Shown: piece by piece, positions 1 to 64,000 of the stretch | How positions within the stretch are numbered: the stretch's first letter is position 1 | How the letters are laid out: the number at the start of each line of letters is the position of its first letter | Assembly: GCA_947447265.1 (NCBI GenBank) | Contig: CANFKC010000027.1 | Coordinates: 1 to 64,000 of the forward strand | DNA: 64,000 nt | Direction: 5' to 3' | Origin: Chitinophagaceae bacterium | GTDB taxonomy: Bacteria; Bacteroidota; Bacteroidia; Chitinophagales; Chitinophagaceae | The notes under the pieces: model-generated | What the model was told of the DNA's origin: nothing | Databases searched by the model: none | The model's input: the letters and a program-made list of their open reading frames with translations, nothing else | Made by a program: the position numbers and the translations under genes

Positions 1-1
1 A

Positions 2-163
2 TTGGGTGGATGGCTCTTTGGCCGGATTGCCGACAGAACCGGCAGAAAGCAAAGCATGACCCTATCTGTGTTGATTATGTCGCTGGGTTCCTTACTTATT
101 GCCTGCACACCAACATACAGCAGCATTGGCATTGCCGCCCCTATAGTGCAGTATCTCTACTAA
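2..163 (+). pseudogene. MFS transporter fragment (metabolite:H+ symporter type), truncated at both ends
   Basis: The frame is open from the window edge to a stop at 161-163. It encodes the loop 2-3 signature of the major facilitator superfamily ([13 protein letters not shown]) and the following membrane helix, in the form typical of the metabolite:H+ symporter group (ProP, KgtP and ShiA relatives). Family resemblance stops abruptly after residues IGIAAPI, near 145. In the family this stretch is followed by a long hydrophobic helix, but here five unrelated residues and a stop follow. The 5' part lies outside the window. The gene is therefore broken by a junction with the leftward helicase gene, whose own C-terminus is lost at the same place. 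The call as a broken MFS gene is firm; the substrate is unknown. Confidence 0.75.
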
Positions 164-3100
164 CCGGGTAATGTTGCCATCCCCAACCCTTGCCACCATT
201 TTATCCGATACCTTTTCAAAGTTGTTTTGCTCCACCACCTCAAGGATTTGTTTATCAAGGTATATGTCGCCACCTTTTGACCGTGATGCAGGTACGATTA
301 CCTTAAAATAATTGCCCTGCTTAAAGAAGGAAATCCCGGTATTGGTATGGATATGCCCGTTGTACGTTAGTGATTTGATGAGCGTTAATGCCTTAATAAT
401 AGGAACAACCACCTTATCCTGTATCTGCTCTCCAGGATTCCAGTTTTCCGGCATCAGAATACCCTTAACCGTTTTACCATCTATAGTGGTGTAGCTGACC
501 AGCTTGCCTTTAAAATCGCTGAATGCCTGTAACAGGTTTCCGGTAATAGTGTGCCTGATTTTGCGGTCAACATGGTTTTGTTGGGTGTATTTTCCCCATT
601 GTTCCAGCAAGGTTTCCTTATCCAGTTGGCGTATGTCCGAACTTACCCCGATAATAGCCATTATATCCTCAGAATAAGAAGCAGGTATAGAGAGATACTT
701 GCTGCTGTTGGCTATAGCAAAACGTAGCTTTATCAAAGATGGTGCATACGGGTTTTTCTTCTTCATATCAATGCTGTACCCAATAAAAACAGCAGGTATC
801 AATTCGTTCCCGGCAGAAAAGGTTTCAATAGCGTATTTGATACCCCTGCCTACATGGAAAAACTTAAATATTCGTTCAAGGTATTGCTTGCGGTTGGTTG
901 ATTTTACACGGAGCATTTTAAGCTGCCCTTCCTGAGCATCCCGCAATTCCTGCTCCCGTTCCTTGATGGCTGCCATGCGCTCCGCTTCATTGGCAATCTT
1001 CTTTATTTTCTTCTCCGTGACAATGTTTCGGATGAGTTCTTCATACTTGGTATTGGCTTCCGCTTGCTCCTCTGATAACCTACGTTGGCTGTCCTCATGA
1101 TATTCAGCTATCAATTCCTGCTGCAATACAAGGGCATCCTTGCCCTTTAAAGATTCATTGAGTAGATTATTCAATTCAATGGTGGTAAACGGCTTTTTGA
1201 GTACGTTTGCCCGGATGGTTTCTAAAATGCTGTCTTCCCCAAAGGCACTATCCGAACCTTTACCCATTTTCACCACTTTTGAACTGACGGTTTCCGCATC
1301 CAAATTCATGGCTTCCACTTCCAAATCATACTCCCCAACCTGCCGTAAGTAGGCTTCATAGTCAATATACCGCTCCGCCACCTCGTTATAAAAATCCTGC
1401 TGCATCTTGGTGGACAAAACAGCTACCCGGCCACTAACCTTATGTGCCGCTTCTTCAATCACAGTACCTTCACCACTATCCGCCTTGCTGTCATTCATTT
1501 TTAACGGGTCGTCCAGCATTTCGTTAATGTCCGGGTTCTCAATCAAATATTCCTTGACAATCTTATCCCCGTATTTATTCAGAAAATCAGGCACATCCAA
1601 AATCTTGGTGGATTGCTTTTGGTTGGAAGTGGTATTGGCATCCAATGATTTCAACTTTTTCTGCAACATCATCATTAACCGTTTTTCAGCGGGGATAGCC
1701 GAAGTAACATAATCATATATGGGTTTCATGATTTGCCCGGTACGGTTAATCCTACCCCTTTTCTGTACCTCTGTATTAATGTCCAGTTCTGCCTGTAAGA
1801 CAATCATTACCCTTTGCTTGATTTGTGATGCAGGTACTTTGGCTGTTGGTATTGCATGAGCGGATGCACCCGTACTGCCAGACTGGTTTATCATCAGTAC
1901 ATCTACCTCATTATTGTTGAATTTACGGAACGCATCATTGGTATTGAGCTTTTTCCTTGACATAACAAGGGCTTTAGTCCCCTTATTGTTCATCTGCAAT
2001 TCATACTTGCGTCCGGTAACTTCGGCAACGGAATATCCGGCATCCTGCAATTTCTTGATGATAACGTCAATGGGGGATATTGTTATCCCGGTGGACACGG
2101 ACTGAATGCGTTCGTAAATACGGTTATACTCCGCTTGGGCTTCCGGTGGCAGTTCGCTGACCTCAAATTTTTTGTAAACAGAATTACCGTCCACATCTTT
2201 TTCGGTATAGCGCAATATCCCATCCAACCCCCGTTTCAACACTTCGGTAAAGTCGGCATTGATAGTATCCCCATCGCTCACCGGAAAACCATGCTCATTT
2301 TCAATGCTCTCAATAAAGCTGCCCATTGTAGATGCAAAGGCAATAACAGGCTTTTTGCCCTCCTGTAACCGCATGATTGCCCGCTGCGCTACCGATTCCG
2401 CTTTCAGGCTGAACAACATTTGGTTAATTACCTGAAAGACTTTGGAGAAATAGGGTTGGTTATCCACCCCTGCCTGTGATGTACCCTCCCTTACCCCGAT
2501 TTCCTTTCCCTCTGCCACAGCAATTTTATCGAGTTCCTCTACGGCTTCATTGACATACTTGCCCTGAAAAGTAATAATGTCCCTGAGTATGCCTGTAATA
2601 TTGTCGGCAATAGCCCTGTGTTCCTCTGTCTTTTCATCAAGGCTGATGTAATTGACCTCTATACCTTCAAAGCTGCGTTCCCTGCGGAGCATCTGCCCTT
2701 CTGCTACCAATTGGGAGGAAAGTACCTCTTGTAACGCTACGCCACCCCTTGTAATGGCATCCACCAATTCATCCTTGCTCATGTTACAGTCGGCTATGGC
2801 GGTTTTCATGGCGTATATCGGCATATTGTCGGGACGCTTGGCAAATGTTGCCGATAAGAATATGATACCCTTTGTATTGCGGACAACCCCCTGTAAAAAC
2901 TCCCCGGTATTGGAAGAACCGGAACTGTTGTGCGCTTCGTCCATGATGAAAATATTACCTTCCGCTATGGCTTGCAGGAACAATGGTTTTTCCGGTTTCT
3001 TTTCCGGGCTGTTGAATTGGGAGTAGGTCGCCACCACAAAATCATATTTTGCCGGGATCTCCCGTTCTTTAAAAATTGCCTGTTGTTCGGTTACGGATGG

Positions 3101-4657
3101 TGCGGAATAAATGACATTGCCATCTTCATCCTTAATATCGGTTTTAGGTTCACGGCTATTGACAATGAGTGGTTTTAAATGACCTGAACCGATAGCGTAT
3201 AAATCCCTGTAAATGTCTGAAAACAGGTTAGCCTTTTCAGTAAGGAATACAGGCTTTAATCCCTGACATACGCCGTAGCGTATCATGGAAGCGGCAATAC
3301 GCCCTTTGCCGATACCCGTCTGGTCGCCAATAATCATGCCCTGCCCCCTTGCTTCAATATTGTAGATTGCCATTGCCACCGCATCAATCTGCTCCGCTGA
3401 AAGGGCTTTGCAAAGGGCAGTTTGAGACGGGAATTGCAGCCTGTTGCGCACAAAGTGGTCAATATCCCCACCAACCTCTTCTTTTATCTGTGCAATGGCT
3501 GATTGCGTTTCAAAGGACATGCTGTCGGGTACTTGCGTGTTGAGTACCACACAGCTTTCTGATGCAGGGAGGTAGGGTGCGCCAAACCCATTGAAATCCG
3601 CACCCAACATACGCTGCAATTCCAACGCTTCCCTTTCCAATTCATGTAGCTTGTTCAAACCTGTATCTTTTTTTACTGAATAATCCGGTACATATTCCAT
3701 CGCATCCAAAACCCTGTCATATAAATCATCAAAAGTGGATACCACTTTATTACTTTCCTTATCCAGTACGGGTGCAGCTCCTTCAGGAAACCGTTTTTTG
3801 CCATTGATAAGGATAAGCCGGGTATTGAATGCTGTACCCTGCCTTGAATACAGCCTATGCCCGTCAATAGGGATTACATCGACAACGTAATACCGGCTAT
3901 ACAGGTAGTTGAAAAAAATCCTGTTTTTACCTGCCTGTATCCGTCCTTTATCGTCATATTGGGTATGCCCGCCAATTATGATGGCTGCCTTTCCGGTACG
4001 GTTCATTGTTTCCAATGCCCGTAAAGCCATAACATGGTCGAGTGTGTCTATTTTGAACGTGTCGAATTGTACAGGTTTGTCCAGCTTGCCAAAGGGAGGG
4101 TTGGTAATGACCGCCTGATAAGTTCCCGATACATCAAAAAATGCTTTGGATGCGTCCCTGTCCCATACATTAGCAAATCCCTGTGTCTTCAGATTGCTAT
4201 TCCTGAAATGGTCAATTTCATTGACATACATCCGTTCGGGTTTGGCAGCAACGGTCAACAACCCATTCCCGGCAGAGGGTTCAAACCCAAACCCGCCTGT
4301 AAATTGCAGTTTGTCCAACCCACAAAAAATACCCGCAATAAACCCTATCGGTGCAGGGGTGGAATACTGTTGCAGCAACATGGATTGGCTTGTCCGGTGC
4401 GATAGGTTCACTTGGTTGTAGTACAATTCAACAATTTTGTCAAAACGTTCTTTGAGGTTTTGATTCTCGTATCCATACCCTCCGCTTTGCGCTATATCCC
4501 TTGCTACTTCTACAATTGCCAGTTCCGTCAGTTCCTTGACCTCCGTTTTATCGGTAATGCCATAAGTCGCCGCCAGTTTTTCAATGGAGATTTTATTGTA
4601 CTTCTTAGCACCCCGTAAATCGGTTTTTACTTTTTCAATATAGTTGCGGTAGTCCAT
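92..4657 (-). CDS. DNA N6-methyltransferase-like / strawberry-notch-type helicase, DarB-like (C-terminus probably truncated)
   Basis: This 1521-residue protein joins an N-terminal adenine methyltransferase-like domain to an SF2 helicase. Visible methyltransferase motifs are a QYSTPAPI segment (residues 97-104), the AdoMet loop EPSAGNG (126-132) and the catalytic NPPF (186-189). Helicase motifs are the P-loop [10 protein letters not shown] (444-453), DEAH (573-576), SAT (602-604), a GSTGASAHA segment and an arginine-rich motif VI ([11 protein letters not shown]) further on. This arrangement is known from strawberry-notch family proteins of phages and conjugative elements and resembles P1 DarB, a virion-packaged antirestriction protein; function here is inferred from that. 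It is last in a leftward block of phage-like genes. The final 20 or so residues are the reverse complement of the broken MFS gene, so the natural C-terminus is missing. Confidence 0.82.
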
Positions 4658-4714
4658 AATCGTTTATAAAAGGCATTAAAAAGGCGACATCATTCCCGTA
4701 TCATTTGTGTGGCT

Positions 4715-5308
4715 TTAATTGACTGCCAATGGTGCGTAAGCCAAGCTATACCTGTTATTCCAAATCTGGTTAAACGCCTGACTGCCATTAGCCCATAGTT
4801 CAACCGTATTGCCATTGGTGGTTATCGTTTTTTTGATAGCCCATGCCGCTACTGAAACAGCGGTAGTTGGCACGGAGTAACCGAAGTAAACAATGCCTGC
4901 CTGCGCAACATCGGAAACCAACGCCTGGCCTAACCCGCCGACAAGGTTATTGTTTGGTGCTAACCCAGTTTTTATGTTTTGCAGAAGCCCTATCATGGTT
5001 TCCAATTTAGCAATCTCTTCATCCTGTTTCGTTTCAGTAGCGGTATCAGAATAATCCTTCATCCATATTTGTACAAGGAAATCCCTCAATTCCTTTGAAT
5101 CGCTGAATGTATGAGGGTTGCTTACATCACTTGTACGTAGCAGGATGTGTTTTAGTGGCCCCTCCCCGATATTTATGCGTACAATTTCCCCTTTGGGATT
5201 ATCTATGACTTTGATTTGCTGTTTATTGATAACAATAACACTTTCACTGGTGTTGTCGGCTATTGTTATTCTGATACACCGCTCCTCATTAGCAATCATT
5301 GTTGGCAT
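4715..5308 (-). CDS. Phage-like virion/tail-associated protein
   Basis: The protein has 197 residues and no signal peptide or membrane segment. The first 100 residues look like a compact beta-rich domain, followed by a short charged helix (about 90-115). The last 60 residues (GYSVPTTAVSVAAWAIKK, then a segment with WANGSQAFNQIWNNR) resemble the repeated-sheet C-termini of phage tail or virion proteins, where an ANG-N-FN-IW-NR pattern is common. It sits between the helicase/methyltransferase gene and a small membrane-protein gene in one leftward transcription unit. A structural role is inferred from this pattern and context; no catalytic motif is seen. Confidence 0.5.
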   Translation of the reverse strand: MPTMIANEERCIRITIADNTSESVIVINKQQIKVIDNPKGEIVRINIGEGPLKHILLRTSDVSNPHTFSDSKELRDFLVQIWMKDYSDTATETKQDEEIAKLETMIGLLQNIKTGLAPNNNLVGGLGQALVSDVAQAGIVYFGYSVPTTAVSVAAWAIKKTITTNGNTVELWANGSQAFNQIWNNRYSLAYAPLAVN

Positions 5309-5320
5309 GGTAGTCTGTTT

Positions 5321-5491
5321 TTATGGCTGTTTCTTCTTTACTTGGTCTGCAATCCCTTCGCCAATAATTGAACCGACAAAACCACCCAACATGACAAGGG
5401 GCGCTGCGTCCTTACCTGCTGCTTTTGCGTACCAGTAAGCAACAAGGGAGGTAACCAATGTTGCTGTGGAAATAATTGTCTTTTCTCTCAT
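5321..5491 (-). CDS. Small glycine-rich membrane protein (56 aa)
   Basis: This short frame opens with ATG (MREKTIISTATLVTS) and ends TAA 12 bp before the next leftward gene, leaving only 11 bp to the upstream gene at 5503. The packing argues that it is a true gene of the block. It encodes 56 residues with a hydrophobic N-terminal helix, then a Gly-rich segment (LVMLGGFVGSIIGEGIADQ) that could form a second helix or a glycine-zipper pair, and a lysine-rich tail. The product is unknown. A holin-like or virion-membrane role would suit the context but is inference only. Confidence 0.55.
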   Translation of the reverse strand: MREKTIISTATLVTSLVAYWYAKAAGKDAAPLVMLGGFVGSIIGEGIADQVKKKQP

Positions 5492-5502
5492 TGCTTGTTT
5501 GA

Positions 5503-6174
5503 TTAGTTGTGATGTAAAAGCCCGTAGGTGGCTATCCCCGAAAGGATGAACAGCCCAGCCGATAGCAATTTATTCTTTGCCTTAAACCGCTTGAGCTGCT
5601 GCTGGTAGTCATTACTCTGGCCGGATAACAATTGCTGCTGCACAAGGCTTTGGTCAAAGGATAGCTTTTGGCACAGATACTCCTGTTGCAATACACCAAT
5701 TACACTATCCTTATTTGCAATCCGGCTGCTGAGTGTGGTTGACAAGTCTTCGTAAAGGCTGTCTTTGATACTTGCTGATAAGACTAAATCCTTAACTGCC
5801 GATTGCAGGGTATCACAATCAGCAAGTTTTTGAGGTGTGTCCGCTTCATTTGCCGTTTGCACCATTAATGTATCTACTAATTCGAGCAATACTTTGTTGT
5901 CATGCTTTGCCTTTTGCAAAGCGGATTGGGTATTGAAAATTTTACCGGATAAAGCAGCATTGGTCTGCTGTAAGGAATCCAGCTTGTTCTGAAAGTGGGT
6001 TTCTAAAACCACACTTTTCAGTTTCATATCGGTTGGCAACTCAAAGGTTTTCGTTAGTGGTTGTTTTGAGGTGTTGGCGTTCCTGCCACCAAAAAACATT
6101 GCGCCGCCAATACCTGCTATCAAGCCAAGCACTAAGAGGATAAAGGACTTTAGATAATTTGTTTTTGTTCGCAT
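5503..6174 (-). CDS. Membrane-anchored coiled-coil protein
   Basis: The protein has 223 residues. An N-terminal membrane segment (about residues 9-28, FILLVLGLIAGIGGAMFF) is followed by some 160 residues rich in Q, L, K and D in heptad-like spacing, and a second hydrophobic segment near the C-terminus (KLLSAGLFILSGIATYGLL). The shape, a coiled coil tethered at both ends, is compatible with a spanin-like lysis protein or a virion membrane protein. No family is recognised. It is co-oriented with and close to its neighbours in the leftward phage-like block. Confidence 0.6.
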   Translation of the reverse strand: MRTKTNYLKSFILLVLGLIAGIGGAMFFGGRNANTSKQPLTKTFELPTDMKLKSVVLETHFQNKLDSLQQTNAALSGKIFNTQSALQKAKHDNKVLLELVDTLMVQTANEADTPQKLADCDTLQSAVKDLVLSASIKDSLYEDLSTTLSSRIANKDSVIGVLQQEYLCQKLSFDQSLVQQQLLSGQSNDYQQQLKRFKAKNKLLSAGLFILSGIATYGLLHHN

Positions 6175-6236
6175 TTGCTTTGTTTTAAGTGAAAATGAAA
6201 AGAGAAAATGATAGGGTTTATAGGAGGTTGTTGTTG

Positions 6237-6476
6237 CTATTGCCCTGCCCCGGCATCTTGTTCTATGGCAGCTTTCTTCTCAAAGCTGTAACCAAAGCAA
6301 CCTGCCGCAATCAGGCTTGCAAAAGTGTAGAACATAAACTCCGGTACATCCCTGTGGAAAAACTGTTGGGCTACCCAGCTTATGACAAGAACTATCAGCA
6401 AAATGCCGATAACAAATTCCCTCATGCTGTAACTGCCCAGCTTGTCTTTAAGTAATTGTTGAAAAAACTGTTTCAT
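6237..6476 (-). CDS. Holin-like small membrane protein
   Basis: This 79-residue protein has two clear hydrophobic helices (FVIGILLIVLVISWVAQQFF and a segment around FYTFASLIAAGCFGYSF). A basic amphipathic N-terminus and a short charged tail flank them. Size and topology match class II holins. It lies immediately downstream of the L,D-transpeptidase-like and amidase-fold genes, which is the usual position for a lysis module. No sequence family is recognised, so the holin call rests on topology and context. Confidence 0.5.
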   Translation of the reverse strand: MKQFFQQLLKDKLGSYSMREFVIGILLIVLVISWVAQQFFHRDVPEFMFYTFASLIAAGCFGYSFEKKAAIEQDAGAGQ

Positions 6477-6546
6477 CTGCTTTGTTTAAGTGTTTGATAA
6501 TCTGATACGTCATGATGCTAATGGCAGTAGCTATAACAATGCCCAC
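6448..6546 (-). CDS. Possible tiny membrane peptide
   Basis: A GTG-initiated frame of 32 codons begins VGIVIATAISIMTYQIIKHLNKADE and overlaps the start of the downstream 79-aa gene in another frame. It fills the otherwise empty gap after the upstream gene and would form a single membrane helix. The non-ATG start and small size leave real doubt that it is translated. Confidence 0.2.
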   Translation of the reverse strand: MGIVIATAISIMTYQIIKHLNKADETVFSTIT

Positions 6547-6567
6547 TACGTCTAAAACAGGATGTTT

Positions 6568-7158
6568 TCAGGCTGCAAGGCTCAAGGCTGGTGTTTCGTG
6601 TAACAGCGTATAGGTAAAGCTGTTGCCGTATAACTGCTGATGCCTGTCGCATAACGACATGAATCTGTTGAAATCAGTAGCGTTGGCGATTACTTGGCAT
6701 CCGGCTGAAAACTTATCAATGTACTTTGTCGTACCCTCCTGCAATGCCCTGTGGATATTGATGCCAAATATCCCGGTATCTTCCTTGCCGCTGAAATCAA
6801 ACGTGCCGTCCCTTTTTGTTTCCCTGATAACAGTAACGGGGGCACGTTGTACCAATGCAAGGTATCTGCTGCGGTGCAAGCCAATAATGTGGGAATTAAG
6901 GTATTGCCCCTCTTTTAAAACAGCAGTACCCTGCGGGTTCAACGGGTTTTTCAGCCAAAACTGTCCGGGGTCGGTTGTTGCCGGAAAACTATGCAGTTGC
7001 CAGTTCCCTTTATCATCCTTGTACATTACGTTGACGCTATCGTTAAACGTATTGGACAAAAGGTTTTGGCTCCTGATTCCGATAATATTGAGTTCAAAAG
7101 GGCGTGTAAATACCCTGTAGCCATGCCCGATGAGGGCTGCTATTAGTTTTTCTGTCAT
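6568..7158 (-). CDS. L,D-transpeptidase-like (YkuD-like) peptidoglycan protein of phage type
   Basis: The protein has 196 residues with no signal peptide. Its core (FWLKNPLNPQGTAVLKEGQY, then IGLHRSRYLALVQR) leads to a GINIHRA segment with His136 and a SAGCQ segment with Cys154. The spacing and order of His and Cys recall the H...S/GC catalytic pair of L,D-transpeptidase (YkuD) folds, with SAGCQ in place of the usual SHGC. Proteins of this appearance occur beside amidases in Bacteroidota phage-like loci, which is the case here (amidase-fold gene 32 bp upstream). Catalytic function is inferred; a non-enzymatic peptidoglycan-binding role is possible. Confidence 0.5.
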   Translation of the reverse strand: MTEKLIAALIGHGYRVFTRPFELNIIGIRSQNLLSNTFNDSVNVMYKDDKGNWQLHSFPATTDPGQFWLKNPLNPQGTAVLKEGQYLNSHIIGLHRSRYLALVQRAPVTVIRETKRDGTFDFSGKEDTGIFGINIHRALQEGTTKYIDKFSAGCQVIANATDFNRFMSLCDRHQQLYGNSFTYTLLHETPALSLAA

Positions 7159-7190
7159 TTTGAAATGAGATTGTAAAATGAGAAATGGAA

Positions 7191-7595
7191 TTATGCTGCT
7201 TCGAGAAATGCAGGGATGTAACTACCCAGCCATTCCTTGATGTCAAAGCCGGGATTGGCAAAGGCATACAAATAGAGTTCATCTGCACCGATAATATTGG
7301 CTTCGGTAAATTGTTCGGATAGCACGACCAATGTATTGAACATGGTCTCCTTTTGTTCTTCCGTCCGATTGTCCACATGCTTGCCAACCCTGTCAAGCCC
7401 ACCGAGCCATGCTATTTCAACCGTGGTGTCTTGTGGTTGTATTGGCTTGATGCTAATCAGCCTGCCGCTCCTTGTTATCAAAAAATGATAGGGCAGCCTG
7501 TCCAGTTCTTTGAGCATCATGTTCACCCTTGTAGCCGTGGCGTGCAGGACGATGTGTTTAATTTCCTTCATACGCTTCATTGTGTTCTGTTTCAT
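7191..7595 (-). CDS. N-acetylmuramoyl-L-alanine amidase-fold protein, zinc site degenerate
   Basis: This 134-residue protein follows the T7-lysozyme/Amidase_2 pattern: IVLHATAT with the first zinc-ligand His (His18), PYHFLITRSGRLI (35-47), a GG-D...DNRTEEQ stretch (65-81) and the closing NPGFDIKEWL. In active enzymes the end reads GHxD...CPGFD, supplying a second His and a Cys. Here those positions are Ala104 and Asn114. Two of three zinc ligands are therefore missing and hydrolysis is unlikely. The start lies 2 bp from the stop of the upstream gene, implying translational coupling. A binding, structural or regulatory role is more likely than lysis. Confidence 0.75.
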   Translation of the reverse strand: MKQNTMKRMKEIKHIVLHATATRVNMMLKELDRLPYHFLITRSGRLISIKPIQPQDTTVEIAWLGGLDRVGKHVDNRTEEQKETMFNTLVVLSEQFTEANIIGADELYLYAFANPGFDIKEWLGSYIPAFLEAA

Positions 7596-7597
7596 CT

Positions 7598-8665
7598 TTA
7601 GAGATATTTGATTGATTGTGTTTTGATTAAGAAATACTTGTTGTTGTTTTCAAATAGGGTGTAATCAAGGCGTTTGGTAACTTCATTCCCAAGCACCATA
7701 CGGGCAGGGACTTCTACGCTTTCTGTAGCGGTTACCCAAACGGTTGCTGCTTCTTTGGTAACTATGGCTTGCCCGTCAAATCCCGACAAGCTCCACTTAT
7801 TGCCGTCATACTGCAATCCCATTCGGATAAACTCAAACCTGATTTTCTGTTTCTGCGCTTCGCTGCTAAAACTGTTGAGCAAGCCGTTCACCAATGTTTG
7901 CCGTACCCCATGCAAGCGGTGCTGCATAAAACTGTTACTCACCTGCTGGTAATCGTCCTTGTTCTTAATGCTTTTAAGCAGGGAAAGGACGGTATCTAAT
8001 TTCTGCGCAACGGTGGCATTGTATAATTTTTCCGCAAGGGCTAAGATTGCTGATGTGGTTGCGCTCCCTTCTGCTGCCCCTCCCTGCGTAATCACATTAA
8101 AAGTGCTTTCGCTGACAATGGTTGGCATTCCGTTTTTCTTCAGGGCTGCCTGTGTTTCTGAACCGAAGTCCCCGTCCGCACCATACTTGGGTAAGACGCT
8201 GCTGCCATACTTGCCTATCAATGCCTGTTGCAGTTGCCGTACTTTATCTCCCTTGCTGCCTTTCTTCAATGGAAAACCATTGTCCGTGCTGGTGTCCCTG
8301 TCCCTTCTTGTCCTGCCACCTCCTTTTGTGGTATCTACCGGAGGTTTGTAAGTAGTATGGGTGTCTCCCGGATTGTTCTTCGTGCTATCCGGTACAGGGT
8401 TCAGCTTGAGTATCTCATCGTCAAGGTTGGTTTTGGACGACTTCTTTTTCTTAAAATATTGCCAGCCAAAGTAACCTGCCACCCCTGCTACGCCAACCGA
8501 AAGTGTAGTCAGAAAAATATTAGCTGCACTGCTTTTTGCTGCCTTTTTGGGGGTATTGGCATTTATATCCCTGACTTTCACCTGCTTGGTCGTTTTGGCA
8601 GGTTTGGGTGGCTTGCTTTTATCGGCTACCTTCTTAGCTACCTTTCGCTTAATTTTTGCTATCAT
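7598..8665 (-). CDS. Membrane protein with peptidoglycan-binding domain and annexin-like helical region
   Basis: The protein has 355 residues: a Lys/Pro-rich cytoplasmic N-terminus (1-46), one membrane helix (about 48-70), a Pro/Thr/Gly-rich linker (90-128), a PG_binding_1-like domain (about 130-192, with GSKGDKVRQLQQAL and GADGDFGSETQAAL), a helical region resembling an annexin repeat (about 205-275) and a C-terminal domain of unknown type. The peptidoglycan-binding motif is clear. The annexin-like region is a weaker pattern match supported by the clearer repeats in the upstream gene. The gene lies 3 bp from its upstream neighbour and 2 bp from the amidase-fold gene. A virion or lysis role is inferred. 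Confidence 0.65.
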   Translation of the reverse strand: MIAKIKRKVAKKVADKSKPPKPAKTTKQVKVRDINANTPKKAAKSSAANIFLTTLSVGVAGVAGYFGWQYFKKKKSSKTNLDDEILKLNPVPDSTKNNPGDTHTTYKPPVDTTKGGGRTRRDRDTSTDNGFPLKKGSKGDKVRQLQQALIGKYGSSVLPKYGADGDFGSETQAALKKNGMPTIVSESTFNVITQGGAAEGSATTSAILALAEKLYNATVAQKLDTVLSLLKSIKNKDDYQQVSNSFMQHRLHGVRQTLVNGLLNSFSSEAQKQKIRFEFIRMGLQYDGNKWSLSGFDGQAIVTKEAATVWVTATESVEVPARMVLGNEVTKRLDYTLFENNNKYFLIKTQSIKYL

Positions 8666-8668
8666 GAT

Positions 8669-9379
8669 TTAATTGTTTGGTTTGCTGTTGATGATTTGCA
8701 GCATCGGGTCATATTCCCAAAATTCAAGCTCGCCTTTCAGGTCTTCAATCAGGCTTGCCCCGTACAAGGATTGGTAAACTGCCGCTACTTGGTTAAAAAC
8801 TGTTTTGGTCGGTATTTCAAGGAATACAGCTTTTATGGCAGGTTCGTCAGTACCGGGGATACCTGCATAAGAAATATCAAATGCCGCTTTCAACCGTTTA
8901 GCCCAGCCCTGTAAACTATCTATGGATATTTGCCTTTGCGTGTTGGGGTTATAGGTTTCAGGCTTTACGGAAATGATGGATAAAAACTCGCTGTACTCCG
9001 TGCTTTTAAGTTCATCCTGCATATCCGCCAGCAGGTTGCTGTTATACAGTTTTTTGTAGGAAGCCATTACCTTTCTGAAATCGCCCTTGCTTGGTATCGC
9101 CCTGATTGCACCCCTCAAAGCATCTTTATCTGTTCCCCACCAACCGTCATTGTCAAATGCCATTTTGATTTGTTTGGCATAAGCAGGTGCGCTGCCTTCC
9201 TCCAACGTTTTGTTCTGCTCATTTTTCGCAATCGCATTCTTGACTATTTTCCTACCGATAATTACAGTCCCACCTAACAGGATAATGCCTAACATTGAAT
9301 ACTGGATTTTTTCTTTTGCCGTAAAGCCGGGCTGTGCTGATACCCCTGTCATCGCTGTTTTGTTGTATCCGTTACGCAT
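8669..9379 (-). CDS. Membrane protein with two annexin-like repeats
   Basis: This 236-residue protein has one hydrophobic segment (about 27-42) and then two similar repeats at about residues 66-137 and 157-231. Both follow the scheme GTD-x2-A...IP-x-K...F-x2-V-x3-Y-x2-LY-x3-L-x2-D-x3-EL-x3-EY. This is the order of signals in an annexin repeat: a GTD/E loop, then helices ending in a D-x3-EL segment. Annexin-type proteins are known in bacteria but have not, to my knowledge, been a standard part of phage modules. It is followed 3 bp later by the peptidoglycan-binding gene. Calcium or membrane binding is a hypothesis only. Confidence 0.55.
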   Translation of the reverse strand: MRNGYNKTAMTGVSAQPGFTAKEKIQYSMLGIILLGGTVIIGRKIVKNAIAKNEQNKTLEEGSAPAYAKQIKMAFDNDGWWGTDKDALRGAIRAIPSKGDFRKVMASYKKLYNSNLLADMQDELKSTEYSEFLSIISVKPETYNPNTQRQISIDSLQGWAKRLKAAFDISYAGIPGTDEPAIKAVFLEIPTKTVFNQVAAVYQSLYGASLIEDLKGELEFWEYDPMLQIINSKPNN

Positions 9380-9418
9380 TGTGTTTGTTATTACTGTACT
9401 GTTGCAGTCCCTATCTAC

Positions 9419-9601
9419 CTACACGCCCAAATAGGCTTTTGCCATTGCTTTTTTTACAGGGTCATTGGCTACAACGTGCGCCAGCTTTGTGAGTTCCTTT
9501 GCCGATAATTTGGCTGATAGTATGGTCAATGCCCTTACTTTTTCGTCTGCAACCGCTTCTTCTTTTGCTGAAATGGTTATTGTGTAATCATACTTCTTCA
9601 T
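9419..9601 (-). CDS. Small conserved-looking phage-type protein (60 aa)
   Basis: The protein has 60 residues: an N-terminal beta-like segment (MKKYDYTITISAKEEAVADEKV) and two short helices ending DPVKKAMAKAYLGV. No membrane segment or catalytic motif is present. Similar short proteins are familiar from Bacteroidota phage and prophage loci, but no function is known. It has an ATG start, is 39 bp upstream of the annexin-like gene, and lies 13 bp after the stop of the small frame at 9615-9731, so all three are probably co-transcribed. Confidence 0.55.
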   Translation of the reverse strand: MKKYDYTITISAKEEAVADEKVRALTILSAKLSAKELTKLAHVVANDPVKKAMAKAYLGV

Positions 9602-9614
9602 ACTGGTTTCGATT

Positions 9615-9731
9615 TTAGATTTCTACGTTAAGTAATTGTGCTACCGTTATTAGTTGGTCAGGGTGGTACATCAGGGTTTCCATAACAAGGTTCATCAGCA
9701 ACATTTGCTCTTCATTAAATGCTTGTTCCAT
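9615..9731 (-). CDS. Short helical protein, or C-terminal remnant of a truncated gene
   Basis: The frame from ATG at 9731 gives 38 residues (MEQAFNEEQMLLMNLVME... ending in QLITVAQLLNVEI) and stops 13 bp before the next leftward gene, matching the spacing in this block. Upstream of the ATG the frame stays open, but the sequence there becomes the reverse complement of the SNF2 gene after about 9745. It may be an intact small gene or the tail of a larger gene cut by the junction. No family is recognised. Confidence 0.4.
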   Translation of the reverse strand: MEQAFNEEQMLLMNLVMETLMYHPDQLITVAQLLNVEI

Positions 9732-9746
9732 TTTCTGAATACTGCT

Positions 9747-11282
9747 GAGTATGTGGACGAGGCGCAAAAAATAAAAACACCGGGTACGTTAATAACATCT
9801 GCATGTAAAGCACTTAAAGCTGATTTTAAAATAGCCATGACAGGTACACCTGTGGAAAATACATTGGTTGATTTATGGTGCATTATGGATTTTTCCGTTT
9901 CCGGTCTTTTGGGTACTACCAAAGAATTTGCAAAAGAATTTCAAAATCCATTAAAAAATTCAGAGACAGATGTAGCACAATTATGTGAAGCACTTAGAAA
10001 TAAAATTGGCATCTTCATAAAGCGGAGACTTAAAAAAGATGTCGCTAAAGATTTACCGGAAAAGTTTGATAACGCACAGTCTCGGATTGAAAAGCAAATG
10101 CCCCCTGTTCAGTTAGAACGGTATAAAGTTGAAATGGATAGGGCGAAGAATACGGACATGGAGAGCGAAAATAGAGGGGCATTGATTCTAAAATCATTGC
10201 AAGCGATAAGGGATATTTCCGACCATCCGTATTTGGCAGATAAGCAGGTTTTAAGCTATCCTTCAAATGAATTGGTCGCTACTTCAGCAAAGTTGCAAAT
10301 ATTGCTTGATATTTTAGAAAACATCCGCTCAAAGGAAGAAAAAGTCATCGTTTTTGCAGACAGAAAAGATACTCAAAAAATGCTGCAAAAGGTTGTTTAC
10401 GAATATTATCGCATAAGTTCAAGTATCATTAATGGCGACACACCTGCGACAAAGCAAGCCGAGGGTAAAATAAAATTAAGTCGCCAGCAAACCATTGACA
10501 AGTACCAATCTGTAAAAGGGTTTAACGTAATAATTATGTCCCCCATAGCAGCAGGTGTTGGTTTGAACGTAACTGGGGCTAACCATATTATTCATTATTC
10601 ACGGCACTGGAACCCGGCTAAAGAAGAACAAGCAACGGACAGGGCATATCGTATCGGACAGCAAAAAGATGTTCATGTGTATTATCCAATGGCAGTTGCT
10701 GATTTTGATTCATTCGACTTGATACTTGATAGGTTGCTTGCCAGAAAAAAGGCACTGGCGGCAAGCACACTTTACCCTACAGAGCAAATTGAATTGAAAC
10801 TTGATGAAACCTACAATAGCATTTTTGGTTTTAATGCTGAAAGTTCTGAATCCCCTTTATCTACAAGCGACATCAATAGTTTGCAACCGCATTTATTTGA
10901 AGCATTCATTGCTGCCTTGTATTCAAAAAAGGGGTTTAATACACATCTTACACCATATTCAAATGATAAAGGCGTTGATGTAATTGCTTTTAAGGACGGT
11001 GAAAACTATCTAATTCAGGCAAAACAAAGTAAGTCTGTAATTGGCAACGATGGAGTGCAGGAAATTGCTGCGGCAAAACATTATTTTGATGCTAAATATG
11101 GTTTAGAATTTAAGCTGATTTTACTATCAAATAATGATTTCACATCGGCAGCGGAATTATTAGCTAAACCCAATAAAATTAGCTTAGTAAACAGATTGCT
11201 ACTCGAAAGAATGATAATTGATAATGTAGTAACAATTCAAGATGTCCATAAATATGAAGCTATGCGGATGAAAATTGTGTAG
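9747..11282 (+). pseudogene. SNF2-family helicase fused to Mrr-like restriction nuclease domain, 5'-truncated
   Basis: The frame starts abruptly inside an SNF2 helicase at motif II (VDEAQKIKTP). It continues through motif III (MTGTPVEN), the C-terminal RecA lobe (KVIVFADRK, SPIAAGVGLNVTGA, and an arginine-rich motif VI around EQATDRAYRIGQ), and ends in an Mrr-type PD-(D/E)xK domain with GVDVIAF and LIQAKQ as the catalytic D and Q-x-K. The ATP-binding motifs I and Ia are absent. The open frame back to 9654 encodes unrelated sequence, the reverse complement of the neighbouring leftward frame. The intact parent would be an ATP-dependent restriction-type protein. The remnant cannot hydrolyse ATP normally, though the nuclease domain is intact by eye. 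Confidence 0.75.
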
Positions 11283-11502
11283 CAATACTGCGATTAATTT
11301 TACAGTTATAACACGCCTAATTTTTTCAGCTTAGCGCATGTCCTATTGTTTGTTTAGAAATAAATATCTCAATTTTTGGAGAGTAAATTGCAGCTATCAG
11401 GTAGAAAAATGGAAAATGAAAGTAATGAGGGTAGGGAAAGTATAGGGCTTAAACATTAAAATAATAATCAAATATCCATTGTTTTATTGACTGCAAATTT
11501 GG

Positions 11503-11533
11503 TGACATTTTACTAAACGGGTTCAAAATGTCA
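11503..11533. promoter_or_regulatory. Inverted repeat, candidate operator
   Basis: TGACATTTT (11503-11511) and AAAATGTCA (11525-11533) form perfect 9-bp arms around a 13-bp spacer, about 50 bp upstream of the -33 box of the XRE-ImmA gene. Related half-sites follow directly (CATTAAACG, TTTTTGACA). A binding site for the XRE-domain protein is the simplest reading. Confidence 0.45.
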
Positions 11534-11580
11534 TTAAACGCATTTTTGACACATTTTCATGGAAAATATTTGAAACTTTT

Positions 11581-11612
11581 TTTGAAAAATTGAAAATGAA
11601 ATTATAGTTTTG
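11581..11612 (+). promoter_or_regulatory. Bacteroidota-type promoter of the XRE-ImmA gene
   Basis: TTTG at 11581-11584, a 20-bp spacer and TAGTTTTG at 11605-11612 match the consensus TTTG-N19-21-TAnnTTTG. Transcription would start near 11619, which excludes the TTG codon at 11610 as the translation start and favours ATG 11652 (or TTG 11637). Confidence 0.6.
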
Positions 11613-11651
11613 TACCGAAAACTAAAAGTGGATATTTTGATTAATAAGAAC

Positions 11652-12659
11652 ATGATTGTTTTAGCAAGGGAATCACGAGGGATAACTCAACTCGACTTGG
11701 CAAATAAAATTGCTATGTCTAAAGCTAATTTAAGCAAAATTGAAAGCGGAGATATTGGGGTTAGTGCTGATTCAATTGAATTGATTGCACAAGCTACCCA
11801 TTATCCGGTATCGTTTTTTGAGCAAAATAATGACGTTTATCCTGAGCATCTAATTTATCGCAAACGGGATAACGTAGCACAGAAATTACTAACCCCACTA
11901 AATGCAAAGGTTAATGTGGTGAGATTGAACATCCAGTACCTTTTAAAGATGTTGAAATTAGATAACCCTGCTTTGCCTATGTATGAAGTGGATGAGCAAA
12001 ACACACCTGCTATCATTGCGCAAAAAGTGAGAAAGGCATGGAAAATAACTTTGCCCGTTATTGATAATACCACCAAACTTTTAGAAGAGAAGGGAATAGC
12101 GGTTACAAGTTTTGATTTCGGGACGGAAAGGGTAGATAGCCGATGTACGCTTACTGAAAATAAGTACCCTATTATCATCTTCAATAACACTTTGTATGGA
12201 GATAGGCAGCGGTTTTCATTAATATTTCAATTGGCGCATCTTGTTATGCACACAACCGGAAGTATTAGTTGGGATAGGGATGTGGCACATGAAGCAAACC
12301 TGTTTGCGGCAGAGTTTTTAATGCCGGAAAAAGATATTAGACCGGATTTTGAAAATGGCATCAACCTCCCTTTACTTGGTGAATTGAAACGTAAATGGAA
12401 AGTATCAATGATTTCATTGCTATACCGGGCTGACGATTTGGGCTTTTTAACACCAAACCAAAAAAAGTACCTGATACAGCAGTTCAATGAACAAAAAATG
12501 AGAAGACGAGAACCTGTAGAGCTTGATGTACCCGTGGAAAAACCAGCAATGGTCAGAAAGTGGATTGCTGATTTCAAAACAAAACAAAAGCTGGACGTGA
12601 AAGATGTAGCGTCCCATTTTCATTTGAATACTGATGAATTTATAGAACTATACAATTAA
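11652..12659 (+). CDS. XRE HTH / ImmA-IrrE-like regulator with degenerate metalloprotease motif
   Basis: An N-terminal XRE helix-turn-helix (ARESRGITQLDLANKI, then SKANLSKIESG) is joined to an ImmA/IrrE-type domain. In active members the zinc motif reads HExGHxxxH. Here the aligned stretch is FQLAHLVMH: the first His is Phe and the catalytic Glu is Gln, while the second His and the downstream EANLFAAEFLMP segment are kept. Proteolysis is therefore doubtful. The family normally cleaves repressors of mobile elements or cytoplasmic targets. The ATG at 11652 was chosen because it follows the predicted transcription start. The next gene begins 20 bp after its stop. Confidence 0.78.
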   Translation: MIVLARESRGITQLDLANKIAMSKANLSKIESGDIGVSADSIELIAQATHYPVSFFEQNNDVYPEHLIYRKRDNVAQKLLTPLNAKVNVVRLNIQYLLKMLKLDNPALPMYEVDEQNTPAIIAQKVRKAWKITLPVIDNTTKLLEEKGIAVTSFDFGTERVDSRCTLTENKYPIIIFNNTLYGDRQRFSLIFQLAHLVMHTTGSISWDRDVAHEANLFAAEFLMPEKDIRPDFENGINLPLLGELKRKWKVSMISLLYRADDLGFLTPNQKKYLIQQFNEQKMRRREPVELDVPVEKPAMVRKWIADFKTKQKLDVKDVASHFHLNTDEFIELYN

Positions 12660-12679
12660 CAATCCCCCAAACTAATGTT

Positions 12680-12895
12680 ATGGCAACAATTACATTTATA
12701 AGTGAGATAAGACCATATTCCGCCAAAGAACTTGCGGATATATATGGCGTATGCGACAAGACGGTAAAGAAATGGATAAAACCATTTATTGAGCAAATTG
12801 GCGAAAAGCACGGCAGGTACTATAATGTAGCTCAGGTCAAGATAATATTTGAACGGTTAGGAGTGCCGTGCAAAATGAAAGAGATAGCAGCTTAA
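12680..12895 (+). CDS. Small helix-turn-helix (MerR/excisionase-like) protein
   Basis: The protein has 71 residues. The segment SAKELADIYGVCDKTVKKWIKPF is a winged-helix-type DNA-recognition motif as found in excisionases and MerR-like helix-turn-helix_17 proteins, followed by RYYNVAQVKIIFERLG. It lies between the XRE-ImmA gene and the recombinase operon. A role as recombination directionality factor or local regulator is plausible but not shown by sequence alone. Confidence 0.6.
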   Translation: MATITFISEIRPYSAKELADIYGVCDKTVKKWIKPFIEQIGEKHGRYYNVAQVKIIFERLGVPCKMKEIAA

Positions 12896-12991
12896 AACAA
12901 CCGTGTTCTACTCATGTAAGCCGGATACTACTCATAAAAATGGCACTCGACCTAAAGCAGGAAAGCAGTTTTTTTCACACAGGTAGCTTTG

Positions 12992-13005
12992 GTCTCAAAT
13001 GAGAC
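12992..13005. promoter_or_regulatory. Short palindrome GTCTCA-AA-TGAGAC upstream of the recombinase operon
   Basis: Perfect 6-bp arms with a 2-bp centre, ending 5 bp before the ATG at 13011. It overlaps the alternative ATG at 12999, which makes 13011 the likelier start. It could be an operator for one of the nearby helix-turn-helix proteins. Confidence 0.35.
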
Positions 13006-13010
13006 AAACT

Positions 13011-13207
13011 ATGACAATTAATGAATTAAAGGCTTACCCTAATTGCGACCATTATACTGATGAGCAAGCTGAAAATATCCTACGCACACTCGATAAAATA
13101 TCAGGCATCCTTTTTGATTATACATGCCAACAATATGGCATAGTAATTGACAATAAAATTGGGGTGCAGGTAAACAATAATCAGATAAACACATTAAAAA
13201 TTGCAGC

Positions 13208-13211
<4 letters not shown>
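13011..13211 (+). CDS. Small conserved-looking protein coupled to the recombinase
   Basis: This 66-residue acidic helical protein begins MTINELKAYPNCDHYTDEQAENILRT when the ATG at 13011 is used; the earlier ATG at 12999 lies inside a palindrome. Its stop overlaps the recombinase start (ATGA at 13208-13211), so the two are translationally coupled. The pattern YPNCDHYTDEQAENI recurs in small proteins beside integrases in Bacteroidota as far as I can recall. A recombination cofactor or directionality role is inference only. Confidence 0.55.
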
Positions 13212-14902
<1,691 letters not shown>

Positions 14903-14908
<6 letters not shown>

Positions 14909-14992
14909 AGGAGGGATTCGAACCCTCGGTACATCTTAACGACGCACGCCAGTTTAGCAAACTAGTGGATTCGGCCTCTCTCCCACCTCACC
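14903..14992 (-). tRNA. tRNA-Ser (GCT anticodon)
   Basis: Ninety nucleotides with acceptor GGTGAGG/CTTCACC, anticodon loop TTGCTAA (anticodon GCT), a long variable arm, T-arm GGTTCGAATCC and discriminator G, as expected for serine. First gene of the tRNA operon, 51 bp upstream of tRNA-Pro. Confidence 0.95.
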
Positions 14993-15032
14993 TTGCTAAT
15001 TAAAGCATCTTGTTCCTTTTTCTAAGGGAGTG

Positions 15033-15062
15033 CAAAGATATGTGTTAATACCAAAAAACAAA
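15033..15062 (-). promoter_or_regulatory. Promoter of the tRNA operon
   Basis: Read on the minus strand, TTTG (15059-15062), an 18-bp spacer and TATCTTTG (15033-15040) resemble the Bacteroidota -33/-7 promoter. The start would fall about 35 bp before tRNA-Ser. The spacer is one base shorter than usual. Confidence 0.5.
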
Positions 15063-15272
15063 AAAAAACTGAGATTTTTTTTACCTTTTTTTTCTTTGCA
15101 TTTGAAAGAACTTCTTTTACTGTATTTCTAAGCTACTTATGCTGCCTATCAAAGCTCTGCATTCCTTAAACACGAGGCCAGATTTGCCATTTAAATGCTG
15201 AAATTTCGCCGTTAACGTGATTCCCAACCCCAATGTCCGGCCGAATTACTTCTGCCGTAAAAACAGGCAATT

Positions 15273-16751
15273 TTAGATGCTGGCCAATTGTACCTTCTGC
15301 AATATCTCCATCAGGTTTTCTTTGTACTCAGAATCGGTGTCCATCAGGTTTTCTACCGTCTGGCAACTGTGAATCACGGTTGTGTGGTCGAACCCGCCAA
15401 AGTGGTCACCAATTGTCTTTAACGACTGCTTGGTAAACTTCTTAGCGAAGTACATGGTTATCTGGCGGGCCAGCACCACTTCACGCTTACGCGTTTTTGT
15501 GAGCAACCTTTCGTAAGGCACATGATAGTATTCGCATACCAGCTTCTGTATATTTTCAATGGTCATCTCGCGCGCTGCGGTCTTCACGAAATTCTTCATG
15601 ACGCGCTTGGCAAGGTCCATATCAATTTCTTTCTTGTTTAGTGTAGCCTGGGCAAACAATGCTATCAGGGCGCCTTCGAGTTCCCTTACGTTTGTTTGCA
15701 CATTGTAGGCCATATACTTCACCACTTCGTCAGGTATTTCCAGACCTTCCTGGCGCATTTTAACGCGCAGTATCGCCTGCCTGGTTTCGAAGTCCGGCGC
15801 CTGTATATCGGCATTTAAACCCCAGCGGAAACGGCTTAATAAACGTTCCTGCATACCTTCCATATCTCTTGGCGCGGTATCGCTGGTAAGTATTATCTGC
15901 TTGCCACTCTGGTGCAGGTGATTAAATATAGCAAAGAAAACATCCTGCGTTTTTGCAGCAGAAACGAACAAATGAATATCATCCATTATCAGCACATCAA
16001 TAAGCTGGTAGAAGTGGATAAAATCATTGATCTCGTTATTCTTTGCGTGATCAATAAACTGGTTAATGAATTTTTCAGCGCTTACATACAGTACCGATTT
16101 GTTAGGGTGCAACCTGCGCACCTCGTTACCGATAGCCTGTGCAAGGTGGGTTTTTCCCCAGCCTACTCCGCCAAATACCACCAATGGATTAAATGATGTT
16201 GCGCCTGGCTTTTGTGCCACGTGCAAACCCGCTGAACGGGCCACCCTGTTGCAATCGCCTTCTACATAATTATCAAAAGTATAGTTAGCATTAAGCTGCG
16301 GGTCAATCTGTGTGCGTTTAAGTCCTGGTATTGCGTATGGCGTCTTTATGTTGAACGGATCGTCCCATTTCAGGGGCATGTCAACATAATTATTTTCTTT
16401 CGGAGTTCTGTTATGCGTACTGCCCGGCATATTAATAGAAGCGGGATTGCGCTGGGTTGCGCTCCCTTCCATAAGTATGCGGTATTCCAAACGTGCAGGT
16501 TTACCCAACACGCGTTTTATTGTTTTTCCCAACAATTCAACATAATGCTCTTCAAGCCACTCATAAAAGAATTGGCTTGGCACTTGCAACGTAACTATAT
16601 TATCATTCAGGCTAACGGCTTTAATAGGCTCAAACCAGGTTTGGTAAGTGCGCCAGTTAACGTTATCCTTAATGATAGCGAGGCATTGTCCCCAAAGCTG
16701 CTCCGCATTAGTTGACGTATTGGGATGGTTATTAAAAATGTCTTTATTCAT
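15273..16751 (-). CDS. dnaA: Chromosomal replication initiator protein DnaA
   Basis: DnaA binds oriC and opens it in its ATP form. The protein shows domain I (LWGQCLAIIKDNVNWRTYQTWFEPI), a short linker, the AAA+ domain with a P-loop FGGVGWGKTH and DDIHLF Walker B, and domain IV with the DNA-binding signature ending in FGGFDHTTVIHSC. The P-loop has Trp where most DnaA proteins have Leu (GGVGLGKTH); the codon is at 16158-16160. The ATG at 16751 was chosen because five residues of the longer frame precede a typical start. Length (492 aa) is normal for Bacteroidota. A long gene-free stretch lies upstream. Confidence 0.96.
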   Translation of the reverse strand: MNKDIFNNHPNTSTNAEQLWGQCLAIIKDNVNWRTYQTWFEPIKAVSLNDNIVTLQVPSQFFYEWLEEHYVELLGKTIKRVLGKPARLEYRILMEGSATQRNPASINMPGSTHNRTPKENNYVDMPLKWDDPFNIKTPYAIPGLKRTQIDPQLNANYTFDNYVEGDCNRVARSAGLHVAQKPGATSFNPLVVFGGVGWGKTHLAQAIGNEVRRLHPNKSVLYVSAEKFINQFIDHAKNNEINDFIHFYQLIDVLIMDDIHLFVSAAKTQDVFFAIFNHLHQSGKQIILTSDTAPRDMEGMQERLLSRFRWGLNADIQAPDFETRQAILRVKMRQEGLEIPDEVVKYMAYNVQTNVRELEGALIALFAQATLNKKEIDMDLAKRVMKNFVKTAAREMTIENIQKLVCEYYHVPYERLLTKTRKREVVLARQITMYFAKKFTKQSLKTIGDHFGGFDHTTVIHSCQTVENLMDTDSEYKENLMEILQKVQLASI

Positions 16752-17648
16752 ATTGTTATAGAGCACTCAACTGTTTATCGTATTGTTTTCCTACCTGCCT
16801 GATGCCGACAATTTGTTAACCTGAAAAATGATTGAATTCAGCTAAACCAATTGCCATACAATTTAAGGCATTTTTCCGGAGTATTTTGTTATTTATTTAC
16901 CCGTTTGCCCAATGTTTCACAGCCCTGTATCACTTTCTTTATTGGGAGGACGAAATTGCTAACATTTTGTTGAAAAAAAAAATCAAAACACTATTGTTAT
17001 TTCGAAATGGATTACAGATTGGGCATTCAAGTTTTTGGCTTCATTTTTGCACCTTCACAACTCCACTAAAAATACCCCGGCAAGGTTTGAATTCTTTTTA
17101 AACTTTGTATTTTTTCGCCATTCTACTTTTGAACTTAAAATGGATGAAACCCTTTACTGTAGCGAGTTTCAGGCAATTACCGCGAAAAAATAAGTGCTCA
17201 AAACAGGTGTTTATAACTACAAAGTAAAAATACGATTTTTTAACCGTTCTTTCACGTCAACATTAACAATTTTATGGAAATTCTTTTTTGTAAAACACAA
17301 AAATTAAGCTTACGTGGCGCGCAAAATCAGCAAAAAAAGCTACACTTATCCACATTTGCAAAGCACGGAAAAAGCAGGCCCAAAAATACGTGAAAAACAC
17401 CCTTTTTCTGGCTAAAAACAGCCCCCAGCAATGCTATCAGGCCGTAGCGAAAAACCTTGTAAAATTTCTTTAGAAACGACTGTAAAAAGGCAGGCGAAAT
17501 GCAGTTAAGAACAACCGTAACTTCTTGCTTAATTTGCCGTAAGAAGGCTGCTGCGTCCAGTGAAGTTAATTCACTCGATATACTGCTGCAACAAATACAC
17601 CGGCAGGGGTTATACGGTTTATACACGAAATCCCAGCTAAAGAATTTC

Positions 17649-17688
17649 AACGCAAAGAACGCAGAGGGATCGCAAAGGAGGCGCAAAG
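17649..17688 (+). repeat. Dispersed 40-bp GCAAAG repeat, copy a
   Basis: Copy of a repeat whose halves read about AACGCAAAGNACGCAGAGGG and TCGCAAAGAAGGCGCAAAG. Other copies are at 22446, 35066, 39885 and, inverted, 49832. All are intergenic. Confidence 0.75.
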
Positions 17689-17788
17689 TCGACCAGATCT
17701 GTGCCGAGTATAATAGCTTAAATGCCACTACCAATTTATAGTGTACAAATGGTTATCGCACCCGTTGAAATTTCACGAAACGAAAAAG

Positions 17789-17813
17789 GATGCCCGTTTC
17801 GGAGCATCTTTTT
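17789..17813 (-). terminator. Terminator after the E2 acyltransferase gene
   Basis: Stem of 9 bp with one G-U pair around an AAA loop (17789-17808, minus strand), followed by a CTTTTTC run. It stands 30 bp past the E2 stop. The opposite strand also has a T-run (17809-17813), so it may work both ways. Confidence 0.7.
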
Positions 17814-17837
17814 ATTATAGTGCATTTTGTTTAGTAG

Positions 17838-19172
17838 TTATACTGCCCTGCTGCCATCAAATGCTTCGAGCGCATCTGCTACTGCAGTAAGGAAGCTGGC
17901 ACCCAAAGAACCATCAACAACACGGTGGTCATAGCTGAGTGACAAATACATCATGTGGCGGATAGCGATTACATCGCCGTCCTTTGTTTCCAGTACCATT
18001 GGCCTTTTCTTTATTGCACCAACAGCAAGTATAGCTACCTGTGGCTGGTTAATAATAGGCGTACCCATAAGGCTGCCGAAAGTACCAACATTGGTCATAG
18101 TAAATGTACCACCCTGCGTATCATCTACCTTCAATTTATTATTGCGGGCAGCGTTAGCGAGAGCGTTTACATCCTTAGCGAGGCCCAAGAGGTTTTTGGT
18201 ATCTGCATTCTTAATTACAGGTACAATCAGGTTGCCGCTAGGCAATGCTGTAGCCATACCTATGTTCACATCTTTCTTTACAATAATGCGGTCGCCATCA
18301 ACACTTACATTGATCATTGGGAAACGACGAATGCTGTTCACTACCGCTTCAATGAAGATTGGTGTAAAAGTGATCTTTTCACCGTATTTCTTTTCAAACG
18401 GACCTTTAACCTTATCGCGCCATTTTACAATGTTAGTGACATCAGCCTCTGTGAAACTGGTTACGTGCGGAGAGGTAGCTTTACTGCGCACCATATGGTC
18501 GGCAATAAGCTTACGCATACGGTCCATTTCAATAATTTCAACATTACCGCCAATAACGTTGGTTGCGGCCGGCATAGGCGCATCAACAGCCGGAGCGGAA
18601 CTTGCAGCTGGCGCAGCAGCAACTTGTGCAGCTGGTTGCGCTGCGGCTGATTGCGCACCGCCTTTAGCGCGGTTGCTTACATAATCTAAAATATCTTTCT
18701 TGGTTACACGGCCTTCGTTACCTGAACCTGGTATAGTTTCCAGTTCAGCCATGCCTATACCTTCTTTACCTGCAATATTTAATACCAGCGGCGAATAGAA
18801 ACGGGCTCCGTTACTAGCTACAGCAGCTGCAACAGGTGCTGCCGGCGCTGCATTTTGTATTGGCGCAGCAGCTTTAGGAGCTTGCGCTTCAGCAGCAGGC
18901 GAGGCCGCAGGTTTTGCAGTAGCTGCACCACCCGCCGAATCGATACGTGCAATTACTGCACCAACTGGCACTACGTCGTTTTCTTTAAACAACAATTCGG
19001 TAATTGTACCTGCAGCGGTTGAAGGCACTTCGCTATCTACCTTATCGGTAGCAATATCGAGCAGTGTTTCGTCCATTTTAATAGCGTCGCCTACACTTTT
19101 GTGCCATTTAAGCACAGTAGCTTCCATTATACTTTCGCCCATTTTAGGCATTACCAAATCAACTATTGCCAT
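17838..19172 (-). CDS. Dihydrolipoamide acyltransferase, E2 of a 2-oxoacid dehydrogenase complex
   Basis: E2 carries the acyl group on lipoate and transfers it to CoA. Domains: one lipoyl domain (1-78, lipoyl-lysine in ATDKVD at Lys44), an Ala/Pro-rich linker, the peripheral subunit-binding domain (about 125-165, FYSPLVLNIAGKEGI), a second Ala-rich linker and the catalytic domain (about 212-444) with SYDHRVVDG supplying the HxxxDG active site. Which 2-oxoacid is used (pyruvate, 2-oxoglutarate or branched-chain) cannot be decided, because E1 and E3 genes are not adjacent. It appears to be a single-gene unit with its own terminator. Confidence 0.92.
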   Translation of the reverse strand: MAIVDLVMPKMGESIMEATVLKWHKSVGDAIKMDETLLDIATDKVDSEVPSTAAGTITELLFKENDVVPVGAVIARIDSAGGAATAKPAASPAAEAQAPKAAAPIQNAAPAAPVAAAVASNGARFYSPLVLNIAGKEGIGMAELETIPGSGNEGRVTKKDILDYVSNRAKGGAQSAAAQPAAQVAAAPAASSAPAVDAPMPAATNVIGGNVEIIEMDRMRKLIADHMVRSKATSPHVTSFTEADVTNIVKWRDKVKGPFEKKYGEKITFTPIFIEAVVNSIRRFPMINVSVDGDRIIVKKDVNIGMATALPSGNLIVPVIKNADTKNLLGLAKDVNALANAARNNKLKVDDTQGGTFTMTNVGTFGSLMGTPIINQPQVAILAVGAIKKRPMVLETKDGDVIAIRHMMYLSLSYDHRVVDGSLGASFLTAVADALEAFDGSRAV

Positions 19173-19382
19173 AATAATATATTATTATTTGAATAAAACC
19201 GCTGCAAAAATAATCAATTGCAGGGAATAATGATTGCCGATTTTAACGGAACAAATAATGGTGGATAACTTGCCAATAAACCTTTGGGAGCAAAACCAAT
19301 ACCTTTCCCGGATAGCCTCAAAAAAGGTGAACTTGCAGGTATTGCTATAACCGTAACTGCCACAACTGCACCGACATCCCAA

Positions 19383-20291
19383 CTACTTCGTTAATGCACG
19401 GAAAACATCTTCAAGCGTATTCACCTGCGTTTGCATGGATGTAATGCTGAGGTCGTTTTTAAGCGCCATCTGCATGATCTCGCGACGCAATTCATCGGCG
19501 TTCTTGCTAAGCAGCTTCCAGGAATTATTGCCGGTCGATTCAACGCTCTCCGCACTTGGCAGTGCATTAAGCTGGGCCGCACTAACAGTTTTGTCGAATG
19601 TAACCACTATCAGGTCAGCGGAAGAATTTACCTCCTGTAGTTTTGTGATAGCATCATCTGCGGCAATTGTGCCGTTATTAATAATAATAACACGGCTGCA
19701 CATAGCTGCTACTTCCTGCATAATATGGGTGGAAAGTAAAACTGTCTTTTCTTTACCTATTTCGCGCACCAGGTCCCTTATCTCCACTATCTGGTTAGGG
19801 TCGAGGCCGGTAGTCGGTTCATCAAGTATCAATACTTCGGGATTGTGCAACATGGCCTGTGCAAGGCCAACACGCTGCTTGTATCCTTTTGAAAGTGCGG
19901 TGATCTTCTTATGCGCTTCTTTGCCTAAACCCGTCATTTCTATCATCTGCTCTATTCTGGCTTTACTCCCTTTGCCCAGTTTGTGCACACCTGCAGAAAA
20001 TTCCAGGTATTCCCGCACATACATTTCGTAGTACAGTGGGTTAGACTCTGCAAGATAACCTACCCTGCGGCGAACTTCCATTGGGTGCGTCTGCACATCA
20101 AAACCGCAAACCGAAGCCGTTCCGCTGGTGGGTGGCAGGTAGCTGGTAATAATTTTCATGGTTGTTGATTTACCAGCGCCGTTCGGCCCGAGAAAACCAA
20201 CTATCTCCCCTTTTTTCAGTTCGAATGAAATATTATCAACCGCCTTTTGGGTATCGTATATTTTGCTGAGCGAGGATACAATTATGGACAT
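19383..20291 (-). CDS. gldA: ABC transporter ATP-binding protein, GldA-like
   Basis: The 302-residue nucleotide-binding subunit has Walker A GPNGAGKS, a signature in LSKGYKQRVGLAQAM, Walker B LILDEPTTGLDP and an H-loop STHIMQE. The overall sequence (KGEIVGFLGPNGAGKST, then YLAESNPLYYEMYVREYLEF) closely resembles GldA, the ATPase of the GldAFG complex needed for gliding motility in Flavobacterium. The permease partners GldF and GldG are not in the window, so the gliding role is inferred from resemblance. The gene stands alone in orientation with its neighbours, 210 bp from the E2 gene. A -7-like TAGATTTG on the minus strand (20296-20303) lies very close to the ATG. Confidence 0.8.
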   Translation of the reverse strand: MSIIVSSLSKIYDTQKAVDNISFELKKGEIVGFLGPNGAGKSTTMKIITSYLPPTSGTASVCGFDVQTHPMEVRRRVGYLAESNPLYYEMYVREYLEFSAGVHKLGKGSKARIEQMIEMTGLGKEAHKKITALSKGYKQRVGLAQAMLHNPEVLILDEPTTGLDPNQIVEIRDLVREIGKEKTVLLSTHIMQEVAAMCSRVIIINNGTIAADDAITKLQEVNSSADLIVVTFDKTVSAAQLNALPSAESVESTGNNSWKLLSKNADELRREIMQMALKNDLSITSMQTQVNTLEDVFRALTK

Positions 20292-20379
20292 GAAGCAAAT
20301 CTAAGCTAAAAATAAAAACATACGTAGCAGGCTGCTATATTATAACGCAACATTTAGAACTACCGGAAAACAGGCACTC

Positions 20380-20838
20380 CTAATTGAGATCGAGCTTTAC
20401 ATCGAACAAACCATTGGTTACCGAAACTCCGCCCGATAAAAACTCGAACGATCCTTTTATGCTGGTTTGGGTGTTGCTGCTCTGTACATTCGAGGTAATA
20501 ATTATTTTCCCAGATGAAGCATCGTGGTTCTGGTTACCGCCAACACCGAAACTATAGTATGATGCGGTATTACCGGTATCAGAAATAACATAAGTGCCCG
20601 TGCCGTGATAGTTATCAATATGCAACTTTATCCTGGAATTGGTTGAATCGGCAAGGATATTAAGCTTCAGACCGGGGCCTTTATCGATAGTAATCGTTGA
20701 TGAATACGACCTCCACGGATAGCTGTTAATGGTAGCCGACATCTGCAGATCTGCCGACGCCGTTTTTTCCTTTTTACAGGCACCCACTACTACCAGCAAT
20801 CCGAACAATAAAAATACTGCAATACGTTTCATAGTCAT
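20380..20838 (-). CDS. Exported lipoprotein of unknown function
   Basis: The N-terminus is a lipoprotein signal (MKRIAVFLLFGLLVVVGAC) with the lipidated Cys followed by KKEK. The remaining 130 residues are a beta-rich domain with Tyr/Ser/Thr-rich strands, similar in appearance to the DUF6252 type of Bacteroidota lipoproteins. It starts 7 bp after the stop of the upstream outer-membrane protein gene, so the two are probably an operon. Function unknown. Confidence 0.75.
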   Translation of the reverse strand: MTMKRIAVFLLFGLLVVVGACKKEKTASADLQMSATINSYPWRSYSSTITIDKGPGLKLNILADSTNSRIKLHIDNYHGTGTYVISDTGNTASYYSFGVGGNQNHDASSGKIIITSNVQSSNTQTSIKGSFEFLSGGVSVTNGLFDVKLDLN

Positions 20839-20845
20839 TGAATAA

Positions 20846-22261
20846 TTACATCATCATCATGTCTTTTTCCTTTTGCTTTTTAGGCTTTATGCGCAGGTTT
20901 GCGCCAAGGTAAAGACTGAGGTTATTAATACTGTTAGAAGTGGCTAATTGAAATAAAGAACCAGAGCCTACATAGACAGGGCCTACGTAAACAACTGCAC
21001 CCAGGAAGCCCTGTTTCTGCGCATTGAAAGAAAACGGCAACGCAACAGTAATATCCTTTGTAAGCAGGTAACGCGGTGTAACCGTTGCCGTAGAAATGTA
21101 ATGATTGGCATATTTATCGGCAGATGGCCTGCGTAAATTAATGAGCACATTACCATTTACAAAAAAGCGTGGTTGTATCTTAAAATCGCCGTTCAGGTGC
21201 AATGCGGTCGGCAAGCCAACGGTCATTTTCTTCTTGCTGGCTGTTGGCCTTGCTACTGAATCTATAATATAGTCGTTAAATATACGGTTGCCGTAAGTAA
21301 CGTCATTGTTATTCATAATGTTCCGGTATACAATAACGGTATCCTTCACCTGATAACTGCCTGAAGTAGATGATGCGGTATAGTTAATACTGCCTATATC
21401 GGTAATAGAGGCTGCAAAACGGGTGACGTATCCTTTTTTTATCTGAAAGCCTTCATTCGGGTTCATATAGTATACCGCACCAATATCCAGACCCACACCC
21501 AAATTGTTGCTGGCAACACCCATTGCCCTGAAAGGGTTATTAGATATCGCCCATTTATTAGCGTTCGGCGTAAAAGCAATGTTAGCAATACCGTTAGCCG
21601 CATACGCTACCCCATCGTTCTTATATATCTTGAATGAGGCATCTGGTATACCCATGCCTGCCGCACCAACACCATTTAATATTTTCACTGTTGCTCCGCC
21701 CAGTAACTTGTACTCTTCTGATTCGAAGAAAAAGCCTGCATAGCTCAGGTTCAGTTCCTGGAAAACCTGCCCTGTAATACTGTAATTGTGCACTTTAAAA
21801 GAGTCGACGATGTTAGAATCTAACCTTGGATTAACGCCCATCAGGTTAAATACTTTATCAGAGAGATTATCAGAATTAAGCAAGTAGCGCGTACCCACAC
21901 TTGCGGTGAAAAAATACCTCTTTTGAATACGGAAAGACACCCCGGGGCCCATTAATTCCAGGTTTGCAAAAAACATTTTGTCGGGCTGGTCATTATGGTT
22001 GCGGAAATAATTCTTATCCATCGTCGCAGTGCCGGTAGTAAGGAAGTTGAAAATATTCCTTTTAAACAGCAGGCTGTTGCCCCCAACTTCGGCACCCACA
22101 CCAAAAAAGTTGAGTTGCATCCTGTCTTCGTGCCATGCAAAAGCCGGATTTTCCCGTACCTGGGTTACAGAATTTTCGGTACCATAAAGCCCCAAAAACG
22201 CCTGCGCTTTGCTGTTGGTACAGATGCAGAAACAAATTAGGGATAGCAATATTACTTTCAT
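20846..22261 (-). CDS. DUF5723-type outer-membrane beta-barrel protein
   Basis: This 471-residue protein has a signal peptide (MKVILLSLICFCICTNSKA) and then the typical opening of this Bacteroidota family: ENSVTQVRENPAFAW followed by LNFFGVGAEVGGNSL. The rest is alternating hydrophobic strands with aromatic ends and loops rich in N and G, consistent with a beta barrel. The C-terminus ends in a basic/Met tail (KPKKQKEKDMMMM), which is unusual. It is co-transcribed with the lipoprotein gene 7 bp downstream, suggesting the two work at the outer membrane together. Assignment to DUF5723 is by resemblance. Confidence 0.65.
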   Translation of the reverse strand: MKVILLSLICFCICTNSKAQAFLGLYGTENSVTQVRENPAFAWHEDRMQLNFFGVGAEVGGNSLLFKRNIFNFLTTGTATMDKNYFRNHNDQPDKMFFANLELMGPGVSFRIQKRYFFTASVGTRYLLNSDNLSDKVFNLMGVNPRLDSNIVDSFKVHNYSITGQVFQELNLSYAGFFFESEEYKLLGGATVKILNGVGAAGMGIPDASFKIYKNDGVAYAANGIANIAFTPNANKWAISNNPFRAMGVASNNLGVGLDIGAVYYMNPNEGFQIKKGYVTRFAASITDIGSINYTASSTSGSYQVKDTVIVYRNIMNNNDVTYGNRIFNDYIIDSVARPTASKKKMTVGLPTALHLNGDFKIQPRFFVNGNVLINLRRPSADKYANHYISTATVTPRYLLTKDITVALPFSFNAQKQGFLGAVVYVGPVYVGSGSLFQLATSNSINNLSLYLGANLRIKPKKQKEKDMMMM

Positions 22262-22445
22262 GATGGTGCAAAAGTAAGAATAAAAGAGGCACTAAAATTC
22301 TAAATTCAAATTGAATGCCATGAATTTAAATTTTTAAGCCTATGAAGCGATTTTGGGGATTATAAAATAGCTGCCTAATCTATAACACGTCCAGGTTGCA
22401 GTATTATAATTTAGTTCAAACAGCAAATTTCAGCGTTAGGGTTTT

Positions 22446-22485
22446 AACGCAAAGTACGCCAGGGGGTCGCAAAGAAGGCACAAAG
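22446..22485 (+). repeat. Dispersed 40-bp GCAAAG repeat, copy b
   Basis: Same repeat as at 17649, with small differences (TACGCCAGGGGG in the middle). Confidence 0.75.
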
Positions 22486-22589
22486 CAAACGCGAGGTAAA
22501 CTGAGTTTCGGAGATTAAATGATATACTGCAGATGCTGAAGGTTATTAAAATCACTTTTCAACATTAATAACGCTGCCCTAAAATAAAA

Positions 22590-22612
22590 CGAGCCCGGAA
22601 GAACCGGGCCCG
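22590..22612 (-). terminator. Terminator after the agmatinase-family gene
   Basis: Minus strand: 9-bp GC-rich stem CGGGCCCGG/CCGGGCTCG around TTCTT, followed by TTTTATTTTA. It lies 26 bp past the stop. Confidence 0.85.
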
Positions 22613-22637
22613 ATGACAAGTATTGCTTATTGGTTGC

Positions 22638-23681
22638 TTAGGCAACCATAAAATTACATAATTTGAAAAGAACCCTCGCACCAACTATGGCATCTATGCC
22701 ATCGCCGGGATGGTAACCACACGAAACTTCGTTGAGGTCGAAGCCTATGAGTTCGCGGCCTGATTGTTTAATCATTTTGAACAGGTAAAATATCTGCTCC
22801 GTCTCAAAGCCACCAGGAACCGGTGTACCGGTATTAGGGCAAAGTTTTGGGTCCAACCCGTCAATATCAAAACTGATATAGACCTTTTGTGGCAGCGCAT
22901 CTATTATATCCTGGCATATCTGCTTCCAGGTAGCACCTTCGTATTGCTGCGCCTTAATATCGCGATCAAAGAAAGTATGTATACGGCCTTTGCTTTCGTT
23001 GATGATACCCAGTTCCTCATCGCAATAGTCGCGAATACCCACCTGCACCAGCTTTTCCACTTGCGGAACCTCGTTAAGTACATTGTACATTATGGAAGCA
23101 TGCGAGTAAGTAAAACCCTCGTAAGCAATCCTCAGGTCAGCATGGGCATCAATCTGCAATATCCCAAAATTGCCGTGCTTCTCTCCCAATGCTTTAATAT
23201 AACCCAGAGGTGTGCTATGGTCGCCACCAATAAGGCCTACTTTCTTACCCTTTTTCAGTAATGAGCTGGTCATTTCATAAACCCATTCGCTCATTTTTTT
23301 ACCCTGCTCATTAATTTCATTGAGCTTGTGCGTCAGTTGTTCGTTTTCAGAAACCTGGCCGCCTTCCACCATGTGCGAAAGGATAAGTTCTGTACACTGG
23401 CGCAGGTAGTCACTTTTTTTACGGATGTTACGATCAACCGGTAACATGTGAAAGCCCTTCTTCCAGCCGTCTTTTACATCAGGGTCAAAAAGATCGACCT
23501 GCATTGCCGCTTCAAAAATACTTTCAGGGCCCATTGCAGTACCTACCCTGTAAGATACGGTCACTTCCCATGGCACAGGTAACAAGATAAGTTCTGATTC
23601 CTCTTCAGTGAAGGGTAAGCCGAATATATTATTTGATTTGAGCCCTACGGAATTGGGATCGAACTGAACTGGATTTTGCAT
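22638..23681 (-). CDS. Agmatinase/arginase-family ureohydrolase
   Basis: Ureohydrolases split urea or formamide from guanidino substrates with a two-manganese centre. All metal-binding motifs are visible: GGDHS (152-156), DAHAD (178-182) and SFDIDGLDP (270-278). The protein is 347 residues, longer than classical SpeB (about 306), with an N-terminal extension and an insert around residues 100-135, as in many Bacteroidota members annotated agmatinase. The substrate (agmatine or another guanidino compound such as formiminoglutamate) cannot be read from the motifs. It is a single-gene unit with its own promoter and terminator. Confidence 0.85.
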   Translation of the reverse strand: MQNPVQFDPNSVGLKSNNIFGLPFTEEESELILLPVPWEVTVSYRVGTAMGPESIFEAAMQVDLFDPDVKDGWKKGFHMLPVDRNIRKKSDYLRQCTELILSHMVEGGQVSENEQLTHKLNEINEQGKKMSEWVYEMTSSLLKKGKKVGLIGGDHSTPLGYIKALGEKHGNFGILQIDAHADLRIAYEGFTYSHASIMYNVLNEVPQVEKLVQVGIRDYCDEELGIINESKGRIHTFFDRDIKAQQYEGATWKQICQDIIDALPQKVYISFDIDGLDPKLCPNTGTPVPGGFETEQIFYLFKMIKQSGRELIGFDLNEVSCGYHPGDGIDAIVGARVLFKLCNFMVA

Positions 23682-23714
23682 ATACTAAAAGAAAAGTCTG
23701 ATGTTATTTATATC

Positions 23715-23746
23715 CAAAAGTAGAACGCTGCTTTTGTGGCAGCAAA
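23715..23746 (-). promoter_or_regulatory. Promoter of the agmatinase-family gene
   Basis: Minus strand: TTTG (23743-23746), 20-bp spacer, TACTTTTG (23715-23722), a full match to the Bacteroidota consensus, 34 bp before the ATG. Confidence 0.65.
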
Positions 23747-23877
23747 AATATGTGGCAAAAAGATATTTTGTTAGGGTATGACCAAAATATTAACAGTGGC
23801 TGCACCAAAATGAAGTACATTCTGGCCACCAGTAATAAAATTCAGGCTGCTTTGTAGAAAATTTGCAGAATAGCTAA

Positions 23878-24093
23878 TTAATTGATGACACACGTCCATT
23901 TTTCGCCGGTTACAGTAGTATCGTAACTAGAACACGCATCTTCGGCATCGGCATTGGTCATCTGGCCAAGGTCCTTGATCATTTTTATCTGGTTCTGGTA
24001 TGAACACTGGCAATGGTAATCTTTCCTGCAGGAGGTTAAAAAACAAACACCTAAAACAAATACTACCATTACCTGGAAAATACCTTTTTTCAT
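23878..24093 (-). CDS. Small cysteine-rich lipoprotein
   Basis: This 71-residue protein has a lipoprotein signal ending LTSC-RKDYHCQC. The mature part has four further cysteines (HCQC, DACSS, WTCVIN), enough for two disulphides. No family is recognised. It stands alone between the agmatinase-family gene and a divergent GNAT gene. Confidence 0.65.
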   Translation of the reverse strand: MKKGIFQVMVVFVLGVCFLTSCRKDYHCQCSYQNQIKMIKDLGQMTNADAEDACSSYDTTVTGEKWTCVIN

Positions 24094-24288
24094 TTCCTGA
24101 AATTATTGACCGTTAAAAATTTACCTTGTTATTCTACCTTTGAGCAGTTTCAATTGCAACTAAAAGCAATCTTTCCGGTCAAAAATAAGTTTTTCGCGGG
24201 AAGTAAAAAAGCCCCCGACCTGTAAATATATAGCCAAGCTGACTAATAACATAAAAAAAGACCAAAACAAACTGAAATCGGCCAAGAT

Positions 24289-24780
24289 ATGCTACGAATA
24301 ACAAATGCAACTGTAAACGATATACCAACTATCAGGGAGTTGACCTTCAGTATCTGGCCCGATACCTACTACCCTATTATAGGGGAGCAGCAAGTAGCTT
24401 ATATGCTCCATCTATTCTATACGCCAGAGGCCCTTACCGGACAAATGCAAAATGGCCAGCAATATATTTTGTGCTATGATGGCGATAATCCCGTTGGTTT
24501 TGGGTCTTACTCATTGGTTGAACCCGGTATTTACAAACTGAACAAGCTTTACGTACGCACCAACCAGCAAGGGAAAGGAACGGGCAAATTTATGCTTGCA
24601 CACATCTGCAACGCGATAAAAGAAGCAGGCGCCACCCATTTGCGGCTAAACGTAAATATCTACAATAAAAGCGCCATTGCTTTCTACGGAAAGATAGGCT
24701 TCTACCAGCTTAAAGACGAAGATATTGATATTGGCGGCGGATACTTCATGAACGATCATGTGTTGGAAATGGCCCTTTAG
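24289..24780 (+). CDS. GNAT-family N-acetyltransferase
   Basis: This 163-residue protein has the acetyl-CoA binding motif A (KLYVRTNQQGKGTGKFMLAHI) and motif B ending NKSAIAFYGKIGF, the standard GNAT core. The substrate is unknown. Its stop overlaps by 4 bp the stop of the convergent membrane hydroxylase gene. A TACCTTTG box (24135-24142) lies 150 bp upstream but lacks a good -33 partner. Confidence 0.85.
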   Translation: MLRITNATVNDIPTIRELTFSIWPDTYYPIIGEQQVAYMLHLFYTPEALTGQMQNGQQYILCYDGDNPVGFGSYSLVEPGIYKLNKLYVRTNQQGKGTGKFMLAHICNAIKEAGATHLRLNVNIYNKSAIAFYGKIGFYQLKDEDIDIGGGYFMNDHVLEMAL

Positions 24781-25919
24781 CGCTCACTCCTCTCTTCTAC
24801 ATCCAGCTTATTATCGAACGGGCTCTTGGTGAAAGGGTAAACCAACTGCTTCAGGTAACCTTTCGGATAATTGCTTTCATGCAAACCTGTCCTTTCCGGC
24901 CATACTTTACCCGGCAGGTAGTAGGTGCCGAACAATCTATCAATGAAGGGAAATATTGTAGCAAAATTTTTACCATAGTAGCGCGGGTCTTCGCAATGGT
25001 GCCAGTGATGGTATTGCGGTGTAGCGATAATATATTTCAGGAAGCCGAAATTGATGCGCGTATTAGCATGTATCAGTACTGCATGTATGGCCATGAACAC
25101 GATATAGGTATTGAAAGTTATTTCAGAGAACCCAAAAACATAGAGCGGTATGAAAGCCATGGACCGGGTTACGAAAATGTCAATGAAGTGCGTACGGGAA
25201 CCCGCCAGCCAATCCATATTTTTTGTAGAGTGATGCACGGAATGGAAGCGCCAAAAATACGTATGGCTATGAAAAAACCGGTGTGCCCAATACTGGAAAA
25301 AATCTGTCAAAAAGAACGCCAGCAGTAACTCTGCCACATAGGGCAGGCTACGCACCCAGGCATGCAAGCCACCAAGCCCCAGCCAACCAAAAAATAACGT
25401 AGCAGGCTTTTGCGTAATTACTCCAAAAAACTGGATGAACAGATGGCTGACCACGAAGTATACCAGGTCTGTACGCCATTCTTCGTGAAATTTGCTCTGA
25501 TCTTTATTTTTTGGAAATGCCATCTCGATCGGTACGAAAATTACCGCCATCAGCAGCAGATCCAGCAACAGCCAGTCCAGCCCCAGGTGCCAACTGGTCT
25601 TTTCAACCGACCTACCCTGCACTGTAAATCCACCCATTACAATAGACACTGCGCTTATAATTATGGCTGTCGCAGCCCACTTTTTCTGCCGGCTTAATAT
25701 AAAGCTGAGCAATGCAAAAAAGAACGAAGCAATAATAACCGAGGTGAGCAATATTTTCATTGACTCCCCGGTATATACATTTCTGAATTCCGGAGTAGTG
25801 AGCCATTCAGGATAGCGGAAGCATACCACACCCAATAAAGCGAGTAATGCAAGAAATATGGCACTGTAGCCACTTATTTTGCCTTCTCCAATAACAAAAC
25901 CATCAGATATATCTTTCAT
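24777..25919 (-). CDS. Membrane fatty-acid hydroxylase / sterol desaturase-family protein
   Basis: These di-iron membrane enzymes hydroxylate or desaturate lipid chains. The 380-residue protein has about seven membrane segments and the family histidine clusters: HRFFHSH, RFHSVHHS, and the late HANTRIN...HHWHHCED group. The fatty-acid hydroxylase domain occupies about residues 190-335, after an N-terminal membrane extension of about 180 residues. It is divergent from the TetR-FabF operon across 123 bp with overlapping -7 boxes, suggesting shared control and a role in fatty-acid tailoring. The substrate is inferred only as a lipid. Confidence 0.85.
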   Translation of the reverse strand: MKDISDGFVIGEGKISGYSAIFLALLALLGVVCFRYPEWLTTPEFRNVYTGESMKILLTSVIIASFFFALLSFILSRQKKWAATAIIISAVSIVMGGFTVQGRSVEKTSWHLGLDWLLLDLLLMAVIFVPIEMAFPKNKDQSKFHEEWRTDLVYFVVSHLFIQFFGVITQKPATLFFGWLGLGGLHAWVRSLPYVAELLLAFFLTDFFQYWAHRFFHSHTYFWRFHSVHHSTKNMDWLAGSRTHFIDIFVTRSMAFIPLYVFGFSEITFNTYIVFMAIHAVLIHANTRINFGFLKYIIATPQYHHWHHCEDPRYYGKNFATIFPFIDRLFGTYYLPGKVWPERTGLHESNYPKGYLKQLVYPFTKSPFDNKLDVEERSER

Positions 25920-25992
25920 AAAATTTTCTGTTGCTCCGCAATATTATGCTTTTTTACGAGGTATTTACGACTAAGCCCAAGGTCGCGTTTAC

Positions 25993-26006
25993 CAAAAATA
26001 AATTTG
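25993..26006. promoter_or_regulatory. Overlapping divergent -7 boxes (hydroxylase / TetR-FabF)
   Basis: Minus strand TATTTTTG (25993-26000) and plus strand TAAATTTG (25999-26006) share two bases. Both match TAnnTTTG, but neither has a clear -33 TTTG, as often in regulated promoters. Confidence 0.45.
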
Positions 26007-26008
26007 CC

Positions 26009-26028
26009 TATCTATTAGAAGGTAGATA
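26009..26028. promoter_or_regulatory. Candidate TetR operator
   Basis: TATCTA and TAGATA arms (26009-26014, 26023-26028) around 8 bp, placed directly after the plus-strand -7 box and 14 bp before the tetR start. The position would let the regulator repress its own operon and probably the divergent hydroxylase. Confidence 0.5.
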
Positions 26029-26042
26029 ACTTCGTGTTTTAG

Positions 26043-26594
26043 ATGTCGACAAAAAGCGAGATAATACGGTTGGGCGATGCGCTGGTTAAAGAAAAAGGCT
26101 TTAATGGCTTTAGCTTCTCTGACATCTCAAAAAAGCTGGGCATTAAAAACGCATCGGTCCATTACTATTTCCCTGCTAAAAGCAATCTGGGTGTAGCGAT
26201 AATTGACGATGAACTAGAACGACTGCATGATGCAATAGCCGAAGTTAAAGATAAGCAGCCAGATGAACAACTAAAGAAATTTCTGTCCATTTACGTAGGC
26301 ATAAAGGGAGAAAACAATATTTGCATTGTAGGCTCTTTTGCATCTGATCTCAGTACGCTGGACGATGATATGGCTGCCCATCTGAAAACGCTGGTTACTG
26401 AAATTCTAAACTGGGTAACCTCCATTCTTGCAGAAGGATTGCGAATAGGCACTTTTAAATTTGAGACCGAACCCAGAACAAAAGCATTACTGATAATAAC
26501 CAATATGCTGGCTTCGCTGCAGCTTACAAGGCTCACGGAACCGGGAGATTTTGAAACCATACATAATACCATAATTAAAGAACTAAAACCATGA
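26043..26594 (+). CDS. TetR/AcrR-family transcriptional regulator
   Basis: This 183-residue protein has an N-terminal helix-turn-helix (FSFSDISKKLGIKNASVHYYFPAKSNL, about residues 20-48) and an all-helical ligand domain with a TetR_C-like C-terminus. Its stop overlaps the fabF start (ATGA), so the two are translationally coupled. An inverted repeat lies just upstream of its start. Given the FabF partner and the divergent fatty-acid hydroxylase, an acyl-chain or acyl-CoA ligand is a reasonable hypothesis. Confidence 0.88.
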   Translation: MSTKSEIIRLGDALVKEKGFNGFSFSDISKKLGIKNASVHYYFPAKSNLGVAIIDDELERLHDAIAEVKDKQPDEQLKKFLSIYVGIKGENNICIVGSFASDLSTLDDDMAAHLKTLVTEILNWVTSILAEGLRIGTFKFETEPRTKALLIITNMLASLQLTRLTEPGDFETIHNTIIKELKP

Positions 26595-27832
26595 AAAGAG
26601 TTGTTGTAACCGGGCTGGGGGCATTAACACCAATAGGCAATGATATAGATACGTACTGGAACAGTGCAATAAACGGAATGAGCGGCGCAGCCAGGATAAC
26701 CAAATTTGACCCAATACTCTTTAAGACGCAATTCGCATGCGAACTGAAAGGCGTTACACTGGAAAAATATCTGGATCGTAACGAAATAAAACGCAGCGAC
26801 CCATTTACACAGTATGCTATTTATGCAGCATCAGAAGCGCTGGCAGACAGCGGACTGGATATTAAAGCGATGGACCCATTTGACATTGGTGTTATCTGGG
26901 GCTCAGGACAAGGCGGTATGGCCACCTTTGAAGAGGAAGTAAAGGCTTATGCTTTAGGCAACGGCACACCACGCTTCAGTCCGTTTTTTGTACCAAGGCT
27001 AATTACCAATATGGCTTCGGGGCTCATTTCCATGAAGTTCGGCTTAATGGGTATAAACTACACAGCAGTATCAGCCTGCGCTACTTCTAACACCGCTATA
27101 ATGGACGCATTCAACTACATACGCTTGGGCAAGGCTAAAGTATTTGTAACAGGCGGTTCAGAATCACCAGTTACAGAGGCTTCCATTGGTGGCTTTACTT
27201 CAATGAAGGCAATGTCTGGCCGCAATGATGACCCGCAGGGTGCATCGCGCCCGTTTGATGTAGACCGTGATGGTTTTGTTATGGGCGAAGGCGCCGGAGC
27301 CATAATACTGGAAGAGTACGAACACGCAAAAAAACGCGGGGCAAAAATATATGCCGAAGTAATTGGCGCATCTATGACCGCTGACGCATACCACATGACG
27401 GCCACCCATCCTGAAGGACTTGGGGCATCAAAAGCCATGCATCTGGCTATGGAAGAAGCAGGCATAAATCCTGATGATGTGGACTACCTGAACACCCACG
27501 CAACATCGACCCCTGTAGGCGATATCAGCGAGGTGAAAGCCATGGTAAAAGTATTTGGCGACGCCCCTAAAAACCTTTCTGTAAGCGCAACCAAATCAAT
27601 GACCGGCCATTTGCTTGGCGCTGCTGGTGCTATAGAAAGCATCCTCTGCATAAAGGCAATTCAGCATGGCATCATTCCACCAACCATCAATACCACCAAT
27701 ATTGACCCGGAGATACCAAAAGGTCTGCATATAGTTACCAAAGAAGCTATTTCAAAACCGGTAAATATTGCCATGAACAACAACTTCGGTTTCGGTGGTC
27801 ACAATGCTATTGTGATCTTCAGGAAAGCGTAA
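26591..27832 (+). CDS. fabF: Beta-ketoacyl-ACP synthase II-type enzyme (FabF), TetR-linked
   Basis: KAS II condenses malonyl-ACP with acyl-ACP. The 413-residue protein has the full Cys-His-His triad: Cys163 in SACATSN, His303 in NTHATST and His340 in KSMTGHLLGA, plus the FabF signature GEGAGAIILE. In most Bacteroidota the housekeeping fabF sits in an acpP-fabF-rnc cluster. Here there is neither acpP nor rnc, and the gene is coupled to a TetR gene. It is therefore probably a second, regulated FabF dedicated to a special acyl chain; whether another fabF exists cannot be seen here. Confidence 0.9.
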   Translation: MKRVVVTGLGALTPIGNDIDTYWNSAINGMSGAARITKFDPILFKTQFACELKGVTLEKYLDRNEIKRSDPFTQYAIYAASEALADSGLDIKAMDPFDIGVIWGSGQGGMATFEEEVKAYALGNGTPRFSPFFVPRLITNMASGLISMKFGLMGINYTAVSACATSNTAIMDAFNYIRLGKAKVFVTGGSESPVTEASIGGFTSMKAMSGRNDDPQGASRPFDVDRDGFVMGEGAGAIILEEYEHAKKRGAKIYAEVIGASMTADAYHMTATHPEGLGASKAMHLAMEEAGINPDDVDYLNTHATSTPVGDISEVKAMVKVFGDAPKNLSVSATKSMTGHLLGAAGAIESILCIKAIQHGIIPPTINTTNIDPEIPKGLHIVTKEAISKPVNIAMNNNFGFGGHNAIVIFRKA

Positions 27833-27924
27833 ATCAATTGTAAATTATAAACTATAAATTATAAATTGGTCGGATAGCGCGAGACAATTTTGAGTCTTTA
27901 ATTAGAAAATCGTTACTGCTGAGC

Positions 27925-28521
27925 TTAATGCGTATGCAGCAAATTGTGCGGGCTTGTAACAAGTGGAGTGTATTGGAAGTAGTTATACTCTTTGGGTAGC
28001 ACCATTTCTGTTGCCTTCCACTTTGTTACCTTGCCGGTTAGGTGGTTTTTCTGTGTAAATGAAAATTCAAGACCAGTTTTGCTATCTACATCAACCACTA
28101 TATTTTCAATCAGCTTCAGTTTTATACCGTTCCATTTCTGCTTTTTTGCTTCACCTCCTCCGGAGGCGATGTAATAGGAAACAACCTCCCGCTTTTTAAA
28201 ATAAAAGGTAGGGTTGACAAGCCGGATTGACTGACGGGCATCGAAAGTTTTTTTTGCAGGATCATACATAATGAGATCTACCCCATTTTTCAGTCCGGTT
28301 CCGGCACCGTAATAAAACTCGACTATAATGTCGTCATAGCCGTCACCATTCATATCCATTAATGAATCATGCGCTTCAGCCGGGTCATAGTCGTGCAGGT
28401 GTGCATGCAGCAGTGCTTTTGCTTTTTTCCTCATTTCCGCATCGGCCTTTGCATGCGATGTGGCGGGAAAGAGCAATGCAGCAAAAAAAATAACAAAACC
28501 GGTTCTAATCATACAAGCCAT
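27925..28521 (-). CDS. Exported protein of unknown function with FG-GAP/calcium-loop-like motif
   Basis: This 198-residue protein has a signal peptide (MIRTGFVIFFAALLFPATSHA after an alternative upstream Met). The segment DMNGDGYDDIIVEFYYG resembles the D-x-N-x-D-G-x-D-D calcium loop of FG-GAP/VCBS or dockerin-like repeats, present once. The rest is mixed beta. Function is unknown. It stands alone, convergent with fabF. Confidence 0.65.
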   Translation of the reverse strand: MACMIRTGFVIFFAALLFPATSHAKADAEMRKKAKALLHAHLHDYDPAEAHDSLMDMNGDGYDDIIVEFYYGAGTGLKNGVDLIMYDPAKKTFDARQSIRLVNPTFYFKKREVVSYYIASGGGEAKKQKWNGIKLKLIENIVVDVDSKTGLEFSFTQKNHLTGKVTKWKATEMVLPKEYNYFQYTPLVTSPHNLLHTH

Positions 28522-28608
28522 TCGTTTACAACACTAAGGAAAAAAATCATAAACAAAGTATAAGCCAGTAAAAAATGAGATTTGAATCGATTAGGGAGCA
28601 AATATCGT

Positions 28609-29271
28609 ATGTACAAGATTAAGAGGTTGCAACACGATACATTTGTTAGAAGTAATTTACCTTATCTGCCTATGCTTTTCGAAGAAGTTAAAGCTTTTAT
28701 GCTGCACAAATTGGTAAAAGAACTACCAGAAACCCTTACTTACCACAGCATAAACCACGTTAAGGACGTTTATGAATCGGCTGAACGGCTTGCGGAAGAG
28801 GAAGGCATACCGGAATATGAAATCCGGCTGCTGCTTACGGCGGCTTTATTTCACGATTCCGGATTCACGGTAAGTCCCAAGGGCCACGAAGGGCTTGGCT
28901 GCCAGATAGCACGGTTGCACTTGCCGGACTTTGAATACACAGAAGAAGAAATAATGCGGATATGTGGTATGATAATGGCGACTATGATACCGCAAACGCC
29001 TACTAACCTGCTGGAAGAAATTATTTGCGACGCTGACCTTGACTATCTTGGCCGGTCAGACTTTCCGCGGGTGGGCAACCTGCTCTTTAAAGAGCTAAAA
29101 GACAATAATGTTGTGCAGACAGAGGAAGAATGGGACCTGCTGCAGATAAAATTCCTGACACAACACCATTATTTTACCGCGTCGGCTATCCGTACCCGGG
29201 GTCCGGTAAAAGAAATGTACCTCAATTACTTAAAGTCACTGGTAAAGAAAGATAAAAATGAAGTGGAGTGA
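28609..29271 (+). CDS. HD-domain phosphohydrolase
   Basis: HD proteins hydrolyse phosphate esters, often nucleotides or cyclic nucleotides. The motif set is YHSINHV (metal His), ALFHDSGF (HD pair), GHEGLGC and later CDADLDYLGR (final Asp). The first ATG at 28609 (MYKIKRLQHDT) was preferred over a TTG at 28582. The gene overlaps the next by 14 bp, so HD protein and YitT protein are co-translated. Substrate unknown. Confidence 0.85.
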   Translation: MYKIKRLQHDTFVRSNLPYLPMLFEEVKAFMLHKLVKELPETLTYHSINHVKDVYESAERLAEEEGIPEYEIRLLLTAALFHDSGFTVSPKGHEGLGCQIARLHLPDFEYTEEEIMRICGMIMATMIPQTPTNLLEEIICDADLDYLGRSDFPRVGNLLFKELKDNNVVQTEEEWDLLQIKFLTQHHYFTASAIRTRGPVKEMYLNYLKSLVKKDKNEVE

Positions 29272-30130
29272 GAATGTAGTCAGTGCTGTAAAGGATATTG
29301 TTTATATGGCAGCGGGCATTATTATTGCTGCGTTCGCATTGGAAAGTTTTCTGGTACCCAATAATTTCCTCGATGGTGGTGTTTCCGGGGTCTCGTTGCT
29401 GTTGCATGAGGTGTACCATCTTAATTTGAGCCTTGTACTCATACTGGTGAATATACCCTTCTTACTGCTGGGAGGCTTCCAGCTTAACTGGCCGTTTGCG
29501 TTCAAAACTTTTGCATGTATCATTATACTTGCGGTGTGTATCCAGTTCCTGCATTTCCCTATTGTGAGCCACGATAAGCTGATCGCATCGTTATTTGGCG
29601 GATTTTTCATGGGGCTTGGCGTGGGCCTGGTAATGCGTGCAGGTTGCTCGCTCGATGGGCTGGAAGTATTGGCATTGTACACCCTTAAAAAAAGTGCATT
29701 TACCATCAGCGAAATAATACTTGCCTTTAACGCCGTAATATTTGGTTTTGCAGCCTTCCATTTTGGATTAGAAATAGCATTGTACGCTATGCTCACCTAC
29801 TATGTTGCTTCGCGAACAATAGATTATGTAATTGAGGGGCTGGAAGAATATACTGGGGTGACCATTATATCTCAAAAAAGTGAAGAAATTAAACATACGC
29901 TGGTTATGAAACTCGGCCGCGGTATTACCATTTACAAGGGCGAGCGTGGCTTTATGAAAGAGAGCTACGATGTAAGCGTGGACTGCGACATCGTATTTAC
30001 CGTTATTACGCGGCTAGAAGTGCGCCGACTCAGGAATGCCGTTCATGCGATTGACCCTAAAGCCTTTGTATTTACGAATACCATTAAAGAAACCGCCGGC
30101 GGCGTGCTGAAACGCAGAAAAGAACATTAG
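29258..30130 (+). CDS. YitT-family membrane protein
   Basis: This 290-residue protein has five or so membrane segments in the N-terminal 195 residues with the family's repeated glycine signatures (FLDGGVSGVSLLL and FMGLGVGLVMRAGCSLDGLEVLAL), and a soluble C-terminal DUF2179 domain (about 205-285, with RGITIYKGERGFM and VFTVITRLEVRRLR). Function in the family is unsettled. It overlaps the HD-domain gene upstream. Confidence 0.88.
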   Translation: MKWSENVVSAVKDIVYMAAGIIIAAFALESFLVPNNFLDGGVSGVSLLLHEVYHLNLSLVLILVNIPFLLLGGFQLNWPFAFKTFACIIILAVCIQFLHFPIVSHDKLIASLFGGFFMGLGVGLVMRAGCSLDGLEVLALYTLKKSAFTISEIILAFNAVIFGFAAFHFGLEIALYAMLTYYVASRTIDYVIEGLEEYTGVTIISQKSEEIKHTLVMKLGRGITIYKGERGFMKESYDVSVDCDIVFTVITRLEVRRLRNAVHAIDPKAFVFTNTIKETAGGVLKRRKEH

Positions 30131-30132
30131 AT

Positions 30133-30356
30133 GAATGGTGAATGGTGAATGGTGAATTATAAATTGCGGGCTAATTTAGCAGTGCTTTTTAGTGCGTGTC
30201 GGCAACAAGTTAGGTTGCAACTTCATACAGGCAATTCACTTGAATCCAAAAAGTGTAACACCACAGAATGGCCGCTTCCCTAATTTATCCTAATTTTGAG
30301 ACCAACAACCTTAACTTTAAACCAATTCACAATTCACCATTCACAATTCACCATTC
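30133..30356. repeat. Inverted pair of GAATGGTGAATT-type repeats in an intergenic space
   Basis: The left arm (30133-30166) is three GAATGGT units ending in AATTATAAATTG. The right arm (30323-30356) is the near reverse complement (CAATTCACAATTCACC repeated). They flank 156 bp between the YitT and MBL genes. A -7-like TAATTTTG (30291-30298) lies inside. Confidence 0.6.
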
Positions 30357-30362
30357 GGATTC

Positions 30363-31199
30363 ATGTCTCTTTTTACAGCATCAATTAATTCAGGCAGCAA
30401 CGGCAATTGTTACTATATCGGTAACGAAAGCGAAGCCGTACTGATAGATGCAGGCATATCTTGCCGGGAAACAGAGAAACGGATGAAACAGATGGGACTG
30501 AAAATAGAAATGGTGAAGGCCGTCTTTATTTCGCACGAGCATGGCGACCATATCAGAGGCGTAGAAAGCATTGCCAGCAAGCATAAATTACCCATTTACT
30601 TTACCCCGGCTACTTTTACGCAAAGCAAGCTGCGCGTAGCGGCTGAGCAGGTGATTATATTTAAAGCCTATGAACCGGTGCAGATTGGGGGACTCTCCGT
30701 TCTTGCTTTCCCTAAGTTGCACGATGCCATTGACCCGCACAGCTTCGTAGTTTCCGGCAATGGAGTGAACATTGGCGTATTTACTGACATTGGCGCACCA
30801 TGCGAACATGTTATTAAAAATTTCAAGCACTGCCACGCTATTTTCCTGGAAGCCAACTACGATGATGTTATGCTTGAAAATGGCCGCTATCCCTACCACC
30901 TTAAACGCCGTATTATGGGCGAACACGGGCACCTATCGAACCTGCAGGCACGCGAATTATTTGCCGCGCACCGCCCCACGCACATGCAGCAGGTTTATCT
31001 TTCGCACCTATCCAAAGACAATAACGACCCGGAAGAAGCCCTCCGCGCCTTCAGCGACTGGGCGATGCAGTTGCATATTTCTGTTGCTTCCAGGTATGAG
31101 GCCGGGCCGGTATACCAGGTGACCTGTCATAGCAACTATAAAATGCCTGCTGTAGCAGTCCGTAGAAAGCAGCAGTCTGTGCAGATATCACTATTTTAA
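30363..31199 (+). CDS. Metallo-beta-lactamase-fold hydrolase, YycJ/WalJ-like
   Basis: This 278-residue MBL-fold protein has the HEHGDH metal motif (58-63), an N-terminus SINSGSNGNCYYIGN with the following LIDAGISCRE typical of the YycJ/WalJ group, and later GVFTDIGAP and GHLSN metal-binding segments. WalJ relatives are linked to cell-wall signalling and DNA metabolism in Firmicutes, but the role in Bacteroidota is not established. It precedes a T9SS cargo gene by 63 bp in the same direction. Confidence 0.85.
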   Translation: MSLFTASINSGSNGNCYYIGNESEAVLIDAGISCRETEKRMKQMGLKIEMVKAVFISHEHGDHIRGVESIASKHKLPIYFTPATFTQSKLRVAAEQVIIFKAYEPVQIGGLSVLAFPKLHDAIDPHSFVVSGNGVNIGVFTDIGAPCEHVIKNFKHCHAIFLEANYDDVMLENGRYPYHLKRRIMGEHGHLSNLQARELFAAHRPTHMQQVYLSHLSKDNNDPEEALRAFSDWAMQLHISVASRYEAGPVYQVTCHSNYKMPAVAVRRKQQSVQISLF

Positions 31200-31262
31200 C
31201 CTCAGCGGAAGGAAAAAATACATTCCATCGTCAAAATAACATTCTTAAATCCATAATAAACA

Positions 31263-32135
31263 ATGAAACAATTACTGTTAGTTACTGCACTCTTTTTTGC
31301 CGGCAGTTCTTTTGGGCAAACTATACCTAATGCAGGTTTCGAAACATGGGCTGCAAGTGGCCCGTTTAACGCACCAACAAGCTGGGCTGTAAGTCCGGGA
31401 GTCCGCCAGAGTAACCAGGCACACAGCGGCAGCTGGGCTATTCAGTGCACCGTCGATACATTTACCAATCCGTTTTCTTCTACGCTGGATACGGTTGCTG
31501 GCCTCGCTTACAGTGGCGCCATGGTTATGGGCCCGCCAACGCCAGGAGCCAACTTGCCCGGCTATGCATTTACCTCAAGACCAGACAGCCTTACCGGGTT
31601 TTATAAATACCATGCAATGGGCCCCGACACCTGCAATGTAACGGTTCTGCTCAGCAAGTGGAACAGCGCTAGCGGCACTCGTACACCCATCGCTGAGGGG
31701 AGGTTTAATTCAGCTACAAACGATTCTGTGTATCGTAGGTTCAGCACGAATTTAGTGTATTCTGATACCGCTACACCTGATACCTGTGTCATTGTAATCA
31801 ACTCCGCCAACAACGGCCCCGGCCCTAAACATATGGGCACCAGCGTTTGGGTTGATGACCTTGCCTTTGCTAACCGTAATACAACAAGCATAGGTGCACT
31901 TATAGCCAATAATAATTTCAGTGTTTACCCTAATCCGGTTGGCAATACGTTGACTATTTCTGAAGCAGGCAACTTTAAGGTTGAGCGCATGATGCTGATG
32001 AACATGCTGGGTCAGGTAGTGCTGCAAACCAACAGTAAAACTTTAAACACCGCCGAAGTTGCCAACGGTAGTTATATTTTGCAGGTAGTGGGTATTGATG
32101 GCTCCGTTACATCACAACAAGTTGTGAAACGGTAA
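31263..32135 (+). CDS. Secreted protein with type A T9SS sorting domain
   Basis: This 290-residue protein has a signal peptide (MKQLLLVTALFFAGSSFGQ), a beta-rich body of about 180 residues beginning TIPNAGFETWA (a carbohydrate-binding-like jelly-roll opening), and a C-terminal Por-type signal: FSVYPNPVGNTLTI, then NMLGQVVLQ, GSYILQV and a final basic VVKR. It is expected to be exported by T9SS and cleaved at the surface. The binding target is unknown. A strong terminator follows. Confidence 0.85.
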   Translation: MKQLLLVTALFFAGSSFGQTIPNAGFETWAASGPFNAPTSWAVSPGVRQSNQAHSGSWAIQCTVDTFTNPFSSTLDTVAGLAYSGAMVMGPPTPGANLPGYAFTSRPDSLTGFYKYHAMGPDTCNVTVLLSKWNSASGTRTPIAEGRFNSATNDSVYRRFSTNLVYSDTATPDTCVIVINSANNGPGPKHMGTSVWVDDLAFANRNTTSIGALIANNNFSVYPNPVGNTLTISEAGNFKVERMMLMNMLGQVVLQTNSKTLNTAEVANGSYILQVVGIDGSVTSQQVVKR

Positions 32136-32168
32136 AATTCCGGACAAATAATCATTTTATACCAAAAA

Positions 32169-32195
32169 GGCGATCGCGTGCGGTCGCCTTTTTTT
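32169..32195 (+). terminator. Terminator after the T9SS cargo gene
   Basis: GGCGA and TCGCC arms extended across TCGCGTGCGG (32169-32188), followed by seven T. It stands 33 bp past the stop. Confidence 0.85.
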
Positions 32196-32349
32196 ATGTT
32201 TTTTCGGGGGCTCTGATACATGTCGTTGCCGTGCGGCTTCAATCTCCAATACGTTAGTGCAGCTAAAGAAAACAGAGATGCATCATCATGCTTTTAAGAT
32301 TCGTTTGCACTGTTTTTAATGAGGTGTTAGCGGCCTAGTATTACGCAGT

Positions 32350-32535
32350 GCACCATAGGTGCTACCGCTCTGTAGAAATTTGAGATTGATAGATCACAAT
32401 GCTCCGCTGGGAGCTACCCAATCGCTGGTGTATTTAGGATACACTACTGCAATAATCCACTTCAATTGGGTAGCACCTGCGGTGCATAGAAAACGCCTGC
32501 TTTAAGTGCTACAGAGCGGTAGCTCCTAACGGAGC
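32350..32535. repeat. Group of four covarying hairpin repeats in palindromic order
   Basis: Stems GCACC/GGTGC (32350-32362), GCTCC/GGAGC (32401-32414), GCACC/GGTGC (32473-32485) and GCTCC/GGAGC (32522-32535). Copies 1 and 4 are preceded in repeat orientation by CTACAGAGCGGTA, copies 2 and 3 by ATTGGGTA. Copies 1-2 are inverted relative to 3-4. Confidence 0.75.
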
Positions 32536-32644
32536 AATTCATATAATTCCGACGGCCTTCAAAAATTTAGCGAAAATTATAGCTAATACCGTTTTGACAT
32601 TAAAATCAAACCATGTAAAATATGCTTAGCGCCTACCCTCTTAC

Positions 32645-32721
32645 TTACTTTTCTTTGTGCTGCCGCAAAGAAAAGTAACAAAAGAAAGCGGCACTTTGGG
32701 CAATCGCTCCGCTGCCCAAAG
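32645..32721 (+). repeat. Double-hairpin repeat (TTACTTTTCTTTG type)
   Basis: First stem of 15 bp with one G-U pair (32645-32659 with 32664-32678, loop CTGC), second stem of 9 bp CTTTGGGCA/TGCCCAAAG (32694-32721). This pair resembles a repeat commonly met in Bacteroidota intergenic DNA; only one copy is in the window. Confidence 0.6.
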
Positions 32722-32993
32722 AAGCCCCCCCGGCGTGGCCTGTTGAAGCATGTTACTCTAATGTCCGCGCCGGGGCGGCGTCGCGGGTGATAGACAGATC
32801 AAAGTTTCGACAGTCGTTTGGTTTCGATGTCTAACTGGCATAAGCTAAGATACATGTCGACCGAAACAAGGACTCGCAGAATTCTTGGAGGAAAGTGTTG
32901 GATACAATTCTACTCCAAAGTCCAATCGAAATAACTCCATATTGTTGCTATATTAGCAATTAAAAAACGTTACTCCAATACCTCGCTATAATT

Positions 32994-34061
32994 ATGAACA
33001 TCACAGCACACCGGCTATACAACCAGTTTATCTCCCGCGCATTTGATGGGAGCCTTAGCGAGTTGGTAGAGCATATGGGAGCTGTGCAGGCGCAAGATTA
33101 TGCTGGTTGTAAATGGGCCATTGTGTTGCGGATGCAGGGACTAAATGAGCAAGATGTAGAGCAGGCCATTAATGATGGCACTTTAGTGCGCACACATGTG
33201 TTGCGGCCCACCTGGCAACTGGTTTCGCCTAAAGACATCCGCTGGATGCTGGCATTGACCGCCCCAAGGGTTAACGCATTCAACTCATCGCAATACCGTA
33301 AACTGGAACTCGATGACACCATATTCAAGCAGAGTAATAAGATTATTGTTAAAGCACTGTCTGCAGAAAAATACCTCACACGCGCCGCAATAGAAATAGA
33401 TCTGAAAAATAAAGGCATTGCTACAAACGACATCAGGGTAACCTGCATTATGATGTATGCCGAACTTGCAGGGCTTATTTGTAACGGACCGAGACAAGGG
33501 AAGCAATTCACCTATACACTGCTTGACGACCGCATACCAACAACACATCCCCTGCAGTATGAGGAAGCGCTCGCCGAATTGACTAAACGATATCTTACGA
33601 GCCACGGCCCAGCAACGGTTCATGATTTTGCGTGGTGGTCGGGCTTAACTATTACTGATGCAAAGCGGGGTATTGAAAGCGTGAAAGAAAATTTTGTAAG
33701 CGTGTTTGTTGACGGTGCCACTTATTGGATGCCTGATGCAGAGGGCAATTTCACCGCAACAAAAAATGCAGTGTATCTGCTGCCTGCATTTGATGAATAT
33801 ACTGTTGCTTACCGCGACCGTACTACCCTGCTCGCTGCTGCACATCACGAGAAAACCGCCCTCGAAATATTGAACCCGGTCATTGTAGTTGACGGCCATG
33901 TAGCAGGCACCTGGCGAAGAACGCTTAAAAAAGAAACCGTGGAAATTGAATTAATAAAGCCATTCACAAAATTTACAGCAACGGCACTAAAAGCCATAAA
34001 CAAAGCCGCCAAAAACTATGGTGCGTTCCTGGCGGCTGAAGTGAAAATTATTATTGATTAG
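32994..34061 (+). CDS. AlkZ/YcaQ-type winged-helix protein (putative DNA glycosylase)
   Basis: This 355-residue protein belongs to the winged-helix HTH_42 group: MGAVQAQDYAG near the N-terminus, THVLRPTWQLVSPKDIRWM in the middle and a C-terminal VDGHVAGTWRR segment. In AlkZ, a DNA glycosylase that unhooks interstrand crosslinks, a Q-x-Q motif is catalytic. Here residues Gln32-Ala-Gln34 fit it, rather than the Q-x-D of YcaQ. Glycosylase activity is inferred. The stop overlaps that of the convergent msr gene. Confidence 0.8.
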   Translation: MNITAHRLYNQFISRAFDGSLSELVEHMGAVQAQDYAGCKWAIVLRMQGLNEQDVEQAINDGTLVRTHVLRPTWQLVSPKDIRWMLALTAPRVNAFNSSQYRKLELDDTIFKQSNKIIVKALSAEKYLTRAAIEIDLKNKGIATNDIRVTCIMMYAELAGLICNGPRQGKQFTYTLLDDRIPTTHPLQYEEALAELTKRYLTSHGPATVHDFAWWSGLTITDAKRGIESVKENFVSVFVDGATYWMPDAEGNFTATKNAVYLLPAFDEYTVAYRDRTTLLAAAHHEKTALEILNPVIVVDGHVAGTWRRTLKKETVEIELIKPFTKFTATALKAINKAAKNYGAFLAAEVKIIID

Positions 34062-34966
34062 AATTTTTTCTCGAAACGATGGCAATACGGTGTACCACCT
34101 CCTTTATTGTAATAGTCCTGGTGGTAACCTTCGGCCTTCCAGAATGTGGTAGCCTGCGTAATTTCGGTAGCCACTTTGTACCCTTTGTTCTTTAGCTGCG
34201 CTACAAGGTCTTCAGCCGTTTTCTTTTGCTCGGGGCTGGTATAAAAAATACCCGAACGGTATTGATTGCCCAGGTCAGGACCTTGTCCGTCTGTCTGGCC
34301 CTGGTCGTGGGTTTCAAAGAATATCTTGGCCAGTTCTTCGTAAGTAATAATGGTTGGGTCAAAGATAACTTCTACTGCCTCTGCATGCCCGGTGCGGCCT
34401 GTGCAAACCTGCTGATAAGTAGGGTTTTCAACGCTTCCGCCAATATAGCCTGACGTAGTGAGTAGAACGCCTTGCGCCTGCTTCAAAAAATACTCAGTTC
34501 CCCAAAAGCAACCGGAGGCAAAAATAGCGCGTTCCGTTTTTGGTGTTACTTCATTTACATCAGGAATGAACTTCATGGAAATAGAGTTGACGCAGTGGCG
34601 GGTATCTTTTTCGGTAAAGCCCTCGCCTGTAAATACGTGGCCCAGGTGACCACCGCAATTGGCACAAACAATTTCCACCCTGTGACCGTCTGCATCGCGA
34701 ATGCGCTTCACCGCTCCGGCAATCTCATCATCAAAGCTTGGCCAGCCACAGTGCGAATCAAATTTATCTTTAGAATGGTAAAGCGGTGCATTACACTGGC
34801 GGCATACGTAAGTACCACTCTCTTTATTGCTGGTGTATTCGCCTGTAAACGGGCGTTCTGTTCCTTTATGAATAATTACCCTTGCTTCTTCGGGCGTCAG
34901 TTCATTATAATTCATTGTAGTTTTTTTTGGCGTGTGAAAGATCCTGTTAAAGAAACTGTTTAGCAT
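34058..34966 (-). CDS. msrBA: Bifunctional methionine sulfoxide reductase, MsrB-MsrA fusion
   Basis: The fusion reduces both methionine sulfoxide epimers. The N-terminal MsrB half (about 18-135) has zinc cysteines C55/C58 (CRQC) and C101/C104 (CANC) and catalytic Cys125 in RHCVNS. The C-terminal MsrA half (about 145-302) has catalytic Cys153 in GCFWGTE and the GYIGG and YHQDY segments. No obvious signal peptide is present, although residues 1-12 are hydrophobic. A shorter start at Met18 is possible. The order MsrB first, MsrA second is the less common fusion order but is known. Confidence 0.93.
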   Translation of the reverse strand: MLNSFFNRIFHTPKKTTMNYNELTPEEARVIIHKGTERPFTGEYTSNKESGTYVCRQCNAPLYHSKDKFDSHCGWPSFDDEIAGAVKRIRDADGHRVEIVCANCGGHLGHVFTGEGFTEKDTRHCVNSISMKFIPDVNEVTPKTERAIFASGCFWGTEYFLKQAQGVLLTTSGYIGGSVENPTYQQVCTGRTGHAEAVEVIFDPTIITYEELAKIFFETHDQGQTDGQGPDLGNQYRSGIFYTSPEQKKTAEDLVAQLKNKGYKVATEITQATTFWKAEGYHQDYYNKGGGTPYCHRFEKKF

Positions 34967-35065
34967 AGGTTAAAATTACGTAGAGAATGTATAATTTGGT
35001 TTTACCGCACAGAGTATTAACAAATTGTAGGAGGGAGAGGTTGGCAGTGATACCATGAACATGTC

Positions 35066-35105
35066 AACGCAAAGTACGCAGAGGGTTCGCAAAGAAGGCG
35101 CAGAG
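35066..35105 (+). repeat. Dispersed 40-bp GCAAAG repeat, copy c
   Basis: Close to the consensus (AACGCAAAGTACGCAGAGGG then TTCGCAAAGAAGGCGCAGAG). It lies between two leftward genes. Confidence 0.75.
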
Positions 35106-35161
35106 CCGGCGAGAAGTTTAAATGGGGCCAACGCAGTCGCCGCGCCTGGGGATGCATATAA

Positions 35162-35185
35162 AAAGGCGGCCAAACAGCCGCCTTT
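35162..35185 (-). terminator. Terminator after the type B sorting-domain gene
   Basis: AAAGGCGGC/GCCGCCTTT stem around CAAACA, with T-runs on the minus strand. It is 23 bp past the stop. Confidence 0.85.
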
Positions 35186-35207
35186 CAATTTGAATTATCT
35201 GGTTTTC

Positions 35208-36962
35208 TTATCTTATCAGTGTTACATCACCACGCTTGTTTTCTATAGTGCCGTCTGGCTTTTCCAGAATGATGTGGTAGTAGTAAGTGCCAATTTCCTG
35301 TGGCTCTCCATTGTAGGTGCCATCCCAGCCCTTGGTCTTATCGGTTGTCTGGAACAACAGCTTACCCCAACGGTTATACACCCCGAATTCCAGCAGACGC
35401 TGTGTGTGCATATTCACGATCCTGAAAATATCGTTCTTTCCATCAGCATTAGGCGTGAATGAAGAAGGCACAAAATCATTTATGTTAGGGTCAACAATTA
35501 CCAATGCGGTATCTACACCACGGCAACCCCACGGATTACGTACATCTAGCGTATACTTTGTTGTTACCAACGGCGACGCAACAGGGTTATTGATGTTGGT
35601 ATTTTCCAGCGAGCCATCAAACTTATCCCATTTATAAATAAGGGGGTAAGGGCTTGTTGTTGTTGCCGTTAACTGCACCTGACCACCAAATTTAATAGTA
35701 GAGACATGCGGTGTAATAGCTATATTAAGCGGAGGTAATATTCTGATAGTGTAGGTCACAGTTTGTGAACCCGGCAGCGGACAACCATTGTCAGTATAGG
35801 TAACGTAGAAGGTATAAGTACCCGGAACCAATCCAATAGTATTCCATGTAAAAATCGCAGTTGCATCAGGAGTACCATTGTTGGTTACAATAAGGCTGCT
35901 ATTAACGGGTATACCTGCCGGCGTTATAGTAACAGAATTGGTCTTGATCTCTTGTTTAGGAACAATATTCAAACTGAAGGTTTGTGTTTCAGCGCAAATT
36001 TCAAAGTGCGTAGGGTCGTTAACCAACCCCTGCGAAGAAGTACCAAAAACACCAGTGGGCGGAGTGCGGGTGCACGGAACAACCAGGAACGTCATTTCGC
36101 GCTGGCATGCACCAATAAAAACGCCGGCCCTGTATTCCTGCACATTATATACTACCAGCGAACGCTGCAATATATTGGGGGTAAAAACTATCTGTCCGGT
36201 ATTACTGTTGAATGAGTAGGTGCCGGGATTATAAGCCAGAGGATTGCTGCCGGAATAACCACCTACATAGGTAACCGGGCCACCAGAGCCACAAGCAGCA
36301 GCATTACCATTCTGCCCATCTATCAGTGAAAATACAAGGCTGTCGCCATCAGCATCTACAGCGCCGGGGCCATAACCATTGTCATTATTCAGACAAAAGA
36401 AAGGAGTTGGCACAACAGTAAGCCTTGGGCTTGAATTATTTGCGAAAGTATTGTCCAGTGTATCTTCCACCTGTATTACAGAAGAGCCTGCAGAAATAAT
36501 ATTTGTTATGGCTGCTGCTCTACCTGAAGCCGCGGCTGTGCCGCCATTGTTGCCACCATATACAAAGCGCCAGTAGTGCGATGTATTGGGGAGCGTATAA
36601 ATGCCGCTGTAAACGAATTTCTTAATTCCAGGTGTTAGCGATGCGGGGTTAGAGCACTGCGTATGGCCAACAGAATCGGGGCAAACCGGGGTTATTTCCA
36701 CGCCATTTAAGGGGGGCTCAATAGCCAGGCTCATATTGGTAACAAAGGTATTGGCATCATAAATGCAGATAACGGGTGCAGCAGAATCCAGCGTACTAAA
36801 TGAGGAAGCAGAAGCAGGACCACAGTCACCGTAAAGTATGCAGGTTATTTTATAATCGTTGCCGGATACCCAAGTGTAATACAGATCGACACCCACAATA
36901 TGAGAGGCACGAGCCGAAACACCTATGCAACACAACAATACCGCAGTTAACAAATATTTCAT
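35208..36962 (-). CDS. Secreted protein with type B T9SS (gliding-associated C-terminal) domain
   Basis: A signal peptide starts at Met 36962 (MKYLLTAVLLCCIGVSARA); the longer frame to 37004 adds 14 unlikely residues. The roughly 580-residue mature protein contains Ig/PKD-like beta modules and ends in the CHU_C/type B sorting domain: FVPSSFTPNADGKNDIFRI, YNRWGKLLFQT, GWDGTYNG and GTYYYHI. It is expected to be secreted by T9SS and retained at or released from the surface. The N-terminal region (ASHIVGVDLYYTW) resembles a family of long Bacteroidota adhesin-like proteins. Function beyond secretion is unknown. Confidence 0.87.
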   Translation of the reverse strand: MKYLLTAVLLCCIGVSARASHIVGVDLYYTWVSGNDYKITCILYGDCGPASASSFSTLDSAAPVICIYDANTFVTNMSLAIEPPLNGVEITPVCPDSVGHTQCSNPASLTPGIKKFVYSGIYTLPNTSHYWRFVYGGNNGGTAAASGRAAAITNIISAGSSVIQVEDTLDNTFANNSSPRLTVVPTPFFCLNNDNGYGPGAVDADGDSLVFSLIDGQNGNAAACGSGGPVTYVGGYSGSNPLAYNPGTYSFNSNTGQIVFTPNILQRSLVVYNVQEYRAGVFIGACQREMTFLVVPCTRTPPTGVFGTSSQGLVNDPTHFEICAETQTFSLNIVPKQEIKTNSVTITPAGIPVNSSLIVTNNGTPDATAIFTWNTIGLVPGTYTFYVTYTDNGCPLPGSQTVTYTIRILPPLNIAITPHVSTIKFGGQVQLTATTTSPYPLIYKWDKFDGSLENTNINNPVASPLVTTKYTLDVRNPWGCRGVDTALVIVDPNINDFVPSSFTPNADGKNDIFRIVNMHTQRLLEFGVYNRWGKLLFQTTDKTKGWDGTYNGEPQEIGTYYYHIILEKPDGTIENKRGDVTLIR

Positions 36963-37140
36963 CTTATGGTAACAATTTGCGGCAAAAATAGCTTTTTTAA
37001 TCATGGAATTTTACTTTACTGCGACACTTTTCAACACTTTTTGCCCATAGAACCCATTAATTATTAGCGTGATCGCGCAGAAAAGCTGCTGGATTAACCA
37101 GAAGTTATTGGATTAACCGGGACGCGATAAACATTATCGC

Positions 37141-37524
37141 TTACAAAACCATTTGCTCAAATAACCTTTCCAGAATAGCCGTAGGGCTTTCGCACAGGCC
37201 GGGATGGACCTTAGAGCATTGCACGACGGTACTGCGAGTCGCAGTCAACCACCGGAAACGTTCGGAATGTGGTAAAAGACCTATGTTACCGCTCCCCTTT
37301 TCCCCTTTGCAAATCCTTTCGAAGGCACAGAGGTAGGTTTCTATTTCCGTTATATCCAATTTGGGTGCAAAGGCGGCCAACCGCTCCCGGTTCAGCATAT
37401 ACTTCACCTGCAGGAATTTGGGCCGCATACAAAATACGACCACACCCACATTCATAAATTCTTCGCGTTCTACCTGCGGCACTACGCGAATGATGGCATA
37501 CTCAAATAAGTGCTGCTCTGGCAT
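37141..37524 (-). CDS. DUF3037 family protein
   Basis: This 127-residue protein shows the family pattern: FEYAIIRVVPQVEREEFMNVGVVVFC, then ERLAAFAPKLD and a C-terminal RFRWLTATRSTVVQ...HPG segment. Function is unknown. The gene overlaps by 23 bp the upstream HipA-like kinase gene, a pairing seen repeatedly for this family as far as I know, so the two products probably act together. Confidence 0.82.
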   Translation of the reverse strand: MPEQHLFEYAIIRVVPQVEREEFMNVGVVVFCMRPKFLQVKYMLNRERLAAFAPKLDITEIETYLCAFERICKGEKGSGNIGLLPHSERFRWLTATRSTVVQCSKVHPGLCESPTAILERLFEQMVL

Positions 37525-38299
37525 CTTGCGCGGCTTTTACAAAGGTTTCAGAATTGGCGATACGGGTAGTAATAAACTTATAGTAAGCTTCCCTGTGTTC
37601 AGCAACAGTAGTAAACGGAGCATCTTCGAGCAACCACTCCTCCGGCACCAGGTTCACGATATCGCGTACTAATGCCTCAGGTAATAATTTTGGTAACTCT
37701 TTATTTACCGCCTCCAGTTCGCTCGCCTGCGGCAGCAATACATGGTCTTTTGAATTGAAGAAAGGCGACAGCGCTTTTTCTTCCCAGTTTTGCCATGAAT
37801 GGTGAAAATACAGGGATGCGCCGTGGTCAATCAGCCATAATTCTTTATACCACAACAACATATTGGTGTTGCGGCATGTGCGGTCTACGTTCATCAGCAG
37901 GCAATCCAACCATAATATTTTAGATGCCAGTAATGAATCAACTTTTGTTACAGTAGGGTCAAACGTAATGGAACCGGATAAATAGTGAACAGCCAGGTTG
38001 AGACCGACGCTAGCCTTCAGCAGGTCTTGTATCTCCTCATCGGGCTCCGTGCGCCCAAATGCTGAATCAAGGTTTGCAAATACTATCTCCGGCATTTTTA
38101 AACCCAGAGCCCGGGCTATTTCACCGCCTATCAATTCTGCGATAAGCGCTTTTTTACCCTGACCGGCCCCACGGAATTTAAGTACATACAAAAACAGATC
38201 ATCAGCCTCCGCTATAGCTGGCATTGACCCGCCCTCCCGCAAGGTGGTGACATAGCGGGTTACATTAACGCTCCGCAGTTCAGGCTTATTATAGCTCAT
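37502..38299 (-). CDS. HipA-like kinase domain protein
   Basis: This 265-residue protein resembles the HipA_2-type kinase fold: Lys41 in the VLKFRGAG strand as candidate ATP-lysine, a catalytic-loop-like segment MNVDRTCRNTNML (Asp139, Asn144/146) and a metal-binding LIDHGASL (Asp158) in the place of DFG. It lacks the N-terminal HipA subdomain and any HipB antitoxin neighbour; instead it overlaps a DUF3037 gene. Its kinase substrate is unknown. The pair may be a toxin-antitoxin-like or regulatory cassette. Confidence 0.72.
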   Translation of the reverse strand: MSYNKPELRSVNVTRYVTTLREGGSMPAIAEADDLFLYVLKFRGAGQGKKALIAELIGGEIARALGLKMPEIVFANLDSAFGRTEPDEEIQDLLKASVGLNLAVHYLSGSITFDPTVTKVDSLLASKILWLDCLLMNVDRTCRNTNMLLWYKELWLIDHGASLYFHHSWQNWEEKALSPFFNSKDHVLLPQASELEAVNKELPKLLPEALVRDIVNLVPEEWLLEDAPFTTVAEHREAYYKFITTRIANSETFVKAAQDARAALI

Positions 38300-38493
38300 G
38301 GTATAAGGTCATTAATTTAAAGAAAAAGCGGCACGCAAAGTCGCAAAGCCGCATTTTTGATGTCATTCAAGATTTAAGAGGCGCAACTAAAAACGTTGAA
38401 AAAGTCTAAGTTAACAACATTGGCTCATGATATTAAATGAGATGGAAAATTACTGTAAAATTGTTTGAGAAATTATAATGCAACTGTAATAAA

Positions 38494-38516
38494 AACGGGC
38501 GCTAAAAGCGCCCGTT
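38494..38516 (-). terminator. Terminator after T9SS paralogue 2
   Basis: AACGGGCGCT/AGCGCCCGTT stem of 10 bp around a 3-nt loop, followed by TTTTATT on the minus strand. Confidence 0.85.
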
Positions 38517-38541
38517 CACAAATTTTGTATGGAAGGTAACA

Positions 38542-39729
38542 CTACTTAGCAATAGTAAACGGTTCGGTAACAATTTTTGCGTTGTTGCAGTTAGTAACGC
38601 TCAGGAAGTAGTTGCCGTTAGCAACATTATCGCCTAAAGTAACATGTACTGCACCTGCTTTCATTTCTATAGCCCCTGCCTGTATGGTTTTACCGCTCAT
38701 GTCAGTAACAAAATACTGGCCGCCAGTTACATCTTTGCCGTTGATCAGCAAATTAACTTCACTGCCGTTAGCCGGGTTAGGGAAAAGTACGGTTGAAAAT
38801 GCGATATCATTTACTTCGTTCACGCCTACGTTTGCAGGAATAATGTTATCAGAATGCATATACTTAGCTGTTGGCGTAGTGTATGTAGCATCGTTACCGT
38901 AGTTAAAAGTCATAAGGTAATTGAATGATGTTTTACGGTAGAAGTTGTACCTGTACGAACTGTCTGTAAACTGGCCCTGATGAACTCCGAAAAATGTAAG
39001 TACAGTAGGAGATGCAGGTGCACCACTCAGGTAAAAGCTATCAACAGCATACTGCGCGCTCTTATCCATCAGTACATCATACTGTATACTTGGGCCTGAA
39101 GTGGTATAAACCCTCATTTTGCCCCAACCTATTATACTGTCGGTTCTATGTATATCATAACGATGTTCTGCCGGTGTATGGCTCATCATAGCGCTGGCAA
39201 CGGTAAGATAGAAAGTGATAGCGCGATGACTTACCGAACTCCAGTTAGTACCAGCGGTGAAAGGAAACCGAACAATTTCTCTGGCAGAAGTTAAAATTGT
39301 CTTCTGAACAGGGATAGTAAGGCTATCAGATGCGCCTGTCGTCATTGCCGTAAGGCTGTAACCCTGGGCAGGCACATCTGTACCAGCATCTTTTACATTT
39401 GATGCGTTAAAGTCTAATTCAGCATAGTAGTTATAACCCAAACCGCTTATTAACGATTTGAATGCAGCATAGTAAACGTCAATACCTGCAGTTGTGAAGA
39501 AAGTATCCGTTTCTGCAGTATAAGTGTTTGTCGTTGGTGTGCCGGCATAAGCACTGTAGTCCCACGATGTGCTTGCGCCAATAGTTGGATTGGCAGCGGC
39601 TGAAGTCGAAATGTCTCTCAGGTTGTATGCAGCCGTAGGTACAGGCATATCGGCCGCATTAATAGTAATTTGCCCGAAAACGGTTGACGCAACTGGCAAA
39701 AGAGCAAGAAGTGTAAAGATTTTTTTCAT
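38542..39729 (-). CDS. Secreted protein with type A T9SS sorting domain (twin paralogue 2)
   Basis: A signal peptide starts at Met 39729 (MKKIFTLLALLPVASTVFG), followed by a body of about 290 residues and a C-terminal sorting domain (STVLFPNPANGSEVNLLI, SGKTIQAG, GNYFLSV, final PFTIAK). It is collinear with the gene at 40054-41241: the same TINAADMPVPTA opening, the same GPSIQYDVLMDK and YRYNFYRKTSFNYL segments. The two are clearly tandem duplicates. No catalytic motif is evident. It has its own promoter and terminator. Confidence 0.87.
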   Translation of the reverse strand: MKKIFTLLALLPVASTVFGQITINAADMPVPTAAYNLRDISTSAAANPTIGASTSWDYSAYAGTPTTNTYTAETDTFFTTAGIDVYYAAFKSLISGLGYNYYAELDFNASNVKDAGTDVPAQGYSLTAMTTGASDSLTIPVQKTILTSAREIVRFPFTAGTNWSSVSHRAITFYLTVASAMMSHTPAEHRYDIHRTDSIIGWGKMRVYTTSGPSIQYDVLMDKSAQYAVDSFYLSGAPASPTVLTFFGVHQGQFTDSSYRYNFYRKTSFNYLMTFNYGNDATYTTPTAKYMHSDNIIPANVGVNEVNDIAFSTVLFPNPANGSEVNLLINGKDVTGGQYFVTDMSGKTIQAGAIEMKAGAVHVTLGDNVANGNYFLSVTNCNNAKIVTEPFTIAK

Positions 39730-39747
39730 GTTGTTTTTTTTGATGTG

Positions 39748-39779
39748 CAAATGTACGTAAGCTGCGTATTAATGTCAAA
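39748..39779 (-). promoter_or_regulatory. Promoter of T9SS paralogue 2
   Basis: Minus strand: TTTG (39776-39779), 20-bp spacer, TACATTTG (39748-39755), full consensus; the start would be about 12 bp before the ATG at 39729. Confidence 0.65.
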
Positions 39780-39884
39780 AATCCGAGAGTACGCCTAATT
39801 GTACCGTTGCTAGCCTTTTAGCTTGACCGAGGCCTCGCTTCCAAACAATACCGTTTAAACAACTAATTTCGAAATAAGAATTTC

Positions 39885-39924
39885 AACGCAGAGGACGCAA
39901 AATGTCCTCGAAGTAGGCGCAAAG
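39885..39924 (+). repeat. Dispersed GCAAAG repeat, copy d (diverged)
   Basis: Starts and ends as the other copies (AACGCAGAGGACGC... AGGCGCAAAG), but the middle differs (AAAATGTCCTCGAAGT). Confidence 0.6.
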
Positions 39925-39996
39925 CAAGGCCGTGTTATGCCCAGTTTTGAAGTTTCACGGATACAGGCTAAACCCATTGGCGAGTACAAATAAAAA

Positions 39997-40022
39997 TGCC
40001 CGGTGACAGCAGCCACCGGACA
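39997..40022 (-). terminator. Terminator after T9SS paralogue 1
   Basis: TGTCCGGTG/CACCGGGCA stem with one G-U pair, 8-nt loop, followed by TTTTTATTT on the minus strand, 31 bp past the stop. Confidence 0.8.
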
Positions 40023-40053
40023 TTACCATGTACAACTATTCAATCTAAACTAT

Positions 40054-41241
40054 CTATTTAGCGACAGTAAATTGCTCTGTGGCAATTTTTGCCTTGTTGT
40101 TATCGAGGATAGTAATAAAGTAGTTACCAGCAGCTAAAACGCTGTTCAGGCTAACGTGTATTGAACCATTTGAAAACTCGTTGCTACCTGCCTGAATTGT
40201 TTTACCTGTTGCATCGCAAACCCGATAGCTTCCGCCATCAACATTTTTACCCATGACCATCACGTTTATCTCGCTACCCGCTGACGGATTAGGGAATACC
40301 ACAGTTGAGTAGGTTGCGTTACCAAGTTCATTTACGCCAACATTTGCCGGAATTAGATTGTCCGTATTTACAAATTTACTTTGTGGAGTAGTGTAAGTTG
40401 CATTGCTGCCGTAATAAAAGGTAAGCAGGTAGTTAAAGCTGGTTTTACGGTAAAAATTATACCTGTAATTGGAATCTGTTTTTTGCCCCTGCGACATACC
40501 GAAAGCCGAAAGCAATGTTGCCGGCGCAGGCGAGCCACCCATGTAAAAGCTATCCACCGCATACTGGCCAATACGGTCCATCAGCACATCGTATTGTATG
40601 CTCGGGCCTGATGTTGTATATACCGACATTTTACCCCAACCTACTATAGTATCTTTCCTGTTTACATAATAGACATGATCAATCGGTGTATGGCTCAGGC
40701 TATAGGCGGCAACAGAAAGATTAAACGTAACCTTTCTGCGGCTTGAAGAAGTCCACGAACTGTTGGCAGTAAAAGGGAAATGAATCACCTCTTTCGGCAC
40801 AGCCAACAAACTGCGCTGAGCAGGAATAATAAGGCTATCGGCAGTACCACCTGTCATTGAAGATATATCATAACCCTGGTCCTGTACATCAATACCGGAT
40901 TCCTTTACGTTGGCTGTATTAAAATCAAATTCGTTATACACGTTATAACCTAAGCCGGGAATCAACGATTTAAAACCCAACAGGTAAACATCAATTCCCG
41001 CACCAGTAAAATAGGTGTCGGTTTCCGTAACGTAGGTATTTGAAGACGCAGAGCCGGTATAGCTGCCGTAGTTCCAGGTGGCATTTGTAGCGGGTGTTGG
41101 GTTCGCCGCCGCAGTAGCCGAAATATCAGCAAGATTATAAGGTACAGTTGGCACCGGCATGTCGGCGGCATTAATCGTTATTTGCCCAAAGGCAGTAGAA
41201 GCCAGAGGAGCAAGTGCAAGCAGTGTAAAAATCTTTTTCAT
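40054..41241 (-). CDS. Secreted protein with type A T9SS sorting domain (twin paralogue 1)
   Basis: A signal peptide starts at Met 41241 (MKKIFTLLALAPLASTAFG); the longer frame adds 15 residues that are unlikely to be translated. The body and sorting domain (STVVFPNPSAGSEINVMV, TGKTIQAG, GNYFITI, QFTVAK) match the downstream paralogue over the whole length. It is encoded just downstream of a two-component system on the same strand but has its own probable promoter. Function unknown. Confidence 0.87.
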   Translation of the reverse strand: MKKIFTLLALAPLASTAFGQITINAADMPVPTVPYNLADISATAAANPTPATNATWNYGSYTGSASSNTYVTETDTYFTGAGIDVYLLGFKSLIPGLGYNVYNEFDFNTANVKESGIDVQDQGYDISSMTGGTADSLIIPAQRSLLAVPKEVIHFPFTANSSWTSSSRRKVTFNLSVAAYSLSHTPIDHVYYVNRKDTIVGWGKMSVYTTSGPSIQYDVLMDRIGQYAVDSFYMGGSPAPATLLSAFGMSQGQKTDSNYRYNFYRKTSFNYLLTFYYGSNATYTTPQSKFVNTDNLIPANVGVNELGNATYSTVVFPNPSAGSEINVMVMGKNVDGGSYRVCDATGKTIQAGSNEFSNGSIHVSLNSVLAAGNYFITILDNNKAKIATEQFTVAK

Positions 41242-41272
41242 GTTACGTTTGTTTAGATTGTTATTGATGGTA

Positions 41273-41303
41273 CAAAAATCTCCCAATGCAATAACCCATA
41301 CAA
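41273..41303 (-). promoter_or_regulatory. Probable promoter of T9SS paralogue 1
   Basis: Minus strand: TTG (41301-41303), 20-bp spacer, GATTTTTG (41273-41280), one mismatch from TAnnTTTG. Same placement as the better promoter of the twin gene. Confidence 0.4.
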
Positions 41304-41353
41304 TAGTGGTTAACCACTATTCGCACCCTAAACATTATACCATTCCAATGCTG

Positions 41354-42001
41354 CTACAACAGCCCCTGATACTGCATAGCAAACTTAAGCAGCGAATTTT
41401 TACCCTCCAGCTTCAACTTACGGGCTATGTTTGCCCTATGGCTATCAACAGTATTGGGGCTAATAAAAATGCTATCGGCAATCTCTTGCGAAGTCTTACT
41501 CTGAGCCACCAATTTTAAAATTACTTTCTCTGTTGGTGTAAGCGTAGCATGCAGTTCTTTTACGGCTGCCGGCAGTTGCTGTTTCGCGCGATGTTCTACG
41601 AGGTAGTTTTCTATTCCCGGGCTTACATATTCTTCGCCTGCACCGACTGTTTTTATGCACTTTACGAGTTCATCGATAGCATTATCTTTCAGCAGGTAAC
41701 CCATAACGCCGCTCGTCATAGCATCTTCAAAGAAATGCCGGTCTTTGTGCATCGTGAGGATAATAAATTTCGTGAAGTGCTTCTCGCTCCGCACTTTTTT
41801 ACACACGTCCAGCCCACTCAGCAATGGCATTTCCAGGTCCATTACCGCAATATCAGGAACGGTGCTTATTATCAGTTTATACGCCTCCAGTCCATCGGCT
41901 GCTTCGCCCAGCAGGTCAGCCTCCGGTATGCCATTTACTATCTCTCGTATGCCGGTCCTGAATATCGGATGGTCGTCGGCAATTACTATTTTATACCTCA
42001 T
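41354..42001 (-). CDS. Response regulator, NarL/FixJ type
   Basis: This 215-residue protein has a receiver domain (1-125) with the acidic pair Asp9-Asp10, phosphoacceptor Asp55 in AVMDLEMP, and Lys in MHKD, followed by a LuxR-type helix-turn-helix (about 150-212, LTPTEKVILKLVAQSKTSQEIADSIFISPNTVDSHRANIARKL). Its start overlaps the 3' end of the histidine-kinase gene by 11 bp, so the two form one operon. Confidence 0.93.
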   Translation of the reverse strand: MRYKIVIADDHPIFRTGIREIVNGIPEADLLGEAADGLEAYKLIISTVPDIAVMDLEMPLLSGLDVCKKVRSEKHFTKFIILTMHKDRHFFEDAMTSGVMGYLLKDNAIDELVKCIKTVGAGEEYVSPGIENYLVEHRAKQQLPAAVKELHATLTPTEKVILKLVAQSKTSQEIADSIFISPNTVDSHRANIARKLKLEGKNSLLKFAMQYQGLL

Positions 42002-43757
42002 GGCTCACGGGTATTGTTACCATAATTTTTGTACCTGCATCGCTGCTTTCCAACTCCATTTTTCCACCCATCATTTTGGCGCGTTCTTCCATATTCAACA
42101 CCCCGAAGGAGGTCTGCGCCTTACCGCCCAACGCGGCCTTATCAAATCCTTTTCCATTGTCCATAATCACCACCACTATTTTACCTTTTACCAATTCTCC
42201 GGTTATGCGCACTGCCTTTGCTGCAGCATGTTTTATTATGTTGTTCAACGACTCCTGCACAATACGATACAGGTTAATTTTTGCATCCCGATCCAGATAT
42301 TTTTCAATATCTATCATATCAGCGCTTACGAAAAGACCGGTAGCTGCGGCTGCCTTCTCAGCCAGCCCTTCCACTGCCGCCGACAATCCATATTTTTCAA
42401 GTTGGTTTGGGTACAGTTCTTTCGATATATTGCGAATTTCATCGATAGTCGCAGCAATGGTTTCCATTACTGGCTCCAGGTCGGCAGCTTTAGCTGACAG
42501 CTGATTTTTAATAAAGAGTACGTTTTGTCCCACACTGTCATGCAATTCGCGGGATATGCGCTGGCGTTCCATCTCCTGGTTTTGCATAAGCGAACGTGAA
42601 AATGCGACTTGCAATTGCTTCGTCTTCCGCTGCATCCAGCTCATGAACAGCAATGCAACCATGGCAAGAAGGAGCAGAGAACAAACAATGATGACATTGC
42701 GTTGAAATATTTTCCGAGCTATGTTGGCCTTGCTCAGTTCATTATCTTTTTCCAGTAAAGATATCTGGGCCTGCTTCCGTTCCAGATCATAAACTGCAGC
42801 CATAGCCGCCACCTTATTTTCATAATCGCGCTTAAACACAGAGTCTTTAAGCTCCAGGTAGGTTTTGTGTGCGGCCAAAGCTTCCTTATACTGCCCTGTG
42901 CCTTCTGCAATGAGCGACTGCAATTTGTAGCATTCAAAAAGCCAGTCGTTGGAATTAATCAACTTCGCATACCTGAATGTTTCAGTGAGATATTTTTTAG
43001 CATTATCCCATTGCCGCAATAGAACATATAATTCAGCAAGGTGTTCATTGTAGCCGGTTTTGCGATAATTACTTTTAAATCCTTCCGGGTATTTGGCTAT
43101 AGCCAGCATATTCTGAAGCGCAACTTCTATCTTTCCGTCTTCCGCATATACGTTTGCCAGGTTGTCGTAACCCAGCACTATGGCTGCGCTATCATTCATT
43201 GCAATCGCTGCATCCAGATTCTCTTTAATTATGCTTATTCCCTTTTTATTGTTCTGCGAAGCGATACAATTAAAACCCAATTCGTAATTAACGAAAACAG
43301 TATCCCTGTATGACTTTGCTGCAATAAAATCCTGTCTGGCACGCAGGAGCAGGTCATCGCTTTTTTTAAAGTCGGCCAGCGTTTGGAAGACCATTCCCAT
43401 CTGGTACAAGTTTATCGCGGAGAGCCTGTATGCCTTTATTTTTTCTGCGCGGTTAAGCGCCGCATAGTACTCTTTCAGCGCCAGGTCAATAAAGCCAAGT
43501 ATAGCCAGGCTCTGACCTTTGTTTATCTGTGCCCTTATTAAAAGCGTATCGGCATTCAAGCGAGTGGCTATCAATTGTTGCCGTGTGCTTATCCTTATGC
43601 CCTCTGCAGGATTATTTTCATGCTCTGCATCATAAAGTGAGTCAAGGCGCTGAAATACAATAAGCGAATCGGCGCCGGCCGTTTGCGCATGTAATCTTAC
43701 AGCAATAAAAAATGCCAAGAGTGGCAAACAATACTTCACCACACTTCTGAATTGCAT
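41991..43757 (-). CDS. Sensor histidine kinase with exported TPR-like sensor region
   Basis: This 588-residue protein has a signal/anchor N-terminus, about 300 residues of TPR-like helices (for example AINLYQMGMVFQTLADFKKSDDLL) predicted outside the membrane, a coiled coil, one membrane segment (NVIIVCSLLLLAMVALLFMSWM), then HisKA_3 with His406 in ISRELHDSVGQN and a HATPase_c domain (NLYRIVQESLNNIIKHA, DNGKGFD). This is the NarX/LiaS-type architecture common in Bacteroidota. The signal sensed is unknown. Co-transcribed with the response regulator; the twin T9SS genes just downstream are possible targets. Confidence 0.92.
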   Translation of the reverse strand: MQFRSVVKYCLPLLAFFIAVRLHAQTAGADSLIVFQRLDSLYDAEHENNPAEGIRISTRQQLIATRLNADTLLIRAQINKGQSLAILGFIDLALKEYYAALNRAEKIKAYRLSAINLYQMGMVFQTLADFKKSDDLLLRARQDFIAAKSYRDTVFVNYELGFNCIASQNNKKGISIIKENLDAAIAMNDSAAIVLGYDNLANVYAEDGKIEVALQNMLAIAKYPEGFKSNYRKTGYNEHLAELYVLLRQWDNAKKYLTETFRYAKLINSNDWLFECYKLQSLIAEGTGQYKEALAAHKTYLELKDSVFKRDYENKVAAMAAVYDLERKQAQISLLEKDNELSKANIARKIFQRNVIIVCSLLLLAMVALLFMSWMQRKTKQLQVAFSRSLMQNQEMERQRISRELHDSVGQNVLFIKNQLSAKAADLEPVMETIAATIDEIRNISKELYPNQLEKYGLSAAVEGLAEKAAAATGLFVSADMIDIEKYLDRDAKINLYRIVQESLNNIIKHAAAKAVRITGELVKGKIVVVIMDNGKGFDKAALGGKAQTSFGVLNMEERAKMMGGKMELESSDAGTKIMVTIPVSHEV

Positions 43758-43782
43758 ACGCTACGTGGATATGATGGTGATA

Positions 43783-44322
43783 CTATGGCAGTTTCCTTAC
43801 TGCTTTCAAACAGCCAACATATTGCTGCAGCGCTGTAGCCATTTCCGGACTAACGGTTGCCTCGGCTTTGGCAAGATAGAATTTCGCAATCTTCTTTGTG
43901 GTGAGCGTGGTAATATTTTCTTTACTTACCGCAAAGTATACAATGCGTGCAGCGGAACCACTTTCGCGTCGGTCGTGAGTAACCATGATGGTATCATTCT
44001 TGATCTTCGACTTATCGTCAAACTCAATCACGATACCTGTTTCCTCTTTCTCTGATTCTCCGCCATCGGCACCCTTTACGAGGAAATCGCCAAACTCGCA
44101 GGGAATAAAGAAAATGAGATTAAAATTATCAAATTCGAGGTCAGAATTTGTGGTGTAATTTCTAACTACACGCACTGCCGGAGGGGCATCCTCGGCATAG
44201 GGCGACTCATAAGAGAATGATGTATTATTTTCGGTTACTTCCTTTTTTATTTGCTTGCAATAGTCTTGCGCAAATGTGAGGTTACCCCAAAAAATGGCTG
44301 ACAACAATAATACCTTTTTCAT
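43783..44322 (-). CDS. Exported protein of unknown function
   Basis: This 179-residue protein has a signal peptide (MKKVLLLSAIFWGNLTFAQ). The mature part is mixed alpha/beta with three Cys (DYCKQ, IPCEFGDF, VGCLKAV) and the segment TIMVTHDRRESGSAARIVYFAV. No family is recognised. It precedes the histidine-kinase gene by 25 bp on the same strand, so it may be transcribed into that operon. Confidence 0.65.
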   Translation of the reverse strand: MKKVLLLSAIFWGNLTFAQDYCKQIKKEVTENNTSFSYESPYAEDAPPAVRVVRNYTTNSDLEFDNFNLIFFIPCEFGDFLVKGADGGESEKEETGIVIEFDDKSKIKNDTIMVTHDRRESGSAARIVYFAVSKENITTLTTKKIAKFYLAKAEATVSPEMATALQQYVGCLKAVRKLP

Positions 44323-44481
44323 AATTCAGTTATTTTGAAATTGAGTGCCTTATTTACAGCGAATTCAATAATTAGTTATAAATATACAAAAAGGAAGGAA
44401 TTATGAAAGTGCAAAGCAACTTCTACGCCATGGCATCATGGATAAAAAAAGCGGAGCATGAACAACGCGACAGCTAACTTG

Positions 44482-44739
44482 TTAATAGTGGTCTTTCAGG
44501 GAGAATATCTCTACAGCACTATCAGTTACGGCATATATTATGCGATGTTCCCGGTTTATTCGCCGAGACCAGCAACCAGAAAATTCATGTTTAAATAACT
44601 CTGGCTTTCCAACTCCGCTGAAAAGGTCAGAAGCTATCGCTTGTAGCAATTCTGTAATTTTCTTCTGTATCTTAGTATTGCCTGACGATTTCCAATATTT
44701 CAAATCATTCAGTGCTTTAGGAGCGAAGATTATTTCCAT
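44482..44739 (-). CDS. yoeB: YoeB/Txe-family toxin (ribosome-dependent mRNA endonuclease)
   Basis: The 85-residue protein ends in the YoeB signature EHRIIYAV...IFSLKDHY. The catalytic residues of E. coli YoeB (Glu46, Arg65, His83, Tyr84) correspond to Glu47, Arg66, His84 and Tyr85 here, so the site is complete. YoeB cleaves mRNA at the ribosome. It overlaps the upstream antitoxin gene by 10 bp, the usual toxin-antitoxin arrangement. Confidence 0.9.
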   Translation of the reverse strand: MEIIFAPKALNDLKYWKSSGNTKIQKKITELLQAIASDLFSGVGKPELFKHEFSGCWSRRINREHRIIYAVTDSAVEIFSLKDHY

Positions 44740-44954
44740 AAATCCTTCAGATCAACTTTCACTCCCTTGCCAGCTTTTATTTCTTCCCGTGCTTCTCTAA
44801 CTTTTTTAAGCATTTCCGGCTTTGACATTAGCCTGTCCGTCTCATCCATCTTTGCTTTCGGCATAAGTATTGCTTTCAGTTTCTTAATAATCGTTTCATT
44901 ATCGACGTCCGCAAGGCGCTTGATAAGTTCTATTTTTTCAAGTTGGATATCCAT
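44730..44954 (-). CDS. Antitoxin partner of YoeB-type toxin (atypical)
   Basis: This 74-residue acidic/basic helical protein (MDIQLEKIELIKRLADVDNETIIKKL, later SKPEMLKKVREAREEIKAGKGVKV) precedes and overlaps the toxin gene, so it is the antitoxin by position. It lacks the Phd/YefM-type N-terminus that normally pairs with YoeB; its C-terminal part resembles antitoxins of the DUF2281/DUF2683 sort. A -7-like box (TAATTTTG on the minus strand, 44959-44966) lies directly before the ATG, leaving almost no leader. Confidence 0.78.
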   Translation of the reverse strand: MDIQLEKIELIKRLADVDNETIIKKLKAILMPKAKMDETDRLMSKPEMLKKVREAREEIKAGKGVKVDLKDLWK

Positions 44955-44996
44955 AGTACAAAATTAGCTAAAGAGATTCAATAAAGAACATTACAA

Positions 44997-45596
44997 TTAA
45001 TGCATCCTGTCTCCACGAGTGGGTAGCTGAGGTAGTATCTCTGCTTCTATACGCAGCCACTCTGCCCAGGCCTCGCGCACTTTTGCTACCGGGAAGTAAA
45101 GTTCTGCGAGATCAATGAACATGCGGTAGTGCCCGGCTTCGCTTACCATAAATTTATGATAGAATTCCCGTAAAGACGCTTCCTCCAGATTCTCGGAAAG
45201 CAGCCGGAAACGTTCGCAACTCCTTGCTTCAATAAGCGCAGAAAACATGAGCTTGTGTAAAAGCCGCTCATGGCCCTCCCCTTTGGGTGCATACTTCAGT
45301 ACAAGATTCACATATTCATCCTTGCGCTGCCTTCCCAGTTTGTAGCCACGTTTCTTCATTTCCGCCCATACCATCCGGAAGTGTCCCCATTCTTCTGTAA
45401 CCAGGGGCGCCAGAGCATTTACCAGATCAGGAAGTTCGGCATAAGCCTGGATGAGGGTAATACCCTGCGTCGCTGCCTTTTGTTCACAAAACGCATGATC
45501 GGTTAATATTTCTTCCAGCGATACGGAAGCGAGATCGACCCACCTCGGGTCAGAAGGCAGCTTTAGGCCAAGGATACTATTTTCTGCTGTACTCAT
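44997..45596 (-). CDS. miaE: tRNA-(ms2io6A)-hydroxylase MiaE
   Basis: MiaE is a ferritin-like di-iron monooxygenase that hydroxylates ms2i6A37 in tRNA. The protein shows the four-helix di-iron carboxylates: HAFCEQKAA, TEEWGHF (E-x2-H), IEARSCERF and SEAGHYRMF (E-x2-H), the arrangement of MiaE rather than ferritin. The ATG at 45596 (MSTAENSILGLKLP) gives the usual start; the longer frame adds eight residues. It depends on MiaA and MiaB, which are not in the window. Confidence 0.88.
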   Translation of the reverse strand: MSTAENSILGLKLPSDPRWVDLASVSLEEILTDHAFCEQKAATQGITLIQAYAELPDLVNALAPLVTEEWGHFRMVWAEMKKRGYKLGRQRKDEYVNLVLKYAPKGEGHERLLHKLMFSALIEARSCERFRLLSENLEEASLREFYHKFMVSEAGHYRMFIDLAELYFPVAKVREAWAEWLRIEAEILPQLPTRGDRMH

Positions 45597-45726
45597 TTCG
45601 TTAATTAGCCAATTTGGCAATTCGACAATTGTGTTACGCTATATGATAAAATTCTATTTTTTCCCGGAGGCAATATTACTTTGCTCTTGCAAATGGTTAA
45701 TCTATTGACCAATTACTTCCACTATG

Positions 45727-46470
45727 CTAGTGCGAACGCTTCTTTGCCCTCAGGTTCAGCATTTCTACTAAAATAGAAAAGCCCATAGCAAAGTAAACAT
45801 AACCTTTAGGTATTTCCTGGTCCAGCCCTTCTGCAATCAGCGAGATGCCAATAAGCAGTAAGAAGGACAGTGCCAGCATTTTTACAGTCGGGTGTTTATT
45901 CACGAAATCGCTTACCGCGCTTGCGGCCATCAGCATAATACCCACCGCTATAACAACCGCAGCTATCATTACCCCGACATGCTTGGCCATACCCACAGCG
46001 GTGATAACAGAGTCCAGCGAGAAAACAACATCAAGCACTAATATTTGTATAATGGTGGCGGTAAACGAAAGTGTCTTTTTAGGAGCCTTCGGGTGCTCAT
46101 CGCCTTCCATCTTCTCGTGTATTTCAGCAGTGCTTTTATATATTAAAAACAAACCACCCACAATAAGTATAAGGTCACGACCCGAAATAGCGAATTTTTC
46201 AAGGGAAGCTTTATCCGTCATGCCGAAAATTTCGGCAACATTGAATAAAGGTGTGGTCAGCGTCATTACCCATGAAATGGACAACAATAATAATATGCGG
46301 GTAACCATGGCCAGGCTAAGGCCTACCTGCCGTCCTTTTTTTTGTTGATTACGGGGTAATTTGCCCGTAAGAATAGAGATAAAAACTATATTATCAATTC
46401 CGAGTACAATTTCCAAAACTGTTAAGGTAACGAGGGAAAGCCATATACTTGGGTCTGTAATCCAGGCCAT
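45727..46470 (-). CDS. TerC-family integral membrane protein
   Basis: This 247-residue protein has seven or so membrane segments and the family signatures ...EIVLGIDNIVFISIL and its later repeat ...DVVFSLDSVITAVGM, each placing an Asp in a membrane helix. TerC/Alx relatives are linked to manganese or tellurite handling and to metal loading of exported proteins. A minus-strand TATGTTTG box (46502-46509) lies 30 bp before the ATG. Confidence 0.9.
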   Translation of the reverse strand: MAWITDPSIWLSLVTLTVLEIVLGIDNIVFISILTGKLPRNQQKKGRQVGLSLAMVTRILLLLSISWVMTLTTPLFNVAEIFGMTDKASLEKFAISGRDLILIVGGLFLIYKSTAEIHEKMEGDEHPKAPKKTLSFTATIIQILVLDVVFSLDSVITAVGMAKHVGVMIAAVVIAVGIMLMAASAVSDFVNKHPTVKMLALSFLLLIGISLIAEGLDQEIPKGYVYFAMGFSILVEMLNLRAKKRSH

Positions 46471-46653
46471 TTAATTTGCTAGTGAGCTATTTAGTGTTAT
46501 GCAAACATAAATAAAATATTTTAAAGGCTAGGGCGGCCTTCGTTACGATATTGCTAATCAATGAAAAAGTATTTTAATTTTCAATAAATATCATTGGCGT
46601 ATAGCTTTACCGTTTTGGTTGAATTGCCTTAACTTTGCGGCTCATAGAATTTT

Positions 46654-47049
46654 ATGAAAAAAACACATGTTGCTTTATTAGTGCTGGTTGTAGTGGCTAT
46701 TTCAGTTATATCTGCCACCTTCCTCGATTTCAGTACCTATGAAACGTTTAGTTCGGCGGCTAAGGTGCCGGGCAAATCATTCCACGTTATTGGCTTTTTT
46801 GATAAGGCCCAAGGTATACAATATGATGCCAAGACCGACCCAAACCAATTCTCTTTCCATGCTAAAGACAAATCTGGCGCCATGACAAAAGTGATATTTA
46901 CCAATGGTGCACCTCCGCGCGACATTGACAAATCAGAACAATTGGTAATGAAGGGATATGTGAAAGGCGATGTGTTCTACTGCAGTGGCATACAAATGAA
47001 ATGCCCTTCCAAGTACAAAAAAGATATGGTTGTAGGCGAAAAAGTTTAG
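46654..47049 (+). CDS. ccmE: Cytochrome c maturation protein CcmE, CxxxY type
   Basis: CcmE is the heme chaperone of system I cytochrome c maturation. The 131-residue protein has a membrane anchor (VALLVLVVVAISVIS) and an OB-fold with FHVIGFF, the GAPPRD stretch and GYVKGDVFYCSGI. Instead of the classical H-x3-Y heme site it ends with CPSKY (Cys117, Tyr121). The CxxxY form is known from some deltaproteobacterial, archaeal and Bacteroidota CcmE proteins and is a genuine variant, not damage. ccmF follows 64 bp downstream. Confidence 0.88.
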   Translation: MKKTHVALLVLVVVAISVISATFLDFSTYETFSSAAKVPGKSFHVIGFFDKAQGIQYDAKTDPNQFSFHAKDKSGAMTKVIFTNGAPPRDIDKSEQLVMKGYVKGDVFYCSGIQMKCPSKYKKDMVVGEKV

Positions 47050-47113
47050 TGCACCGCCCAGACCATTATTATTACCTAAACCACCAAAATAGTTTTACTA
47101 CCAGCATAAACAG

Positions 47114-49657
47114 ATGGCTACAGAATTTACAGGCGAGCATTTATTACCCGGGCAAATAGGATATTTCTGTGTCATTTTATCTTTCGTTGCGGCTTTATTC
47201 AGTTCTATAAGTTATTTGTTTGCAGTAAGGACCGAAACTACCGACCCTGAAGCCAGCAAGTCCTGGGTTAATATGGCCCGCATGGGTTTCTTTACCCATA
47301 CCGCAGGCATTATAGCTATTTTCGTTGCGCTCTATTATGTAATTGCCAATCATCTGTTCGAATACCATTACGCATGGTCGCATTCCTCGCTTGACCTTCC
47401 GGGCAAATACCTGCTTTCCTGTTTTTGGGAAGGTCAGGAAGGTAGCTTTATGCTGTGGATGTTCTGGCACAGTATACTGGGCATCATAGTCATGAAAACT
47501 GCCAAAAGCATGGAAACCCGCACCATGACCATTATTGCTATGGTACAGGTAATATTGGGCACCATGCTGCTTGGTCTTTATCTGGGACAAGACATTAAAA
47601 TAGGTAGCACTCCGTTCCTGCTGTTGCGCCATGCAATGCAGAACGCGCCGATTTTCTCCATGCCAAACTATATGTCGTTTGTAAAAGATGGAAACGGCCT
47701 AAATGTTTCATTGCAGAATTACTGGATGGTGATACACCCGCCGGTATTGTTCCTTGGCTTTGCATTGTCGCTTATCCCATTCGCATATTGCATAGCAGCA
47801 CTCTGGAAAGGTGATTACAAAACTTTTATAAAACCAACCATAGCGTGGTCTTTAGTGGGCGGCGCAGTATTAGGTACTGGTATTATGATGGGGGGCCGCT
47901 GGGCATACGAGTCGCTCAACTTTGGCGGCTACTGGGCGTGGGATCCGGTTGAAAATGCATCACTGGTGCCATGGCTTACGCTGGTTGCCGGCCTGCATAC
48001 CCTTATCGTTTACAAGAGCACAGGCAGGGCGTTTATCATTACTATTATATTCCTGCTGCTTACCCATTTACTGGTGTGGTATTCTACGTTCCTTACCCGT
48101 ACCGGCATATTGGGTAAAACATCGGTACACGCTTTTACCGGAGATGGACAAGCGCTTTATTACCACTTACTGGTAGTGCTGGCCTGGCTGGTACTGGTAG
48201 CTAAGCTGCCGCTTCTATTCCGTTGGAAATCGCTGCCGCGGGTAAATAAAGAAGAAGCCACGCTTTCGCGCGAATTCTGGATGTTCATTGGTGCAGCCGT
48301 TATATTCATTTCCAGCATCATGATCATTTTCAGCACCTCTCAACCTGTTTGGGCACCGCTGGCTAAATGGATCACCAAAAAAGATATTGCTCCGCCGGTA
48401 GATGTTATTAAACACTACAATGACACCCAGGTGTGGATAGCTATTATTATTGGCTTCCTTTCGGGAGTTACGATGTACATGAAGTACAAGAATACCGATG
48501 CCAGGAAGCTATGGATGAACCTCGGTTTCGTAGCCCTTACTTCGGGAATTATGGCCTTTGCAATTGCTTACCTGCAGCGCATTACCACATGGCAGTATTG
48601 CTTTATGTTGTATTCGGCATGTTTCAGTATAGTTGGCAGCATATCTTATGGCATTTCCGTACAAAAATCGAAGTTTAAAAACCTGGGGCCGGTTACAGGG
48701 CATCTGGGTTTTGCCCTGATACTTTTAGGTATACTCCTCTCATCTTACAACAAACACGCTATTTCATTCAACAGCATGGGTGTACGGTTTGGGTTCGATA
48801 AAGGGTCTGAGGAAAAGAACATTACTGAGAACCGGGAAAACGAACTGCTCTCTCTGGGCCGCAAAGTAGCTATGGGCGATTACTATGCTACATACATTGG
48901 TGATAGCAGTGTGCCAGGTAAAGATAAGCGGGTATACTATAAGGTGAAGTTTGAAAAAATTGATTCCACAACGCACAAGGTGAAGGAGCAATTCATGCTG
49001 TATCCTGATGCATTTATAAACCCTAAAGGCAATGAAAGCGGGCTGAGCGCCAACCCTGATACCAAGCACTACCTGACGAATGATATTTATACTTTCATCA
49101 GCAGCGCCACCGATAAAGCGAAGTCGGACACCAGCACTTATATTAGTCATATTGCACAAAAAGTGGGCGATACCATCTACCTGAATGAGGGCTATATGAT
49201 ATTTAACGGCTTCAGTAAAGATGTTAAAGATGCCCGCTACGAACCTGTAGAAGGCGACATAGCGGTATCTGCAAAACTTACTGTGCATGATAAATTCGGC
49301 GGCATACACGAAATGGCCCCGGTTTATGTTGTGCGTAACAAGGAGTACATCAGCTATGTAGAAGATACAGTACGCGATATGGATCTGTATGCAAGGCTTG
49401 GCAACATTATTGTGAAAAGTACCGATTCTGCCTACGCAGAAATTATGGTGCGCCAGACCAACCCTATGGACGACTACATAGTGCTGAAAGCATTGGTATT
49501 TCCTTACATCAATGTGCTTTGGGCAGGTGTTATTATCATGGTGTTTGGCTTTTTCATAAGCCTGGGCAAATTACTTTCGCGCAAGAGCAAGCAGGAAATA
49601 GCTCACCCGGTTGCATCTATCGATAATGCGGATGAATTGCCGGAAATAGTAGCTTAG
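47114..49657 (+). CDS. ccmF: Cytochrome c heme lyase CcmF
   Basis: CcmF attaches heme, delivered by CcmE, to apocytochrome c. The 847-residue protein has about 14 membrane segments, the tryptophan-rich WWD heme-binding motif (GGYWAWDPVENASLVPWL) and conserved His residues in loops (for example MVIHPPVLFLGF). A large soluble C-terminal domain of about 240 residues, anchored by a final helix, makes it longer than the proteobacterial form, as is usual in Bacteroidota. It forms an operon with ccmE. ccmABCD/GH genes are not in the window. Confidence 0.93.
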   Translation: MATEFTGEHLLPGQIGYFCVILSFVAALFSSISYLFAVRTETTDPEASKSWVNMARMGFFTHTAGIIAIFVALYYVIANHLFEYHYAWSHSSLDLPGKYLLSCFWEGQEGSFMLWMFWHSILGIIVMKTAKSMETRTMTIIAMVQVILGTMLLGLYLGQDIKIGSTPFLLLRHAMQNAPIFSMPNYMSFVKDGNGLNVSLQNYWMVIHPPVLFLGFALSLIPFAYCIAALWKGDYKTFIKPTIAWSLVGGAVLGTGIMMGGRWAYESLNFGGYWAWDPVENASLVPWLTLVAGLHTLIVYKSTGRAFIITIIFLLLTHLLVWYSTFLTRTGILGKTSVHAFTGDGQALYYHLLVVLAWLVLVAKLPLLFRWKSLPRVNKEEATLSREFWMFIGAAVIFISSIMIIFSTSQPVWAPLAKWITKKDIAPPVDVIKHYNDTQVWIAIIIGFLSGVTMYMKYKNTDARKLWMNLGFVALTSGIMAFAIAYLQRITTWQYCFMLYSACFSIVGSISYGISVQKSKFKNLGPVTGHLGFALILLGILLSSYNKHAISFNSMGVRFGFDKGSEEKNITENRENELLSLGRKVAMGDYYATYIGDSSVPGKDKRVYYKVKFEKIDSTTHKVKEQFMLYPDAFINPKGNESGLSANPDTKHYLTNDIYTFISSATDKAKSDTSTYISHIAQKVGDTIYLNEGYMIFNGFSKDVKDARYEPVEGDIAVSAKLTVHDKFGGIHEMAPVYVVRNKEYISYVEDTVRDMDLYARLGNIIVKSTDSAYAEIMVRQTNPMDDYIVLKALVFPYINVLWAGVIIMVFGFFISLGKLLSRKSKQEIAHPVASIDNADELPEIVA

Positions 49658-49831
49658 TGCTAACCAGACATTTACATTCTTACATACCTTTCTTTAAACT
49701 CAATTGGGAATTAACTTACCCTATATTAACGAGTATTTGTGGCAGACTATGCACTAATTAGGGCAATGTCATTGACTTGAGGAACTAATACTAATTGAAT
49801 ATCAAAACTCGGTATAAATCTCGTTGACTTA

Positions 49832-49867
49832 GCGCCTTCTTTGCGAACACTGCGCGCTCTTTGCGTT
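49832..49867 (-). repeat. Dispersed GCAAAG repeat, copy e (inverted)
   Basis: Reverse complement of the consensus (GCGCCTTCTTTGCGA then TCTTTGCGTT). Confidence 0.7.
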
Positions 49868-49950
49868 TAAATTTGCATGCCGAAATTTGTTGTCTAAATG
49901 GCATAACAATAGTACTTCGCACTTATAGGGCTTGTGGAATAATAAAATTG

Positions 49951-50138
49951 CAGCACAGGGCTGCTCCCACAAATATTCGAAACACTGTTTCTTGCACATT
50001 TTCCGGTCAGAAATTGGGTAGTCCCTATGGGACATGAACCCATTATTGTTACATTTTGCTACAGAGCGGTAGTCCCTAACGGGACATTTCCAACTACAAT
50101 GAAGGGTTTCGAACACTTGTGGGCGAAACCCTGTACTG
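49951..50138. repeat. Palindromic composite with two covarying hairpins
   Basis: Outer arms 49951-49987 and 50103-50138 are imperfect reverse complements (TTTCGAA, TTGTGGG and CCCTGT shared). Between them are hairpins GTCCC/GGGAC after ATTGGGTA (50021-50033) and GTCCC/GGGAC after CTACAGAGCGGTA (50072-50085), the same family as at 32350-32535. Confidence 0.75.
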
Positions 50139-50190
50139 ACGTGTTCAGGTCTTTCAGACCTTCAAAATCTTTAAGTCAAGATATTAGGCA

Positions 50191-50748
50191 TTACGGGCAT
50201 ATCGCTTCATTGGTTGCGAACGTCTTTAAGCCTGTGGTCATATCCAGCTGGTCGGGGAAAGCGTAATATGCGGTATCTGTAGCTACCATTTTTGTACAGG
50301 TAGTGGTGGTTGGTACAAGGTAGAGATATGTTGATGTATCAATTATTTTGCCTGTAGCTGTTTTAAACGAAATGGCCACATTGTATTTGTAGTCGGTCTG
50401 CATCGCACCGCTGGAATTGCGCCCCATCCAGGCAACGGAATGGTCATTGGTCTGGAACACAGTTGTGCCCGCCATTGTAGTAATAGTAAGGCTGTAATTT
50501 GTATTGGTAATATGCATCCCCATCGGGGCGTACACATCATTGACCCCGTCACCATTGGGCGTGAATGCCGTTGGCAGTGTTAACAGAAATGAGCTGTCAG
50601 TATAAGTCAGCATTTTTTTCGTCTTGAAATCGGCTACCGGAGTAACAGGTGTCGGGCTTGGATTATTATCTTTTTTAGAGCAGGAAAATATAGCAACAAC
50701 AGCAATAGTAAAAACGACCAGACCAGGCAATAATTTTCGGCAAGACAT
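50191..50748 (-). CDS. Lipoprotein with type B (gliding-associated) C-terminal domain
   Basis: A lipoprotein signal (LPGLVVFTIAVVAIFSC) is followed by a short Pro-rich linker. The domain then shows PTAFTPNGDGVNDVYAPMG, the type B/CHU_C signature, with the following GTTVFQTND and WMGRNSSG segments in the usual order. Unlike typical T9SS substrates the domain is not preceded by a long body, and about 35 residues follow it. Being a lipoprotein and a type B domain carrier at once is uncommon. It lies 32 bp downstream of the membrane glycosyltransferase gene on the same strand. Confidence 0.78.
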   Translation of the reverse strand: MSCRKLLPGLVVFTIAVVAIFSCSKKDNNPSPTPVTPVADFKTKKMLTYTDSSFLLTLPTAFTPNGDGVNDVYAPMGMHITNTNYSLTITTMAGTTVFQTNDHSVAWMGRNSSGAMQTDYKYNVAISFKTATGKIIDTSTYLYLVPTTTTCTKMVATDTAYYAFPDQLDMTTGLKTFATNEAICP

Positions 50749-50780
50749 AAGGGTGAGTTTTGCAGGCGAATTTAAGATAA

Positions 50781-52328
50781 TTAAGGATTGGGTGGCTTAC
50801 CCAAAGCGCCCCTGGTGCATATTTTATAGTTCAAACCGTCGCCCACTATAATTTCTGAAACCGTTGCCGGAAGTGCAGGAAGGGTGCTATCAAGGTCGGC
50901 CATGGAGTTCATACCGTATATAGGAATTTGCAGCCTCATATCGTATGCCGGGAATGTTTTAACCAGCCAGGTTATTGGCTCGGGTTCGCCACCCGGATTG
51001 GCGCCCACCTCGTATGGTTGCGACAGGCCACTGGTGACAAGCATGGGTAAATTTGATTGGCTGGCATCTTTAATTGCCTTTTCCGTTGCCAGGTAAACAG
51101 CCATTTGTATTTTGTGCTCGTCGGAAAGGAAATAATTGATATGAGCAGTAAACACATTGCCTGCCAGACCAACACATAATAATGCAGGTAGCGCTAACCG
51201 GGAAAAATTACGCCTCACATTGAAATCGATGTCGGTTAGTAAATTAATAATAAGCATAGCCACCGCAGGCAGCGTAAAGGTGTTTAACCTTGGATTACCT
51301 AATGGTAACTTGCCTGCAAAGAACAAGACAAACGCCACTACTAAAACAAGACAACTATACAACAACAATTGCGCTGGCAAAGATTTTTCCGCCAACCGGT
51401 AATTACGGACAATAGCACGAATTGCCCACGGAAAACTGACGCAACCCAGCACACCAACTATATTTTCGAACAAGTCACCTGCGCCCCACTGTGCGAAAAG
51501 GCGATAGCCGCAATTAAAAGATGAAGACAAGGGATGCTGTCGGTCGAAACTCAGGAAACTCCAGAAGGTATACATAGCACTATCGGCCATGAGTTGCTTT
51601 ACGTCAAAAACATAAAACACGGCCAGACTAAAAGCACTTAGTAGTAGCGGCAGGACGATCATAATTATTAAAGTGGTTCTGGCTTGCGCGGACTTCTCTC
51701 TAATAAGTGAAACCAATCGGGGAAAAGCAAGGAAAAAAACCGGTGCGATGGCCATTGGGTATTCGTAGCTAAAAAATGGCACAACAATACAACTTAAGCA
51801 CAGCAAAAGATATTTAAGTGTAAACATGGGCGGCCCTTGCCGCAGTTGCCAAAACTCGATAACCTGCCACAGTGCAACAAGAACAGCCAGTAAGTCCATA
51901 GTATACTGTTTGCTCTGCACCATGTATTCTGTGAATGGGTAGGAGGAGATTACAAACAATATCAGGAGATACCGCTGCCAAACACGGATACCAAATATCA
52001 CTTTCGCAAGGTGCATGCACAATGCCATAACTAGTAAACTAACCAAAAAAGCGGGTAGCCGCAGTGAAAAATAGCTGTAGTTGAAGGCTGCCGTAAACCA
52101 TTTAACCAGCACAAGGTAAATGCGCGGAAATTGCTGCATAAGATCCAACTTACCCAAAAGCGCCGGGGCTGTTTTTGTTTTCAGATTGTAAATGATGAAC
52201 CATTCATCGAGCCCAAAAGGCCTAATTTCAAAAAGGACGGATGAGATGCCCACAATAGCAGAAAACAGTACTGCTGTTATGGTGAGTAGCCACAAGGCTT
52301 TGTCAAGCTTTTGAGCGCTTAATTTCAT
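50781..52328 (-). CDS. GT-C fold membrane glycosyltransferase-like protein
   Basis: This 515-residue protein has about 11 membrane segments. The first extracytoplasmic loop carries an acidic pair (RPFGLDEWFIIYN), as in GT39/GT83-type polyprenyl-phosphate sugar transferases, and a C-terminal soluble tail of about 110 residues. Donor and acceptor are unknown. It is divergent from another GT-C-like gene at 52584, so the two may serve the same glycan. Confidence 0.75.
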   Translation of the reverse strand: MKLSAQKLDKALWLLTITAVLFSAIVGISSVLFEIRPFGLDEWFIIYNLKTKTAPALLGKLDLMQQFPRIYLVLVKWFTAAFNYSYFSLRLPAFLVSLLVMALCMHLAKVIFGIRVWQRYLLILFVISSYPFTEYMVQSKQYTMDLLAVLVALWQVIEFWQLRQGPPMFTLKYLLLCLSCIVVPFFSYEYPMAIAPVFFLAFPRLVSLIREKSAQARTTLIIMIVLPLLLSAFSLAVFYVFDVKQLMADSAMYTFWSFLSFDRQHPLSSSFNCGYRLFAQWGAGDLFENIVGVLGCVSFPWAIRAIVRNYRLAEKSLPAQLLLYSCLVLVVAFVLFFAGKLPLGNPRLNTFTLPAVAMLIINLLTDIDFNVRRNFSRLALPALLCVGLAGNVFTAHINYFLSDEHKIQMAVYLATEKAIKDASQSNLPMLVTSGLSQPYEVGANPGGEPEPITWLVKTFPAYDMRLQIPIYGMNSMADLDSTLPALPATVSEIIVGDGLNYKICTRGALGKPPNP

Positions 52329-52583
52329 AAAGTGGATTTAGAGGGTTTATAATGTATGGCTACCAATATGGGATATAGCCAACCATACACAAGTCAATCA
52401 ACTCATTAATAATGAATTTATTGTGTTTAAATGTAAAGAAAAATGACCCGCCCCATGCTATAATGGACTAGTTAGGTTGGCAGGTTGCGTTTTGCGTGGC
52501 AGCTACACTTTAAATCACGGTTACGCATTACCCAGTCTCACTTAGTTTTTATATTTTTGATACAACACAATAATAGAACACCA

Positions 52584-54389
52584 GTGAGTAAACCGAATCA
52601 AAGACCATCGCAACCAGTACAGCCCATAAAAGTATCTGCTAAACCAACTGAAACTTCTGCTAACATCATTGGTGGCGACCAACCACTTGTTATCAGGTTT
52701 GCTGCTTTGTGGCTGGCGCTGTTGGCATTTGTTTTATACTACCCTTCCATTTCTTATACCTTCACTGAACTGGATGACTCTATTTTCATCCGCGATTTTG
52801 CTGAGTATAACGAGAACCTTAAAAATATTGTTGCTGCCTTTGGCCGCGGCTTATTCAACGCCACCAAAGATCCCTACTACCGCCCTGTTTTCAGCGATAG
52901 TATGATAGTGAACTACCACCTTGCTGGCGTTGAGAAGATAGGCAGCTATCACTTCGTAAATGTGCTGTTACATATTGGCTCGGTTTTGCTGCTTTACAAA
53001 CTGTTTTTAAAATTACACATCCGCCAGCTACATGCCTTTTTACTAGCCGCTCTATTTGCTGTAATACCTGTACTTACACAGGCCGTGGCATGGATACCTG
53101 GCAGGAATGATACCTTACTGGCAGTCTTTACCCTGAGCTTTTTCATATTTGCGATCTCCTATTCGGAAGAAGGTAAAAAGAATCATTTAGCACTTTCTGT
53201 ATTGTTTTTGCTGCTGGCGTTATTCACCAAAGAAACAGCAGTATTTTCCGCTCCGGCAGCGTTTATTTTATTGATATTCGCACTCGGCACACCATTGAAA
53301 AGTAAGAATAATCTTACCCTCTATGGCTCATGGGTGGCTTGCTTTGCGATATGGTATCTTGCGCGCGCAGCCGCGACTGTGCACATCACTACTACTATAG
53401 GTACCGGGCAAATGGTAACTGACTTTTTGCACCGCCTGCCTATTATTATTCAATACCTCGGCAAGATATTCTTCCCTTTCAACCTGAGCGTATTCCCGAT
53501 ACAGGAAGATACCGTTTATTATTTCGGGCTGGCGGCTGTGGCATTAATCACAGCCTTATTGTTCCTTTCTAAAAACGTAAACTGGAAGGTTGTTGGTGCT
53601 GGTTTTGCGTTGTTCATCTTCTTCCTTTTACCGGCATTGTTAGTTCCGGGTAATTTGAATGAACAGGTTTTCGAACATCGTTTATACCTGCCGGTTGTGG
53701 GTATTCTAATTGTGCTTTCGCAAACTGCACTGTTCAAAAAACTGGCCGACAAGCAATTGCTGATTGCTGTATTGGCGGTGTGCGGTGTTTTTTCAGTGGT
53801 TACATTTAACCATGAAAAGAACTTTTCTGATGCGTTTGCCTTCTGGCATCAGGCAGCCTCTACCTCGCCTCATTCCGCTTATGCCAATATGATGCTGGGT
53901 GCGCGTGAAGACAAAGCAATACAGGAAAAATCGTTCGAGATGATTAGCTCAGACGAAAGGAAAAACTGGATAAAAGAACCGGGTGAAAACCTGCAAAAAT
54001 CTTTCGAGCTATTCCACAAAGCTTACCAGCTCAACCCGCAAGAGAAATACCTTAACTTCTATTATGGCTGCATGCTGCAGAAGAAAGATTCTGTAATGGC
54101 ATCGGAAGCTTATTTTTTGAAGGAAAAGAAAATATCCGACTACTACGAGTGTGATTTCTATCTCGCCCGTATTTCCATGATGAAGCAGGATACTGTAGGC
54201 GCCATGAATTACCTGAAAAGTTACCTACAAAAAGACCCTGCCAATCCGCAAGCCAGCAATAACCTGTTGCTGATGTATTTCTCGCGCGGTCAATTCAAAG
54301 AAGCTAAAGACCTCGCCACCAGGATGCGTATGTCTAACCTACCGGTTCCTGCTGAAATACAGCAAAGGTTAAATGCGATGCCGTTGTAG
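52584..54389 (+). CDS. GT-C-like membrane protein with TPR tail
   Basis: The protein has about 10 membrane segments (residues 45-430) with an acidic FTELDDSIFIRDF in the first loop, followed by a soluble TPR-like C-terminus (from about residue 445, ANMMLGAREDK... and QLNPQEKYLNFYYGCMLQ). This layout resembles TMTC/DUF1736-type O-mannosyltransferase relatives. GTG at 52584 (VSKPNQRPSQP) was chosen because a TATTTTTG box at 52552-52559 places transcription start after the TTG at 52485. Confidence 0.72.
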   Translation: MSKPNQRPSQPVQPIKVSAKPTETSANIIGGDQPLVIRFAALWLALLAFVLYYPSISYTFTELDDSIFIRDFAEYNENLKNIVAAFGRGLFNATKDPYYRPVFSDSMIVNYHLAGVEKIGSYHFVNVLLHIGSVLLLYKLFLKLHIRQLHAFLLAALFAVIPVLTQAVAWIPGRNDTLLAVFTLSFFIFAISYSEEGKKNHLALSVLFLLLALFTKETAVFSAPAAFILLIFALGTPLKSKNNLTLYGSWVACFAIWYLARAAATVHITTTIGTGQMVTDFLHRLPIIIQYLGKIFFPFNLSVFPIQEDTVYYFGLAAVALITALLFLSKNVNWKVVGAGFALFIFFLLPALLVPGNLNEQVFEHRLYLPVVGILIVLSQTALFKKLADKQLLIAVLAVCGVFSVVTFNHEKNFSDAFAFWHQAASTSPHSAYANMMLGAREDKAIQEKSFEMISSDERKNWIKEPGENLQKSFELFHKAYQLNPQEKYLNFYYGCMLQKKDSVMASEAYFLKEKKISDYYECDFYLARISMMKQDTVGAMNYLKSYLQKDPANPQASNNLLLMYFSRGQFKEAKDLATRMRMSNLPVPAEIQQRLNAMPL

Positions 54390-54413
54390 TAGGCAGTTTA
54401 CAATTGGCAATTG

Positions 54414-54464
54414 GCAGTCGATCGTGTTGATCTGCAGTAATCAGTCGGCAGTCGATCGTATTGT
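54414..54464 (+). repeat. Direct pair GGCAGTCGATCGT(G/A)TTG
   Basis: Two 17-bp copies at 54414-54430 and 54448-54464 differ at one base, set in GGCAATTGGC-type sequence between convergent genes. Confidence 0.5.
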
Positions 54465-54513
54465 TGGTAGTTGGCCGTTGACAGAGGGCTGTGGGCGAAA
54501 ATTTCTCTACCAC

Positions 54514-56142
54514 CTATTTTTTTAGGTCAATCAAAAAATCTTCGGAAATCTTTAGGTTGTAGCCGCCTTTCCATTTTACATCCTGCCAGGTATCGGTCGG
54601 GTTAATGGTCACTTTCGTTTTGCCGGCAGTTATAGGTATGGGTAGCGTAAAGCCGCTTTCTACTTTATTAAATTTAAAGAAAAGCTTACCGTCTTTAATG
54701 TAATACTCCAGTTCTGGTATATTGGTTGTGCGGAGGTATTGGTTGAAGAAGGCAGCCAGATTTAATCCTGTGTTCTTCGCTATATAGGCTTCCACTTCGG
54801 CAGTGGTTACCTGGCGGTGATAAAAGTCTTTACCCAAACCGCGCAACATTTTCCGGAACCGTTCGTCGTCACGGGTCATTGTCCGTATCATGTGCATGAT
54901 AGCGCCACCCTTATCATACATATCGCCGGAACCTTCTTCGTTCACGCCATAGGGTCCTATTATGGGTTTGTCATTCTTTATGTTCTTCCATTCACCCCTG
55001 CAATATGCGTCTGCCTTTTCTTTTCCCAGGCTACATTCCGCGAATAGTTTTTCACTGTACACCGTTATGCCTTCATGTATCCAGTTATCGGCAATGTCCG
55101 CAGCGGTAACATTGTTACCAAACCACTCATGACCACTTTCGTGTACAACAATATAATCGAAGTTCAATCCAACTCCCGTACCGGAACGGTCGCTACCCAG
55201 GTAACCCTTCTTGTATTCGTTGCCATAAGCAATAGCGCCCTGGTGCTCCATACCCAGGTAAGGTGCTTCTACCAGTTTATAGCCATCTTCGTAAAAAGGA
55301 TACGGTCCCATCCAGTATTCAAAGCAATGCAGCATCTGTTTTACTACTGCAAACTGTTTGCGTGCTTTTTCTTCATTGTAATGCAACACCCAGAAATCTA
55401 GATCAAGCGGTCCGTTTTCGCCTTTGAGCGTATCGTGCCAGTGGTTAAATTTACCGATGTAGAAAGTTGCATCATAGGTATTAATAGGGTTCTTCACCTT
55501 CCAGTAGCTGGTAGTGCCGCTATCGTTCATCATCTGGTTCACCATCTGGCCATTGCTTACGCTTACAAGGTCATTGGGCGCGGTAATGGCAATGCTCATG
55601 CCGTAGTCTGGCTCGTCCCATTGAGCGTCTTTACATGGCCACCAAACACTTGAACCCAAACCCTGGCAGGAAACAGCCACGAAGGGCGCTCCATTTTTAT
55701 CTGTCTTCCACGATATACCGCCATCCCAGGGCGGATTAACTGCTACCCTTGGCGTGCCATGATAAGTAACGGTTATGCAGTCAGTGGTATCTTTATTCCA
55801 GTTAATTCCGCTGCACTTCAGCCACCATACGTTGCCGTTTTTTACGGCCTTAAGCTTGTCGTCGCCATGTAGTATCTCATCAATAATCAGCGGGTCCTGG
55901 AGATCAATCTGCATACTGTCACCAACCGGCCCTGTAACCTTAAACCATATTTTGTTGCTGCCCTTTATGGTATGCTCATTTATATCCAGGCTCGCCCAGA
56001 GGTCGTAGTGCTGCACATCCCACCAACTGCGGCCGGAGCCATTGCTGCCCCTCAATGTATCCGCATACGTAAAAGCAAAAGTGGTATTCACATCAAGCAA
56101 ATACCACGTAAATAAAACAACTGCAAGCAATCTCTTAGTCAT
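54514..56142 (-). CDS. M1-family metallo-aminopeptidase, exported
   Basis: M1 peptidases remove N-terminal residues with a zinc site HExxH-(18)-E. Visible here: signal peptide (1-23), an N-terminal beta domain, exopeptidase motif GMEHQ (297-301; GAMEN in many relatives), HESGH (334-338) and Glu357 in WIHEG. The protein (542 aa) lacks the C-terminal helical domain of long M1 enzymes, as in many Bacteroidota members. It overlaps the upstream FKBP gene by 8 bp, so the isomerase and peptidase are co-translated and may both handle periplasmic proteins. Confidence 0.9.
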   Translation of the reverse strand: MTKRLLAVVLFTWYLLDVNTTFAFTYADTLRGSNGSGRSWWDVQHYDLWASLDINEHTIKGSNKIWFKVTGPVGDSMQIDLQDPLIIDEILHGDDKLKAVKNGNVWWLKCSGINWNKDTTDCITVTYHGTPRVAVNPPWDGGISWKTDKNGAPFVAVSCQGLGSSVWWPCKDAQWDEPDYGMSIAITAPNDLVSVSNGQMVNQMMNDSGTTSYWKVKNPINTYDATFYIGKFNHWHDTLKGENGPLDLDFWVLHYNEEKARKQFAVVKQMLHCFEYWMGPYPFYEDGYKLVEAPYLGMEHQGAIAYGNEYKKGYLGSDRSGTGVGLNFDYIVVHESGHEWFGNNVTAADIADNWIHEGITVYSEKLFAECSLGKEKADAYCRGEWKNIKNDKPIIGPYGVNEEGSGDMYDKGGAIMHMIRTMTRDDERFRKMLRGLGKDFYHRQVTTAEVEAYIAKNTGLNLAAFFNQYLRTTNIPELEYYIKDGKLFFKFNKVESGFTLPIPITAGKTKVTINPTDTWQDVKWKGGYNLKISEDFLIDLKK

Positions 56143-57511
56143 GTTTCTGTATGTCTACAAGTTCTACATCAAATAGTAAAATAGCATTGGCCGGCACCAC
56201 TGCACTCGCCTGCCTGCCATAGGCCAGACCCGAAGGTATGAACAGCGTGGCCTTTGTACCTTTTTTGAGTAAGGTAAAAGCTTCGTCCCATGCTGGTATT
56301 ACCTGCCGCTCACCGAGGGTAAAAGTGAATGGTGCCGCTGCTTCAACGTTGCTGTCAAATTTCTTGCCATCCATAAAAGTGCCGGTATACCTTACCAGTA
56401 CTTTTTCGCCTCTCAATGGTTTTCTGCCCTCGCCATCTTTTAAAATAGTGTAGTAGAGGCCTGATGAGGTTTTCTTAGCGCTTATTTTTTTGTCTGCCAG
56501 ATACTTCTGTATTTGCTTATCATCATAACCATCCTGCTCCATCACCTTCACTATTTCAATATCAAATACCAATATTGAATTGGGTGGAATAGTAGGGCTC
56601 CTGTCCTGACTGCCGTAGGCGAGATAAGATGGAATGTAGATTGTTCCCCGACCACCCTTTTTGTATAGTGTTAAGGCTTCGTCCCAACCCTTGATAACAC
56701 CGCCTGCACCTACGTTTACCGCATAGGGTTCCACATGACGAAATTCCGGGTCGGTATTCGAATCAAAAGCACGGCTTTCGCCCAACAGGCGGCCTGTATA
56801 ATTTACACTGGCATACTGCCCTGGCTTTACCAGTTCGCCTTTACCCTTTTTATCAACTGTATAATATATACCCGATTCGGTACGCTTAGCTTCTATGTTG
56901 TGGGCCTGAAAATAAGCCTTCAGATTATTCTCGTCAATTACGCGCTGGCGCGATGTTTTTTCAGACTGGTCTTTCTTGTAATCGGTATCGCTCATTACTG
57001 ATACGAGCACCATATCATATTCCTGCACATCACCTTCCTTCATACCCGGCATTACCTGCTTGCCCTGCTTTAATATACTGTCAACAGGCAGCCTTATCAG
57101 TGCGCTATCACCCGCAACCAATTGCATAAAGCCTTCAATAGGGTCGCCCCTGTAGGTTGGCTCCTGCACCTGGAAGGGTACGGGTTTATTATTATTCATT
57201 TTACGGGAATCGAACATTACGCTATCCTTAATGTGGACGTGTATATGCATTTCAATATGGTCGTTCACCTGCGGGTGGCGGGTGCCGGTACCATGCTGTA
57301 TTATTTTAAATTTCAGCCCGCTTTCCAGCGTAGTAAACCCGACGGTATCCATAACGTAAACCGGCGGAGGAACGGGCACAGGCTTGGGCATTAATGCAGT
57401 ATCCACATCAATAACACCGGAATTACCATTGGTAACCTGCGCATGTAGCGAGATGCAATAACACACTGTAAAAACAAACACCGCAAACGAAATCCGGGCA
57501 AACCTCTTCAT
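56135..57511 (-). CDS. Exported FKBP-type prolyl isomerase with two FKBP domains
   Basis: This 458-residue protein has a signal peptide (1-24), a degenerate N-terminal FKBP-like domain (about 45-175) and two canonical FKBP domains (about 203-317 and 345-455). Each carries the VNYTGRL/VRYTGTF strand, the FDSN turn, a WDEA(L/F)TL segment and the LAYG motif. FKBPs catalyse cis-trans prolyl isomerisation; this one acts in the periplasm or outer leaflet. It is the longest of three tandem paralogues and overlaps the M1 peptidase gene downstream. Confidence 0.9.
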   Translation of the reverse strand: MKRFARISFAVFVFTVCYCISLHAQVTNGNSGVIDVDTALMPKPVPVPPPVYVMDTVGFTTLESGLKFKIIQHGTGTRHPQVNDHIEMHIHVHIKDSVMFDSRKMNNNKPVPFQVQEPTYRGDPIEGFMQLVAGDSALIRLPVDSILKQGKQVMPGMKEGDVQEYDMVLVSVMSDTDYKKDQSEKTSRQRVIDENNLKAYFQAHNIEAKRTESGIYYTVDKKGKGELVKPGQYASVNYTGRLLGESRAFDSNTDPEFRHVEPYAVNVGAGGVIKGWDEALTLYKKGGRGTIYIPSYLAYGSQDRSPTIPPNSILVFDIEIVKVMEQDGYDDKQIQKYLADKKISAKKTSSGLYYTILKDGEGRKPLRGEKVLVRYTGTFMDGKKFDSNVEAAAPFTFTLGERQVIPAWDEAFTLLKKGTKATLFIPSGLAYGRQASAVVPANAILLFDVELVDIQKHD

Positions 57512-57542
57512 AATATCTGTTTAGGGGAATGGGGTCCTATAA

Positions 57543-57584
57543 AAAAGACATCAACAAAATAAGGCTATTTTGTTGATGTCTTTT
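57543..57584 (-). terminator. Long perfect hairpin terminator between FKBP genes
   Basis: Perfect 19-bp arms around a 4-nt loop (57562-57565), with T-runs after the stem on the minus strand. It stops the transcript of the 57600-58622 gene and separates it from the FKBP gene at 57511. Confidence 0.88.
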
Positions 57585-57599
57585 AAAATTCTTAGTTAA

Positions 57600-58622
57600 T
57601 TACTTTTCAGTTACAATATCCACAACTTCCACGTCAAATATCAGCACAGAGTTAGGACCTATTTTAGGACCTGCACCGCGCGCGCCATATGCAAGTGGAG
57701 AAATGATATACAGTGTAGCCTTAGTACCTTTATTGAACAACGCAATACCTTCATCCCAACCTGCGATAACCTGGTGGCCACCTACAGGGAATTTGAATGG
57801 TTCTTTGTGGTTAAATGAAGGATCAACGTTAGAATCGAAAGGTGTACCATCAAGCAACTTACCGGTGTAGTTCATAGAAACCGTCATACCGTTGGTTACC
57901 TTAGGTCCTTTACCTTCTTCGTTGATCTTGTAGTACAAGCCTGACGCTGTTTTAGTAGCCTTGATGTTATTCTTCTTGAAATAATCCTGAAGAATTTTGT
58001 CATCAGTTTCTACTTGTTTCAGCGCATTAGCCTGCGCTTCTTTTGCAGCAGCTTCCTGTGCAGCTTTAGCCTTCTCTGCTTCTTTTTCCATATCCTCTTT
58101 CGATTTTACAGAAACAACTGACAGATAGATAGAAACACGGTTACCACTCTTTAACCATGGTGGCAACTGACTGCGCTGCTCAGCCGGAACTGTAGAAAGA
58201 ATTGTATCGCAGGAAATAGACATCAGTACGCTATCGCCAGCAGAAAGCATCGGGAAAACTGACTGGAACTGAGCAGTCTGGTCAACCGCTTGTACCGGTG
58301 CGGTAACAGGCTTTCCGCCGTTCTGCGTTCTTGAATCGCCCAATACCAGTGTATCACACTTGGCAATCAGGTTAAATTCAAGACCACCACCAATTTCAGC
58401 GTTCTTGCCGGGTACATCCCTTACTATTTTGTAAGATACACCCTTAATCATCTTAAAAGTACCATCAACTTTAATTCCGCCACCCGTAGCTTTTTTAGCT
58501 GTAGCAGGCTTTGCAGCTGCTGGCTTTACGGCTGGTTTCTTTTTAGCCTGGGCAGAAACGGATTGCGACTGGAGCACCAGGCTTCCGGCAACAACTAATG
58601 GTATTATGGCAAACCTTTTCAT
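57600..58622 (-). CDS. Exported FKBP-type prolyl isomerase
   Basis: This 340-residue protein has a signal peptide (to about residue 24), an Ala/Lys/Pro-rich linker (26-46), a degenerate N-terminal FKBP-like domain (about 52-175), a charged Ala/Glu helix (175-205) and a canonical FKBP domain (about 215-338; MNYTGKL, FDSN, GWDEGIALF, LAYG). It is a close paralogue of the next gene (58682) with the same order of domains, and is 59 bp from it. Confidence 0.92.
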   Translation of the reverse strand: MKRFAIIPLVVAGSLVLQSQSVSAQAKKKPAVKPAAAKPATAKKATGGGIKVDGTFKMIKGVSYKIVRDVPGKNAEIGGGLEFNLIAKCDTLVLGDSRTQNGGKPVTAPVQAVDQTAQFQSVFPMLSAGDSVLMSISCDTILSTVPAEQRSQLPPWLKSGNRVSIYLSVVSVKSKEDMEKEAEKAKAAQEAAAKEAQANALKQVETDDKILQDYFKKNNIKATKTASGLYYKINEEGKGPKVTNGMTVSMNYTGKLLDGTPFDSNVDPSFNHKEPFKFPVGGHQVIAGWDEGIALFNKGTKATLYIISPLAYGARGAGPKIGPNSVLIFDVEVVDIVTEK

Positions 58623-58681
58623 TTACTGTCTGTTTATAAGGTATAATTGAAAATATAGAGTTAACATTCGGTCGCTATCGA

Positions 58682-59629
58682 CTAGTGCTGCGGAGCAGGT
58701 ACCGGTGTTGGCTGACCAGCTGGTGATGGAGCGGCAGCAGCTGCAACGTCAACAACTTCAACATCAAACATCAAAGTAGAGTTCGCAGGCAAAAGCGGAC
58801 CCATTGCACGATCGCCATAAGCTAATGGAGATACAACGAATAAGGTAGCTTTTGAACCTTTCTTCAACAACATAACGCCTTCGTCCCAACCTGGAATAAC
58901 CTGGTGTGCACCTACAGGGAATTTGAACAATTCTTTGTGTTTGAATGCGCTATCCAGGTTAGAATCAAATGTTGTGCCATTTAATAATTTACCGGTGTAG
59001 TTCATTGAAACCATCTGGCCAGCAGCTATGTTAGCGCCTGTACCTTCTTTGCTAATAATGTAGTAAAGGCCAGAAGCCGTTTTGGTTGGCTTCAGGTTGT
59101 TCTTTGTGAAGTAATCCTGTAAAGCCTTATCTTCTTCAGCAGCTTGTTTAGAAGAAGCAGCTTTAGCGTCAGCTTCAGCTTGTTCTTTAGATTTAACTGA
59201 TACCATAGAGATAGTAACGGTAACTTTGTTACCAGCTTTCAACCATGGTGGTAATTGTGATTGGTTAGGGTTAGTTTTCTTAATTACAGCAAGCATAGTA
59301 TCGCAAGAAATGGTTACTACCGCGCTGTCACCAGCTGAAAGGAATGGGAATACTGACTGGAACTGAGCTACATCGGTAGTTTCCTGCACCTGCATAGGTA
59401 CTGGTTTGCCGTTGTTATCTCTTCTTGAATCACCAAGGGTAAGTGTATCACACTTAGCCAAAATGTGGAATTCGATCATGTCGCCCACTTTTGCGTTAGG
59501 GCCTGGTACATCTTTCAGTATTTTGTACTCGATACCTTTAACTTTCTTTACTTCTGCTTCATGTTTACAGCTTGTATTTCCTAGGATGGCTGCACTCAGC
59601 ATTGCGATTGGTAAAATTCTTTTGATCAT
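58682..59629 (-). CDS. FKBP-type prolyl isomerase lipoprotein
   Basis: This 315-residue protein has a lipoprotein signal (MIKRILPIAMLSAAILGNTSC), a degenerate N-terminal FKBP-like domain (about 30-150), a charged helix and a canonical FKBP domain (about 185-297; MNYTGKL, FDSN, GWDEGVMLL, LAYG), ending in a Pro/Ala-rich tail. FKBP lipoproteins such as GldI are required for gliding in Flavobacterium; a relation is possible, but this protein is longer. It begins 9 bp after the nrnA stop, so the two form an operon. Confidence 0.92.
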   Translation of the reverse strand: MIKRILPIAMLSAAILGNTSCKHEAEVKKVKGIEYKILKDVPGPNAKVGDMIEFHILAKCDTLTLGDSRRDNNGKPVPMQVQETTDVAQFQSVFPFLSAGDSAVVTISCDTMLAVIKKTNPNQSQLPPWLKAGNKVTVTISMVSVKSKEQAEADAKAASSKQAAEEDKALQDYFTKNNLKPTKTASGLYYIISKEGTGANIAAGQMVSMNYTGKLLNGTTFDSNLDSAFKHKELFKFPVGAHQVIPGWDEGVMLLKKGSKATLFVVSPLAYGDRAMGPLLPANSTLMFDVEVVDVAAAAAPSPAGQPTPVPAPQH

Positions 59630-59638
59630 GTTTATTTT

Positions 59639-60637
59639 TTATTGGGGGTGAATATCCGACAAAATTTTCTTAAAATATGCAATTGTTTCCTTAAAACTTG
59701 TTTTTGTACGTCCGCCAGAGGCATTAAAGTGACCTCCACCGTCAAAATACTGGCGCGCGAAGGAGCTTACATCAAAGCTTCCCTTACTGCGAAAAGACAT
59801 CTTCACCTCATCATTACGCTCGGTAATTAATGTGGCAAATTTTATATTGGCAATGCTCAACGGGTAATTTACCAGCCCTTCACTATCGCCACTCTGCACA
59901 CCATAAGTACCCATATCTTTCTTAGAAAGGCATATCAATGCAGCATGATAGTTATGGAATACTTCCATTTTTTCGAGCAGCACATAACCCAGGAAACGCA
60001 TCCTGCCCTCGCTCCATGAATCATAAATGTTTTCATGAATCTTGGTATGATCAAGGCCGTGTTGTAAAAGGTTACTAATCATTAAATGCACACTGGCACT
60101 CGTAACCGGGAAGCGGAAAGAGCCGGTATCGGTCATAACACCTGTATACAGGCATTCGGCAATATCGGTATCTATTAATGCATTATCGTTAAACAGATTA
60201 ATAAAGTCAAACACCATTTCGCAGGTGCTGCTTTTTTCAGGTATGCTCATGCCATAGTCCCAATATGGTTTTGGGAACAGATGGTGGTCAATGAGTATTT
60301 TCGGTTGGGTCGCTTCCGCAAGCGCAGTTTCAAGATGTTTGGTACGGCTGTAATCGTTAAAATCGAGGCAGAATATCAATTCCGCATCTTTAAGTGCAGC
60401 CAGCGATTCCTTCGGCTTCGCTTCGTAATTCAGCATCTCTTTCACGCCGGGTATCCATTCCAGAAACTCCGGTATTTCGCCCGGAGAAACCGGCGTTACC
60501 TTGTGCCCCTTCTTAACCAGGTAGTGGTACAAACCCAGCATACTACCAATCGCATCGCCATCAGGCTTATGATGCGTGGTAATGAAAATCCTCCTCGGGG
60601 TTTGCAATAAAGGGAAAGCGTCTTGAATGGAGCGCAT
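59639..60637 (-). CDS. nrnA: DHH-family phosphoesterase, NrnA-like (nanoRNase / pAp phosphatase)
   Basis: This 332-residue protein has the DHH motifs: HHKPDGDAIGS near the N-terminus, CLDFND, IDHHLFP and VMTDTGSFRF, and a DHHA1 domain with GGGHFNASGG near the end. NrnA-type enzymes degrade short oligoribonucleotides and 3'-phosphoadenosine 5'-phosphate. It leads the operon with the FKBP lipoprotein gene. A minus-strand TACCTTTG box (60706-60713) lies about 70 bp upstream. Confidence 0.9.
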   Translation of the reverse strand: MRSIQDAFPLLQTPRRIFITTHHKPDGDAIGSMLGLYHYLVKKGHKVTPVSPGEIPEFLEWIPGVKEMLNYEAKPKESLAALKDAELIFCLDFNDYSRTKHLETALAEATQPKILIDHHLFPKPYWDYGMSIPEKSSTCEMVFDFINLFNDNALIDTDIAECLYTGVMTDTGSFRFPVTSASVHLMISNLLQHGLDHTKIHENIYDSWSEGRMRFLGYVLLEKMEVFHNYHAALICLSKKDMGTYGVQSGDSEGLVNYPLSIANIKFATLITERNDEVKMSFRSKGSFDVSSFARQYFDGGGHFNASGGRTKTSFKETIAYFKKILSDIHPQ

Positions 60638-60996
60638 TATAAAAGTAAAAATGTAAAAAATAAAACCTCAAAACACCTTTTTACAGGCTCTTTTGAAAAA
60701 GAGTGCAAAGGTATAGAAAAAACGCAATAGAAGGGATAGGAGTAAAAGTTAAAATGTGAAGTGCGTTTAAATGAGGTAAAATATACCTCACCGACGCCAC
60801 ATAAGCGGAATGGTCAATTTAATTAATTCAATAGTTTTCGTTATTACCGATTGCCTCTGTGCCTTCGGCGTTGATCTTTTGATTTTTGTCTCCCCGTTTT
60901 CCTCGCCGACTATTCCTATAAACCTATAGAGCGATGTTGCCACTGAGGGATTCTAAAAGTGGTGCGTCTATACGCCCTTTTCATTTTTATTTTTAC
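60638..60996. other. Gene-free stretch between NRPS and nrnA genes
   Basis: No gene is seen in 359 bp. It holds the -7-like box for nrnA (60706-60713, minus strand) and, near 60848-60875, a weak remnant of the GCAAAG repeat in inverse orientation. No terminator for the NRPS gene was recognised. Confidence 0.6.
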
Positions 60997-63900
60997 TTAC
61001 ACCGATCTTACCGGGCTTCCACCCCAATTGGTATTCGGTTGCAGGTTTTCACCTTTCATTACCAACGACAGTGGGTCAATGCCAACATTATCGCCTATCT
61101 CGCTATCGTACAGAATAATGGTACGGGTACCGATATTACAGCGCTTGCCTATTTTAATAGGGCCTACCTTCATAACCCTGTCTTCAAAAAGGTGGGTCTG
61201 CGGGCCGCAATCTTCGTTCATAGCAGTATCGTCGCCTATTTCTACCATGTCATATTCGGTTACATCGGTGGTGTTCATCCATACCCGCTTACCGGTTTTT
61301 ATGCCGAGCAACCTGAGCAAAATAGGTAACCATGGTGTACCGCGCATATAGTCAAGCACGAAGGGAACTGAAAGGGCTTCGTAGGTTGAAGTAATAGCCT
61401 CGCTGAACCACACTTTAGAGGTCCACATCGGCTTTTGCTCCGGCTTGTATTTTTGTACCAGCAACCATTTAAGCAGCACCGTTACCGCAAAAGCAGGAAG
61501 GCCCATGTAATAGAGGTAGTATATAGGTAGTGTGTAGGCTATTTTAAACCAGTTCATTTCCACCAGCAGATCGTGCGAGTAGGCGATGAACAGCGTACTG
61601 CAAATAATGATGACTGTTTCCGGCAGAATGATGCGGATGAACTCCACCACGCTGCGTCCTAATATGCGCGAAGGTGACGGCTTAAACGTTTGCTCAGCCG
61701 GGAAGGTGCGGCTTTCCTGCCTGCGTGGCAATGAAATAGCCGGGGAACCGAACCAGTCGCCACCACCCTTTTTAGCGGCTAGCTGTTCGTCGTCTGGCGG
61801 TGTAGAAAGTACGCCAATCAGCATCCTGCCCGGTAACTTATAACCTTGTGGTATAAGGGCGCTGTTACCTACAAAACTATTATTGCCAATGGTTGTTTTA
61901 TCGAGTATCAGTTGCTGACCGCGCACATCAGCTTCGCCCAAGGTAACGGCATCTGCAACGAATGCGTTCTTGCCTATTTCCAGCAAAGGATGCGTTACAC
62001 TGCTTGCGGTTGATATTTCGGTATTCTTGCCCACTTTAGCGCCCAGTGCCCTGAACCACAACGAAACGAAAACCGTGGCATAGATGGGGTGCATAACTAT
62101 AAGCGAAAGGCTTATTAACTGATCGGCAAACCACTTACGCAGATAGAAGCCGCTGTATATCGGGTATTTACCCGGCTTAATGCCCCGTTGCAAAATGCGC
62201 GTCAGCACTAATATTACCAATGCGAAGATGATGATGTAGCTGAGTGCCAGCGATGGGGTAACTATAAGGTAGCTAAAGTCATAGTCTGCTGTGGAGTTAT
62301 CGAGGTCGTTAAGTATTATTACAGTCGGCAACAACGGCAGCAGCACCACAAACGGGAATAATAGTAACAGGAAGGAGAATATACCCGTATAAGCAAACCG
62401 CCTGGCCTTTGAAACATATATTGGCTGCGGCAATTCTGAAATTGGCTTGGTTTCTTTCAGCGCGGCCGGGCTACCCTGCCATATCTCGCCACCCTTTATT
62501 GTTTTGCCATCTTGTAAATAACTGAGGTCCATTAATTCGCCCCACGCTTCAATAGTAGCGCCCCCGCTTACAATAGCACTACTGCCTATGTAGGCATGGT
62601 CGCCCAGGTGTATCTTGCGCAGTTTCAACAGCCCATCTTCAACAAATGCATTATTCAGCACTGCCTGAGAGCTGATGCTGACGTCGCTGCCTATAGTAAC
62701 CAGGTCTTCAGCGCCAATGGTTAATGCCGCAAGTTGGGCATCGTTGGCTACTTTAACGCCCATCCTTTTCAGGTAGGCATTATATAAAGGTGTGCCGTTC
62801 AAAAACTCAGAAGGCAACAAGCGCTGGAATGTTTTAACAAACCACCACCGGAAATAGTACGTACCCCAAAGCGGGTAATCGCCTTCTTTCATTTTACCTA
62901 TCACCAGCCACTTTACAATAAGACTGAGCGTTGCAAATAGCGGTGGTATAAAAAAGTACAAACCTAGCGCCATACCTATACCCAGGCCAATGTTCTTCGT
63001 TTCTTCCTTTACATAATAATAACCCAGGTAAGGGAAGAATATCTGCACCGCAAACAAACCGTAAATAAGCAATAGGGAAAGCGTCTGTGCCGCCCAGCAG
63101 GCATAAAAACGGCCTTTGGGTATTTCGTTAAATACTTTCTTGGCTTTATTATCGGGCGCTGGTTTGGTTTCCCAATATTGTACCAACGCACTTAGCGGCC
63201 TGTTCAGGTAAATATCTTTCAATGATGCCTGTGGAATATTGGCATCTTTACGCAAGCGCGAAACAAACGAAGCCGCAAGCAGGGAATGCCCGCCCAGGTC
63301 AGTAAAAAAGTCGTTGGAGAGCTCTATTACCCGGTTCGGGAAATTTTTGCGTAAAGCGGCTATTACCCGGTCGCCAATCGGCGCATCAATATCAATAATG
63401 TCATCCGTAGCTGATACTGAATTTTCCATCAGCATGGCAGGCACAGGCAGAGCCTTTTTATTTATTTTACCGCTCGGCAGACGCGGCATTTCCGAGAGCA
63501 CTACAATAACACTCGGCACCATATAAGTGGGCAATACTTTTGCAAGCGCCTCCCTTATGTGTTGCTGGTTCATATTTACAGGGTCATCGCAAACAACGTA
63601 GCCTGCAAGATGGTCTTGCCCGTTAATATCTTTCTTTACAGCTACGGCGGCCGCAGTAACATCAGCCAGCGCACTTAGTTGCATTTCTATTTCGCCCAGC
63701 TCAATGCGGTAGCCTCTCAGCTTTACCTGGTCATCGAGCCTTCCCTGAAAATCGATACTTCCATCGGCATTTATAATTGCGGCATCGCCGGTACGGTAAA
63801 CCGTATCTCCCGGTAATATAGATAGTGAGCCAGACTTGGCAACAAACTTTTCCTGGGTAAGGTCTGGCCGGTTTACATAACCATGCGATACACCCGGACC

Positions 63901-64000
63901 AGTTACAACCAGCTCTCCCCTGTCGCCAATTTGCAACAGGTTAAGCTGCTCATCCACAACCGCAAGGTTGTAGTTCGGCAGGGGTTGACCAATGGTGATG
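60997..64000 (-). CDS. Pls/PosA-type single-module NRPS, C-terminal two thirds (5' end outside window)
   Basis: The frame is open past the right edge (ITIGQPLPNYN precedes the first in-window GTG). Visible parts in order: the end of an adenylation domain (GDRGELVVTG, YRTGD, GRLDDQVKLRGYRIELGEIE, PSGKINKKALP), a carrier domain with the pantetheine Ser in DLGGHSLL, then six membrane segments alternating with three soluble domains with left-handed hexapeptide-type repeats (for example GDHAYIGSSAIVSGGATI, GNNSFVGNSALIPQG and GKRCNIGTRTIILYD). This A-T-(six TM, three tandem domain) layout is that of epsilon-poly-lysine synthetase Pls and relatives, which make isopeptide homopolymers. The substrate cannot be inferred because the adenylation core is missing. 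Confidence 0.88.
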   Translation of the reverse strand, partial: ITIGQPLPNYNLAVVDEQLNLLQIGDRGELVVTGPGVSHGYVNRPDLTQEKFVAKSGSLSILPGDTVYRTGDAAIINADGSIDFQGRLDDQVKLRGYRIELGEIEMQLSALADVTAAAVAVKKDINGQDHLAGYVVCDDPVNMNQQHIREALAKVLPTYMVPSVIVVLSEMPRLPSGKINKKALPVPAMLMENSVSATDDIIDIDAPIGDRVIAALRKNFPNRVIELSNDFFTDLGGHSLLAASFVSRLRKDANIPQASLKDIYLNRPLSALVQYWETKPAPDNKAKKVFNEIPKGRFYACWAAQTLSLLLIYGLFAVQIFFPYLGYYYVKEETKNIGLGIGMALGLYFFIPPLFATLSLIVKWLVIGKMKEGDYPLWGTYYFRWWFVKTFQRLLPSEFLNGTPLYNAYLKRMGVKVANDAQLAALTIGAEDLVTIGSDVSISSQAVLNNAFVEDGLLKLRKIHLGDHAYIGSSAIVSGGATIEAWGELMDLSYLQDGKTIKGGEIWQGSPAALKETKPISELPQPIYVSKARRFAYTGIFSFLLLLFPFVVLLPLLPTVIILNDLDNSTADYDFSYLIVTPSLALSYIIIFALVILVLTRILQRGIKPGKYPIYSGFYLRKWFADQLISLSLIVMHPIYATVFVSLWFRALGAKVGKNTEISTASSVTHPLLEIGKNAFVADAVTLGEADVRGQQLILDKTTIGNNSFVGNSALIPQGYKLPGRMLIGVLSTPPDDEQLAAKKGGGDWFGSPAISLPRRQESRTFPAEQTFKPSPSRILGRSVVEFIRIILPETVIIICSTLFIAYSHDLLVEMNWFKIAYTLPIYYLYYMGLPAFAVTVLLKWLLVQKYKPEQKPMWTSKVWFSEAITSTYEALSVPFVLDYMRGTPWLPILLRLLGIKTGKRVWMNTTDVTEYDMVEIGDDTAMNEDCGPQTHLFEDRVMKVGPIKIGKRCNIGTRTIILYDSEIGDNVGIDPLSLVMKGENLQPNTNWGGSPVRSV

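Follow-up and report, generated by a model that had tools for sequence, protein, structure and literature searches.

An annexin-domain membrane protein encoded in a probable virus-like element of Bacteroidota

The window analysed here is a stretch of 64,000 nucleotides from a Chitinophagaceae bacterium (assembly GCA_947447265.1, contig CANFKC010000027.1), and it carries the genes and features collected in Table 1. The annexin fold is known chiefly in animal and plant cells, and a preliminary description of this DNA had proposed two annexin-type repeats in a 236-aa membrane protein, placed beside lysis-type genes in a phage-type cassette. The neighbourhood is as described, since PHROG amidase and endolysin families are matched by the genes that follow.

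Table 1. Genes and features of the element in the window (positions in the window; residue numbers refer to the respective protein)
Feature	Position	Strand	Evidence or remark
Strawberry-notch-type helicase, AAA_34 + Helicase_C_4	92..4657	(-)	
Conserved element protein of unknown role	4715..5308	(-)	
223-aa coiled-coil membrane protein	5503..6174	(-)	
79-aa small membrane protein	6237..6476	(-)	family in 65/67 testable loci
Endolysin-like peptidase	6568..7158	(-)	PHROG 3000 / 33083
Amidase-like peptidoglycan hydrolase	7191..7595	(-)	PHROG 822, 2.3e-15
355-aa protein: basic N-terminus, transmembrane helix, peptidoglycan-binding domain (residues 139-176), C-terminal weak annexin-like register (about 206-248)	7598..8665	(-)	Pfam, PHROG, profile comparison
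236-aa membrane protein: N-terminal transmembrane helix and two annexin repeats	8669..9379	(-)	Pfam, PDB profile, structure model
Annexin repeat 2, residues 153-231	8687..8923	(-)	helices 153-167, 179-188, 192-206, 210-217, 220-231; G176 T177 D178, E217
Annexin repeat 1, residues 61-137	8969..9199	(-)	helices 64-79, 85-94, 98-112, 116-123, 126-137; G82 T83 D84, E123
Transmembrane segment, about residues 28-46	9242..9298	(-)	hydropathy maximum; model helix 21-57
60-aa protein directly upstream of annexin gene	9419..9601	(-)	family in 73/73 testable loci
3' remnant, about 50 codons, of coiled-coil protein (217-aa family)	9615..9767	(-)	translation compared by eye
5'-truncated SNF2 helicase + Mrr_cat restriction endonuclease gene	9735..11282	(+)	
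HTH + IrrE-type peptidase regulator	11610..12659	(+)	relative in the G014 element
HTH protein common to fuller elements	12680..12895	(+)	
Large serine recombinase (integrase)	13208..14908	(+)	
tRNA-Pro	14777..14851	(-)	overlaps 3' end of integrase frame

The Pfam family PF00191 (Annexin) matches the 236-aa protein at 27.7 bits, with a cut-off of 25, and matches 45 of the 54 members of its family at E ≤ 0.01. These members form the alignment A4, which takes in 54 of the 57 sequences that passed filters on length (215 aa) and 90% identity; alignment A5 takes in 38 of 40 such sequences. Searching the PDB with the profile of the 54 members gives 75 sequences at E ≤ 0.1, the best at 3.1e-17, and 58 of the 60 matches listed are annexins or annexin fusions, the other two being an RNA helicase domain (E about 0.02). 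The two repeats align with each other with a local score of 140 (shuffled mean 24.6, maximum 47, n=1000), and their profiles match with an hhalign E of 2e-24. The motif GTD, IPxK, YxxLY and DxxxEL occurs at set spacing at residues 82 and 176; none of 100,000 shuffles of the protein matches this pattern, a result that is not independent because the pattern was composed after the repeats had been seen. A single transmembrane stretch precedes the repeats. In the PHROG scan the protein weakly matches a head protein (0.024).

The AlphaFold model of the protein, built on the 54-sequence alignment (mean pLDDT 86.7, with at least 90 for 149 of the 236 residues), has an N-terminal helix that contains the transmembrane segment, followed by two repeats of five helices each, in line with the four- or five-helix repeat expected of annexins, so that the result named in the preliminary description as refuting it did not occur. 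The 50 rows that VIA-align lists (Z 9.7-12.1) carry annexin or giardin titles, apart from PDZ-type and similar fusion entries, which we take to be annexin A2 fusions because some are titled so. As helical models may attain such Z values by chance, the claim of an annexin fold is carried by the sequence evidence. Repeat 1 superposes on domain 1 of annexin I at 1.9 Å over 73 residues (Z 10), whereas the two repeats together, compared with neighbouring annexin repeats, give an rmsd of about 8.5 Å over about 146 residues and do not superpose jointly, so the packing of the repeats is either unlike that of solved annexins or badly predicted. Chance likeness to annexins was considered and is ruled out by the Pfam, profile, repeat and structure results. 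That the 236-aa protein crosses the membrane once and carries two annexin repeats is thus well supported, by comparison of sequences and by the predicted structure. We class it as an annexin-domain protein and not as a classical annexin: strict eukaryotic annexins have a four-repeat core, and the present protein has two repeats and some of its relatives one.

In the next gene the preliminary description had seen a further, weaker annexin copy fused to a peptidoglycan-binding domain. The domain is supported: its Pfam match lies under the cut-off (18.5 vs 23 bits) but is backed by PHROG endolysin families, among them an endolysin filed under head (1.5e-5). The annexin copy is unproven. The Pfam scan of the 355-aa protein gives no annexin match, and comparison with the annexin repeat profile aligns 43 columns in the right register with an hhalign probability of 28% (E 6e-4 in a single comparison). 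Annexin is the best non-self family for this query (score 26.0, the next 16.7), but the controls are not clean, since an unrelated endolysin-like family scores 25.6 against annexin repeat 2. The peptidoglycan-binding proteins of two elements with a single annexin repeat also match the annexin profile weakly (0.0053 and 0.0027). Taken together, these comparisons give only a weak hint of a third repeat. A second combination of the two domain types is found elsewhere, in an eCIS_core protein with PG_binding_1 and annexin domains (L123:6752-10516).

Relatives are present in 4 of 59 nearby genomes, that of the window counted, and led to G014, a genome in one contig with a fuller element. Upstream of its annexin gene, this element has a block that is absent from the window and that includes a 246-aa capsid-like protein, whose mean identity over 55 loci is about 70%. 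The annexin gene therein stands between the capsid-like genes and the peptidoglycan-active genes. The term phage-type cassette holds in spirit, but the element resembles a tailless and not a tailed phage.

The capsid-like protein has no sequence match in the PDB. Its model (pLDDT 74.1, pTM 0.66) has eight strands after residue 80, which we read as a single jelly roll. The best solved match in Foldseek is the capsid protein of Sulfolobus polyhedral virus 1 (SPV1; 1.7e-5, probability 1.00), with low TM-scores (0.34/0.43) and an rmsd of 6.8 Å, and the penton protein of FLiP is fifth in the list. VIA gives a Z of 8.6 for SPV1, followed by capsid proteins of giant viruses, PRD1, HHIV-2, HCIV-1, P23-77 and SH1 (6.5-7.9), all values being under 9. 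Viral proteins, mainly capsid proteins, fill 24 of the 50 VIA rows; 25 others are the non-viral enzyme PHM (best 7.4) and one is a plant protein, and the viral matches in BFVD comprise capsids together with movement, tail and other proteins. Because these lists are mixed, we name the protein capsid-like only. The likeness to SPV1 and to single and double jelly-roll capsids (PRD1, SH1, HHIV-2, P23-77) is one of fold; there is no sequence match to these viruses, hosts, gene content and the annexin gene differ, and membership among them is not claimed. Among the neighbours, the 125-aa and the adjacent 174/312-aa families are related to each other (hhalign E 3.6e-7, probability 93%), and the 312-aa protein matches a PHROG scaffold family at 0.0017; as a candidate second jelly-roll protein, the 125-aa family gives no significant match to the capsid-like protein. 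A conserved transglutaminase-like protein, with a Pfam match under the cut-off, is also encoded near the capsid-like gene (L007:3747-5582 and relatives) and is possibly a maturation or cross-linking enzyme.

By comparison with these fuller elements, the window copy looks like a damaged provirus that has lost its capsid-like genes. In the fuller elements, a gene of the coiled-coil 217-aa family precedes the 60-aa gene; in the window a remnant of its 3' end was recognised by eye, and phmmer finds no match for the family there. The SNF2-Mrr gene occupies the place of the capsid-like genes. This gene, itself truncated at its 5' end, abuts and faces the remnant of the virion-module gene, and the boundary has the appearance of a deletion that brought cargo and structural block together. 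A search of the complete assembly for the capsid-like gene, run without an internal positive control, found none; the similar profile A2 did match in G014. The left end of the element is cut by the contig start, and the tRNA-Pro gene is likely to mark the integration neighbourhood. In a search for the empty site, the left flank is found in all six relatives fetched, and the right flank in none of them within about 17-19 kb. The relative of the Strawberry-notch-type helicase in G014 also has weak methylase matches.

The conservation of the module was studied on contigs with the capsid-like protein, using the best 80 of 125 relatives, so that the figures tilt to closer relatives; these 80 loci belong to Bacteroidota wherever the title gives a group. 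Culturable carriers of the element, complete or not, include Flavisolibacter nicotianae X7X (L019), Puia dinghuensis (L068) and Chitinophaga eiseniae (L067). The annexin-family profile finds a single gene in each of 74 of the 80 loci, in every case on the strand of the capsid-like gene and 2115-3887 bases after it (median 2473). In the six other loci the contig ends 1436-2422 bases after the capsid-like gene. Among testable loci, the genes for the 120-aa (76/76), 125-aa (80/80), 217-aa (73/74) and transglutaminase-like (72/73) families are also almost constant, and the peptidoglycan-binding protein is present in 64 of 70. Distances among the annexin proteins and among the capsid-like proteins correlate with r=0.69 over 55 loci (permutation maximum 0.25). 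It is therefore well supported that the annexin gene is a core gene of the structural module of this element family. In 14 assemblies, each a metagenome bin according to its title or an unlabelled MAG, two or three loci are present, which is the expectation for mobile elements.

A strong hydrophobic stretch is found in seven of the conserved families that make up the module. So many membrane proteins make a virion with a lipid layer probable, and the element itself is probably a virus, its capsid protein being of the single-jelly-roll type. Within the reach of our searches, it looks like an undescribed tailless virus lineage of many environmental Bacteroidota. PHROG scans of 19 proteins of the G014 element and 10 of the window, with the small genes partly outside, show no terminase or portal family, and no FtsK-HerA packaging ATPase was recognised in the element proteins scanned. 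The ATPase of the element is RecA/AAA-like (AAA_24/AAA_25, PHROG 6891 and Sak4-like families). Weak or domain-level PHROG labels of head and tail do occur among the element proteins, and the element lysozyme matches a tail fibre/lysozyme family at 1.1e-27. A lysis cassette of a tailed prophage, as a full account of the locus, is not favoured, since the fuller relatives encode a capsid-like jelly roll together with numerous membrane proteins. Serine recombinases are present in the window and G014 elements. With home-made motifs, the serine integrase motif was matched in the flanks of 7 of 86 loci and the tyrosine motif in none, most flanks probably ending inside the element. The ends of the G014 element (1.1 kb vs 1.0 kb) share no word of at least 14 bases, a result still compatible with a serine recombinase.

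Could the element be a non-viral one, such as a plasmid-derived or a defence island, with the annexin protein as membrane cargo? The window does carry SNF2-Mrr cargo, and a divergent copy of the element (L133/L134) lies on the circular 53-kb plasmid pPP10 of Persicobacter psychrovividus (NZ_AP025302.1), together with Rep and ParA/B genes. The jelly-roll capsid-like gene, the endolysin families and the largely fixed gene order nevertheless speak for a virus, as does the absence of conjugation genes among the families matched in the proteins scanned, and we consider a non-viral nature very improbable. The pPP10 copy is possibly a phage-plasmid form; its annexin-like 150-aa protein is found at 7.7e-6 with the family profile and at 0.005 with Pfam. 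The capsid-like protein also matches in a second P. psychrovividus record (NZ_AP025293.1).

The charges that flank the transmembrane segments predict how the membrane proteins are oriented. The annexin side is net positive, hence predicted to be cytoplasmic, in 38 of 54 family members (8 opposite, 8 ties), and the peptidoglycan-binding protein is predicted with its N-terminus inside and its domain in the periplasm in 54 of 68 (8 opposite, 6 ties). In phages with an internal membrane, the cytoplasmic leaflet turns into the outside of the viral vesicle. This would place the annexin pair on the outside of the viral membrane vesicle, which corresponds to the cytoplasmic side; on infection the pair would meet the calcium-rich periplasm of the new host and could bind the acidic phospholipids of the inner membrane. 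The viral membrane would dock there, and the neighbouring peptidoglycan hydrolases would open the wall. From the predicted topology and the geometry of the leaflets we propose such docking of the vesicle to the inner membrane, with periplasmic calcium as the trigger. Our preferred reading, held tentatively and at somewhat less than an even chance, is that the annexin-domain protein belongs to the core membrane proteins of tailless-virus-like proviruses in Bacteroidota and docks the viral to the host membrane, the window containing a damaged copy.

The same genes admit a role at exit, and a new use of annexins in lysis, as the preliminary description had it, is one of several options and not the favoured one. 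The annexin protein would then stay in the host inner membrane and aid the hydrolases; the entry of calcium could, for instance, make it bridge or disrupt membranes. Adjoining genes are peptidoglycan-binding, amidase-like and endolysin-like, and some elements add a lysozyme-like gene (21 of the 80 loci) or a glucosaminidase gene (8 of the 80). Yet seven hydrophobic families would exceed the needs of a bare lysis cassette and fit a virion with a lipid layer better, and the annexin gene comes after the capsid-like genes and is inherited with them; we regard a lysis protein as unlikely, though worth keeping in view.

The calcium-ligand loops bear on docking itself. GTD or GTN is found in the loop of repeat 1 in 50 of the 54 family members, with an acid at the position of E123 in 49; for repeat 2 the counts are 51 for GTD and 53 for the acid (position of E217). 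Gly-x-Asp/Asn and the downstream acid, as in a type II site, are together retained in 49 of 54 for repeat 1 and 51 of 54 for repeat 2. The window protein has GTD and the acid in both repeats, 41 residues apart; in annexin V the gap between loop and acid is of 40 residues. The inspection of calcium ligands called for at the outset thus gave a divided answer: these residues are in place, but the GxGT[DN] spacing is absent from the window protein and present in only 12 of the 54 members. Calcium binding by the repeats is plausible, judging from these residues. The spacing missing in 42 of 54, together with a repeat packing unlike that of solved annexins, would suit a protein whose annexin fold merely joins the viral membrane to the capsid shell and binds neither calcium nor lipid; the retention of the loop residues and the acid argues against such a spacer, which we hold to be unlikely but still a serious rival. 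The fullest version of the docking proposal is that a family of bacterial viruses uses a calcium-switched annexin pair to dock its internal membrane to that of the host, or to fuse the two, and that most annexins of Bacteroidota are carried by these mobile viruses and perhaps arose in them; as a whole it seems to us rather unlikely.

Annexins were on record for bacteria by 2014 at the latest, where they are rare and scattered (Kodavali et al. 2014, PMC3894181). The accessible part of that paper describes members in Bacteroidetes, transmembrane helices in some of the bacterial annexins, and short annexins encoded side by side as pairs; its bacterial annexins include those of Cytophaga hutchinsonii, Kordia algicida and Spirosoma linguale. 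It reports no annexins in viruses, and gene neighbourhoods gave no general clue there. The element annexins share with that set the five-helix repeat and the sequence profile, and differ in their constant place in a virus-like module and in having a transmembrane helix ahead of their two repeats, or single repeat. Annexin domains also occur in polymorphic and eCIS toxins (PMC3482391, PMC8213781, from the portions available); these share the Pfam domain, whereas the element annexins are short membrane proteins, and the 54 of them that were scanned match 7 Pfam families, none of which is a toxin family. FLiP, a lipid-containing phage of Bacteroidetes, has a double-jelly-roll capsid protein and single-stranded DNA, and according to the part of its description available it too lacks an FtsK-HerA packaging ATPase (PMC5894146); the word annexin occurs 0 times in the main text of that paper. 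In the open-access literature searched we found neither an annexin in a virus or phage nor a description of this element. An annexin in a virus would, if true, be a new membrane-handling tool for phages.

The distribution of annexin genes was followed in larger genome sets. In 392 genomes of the phylum, PF00191 is found in two, and the capsid-like profile in the same two; this is a lower bound, since the search missed the genome of the window itself. A set of 291 genomes from the order to which G364 belongs has PF00191 at 12 places in 11 genomes, and eight of these places lie in the virus-like element, among them L129, where no capsid-like gene was recognised, and L128, whose contig is short. 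By length and motif, a single repeat is present in seven of the eight elements and in L130, and L127 has two. Toxin-type annexins are found with eCIS_core (L123, which L124 resembles) and with Ntox3 and lipase domains (L126) by Pfam. Membership of the annexin gene in a virus-like element may thus explain the patchy occurrence of bacterial annexins; if most Bacteroidota annexins ride on one provirus family, that distribution is accounted for and the job of the protein becomes testable.

Divergent elements extend the range. In G021, two of them keep an annexin-like 281-aa protein (6.6e-11 and 2e-11; Pfam 0.0025 for the one scanned). The element of G273 has the capsid-like gene, and the annexin position is taken by a 178-aa membrane protein (L119:6086-6622) that gives no annexin match. 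A tblastn search of a phage collection gives no match for the annexin or the capsid-like protein, and in IMG/VR a plain annexin query alone finds none; two IMG/VR contigs do carry both genes. In L130 (G935), the annexin lies among endolysins, an integrase and tail-spike-like genes, and the capsid-like gene is absent; there the single-repeat annexin stands beside a second short membrane protein, an arrangement that resembles the annexin pairs reported in Flavobacteria. One of the IMG/VR copies (L011:2793-4912) has, by eye, genes for a histidine kinase and a response regulator between its regulatory and structural blocks.
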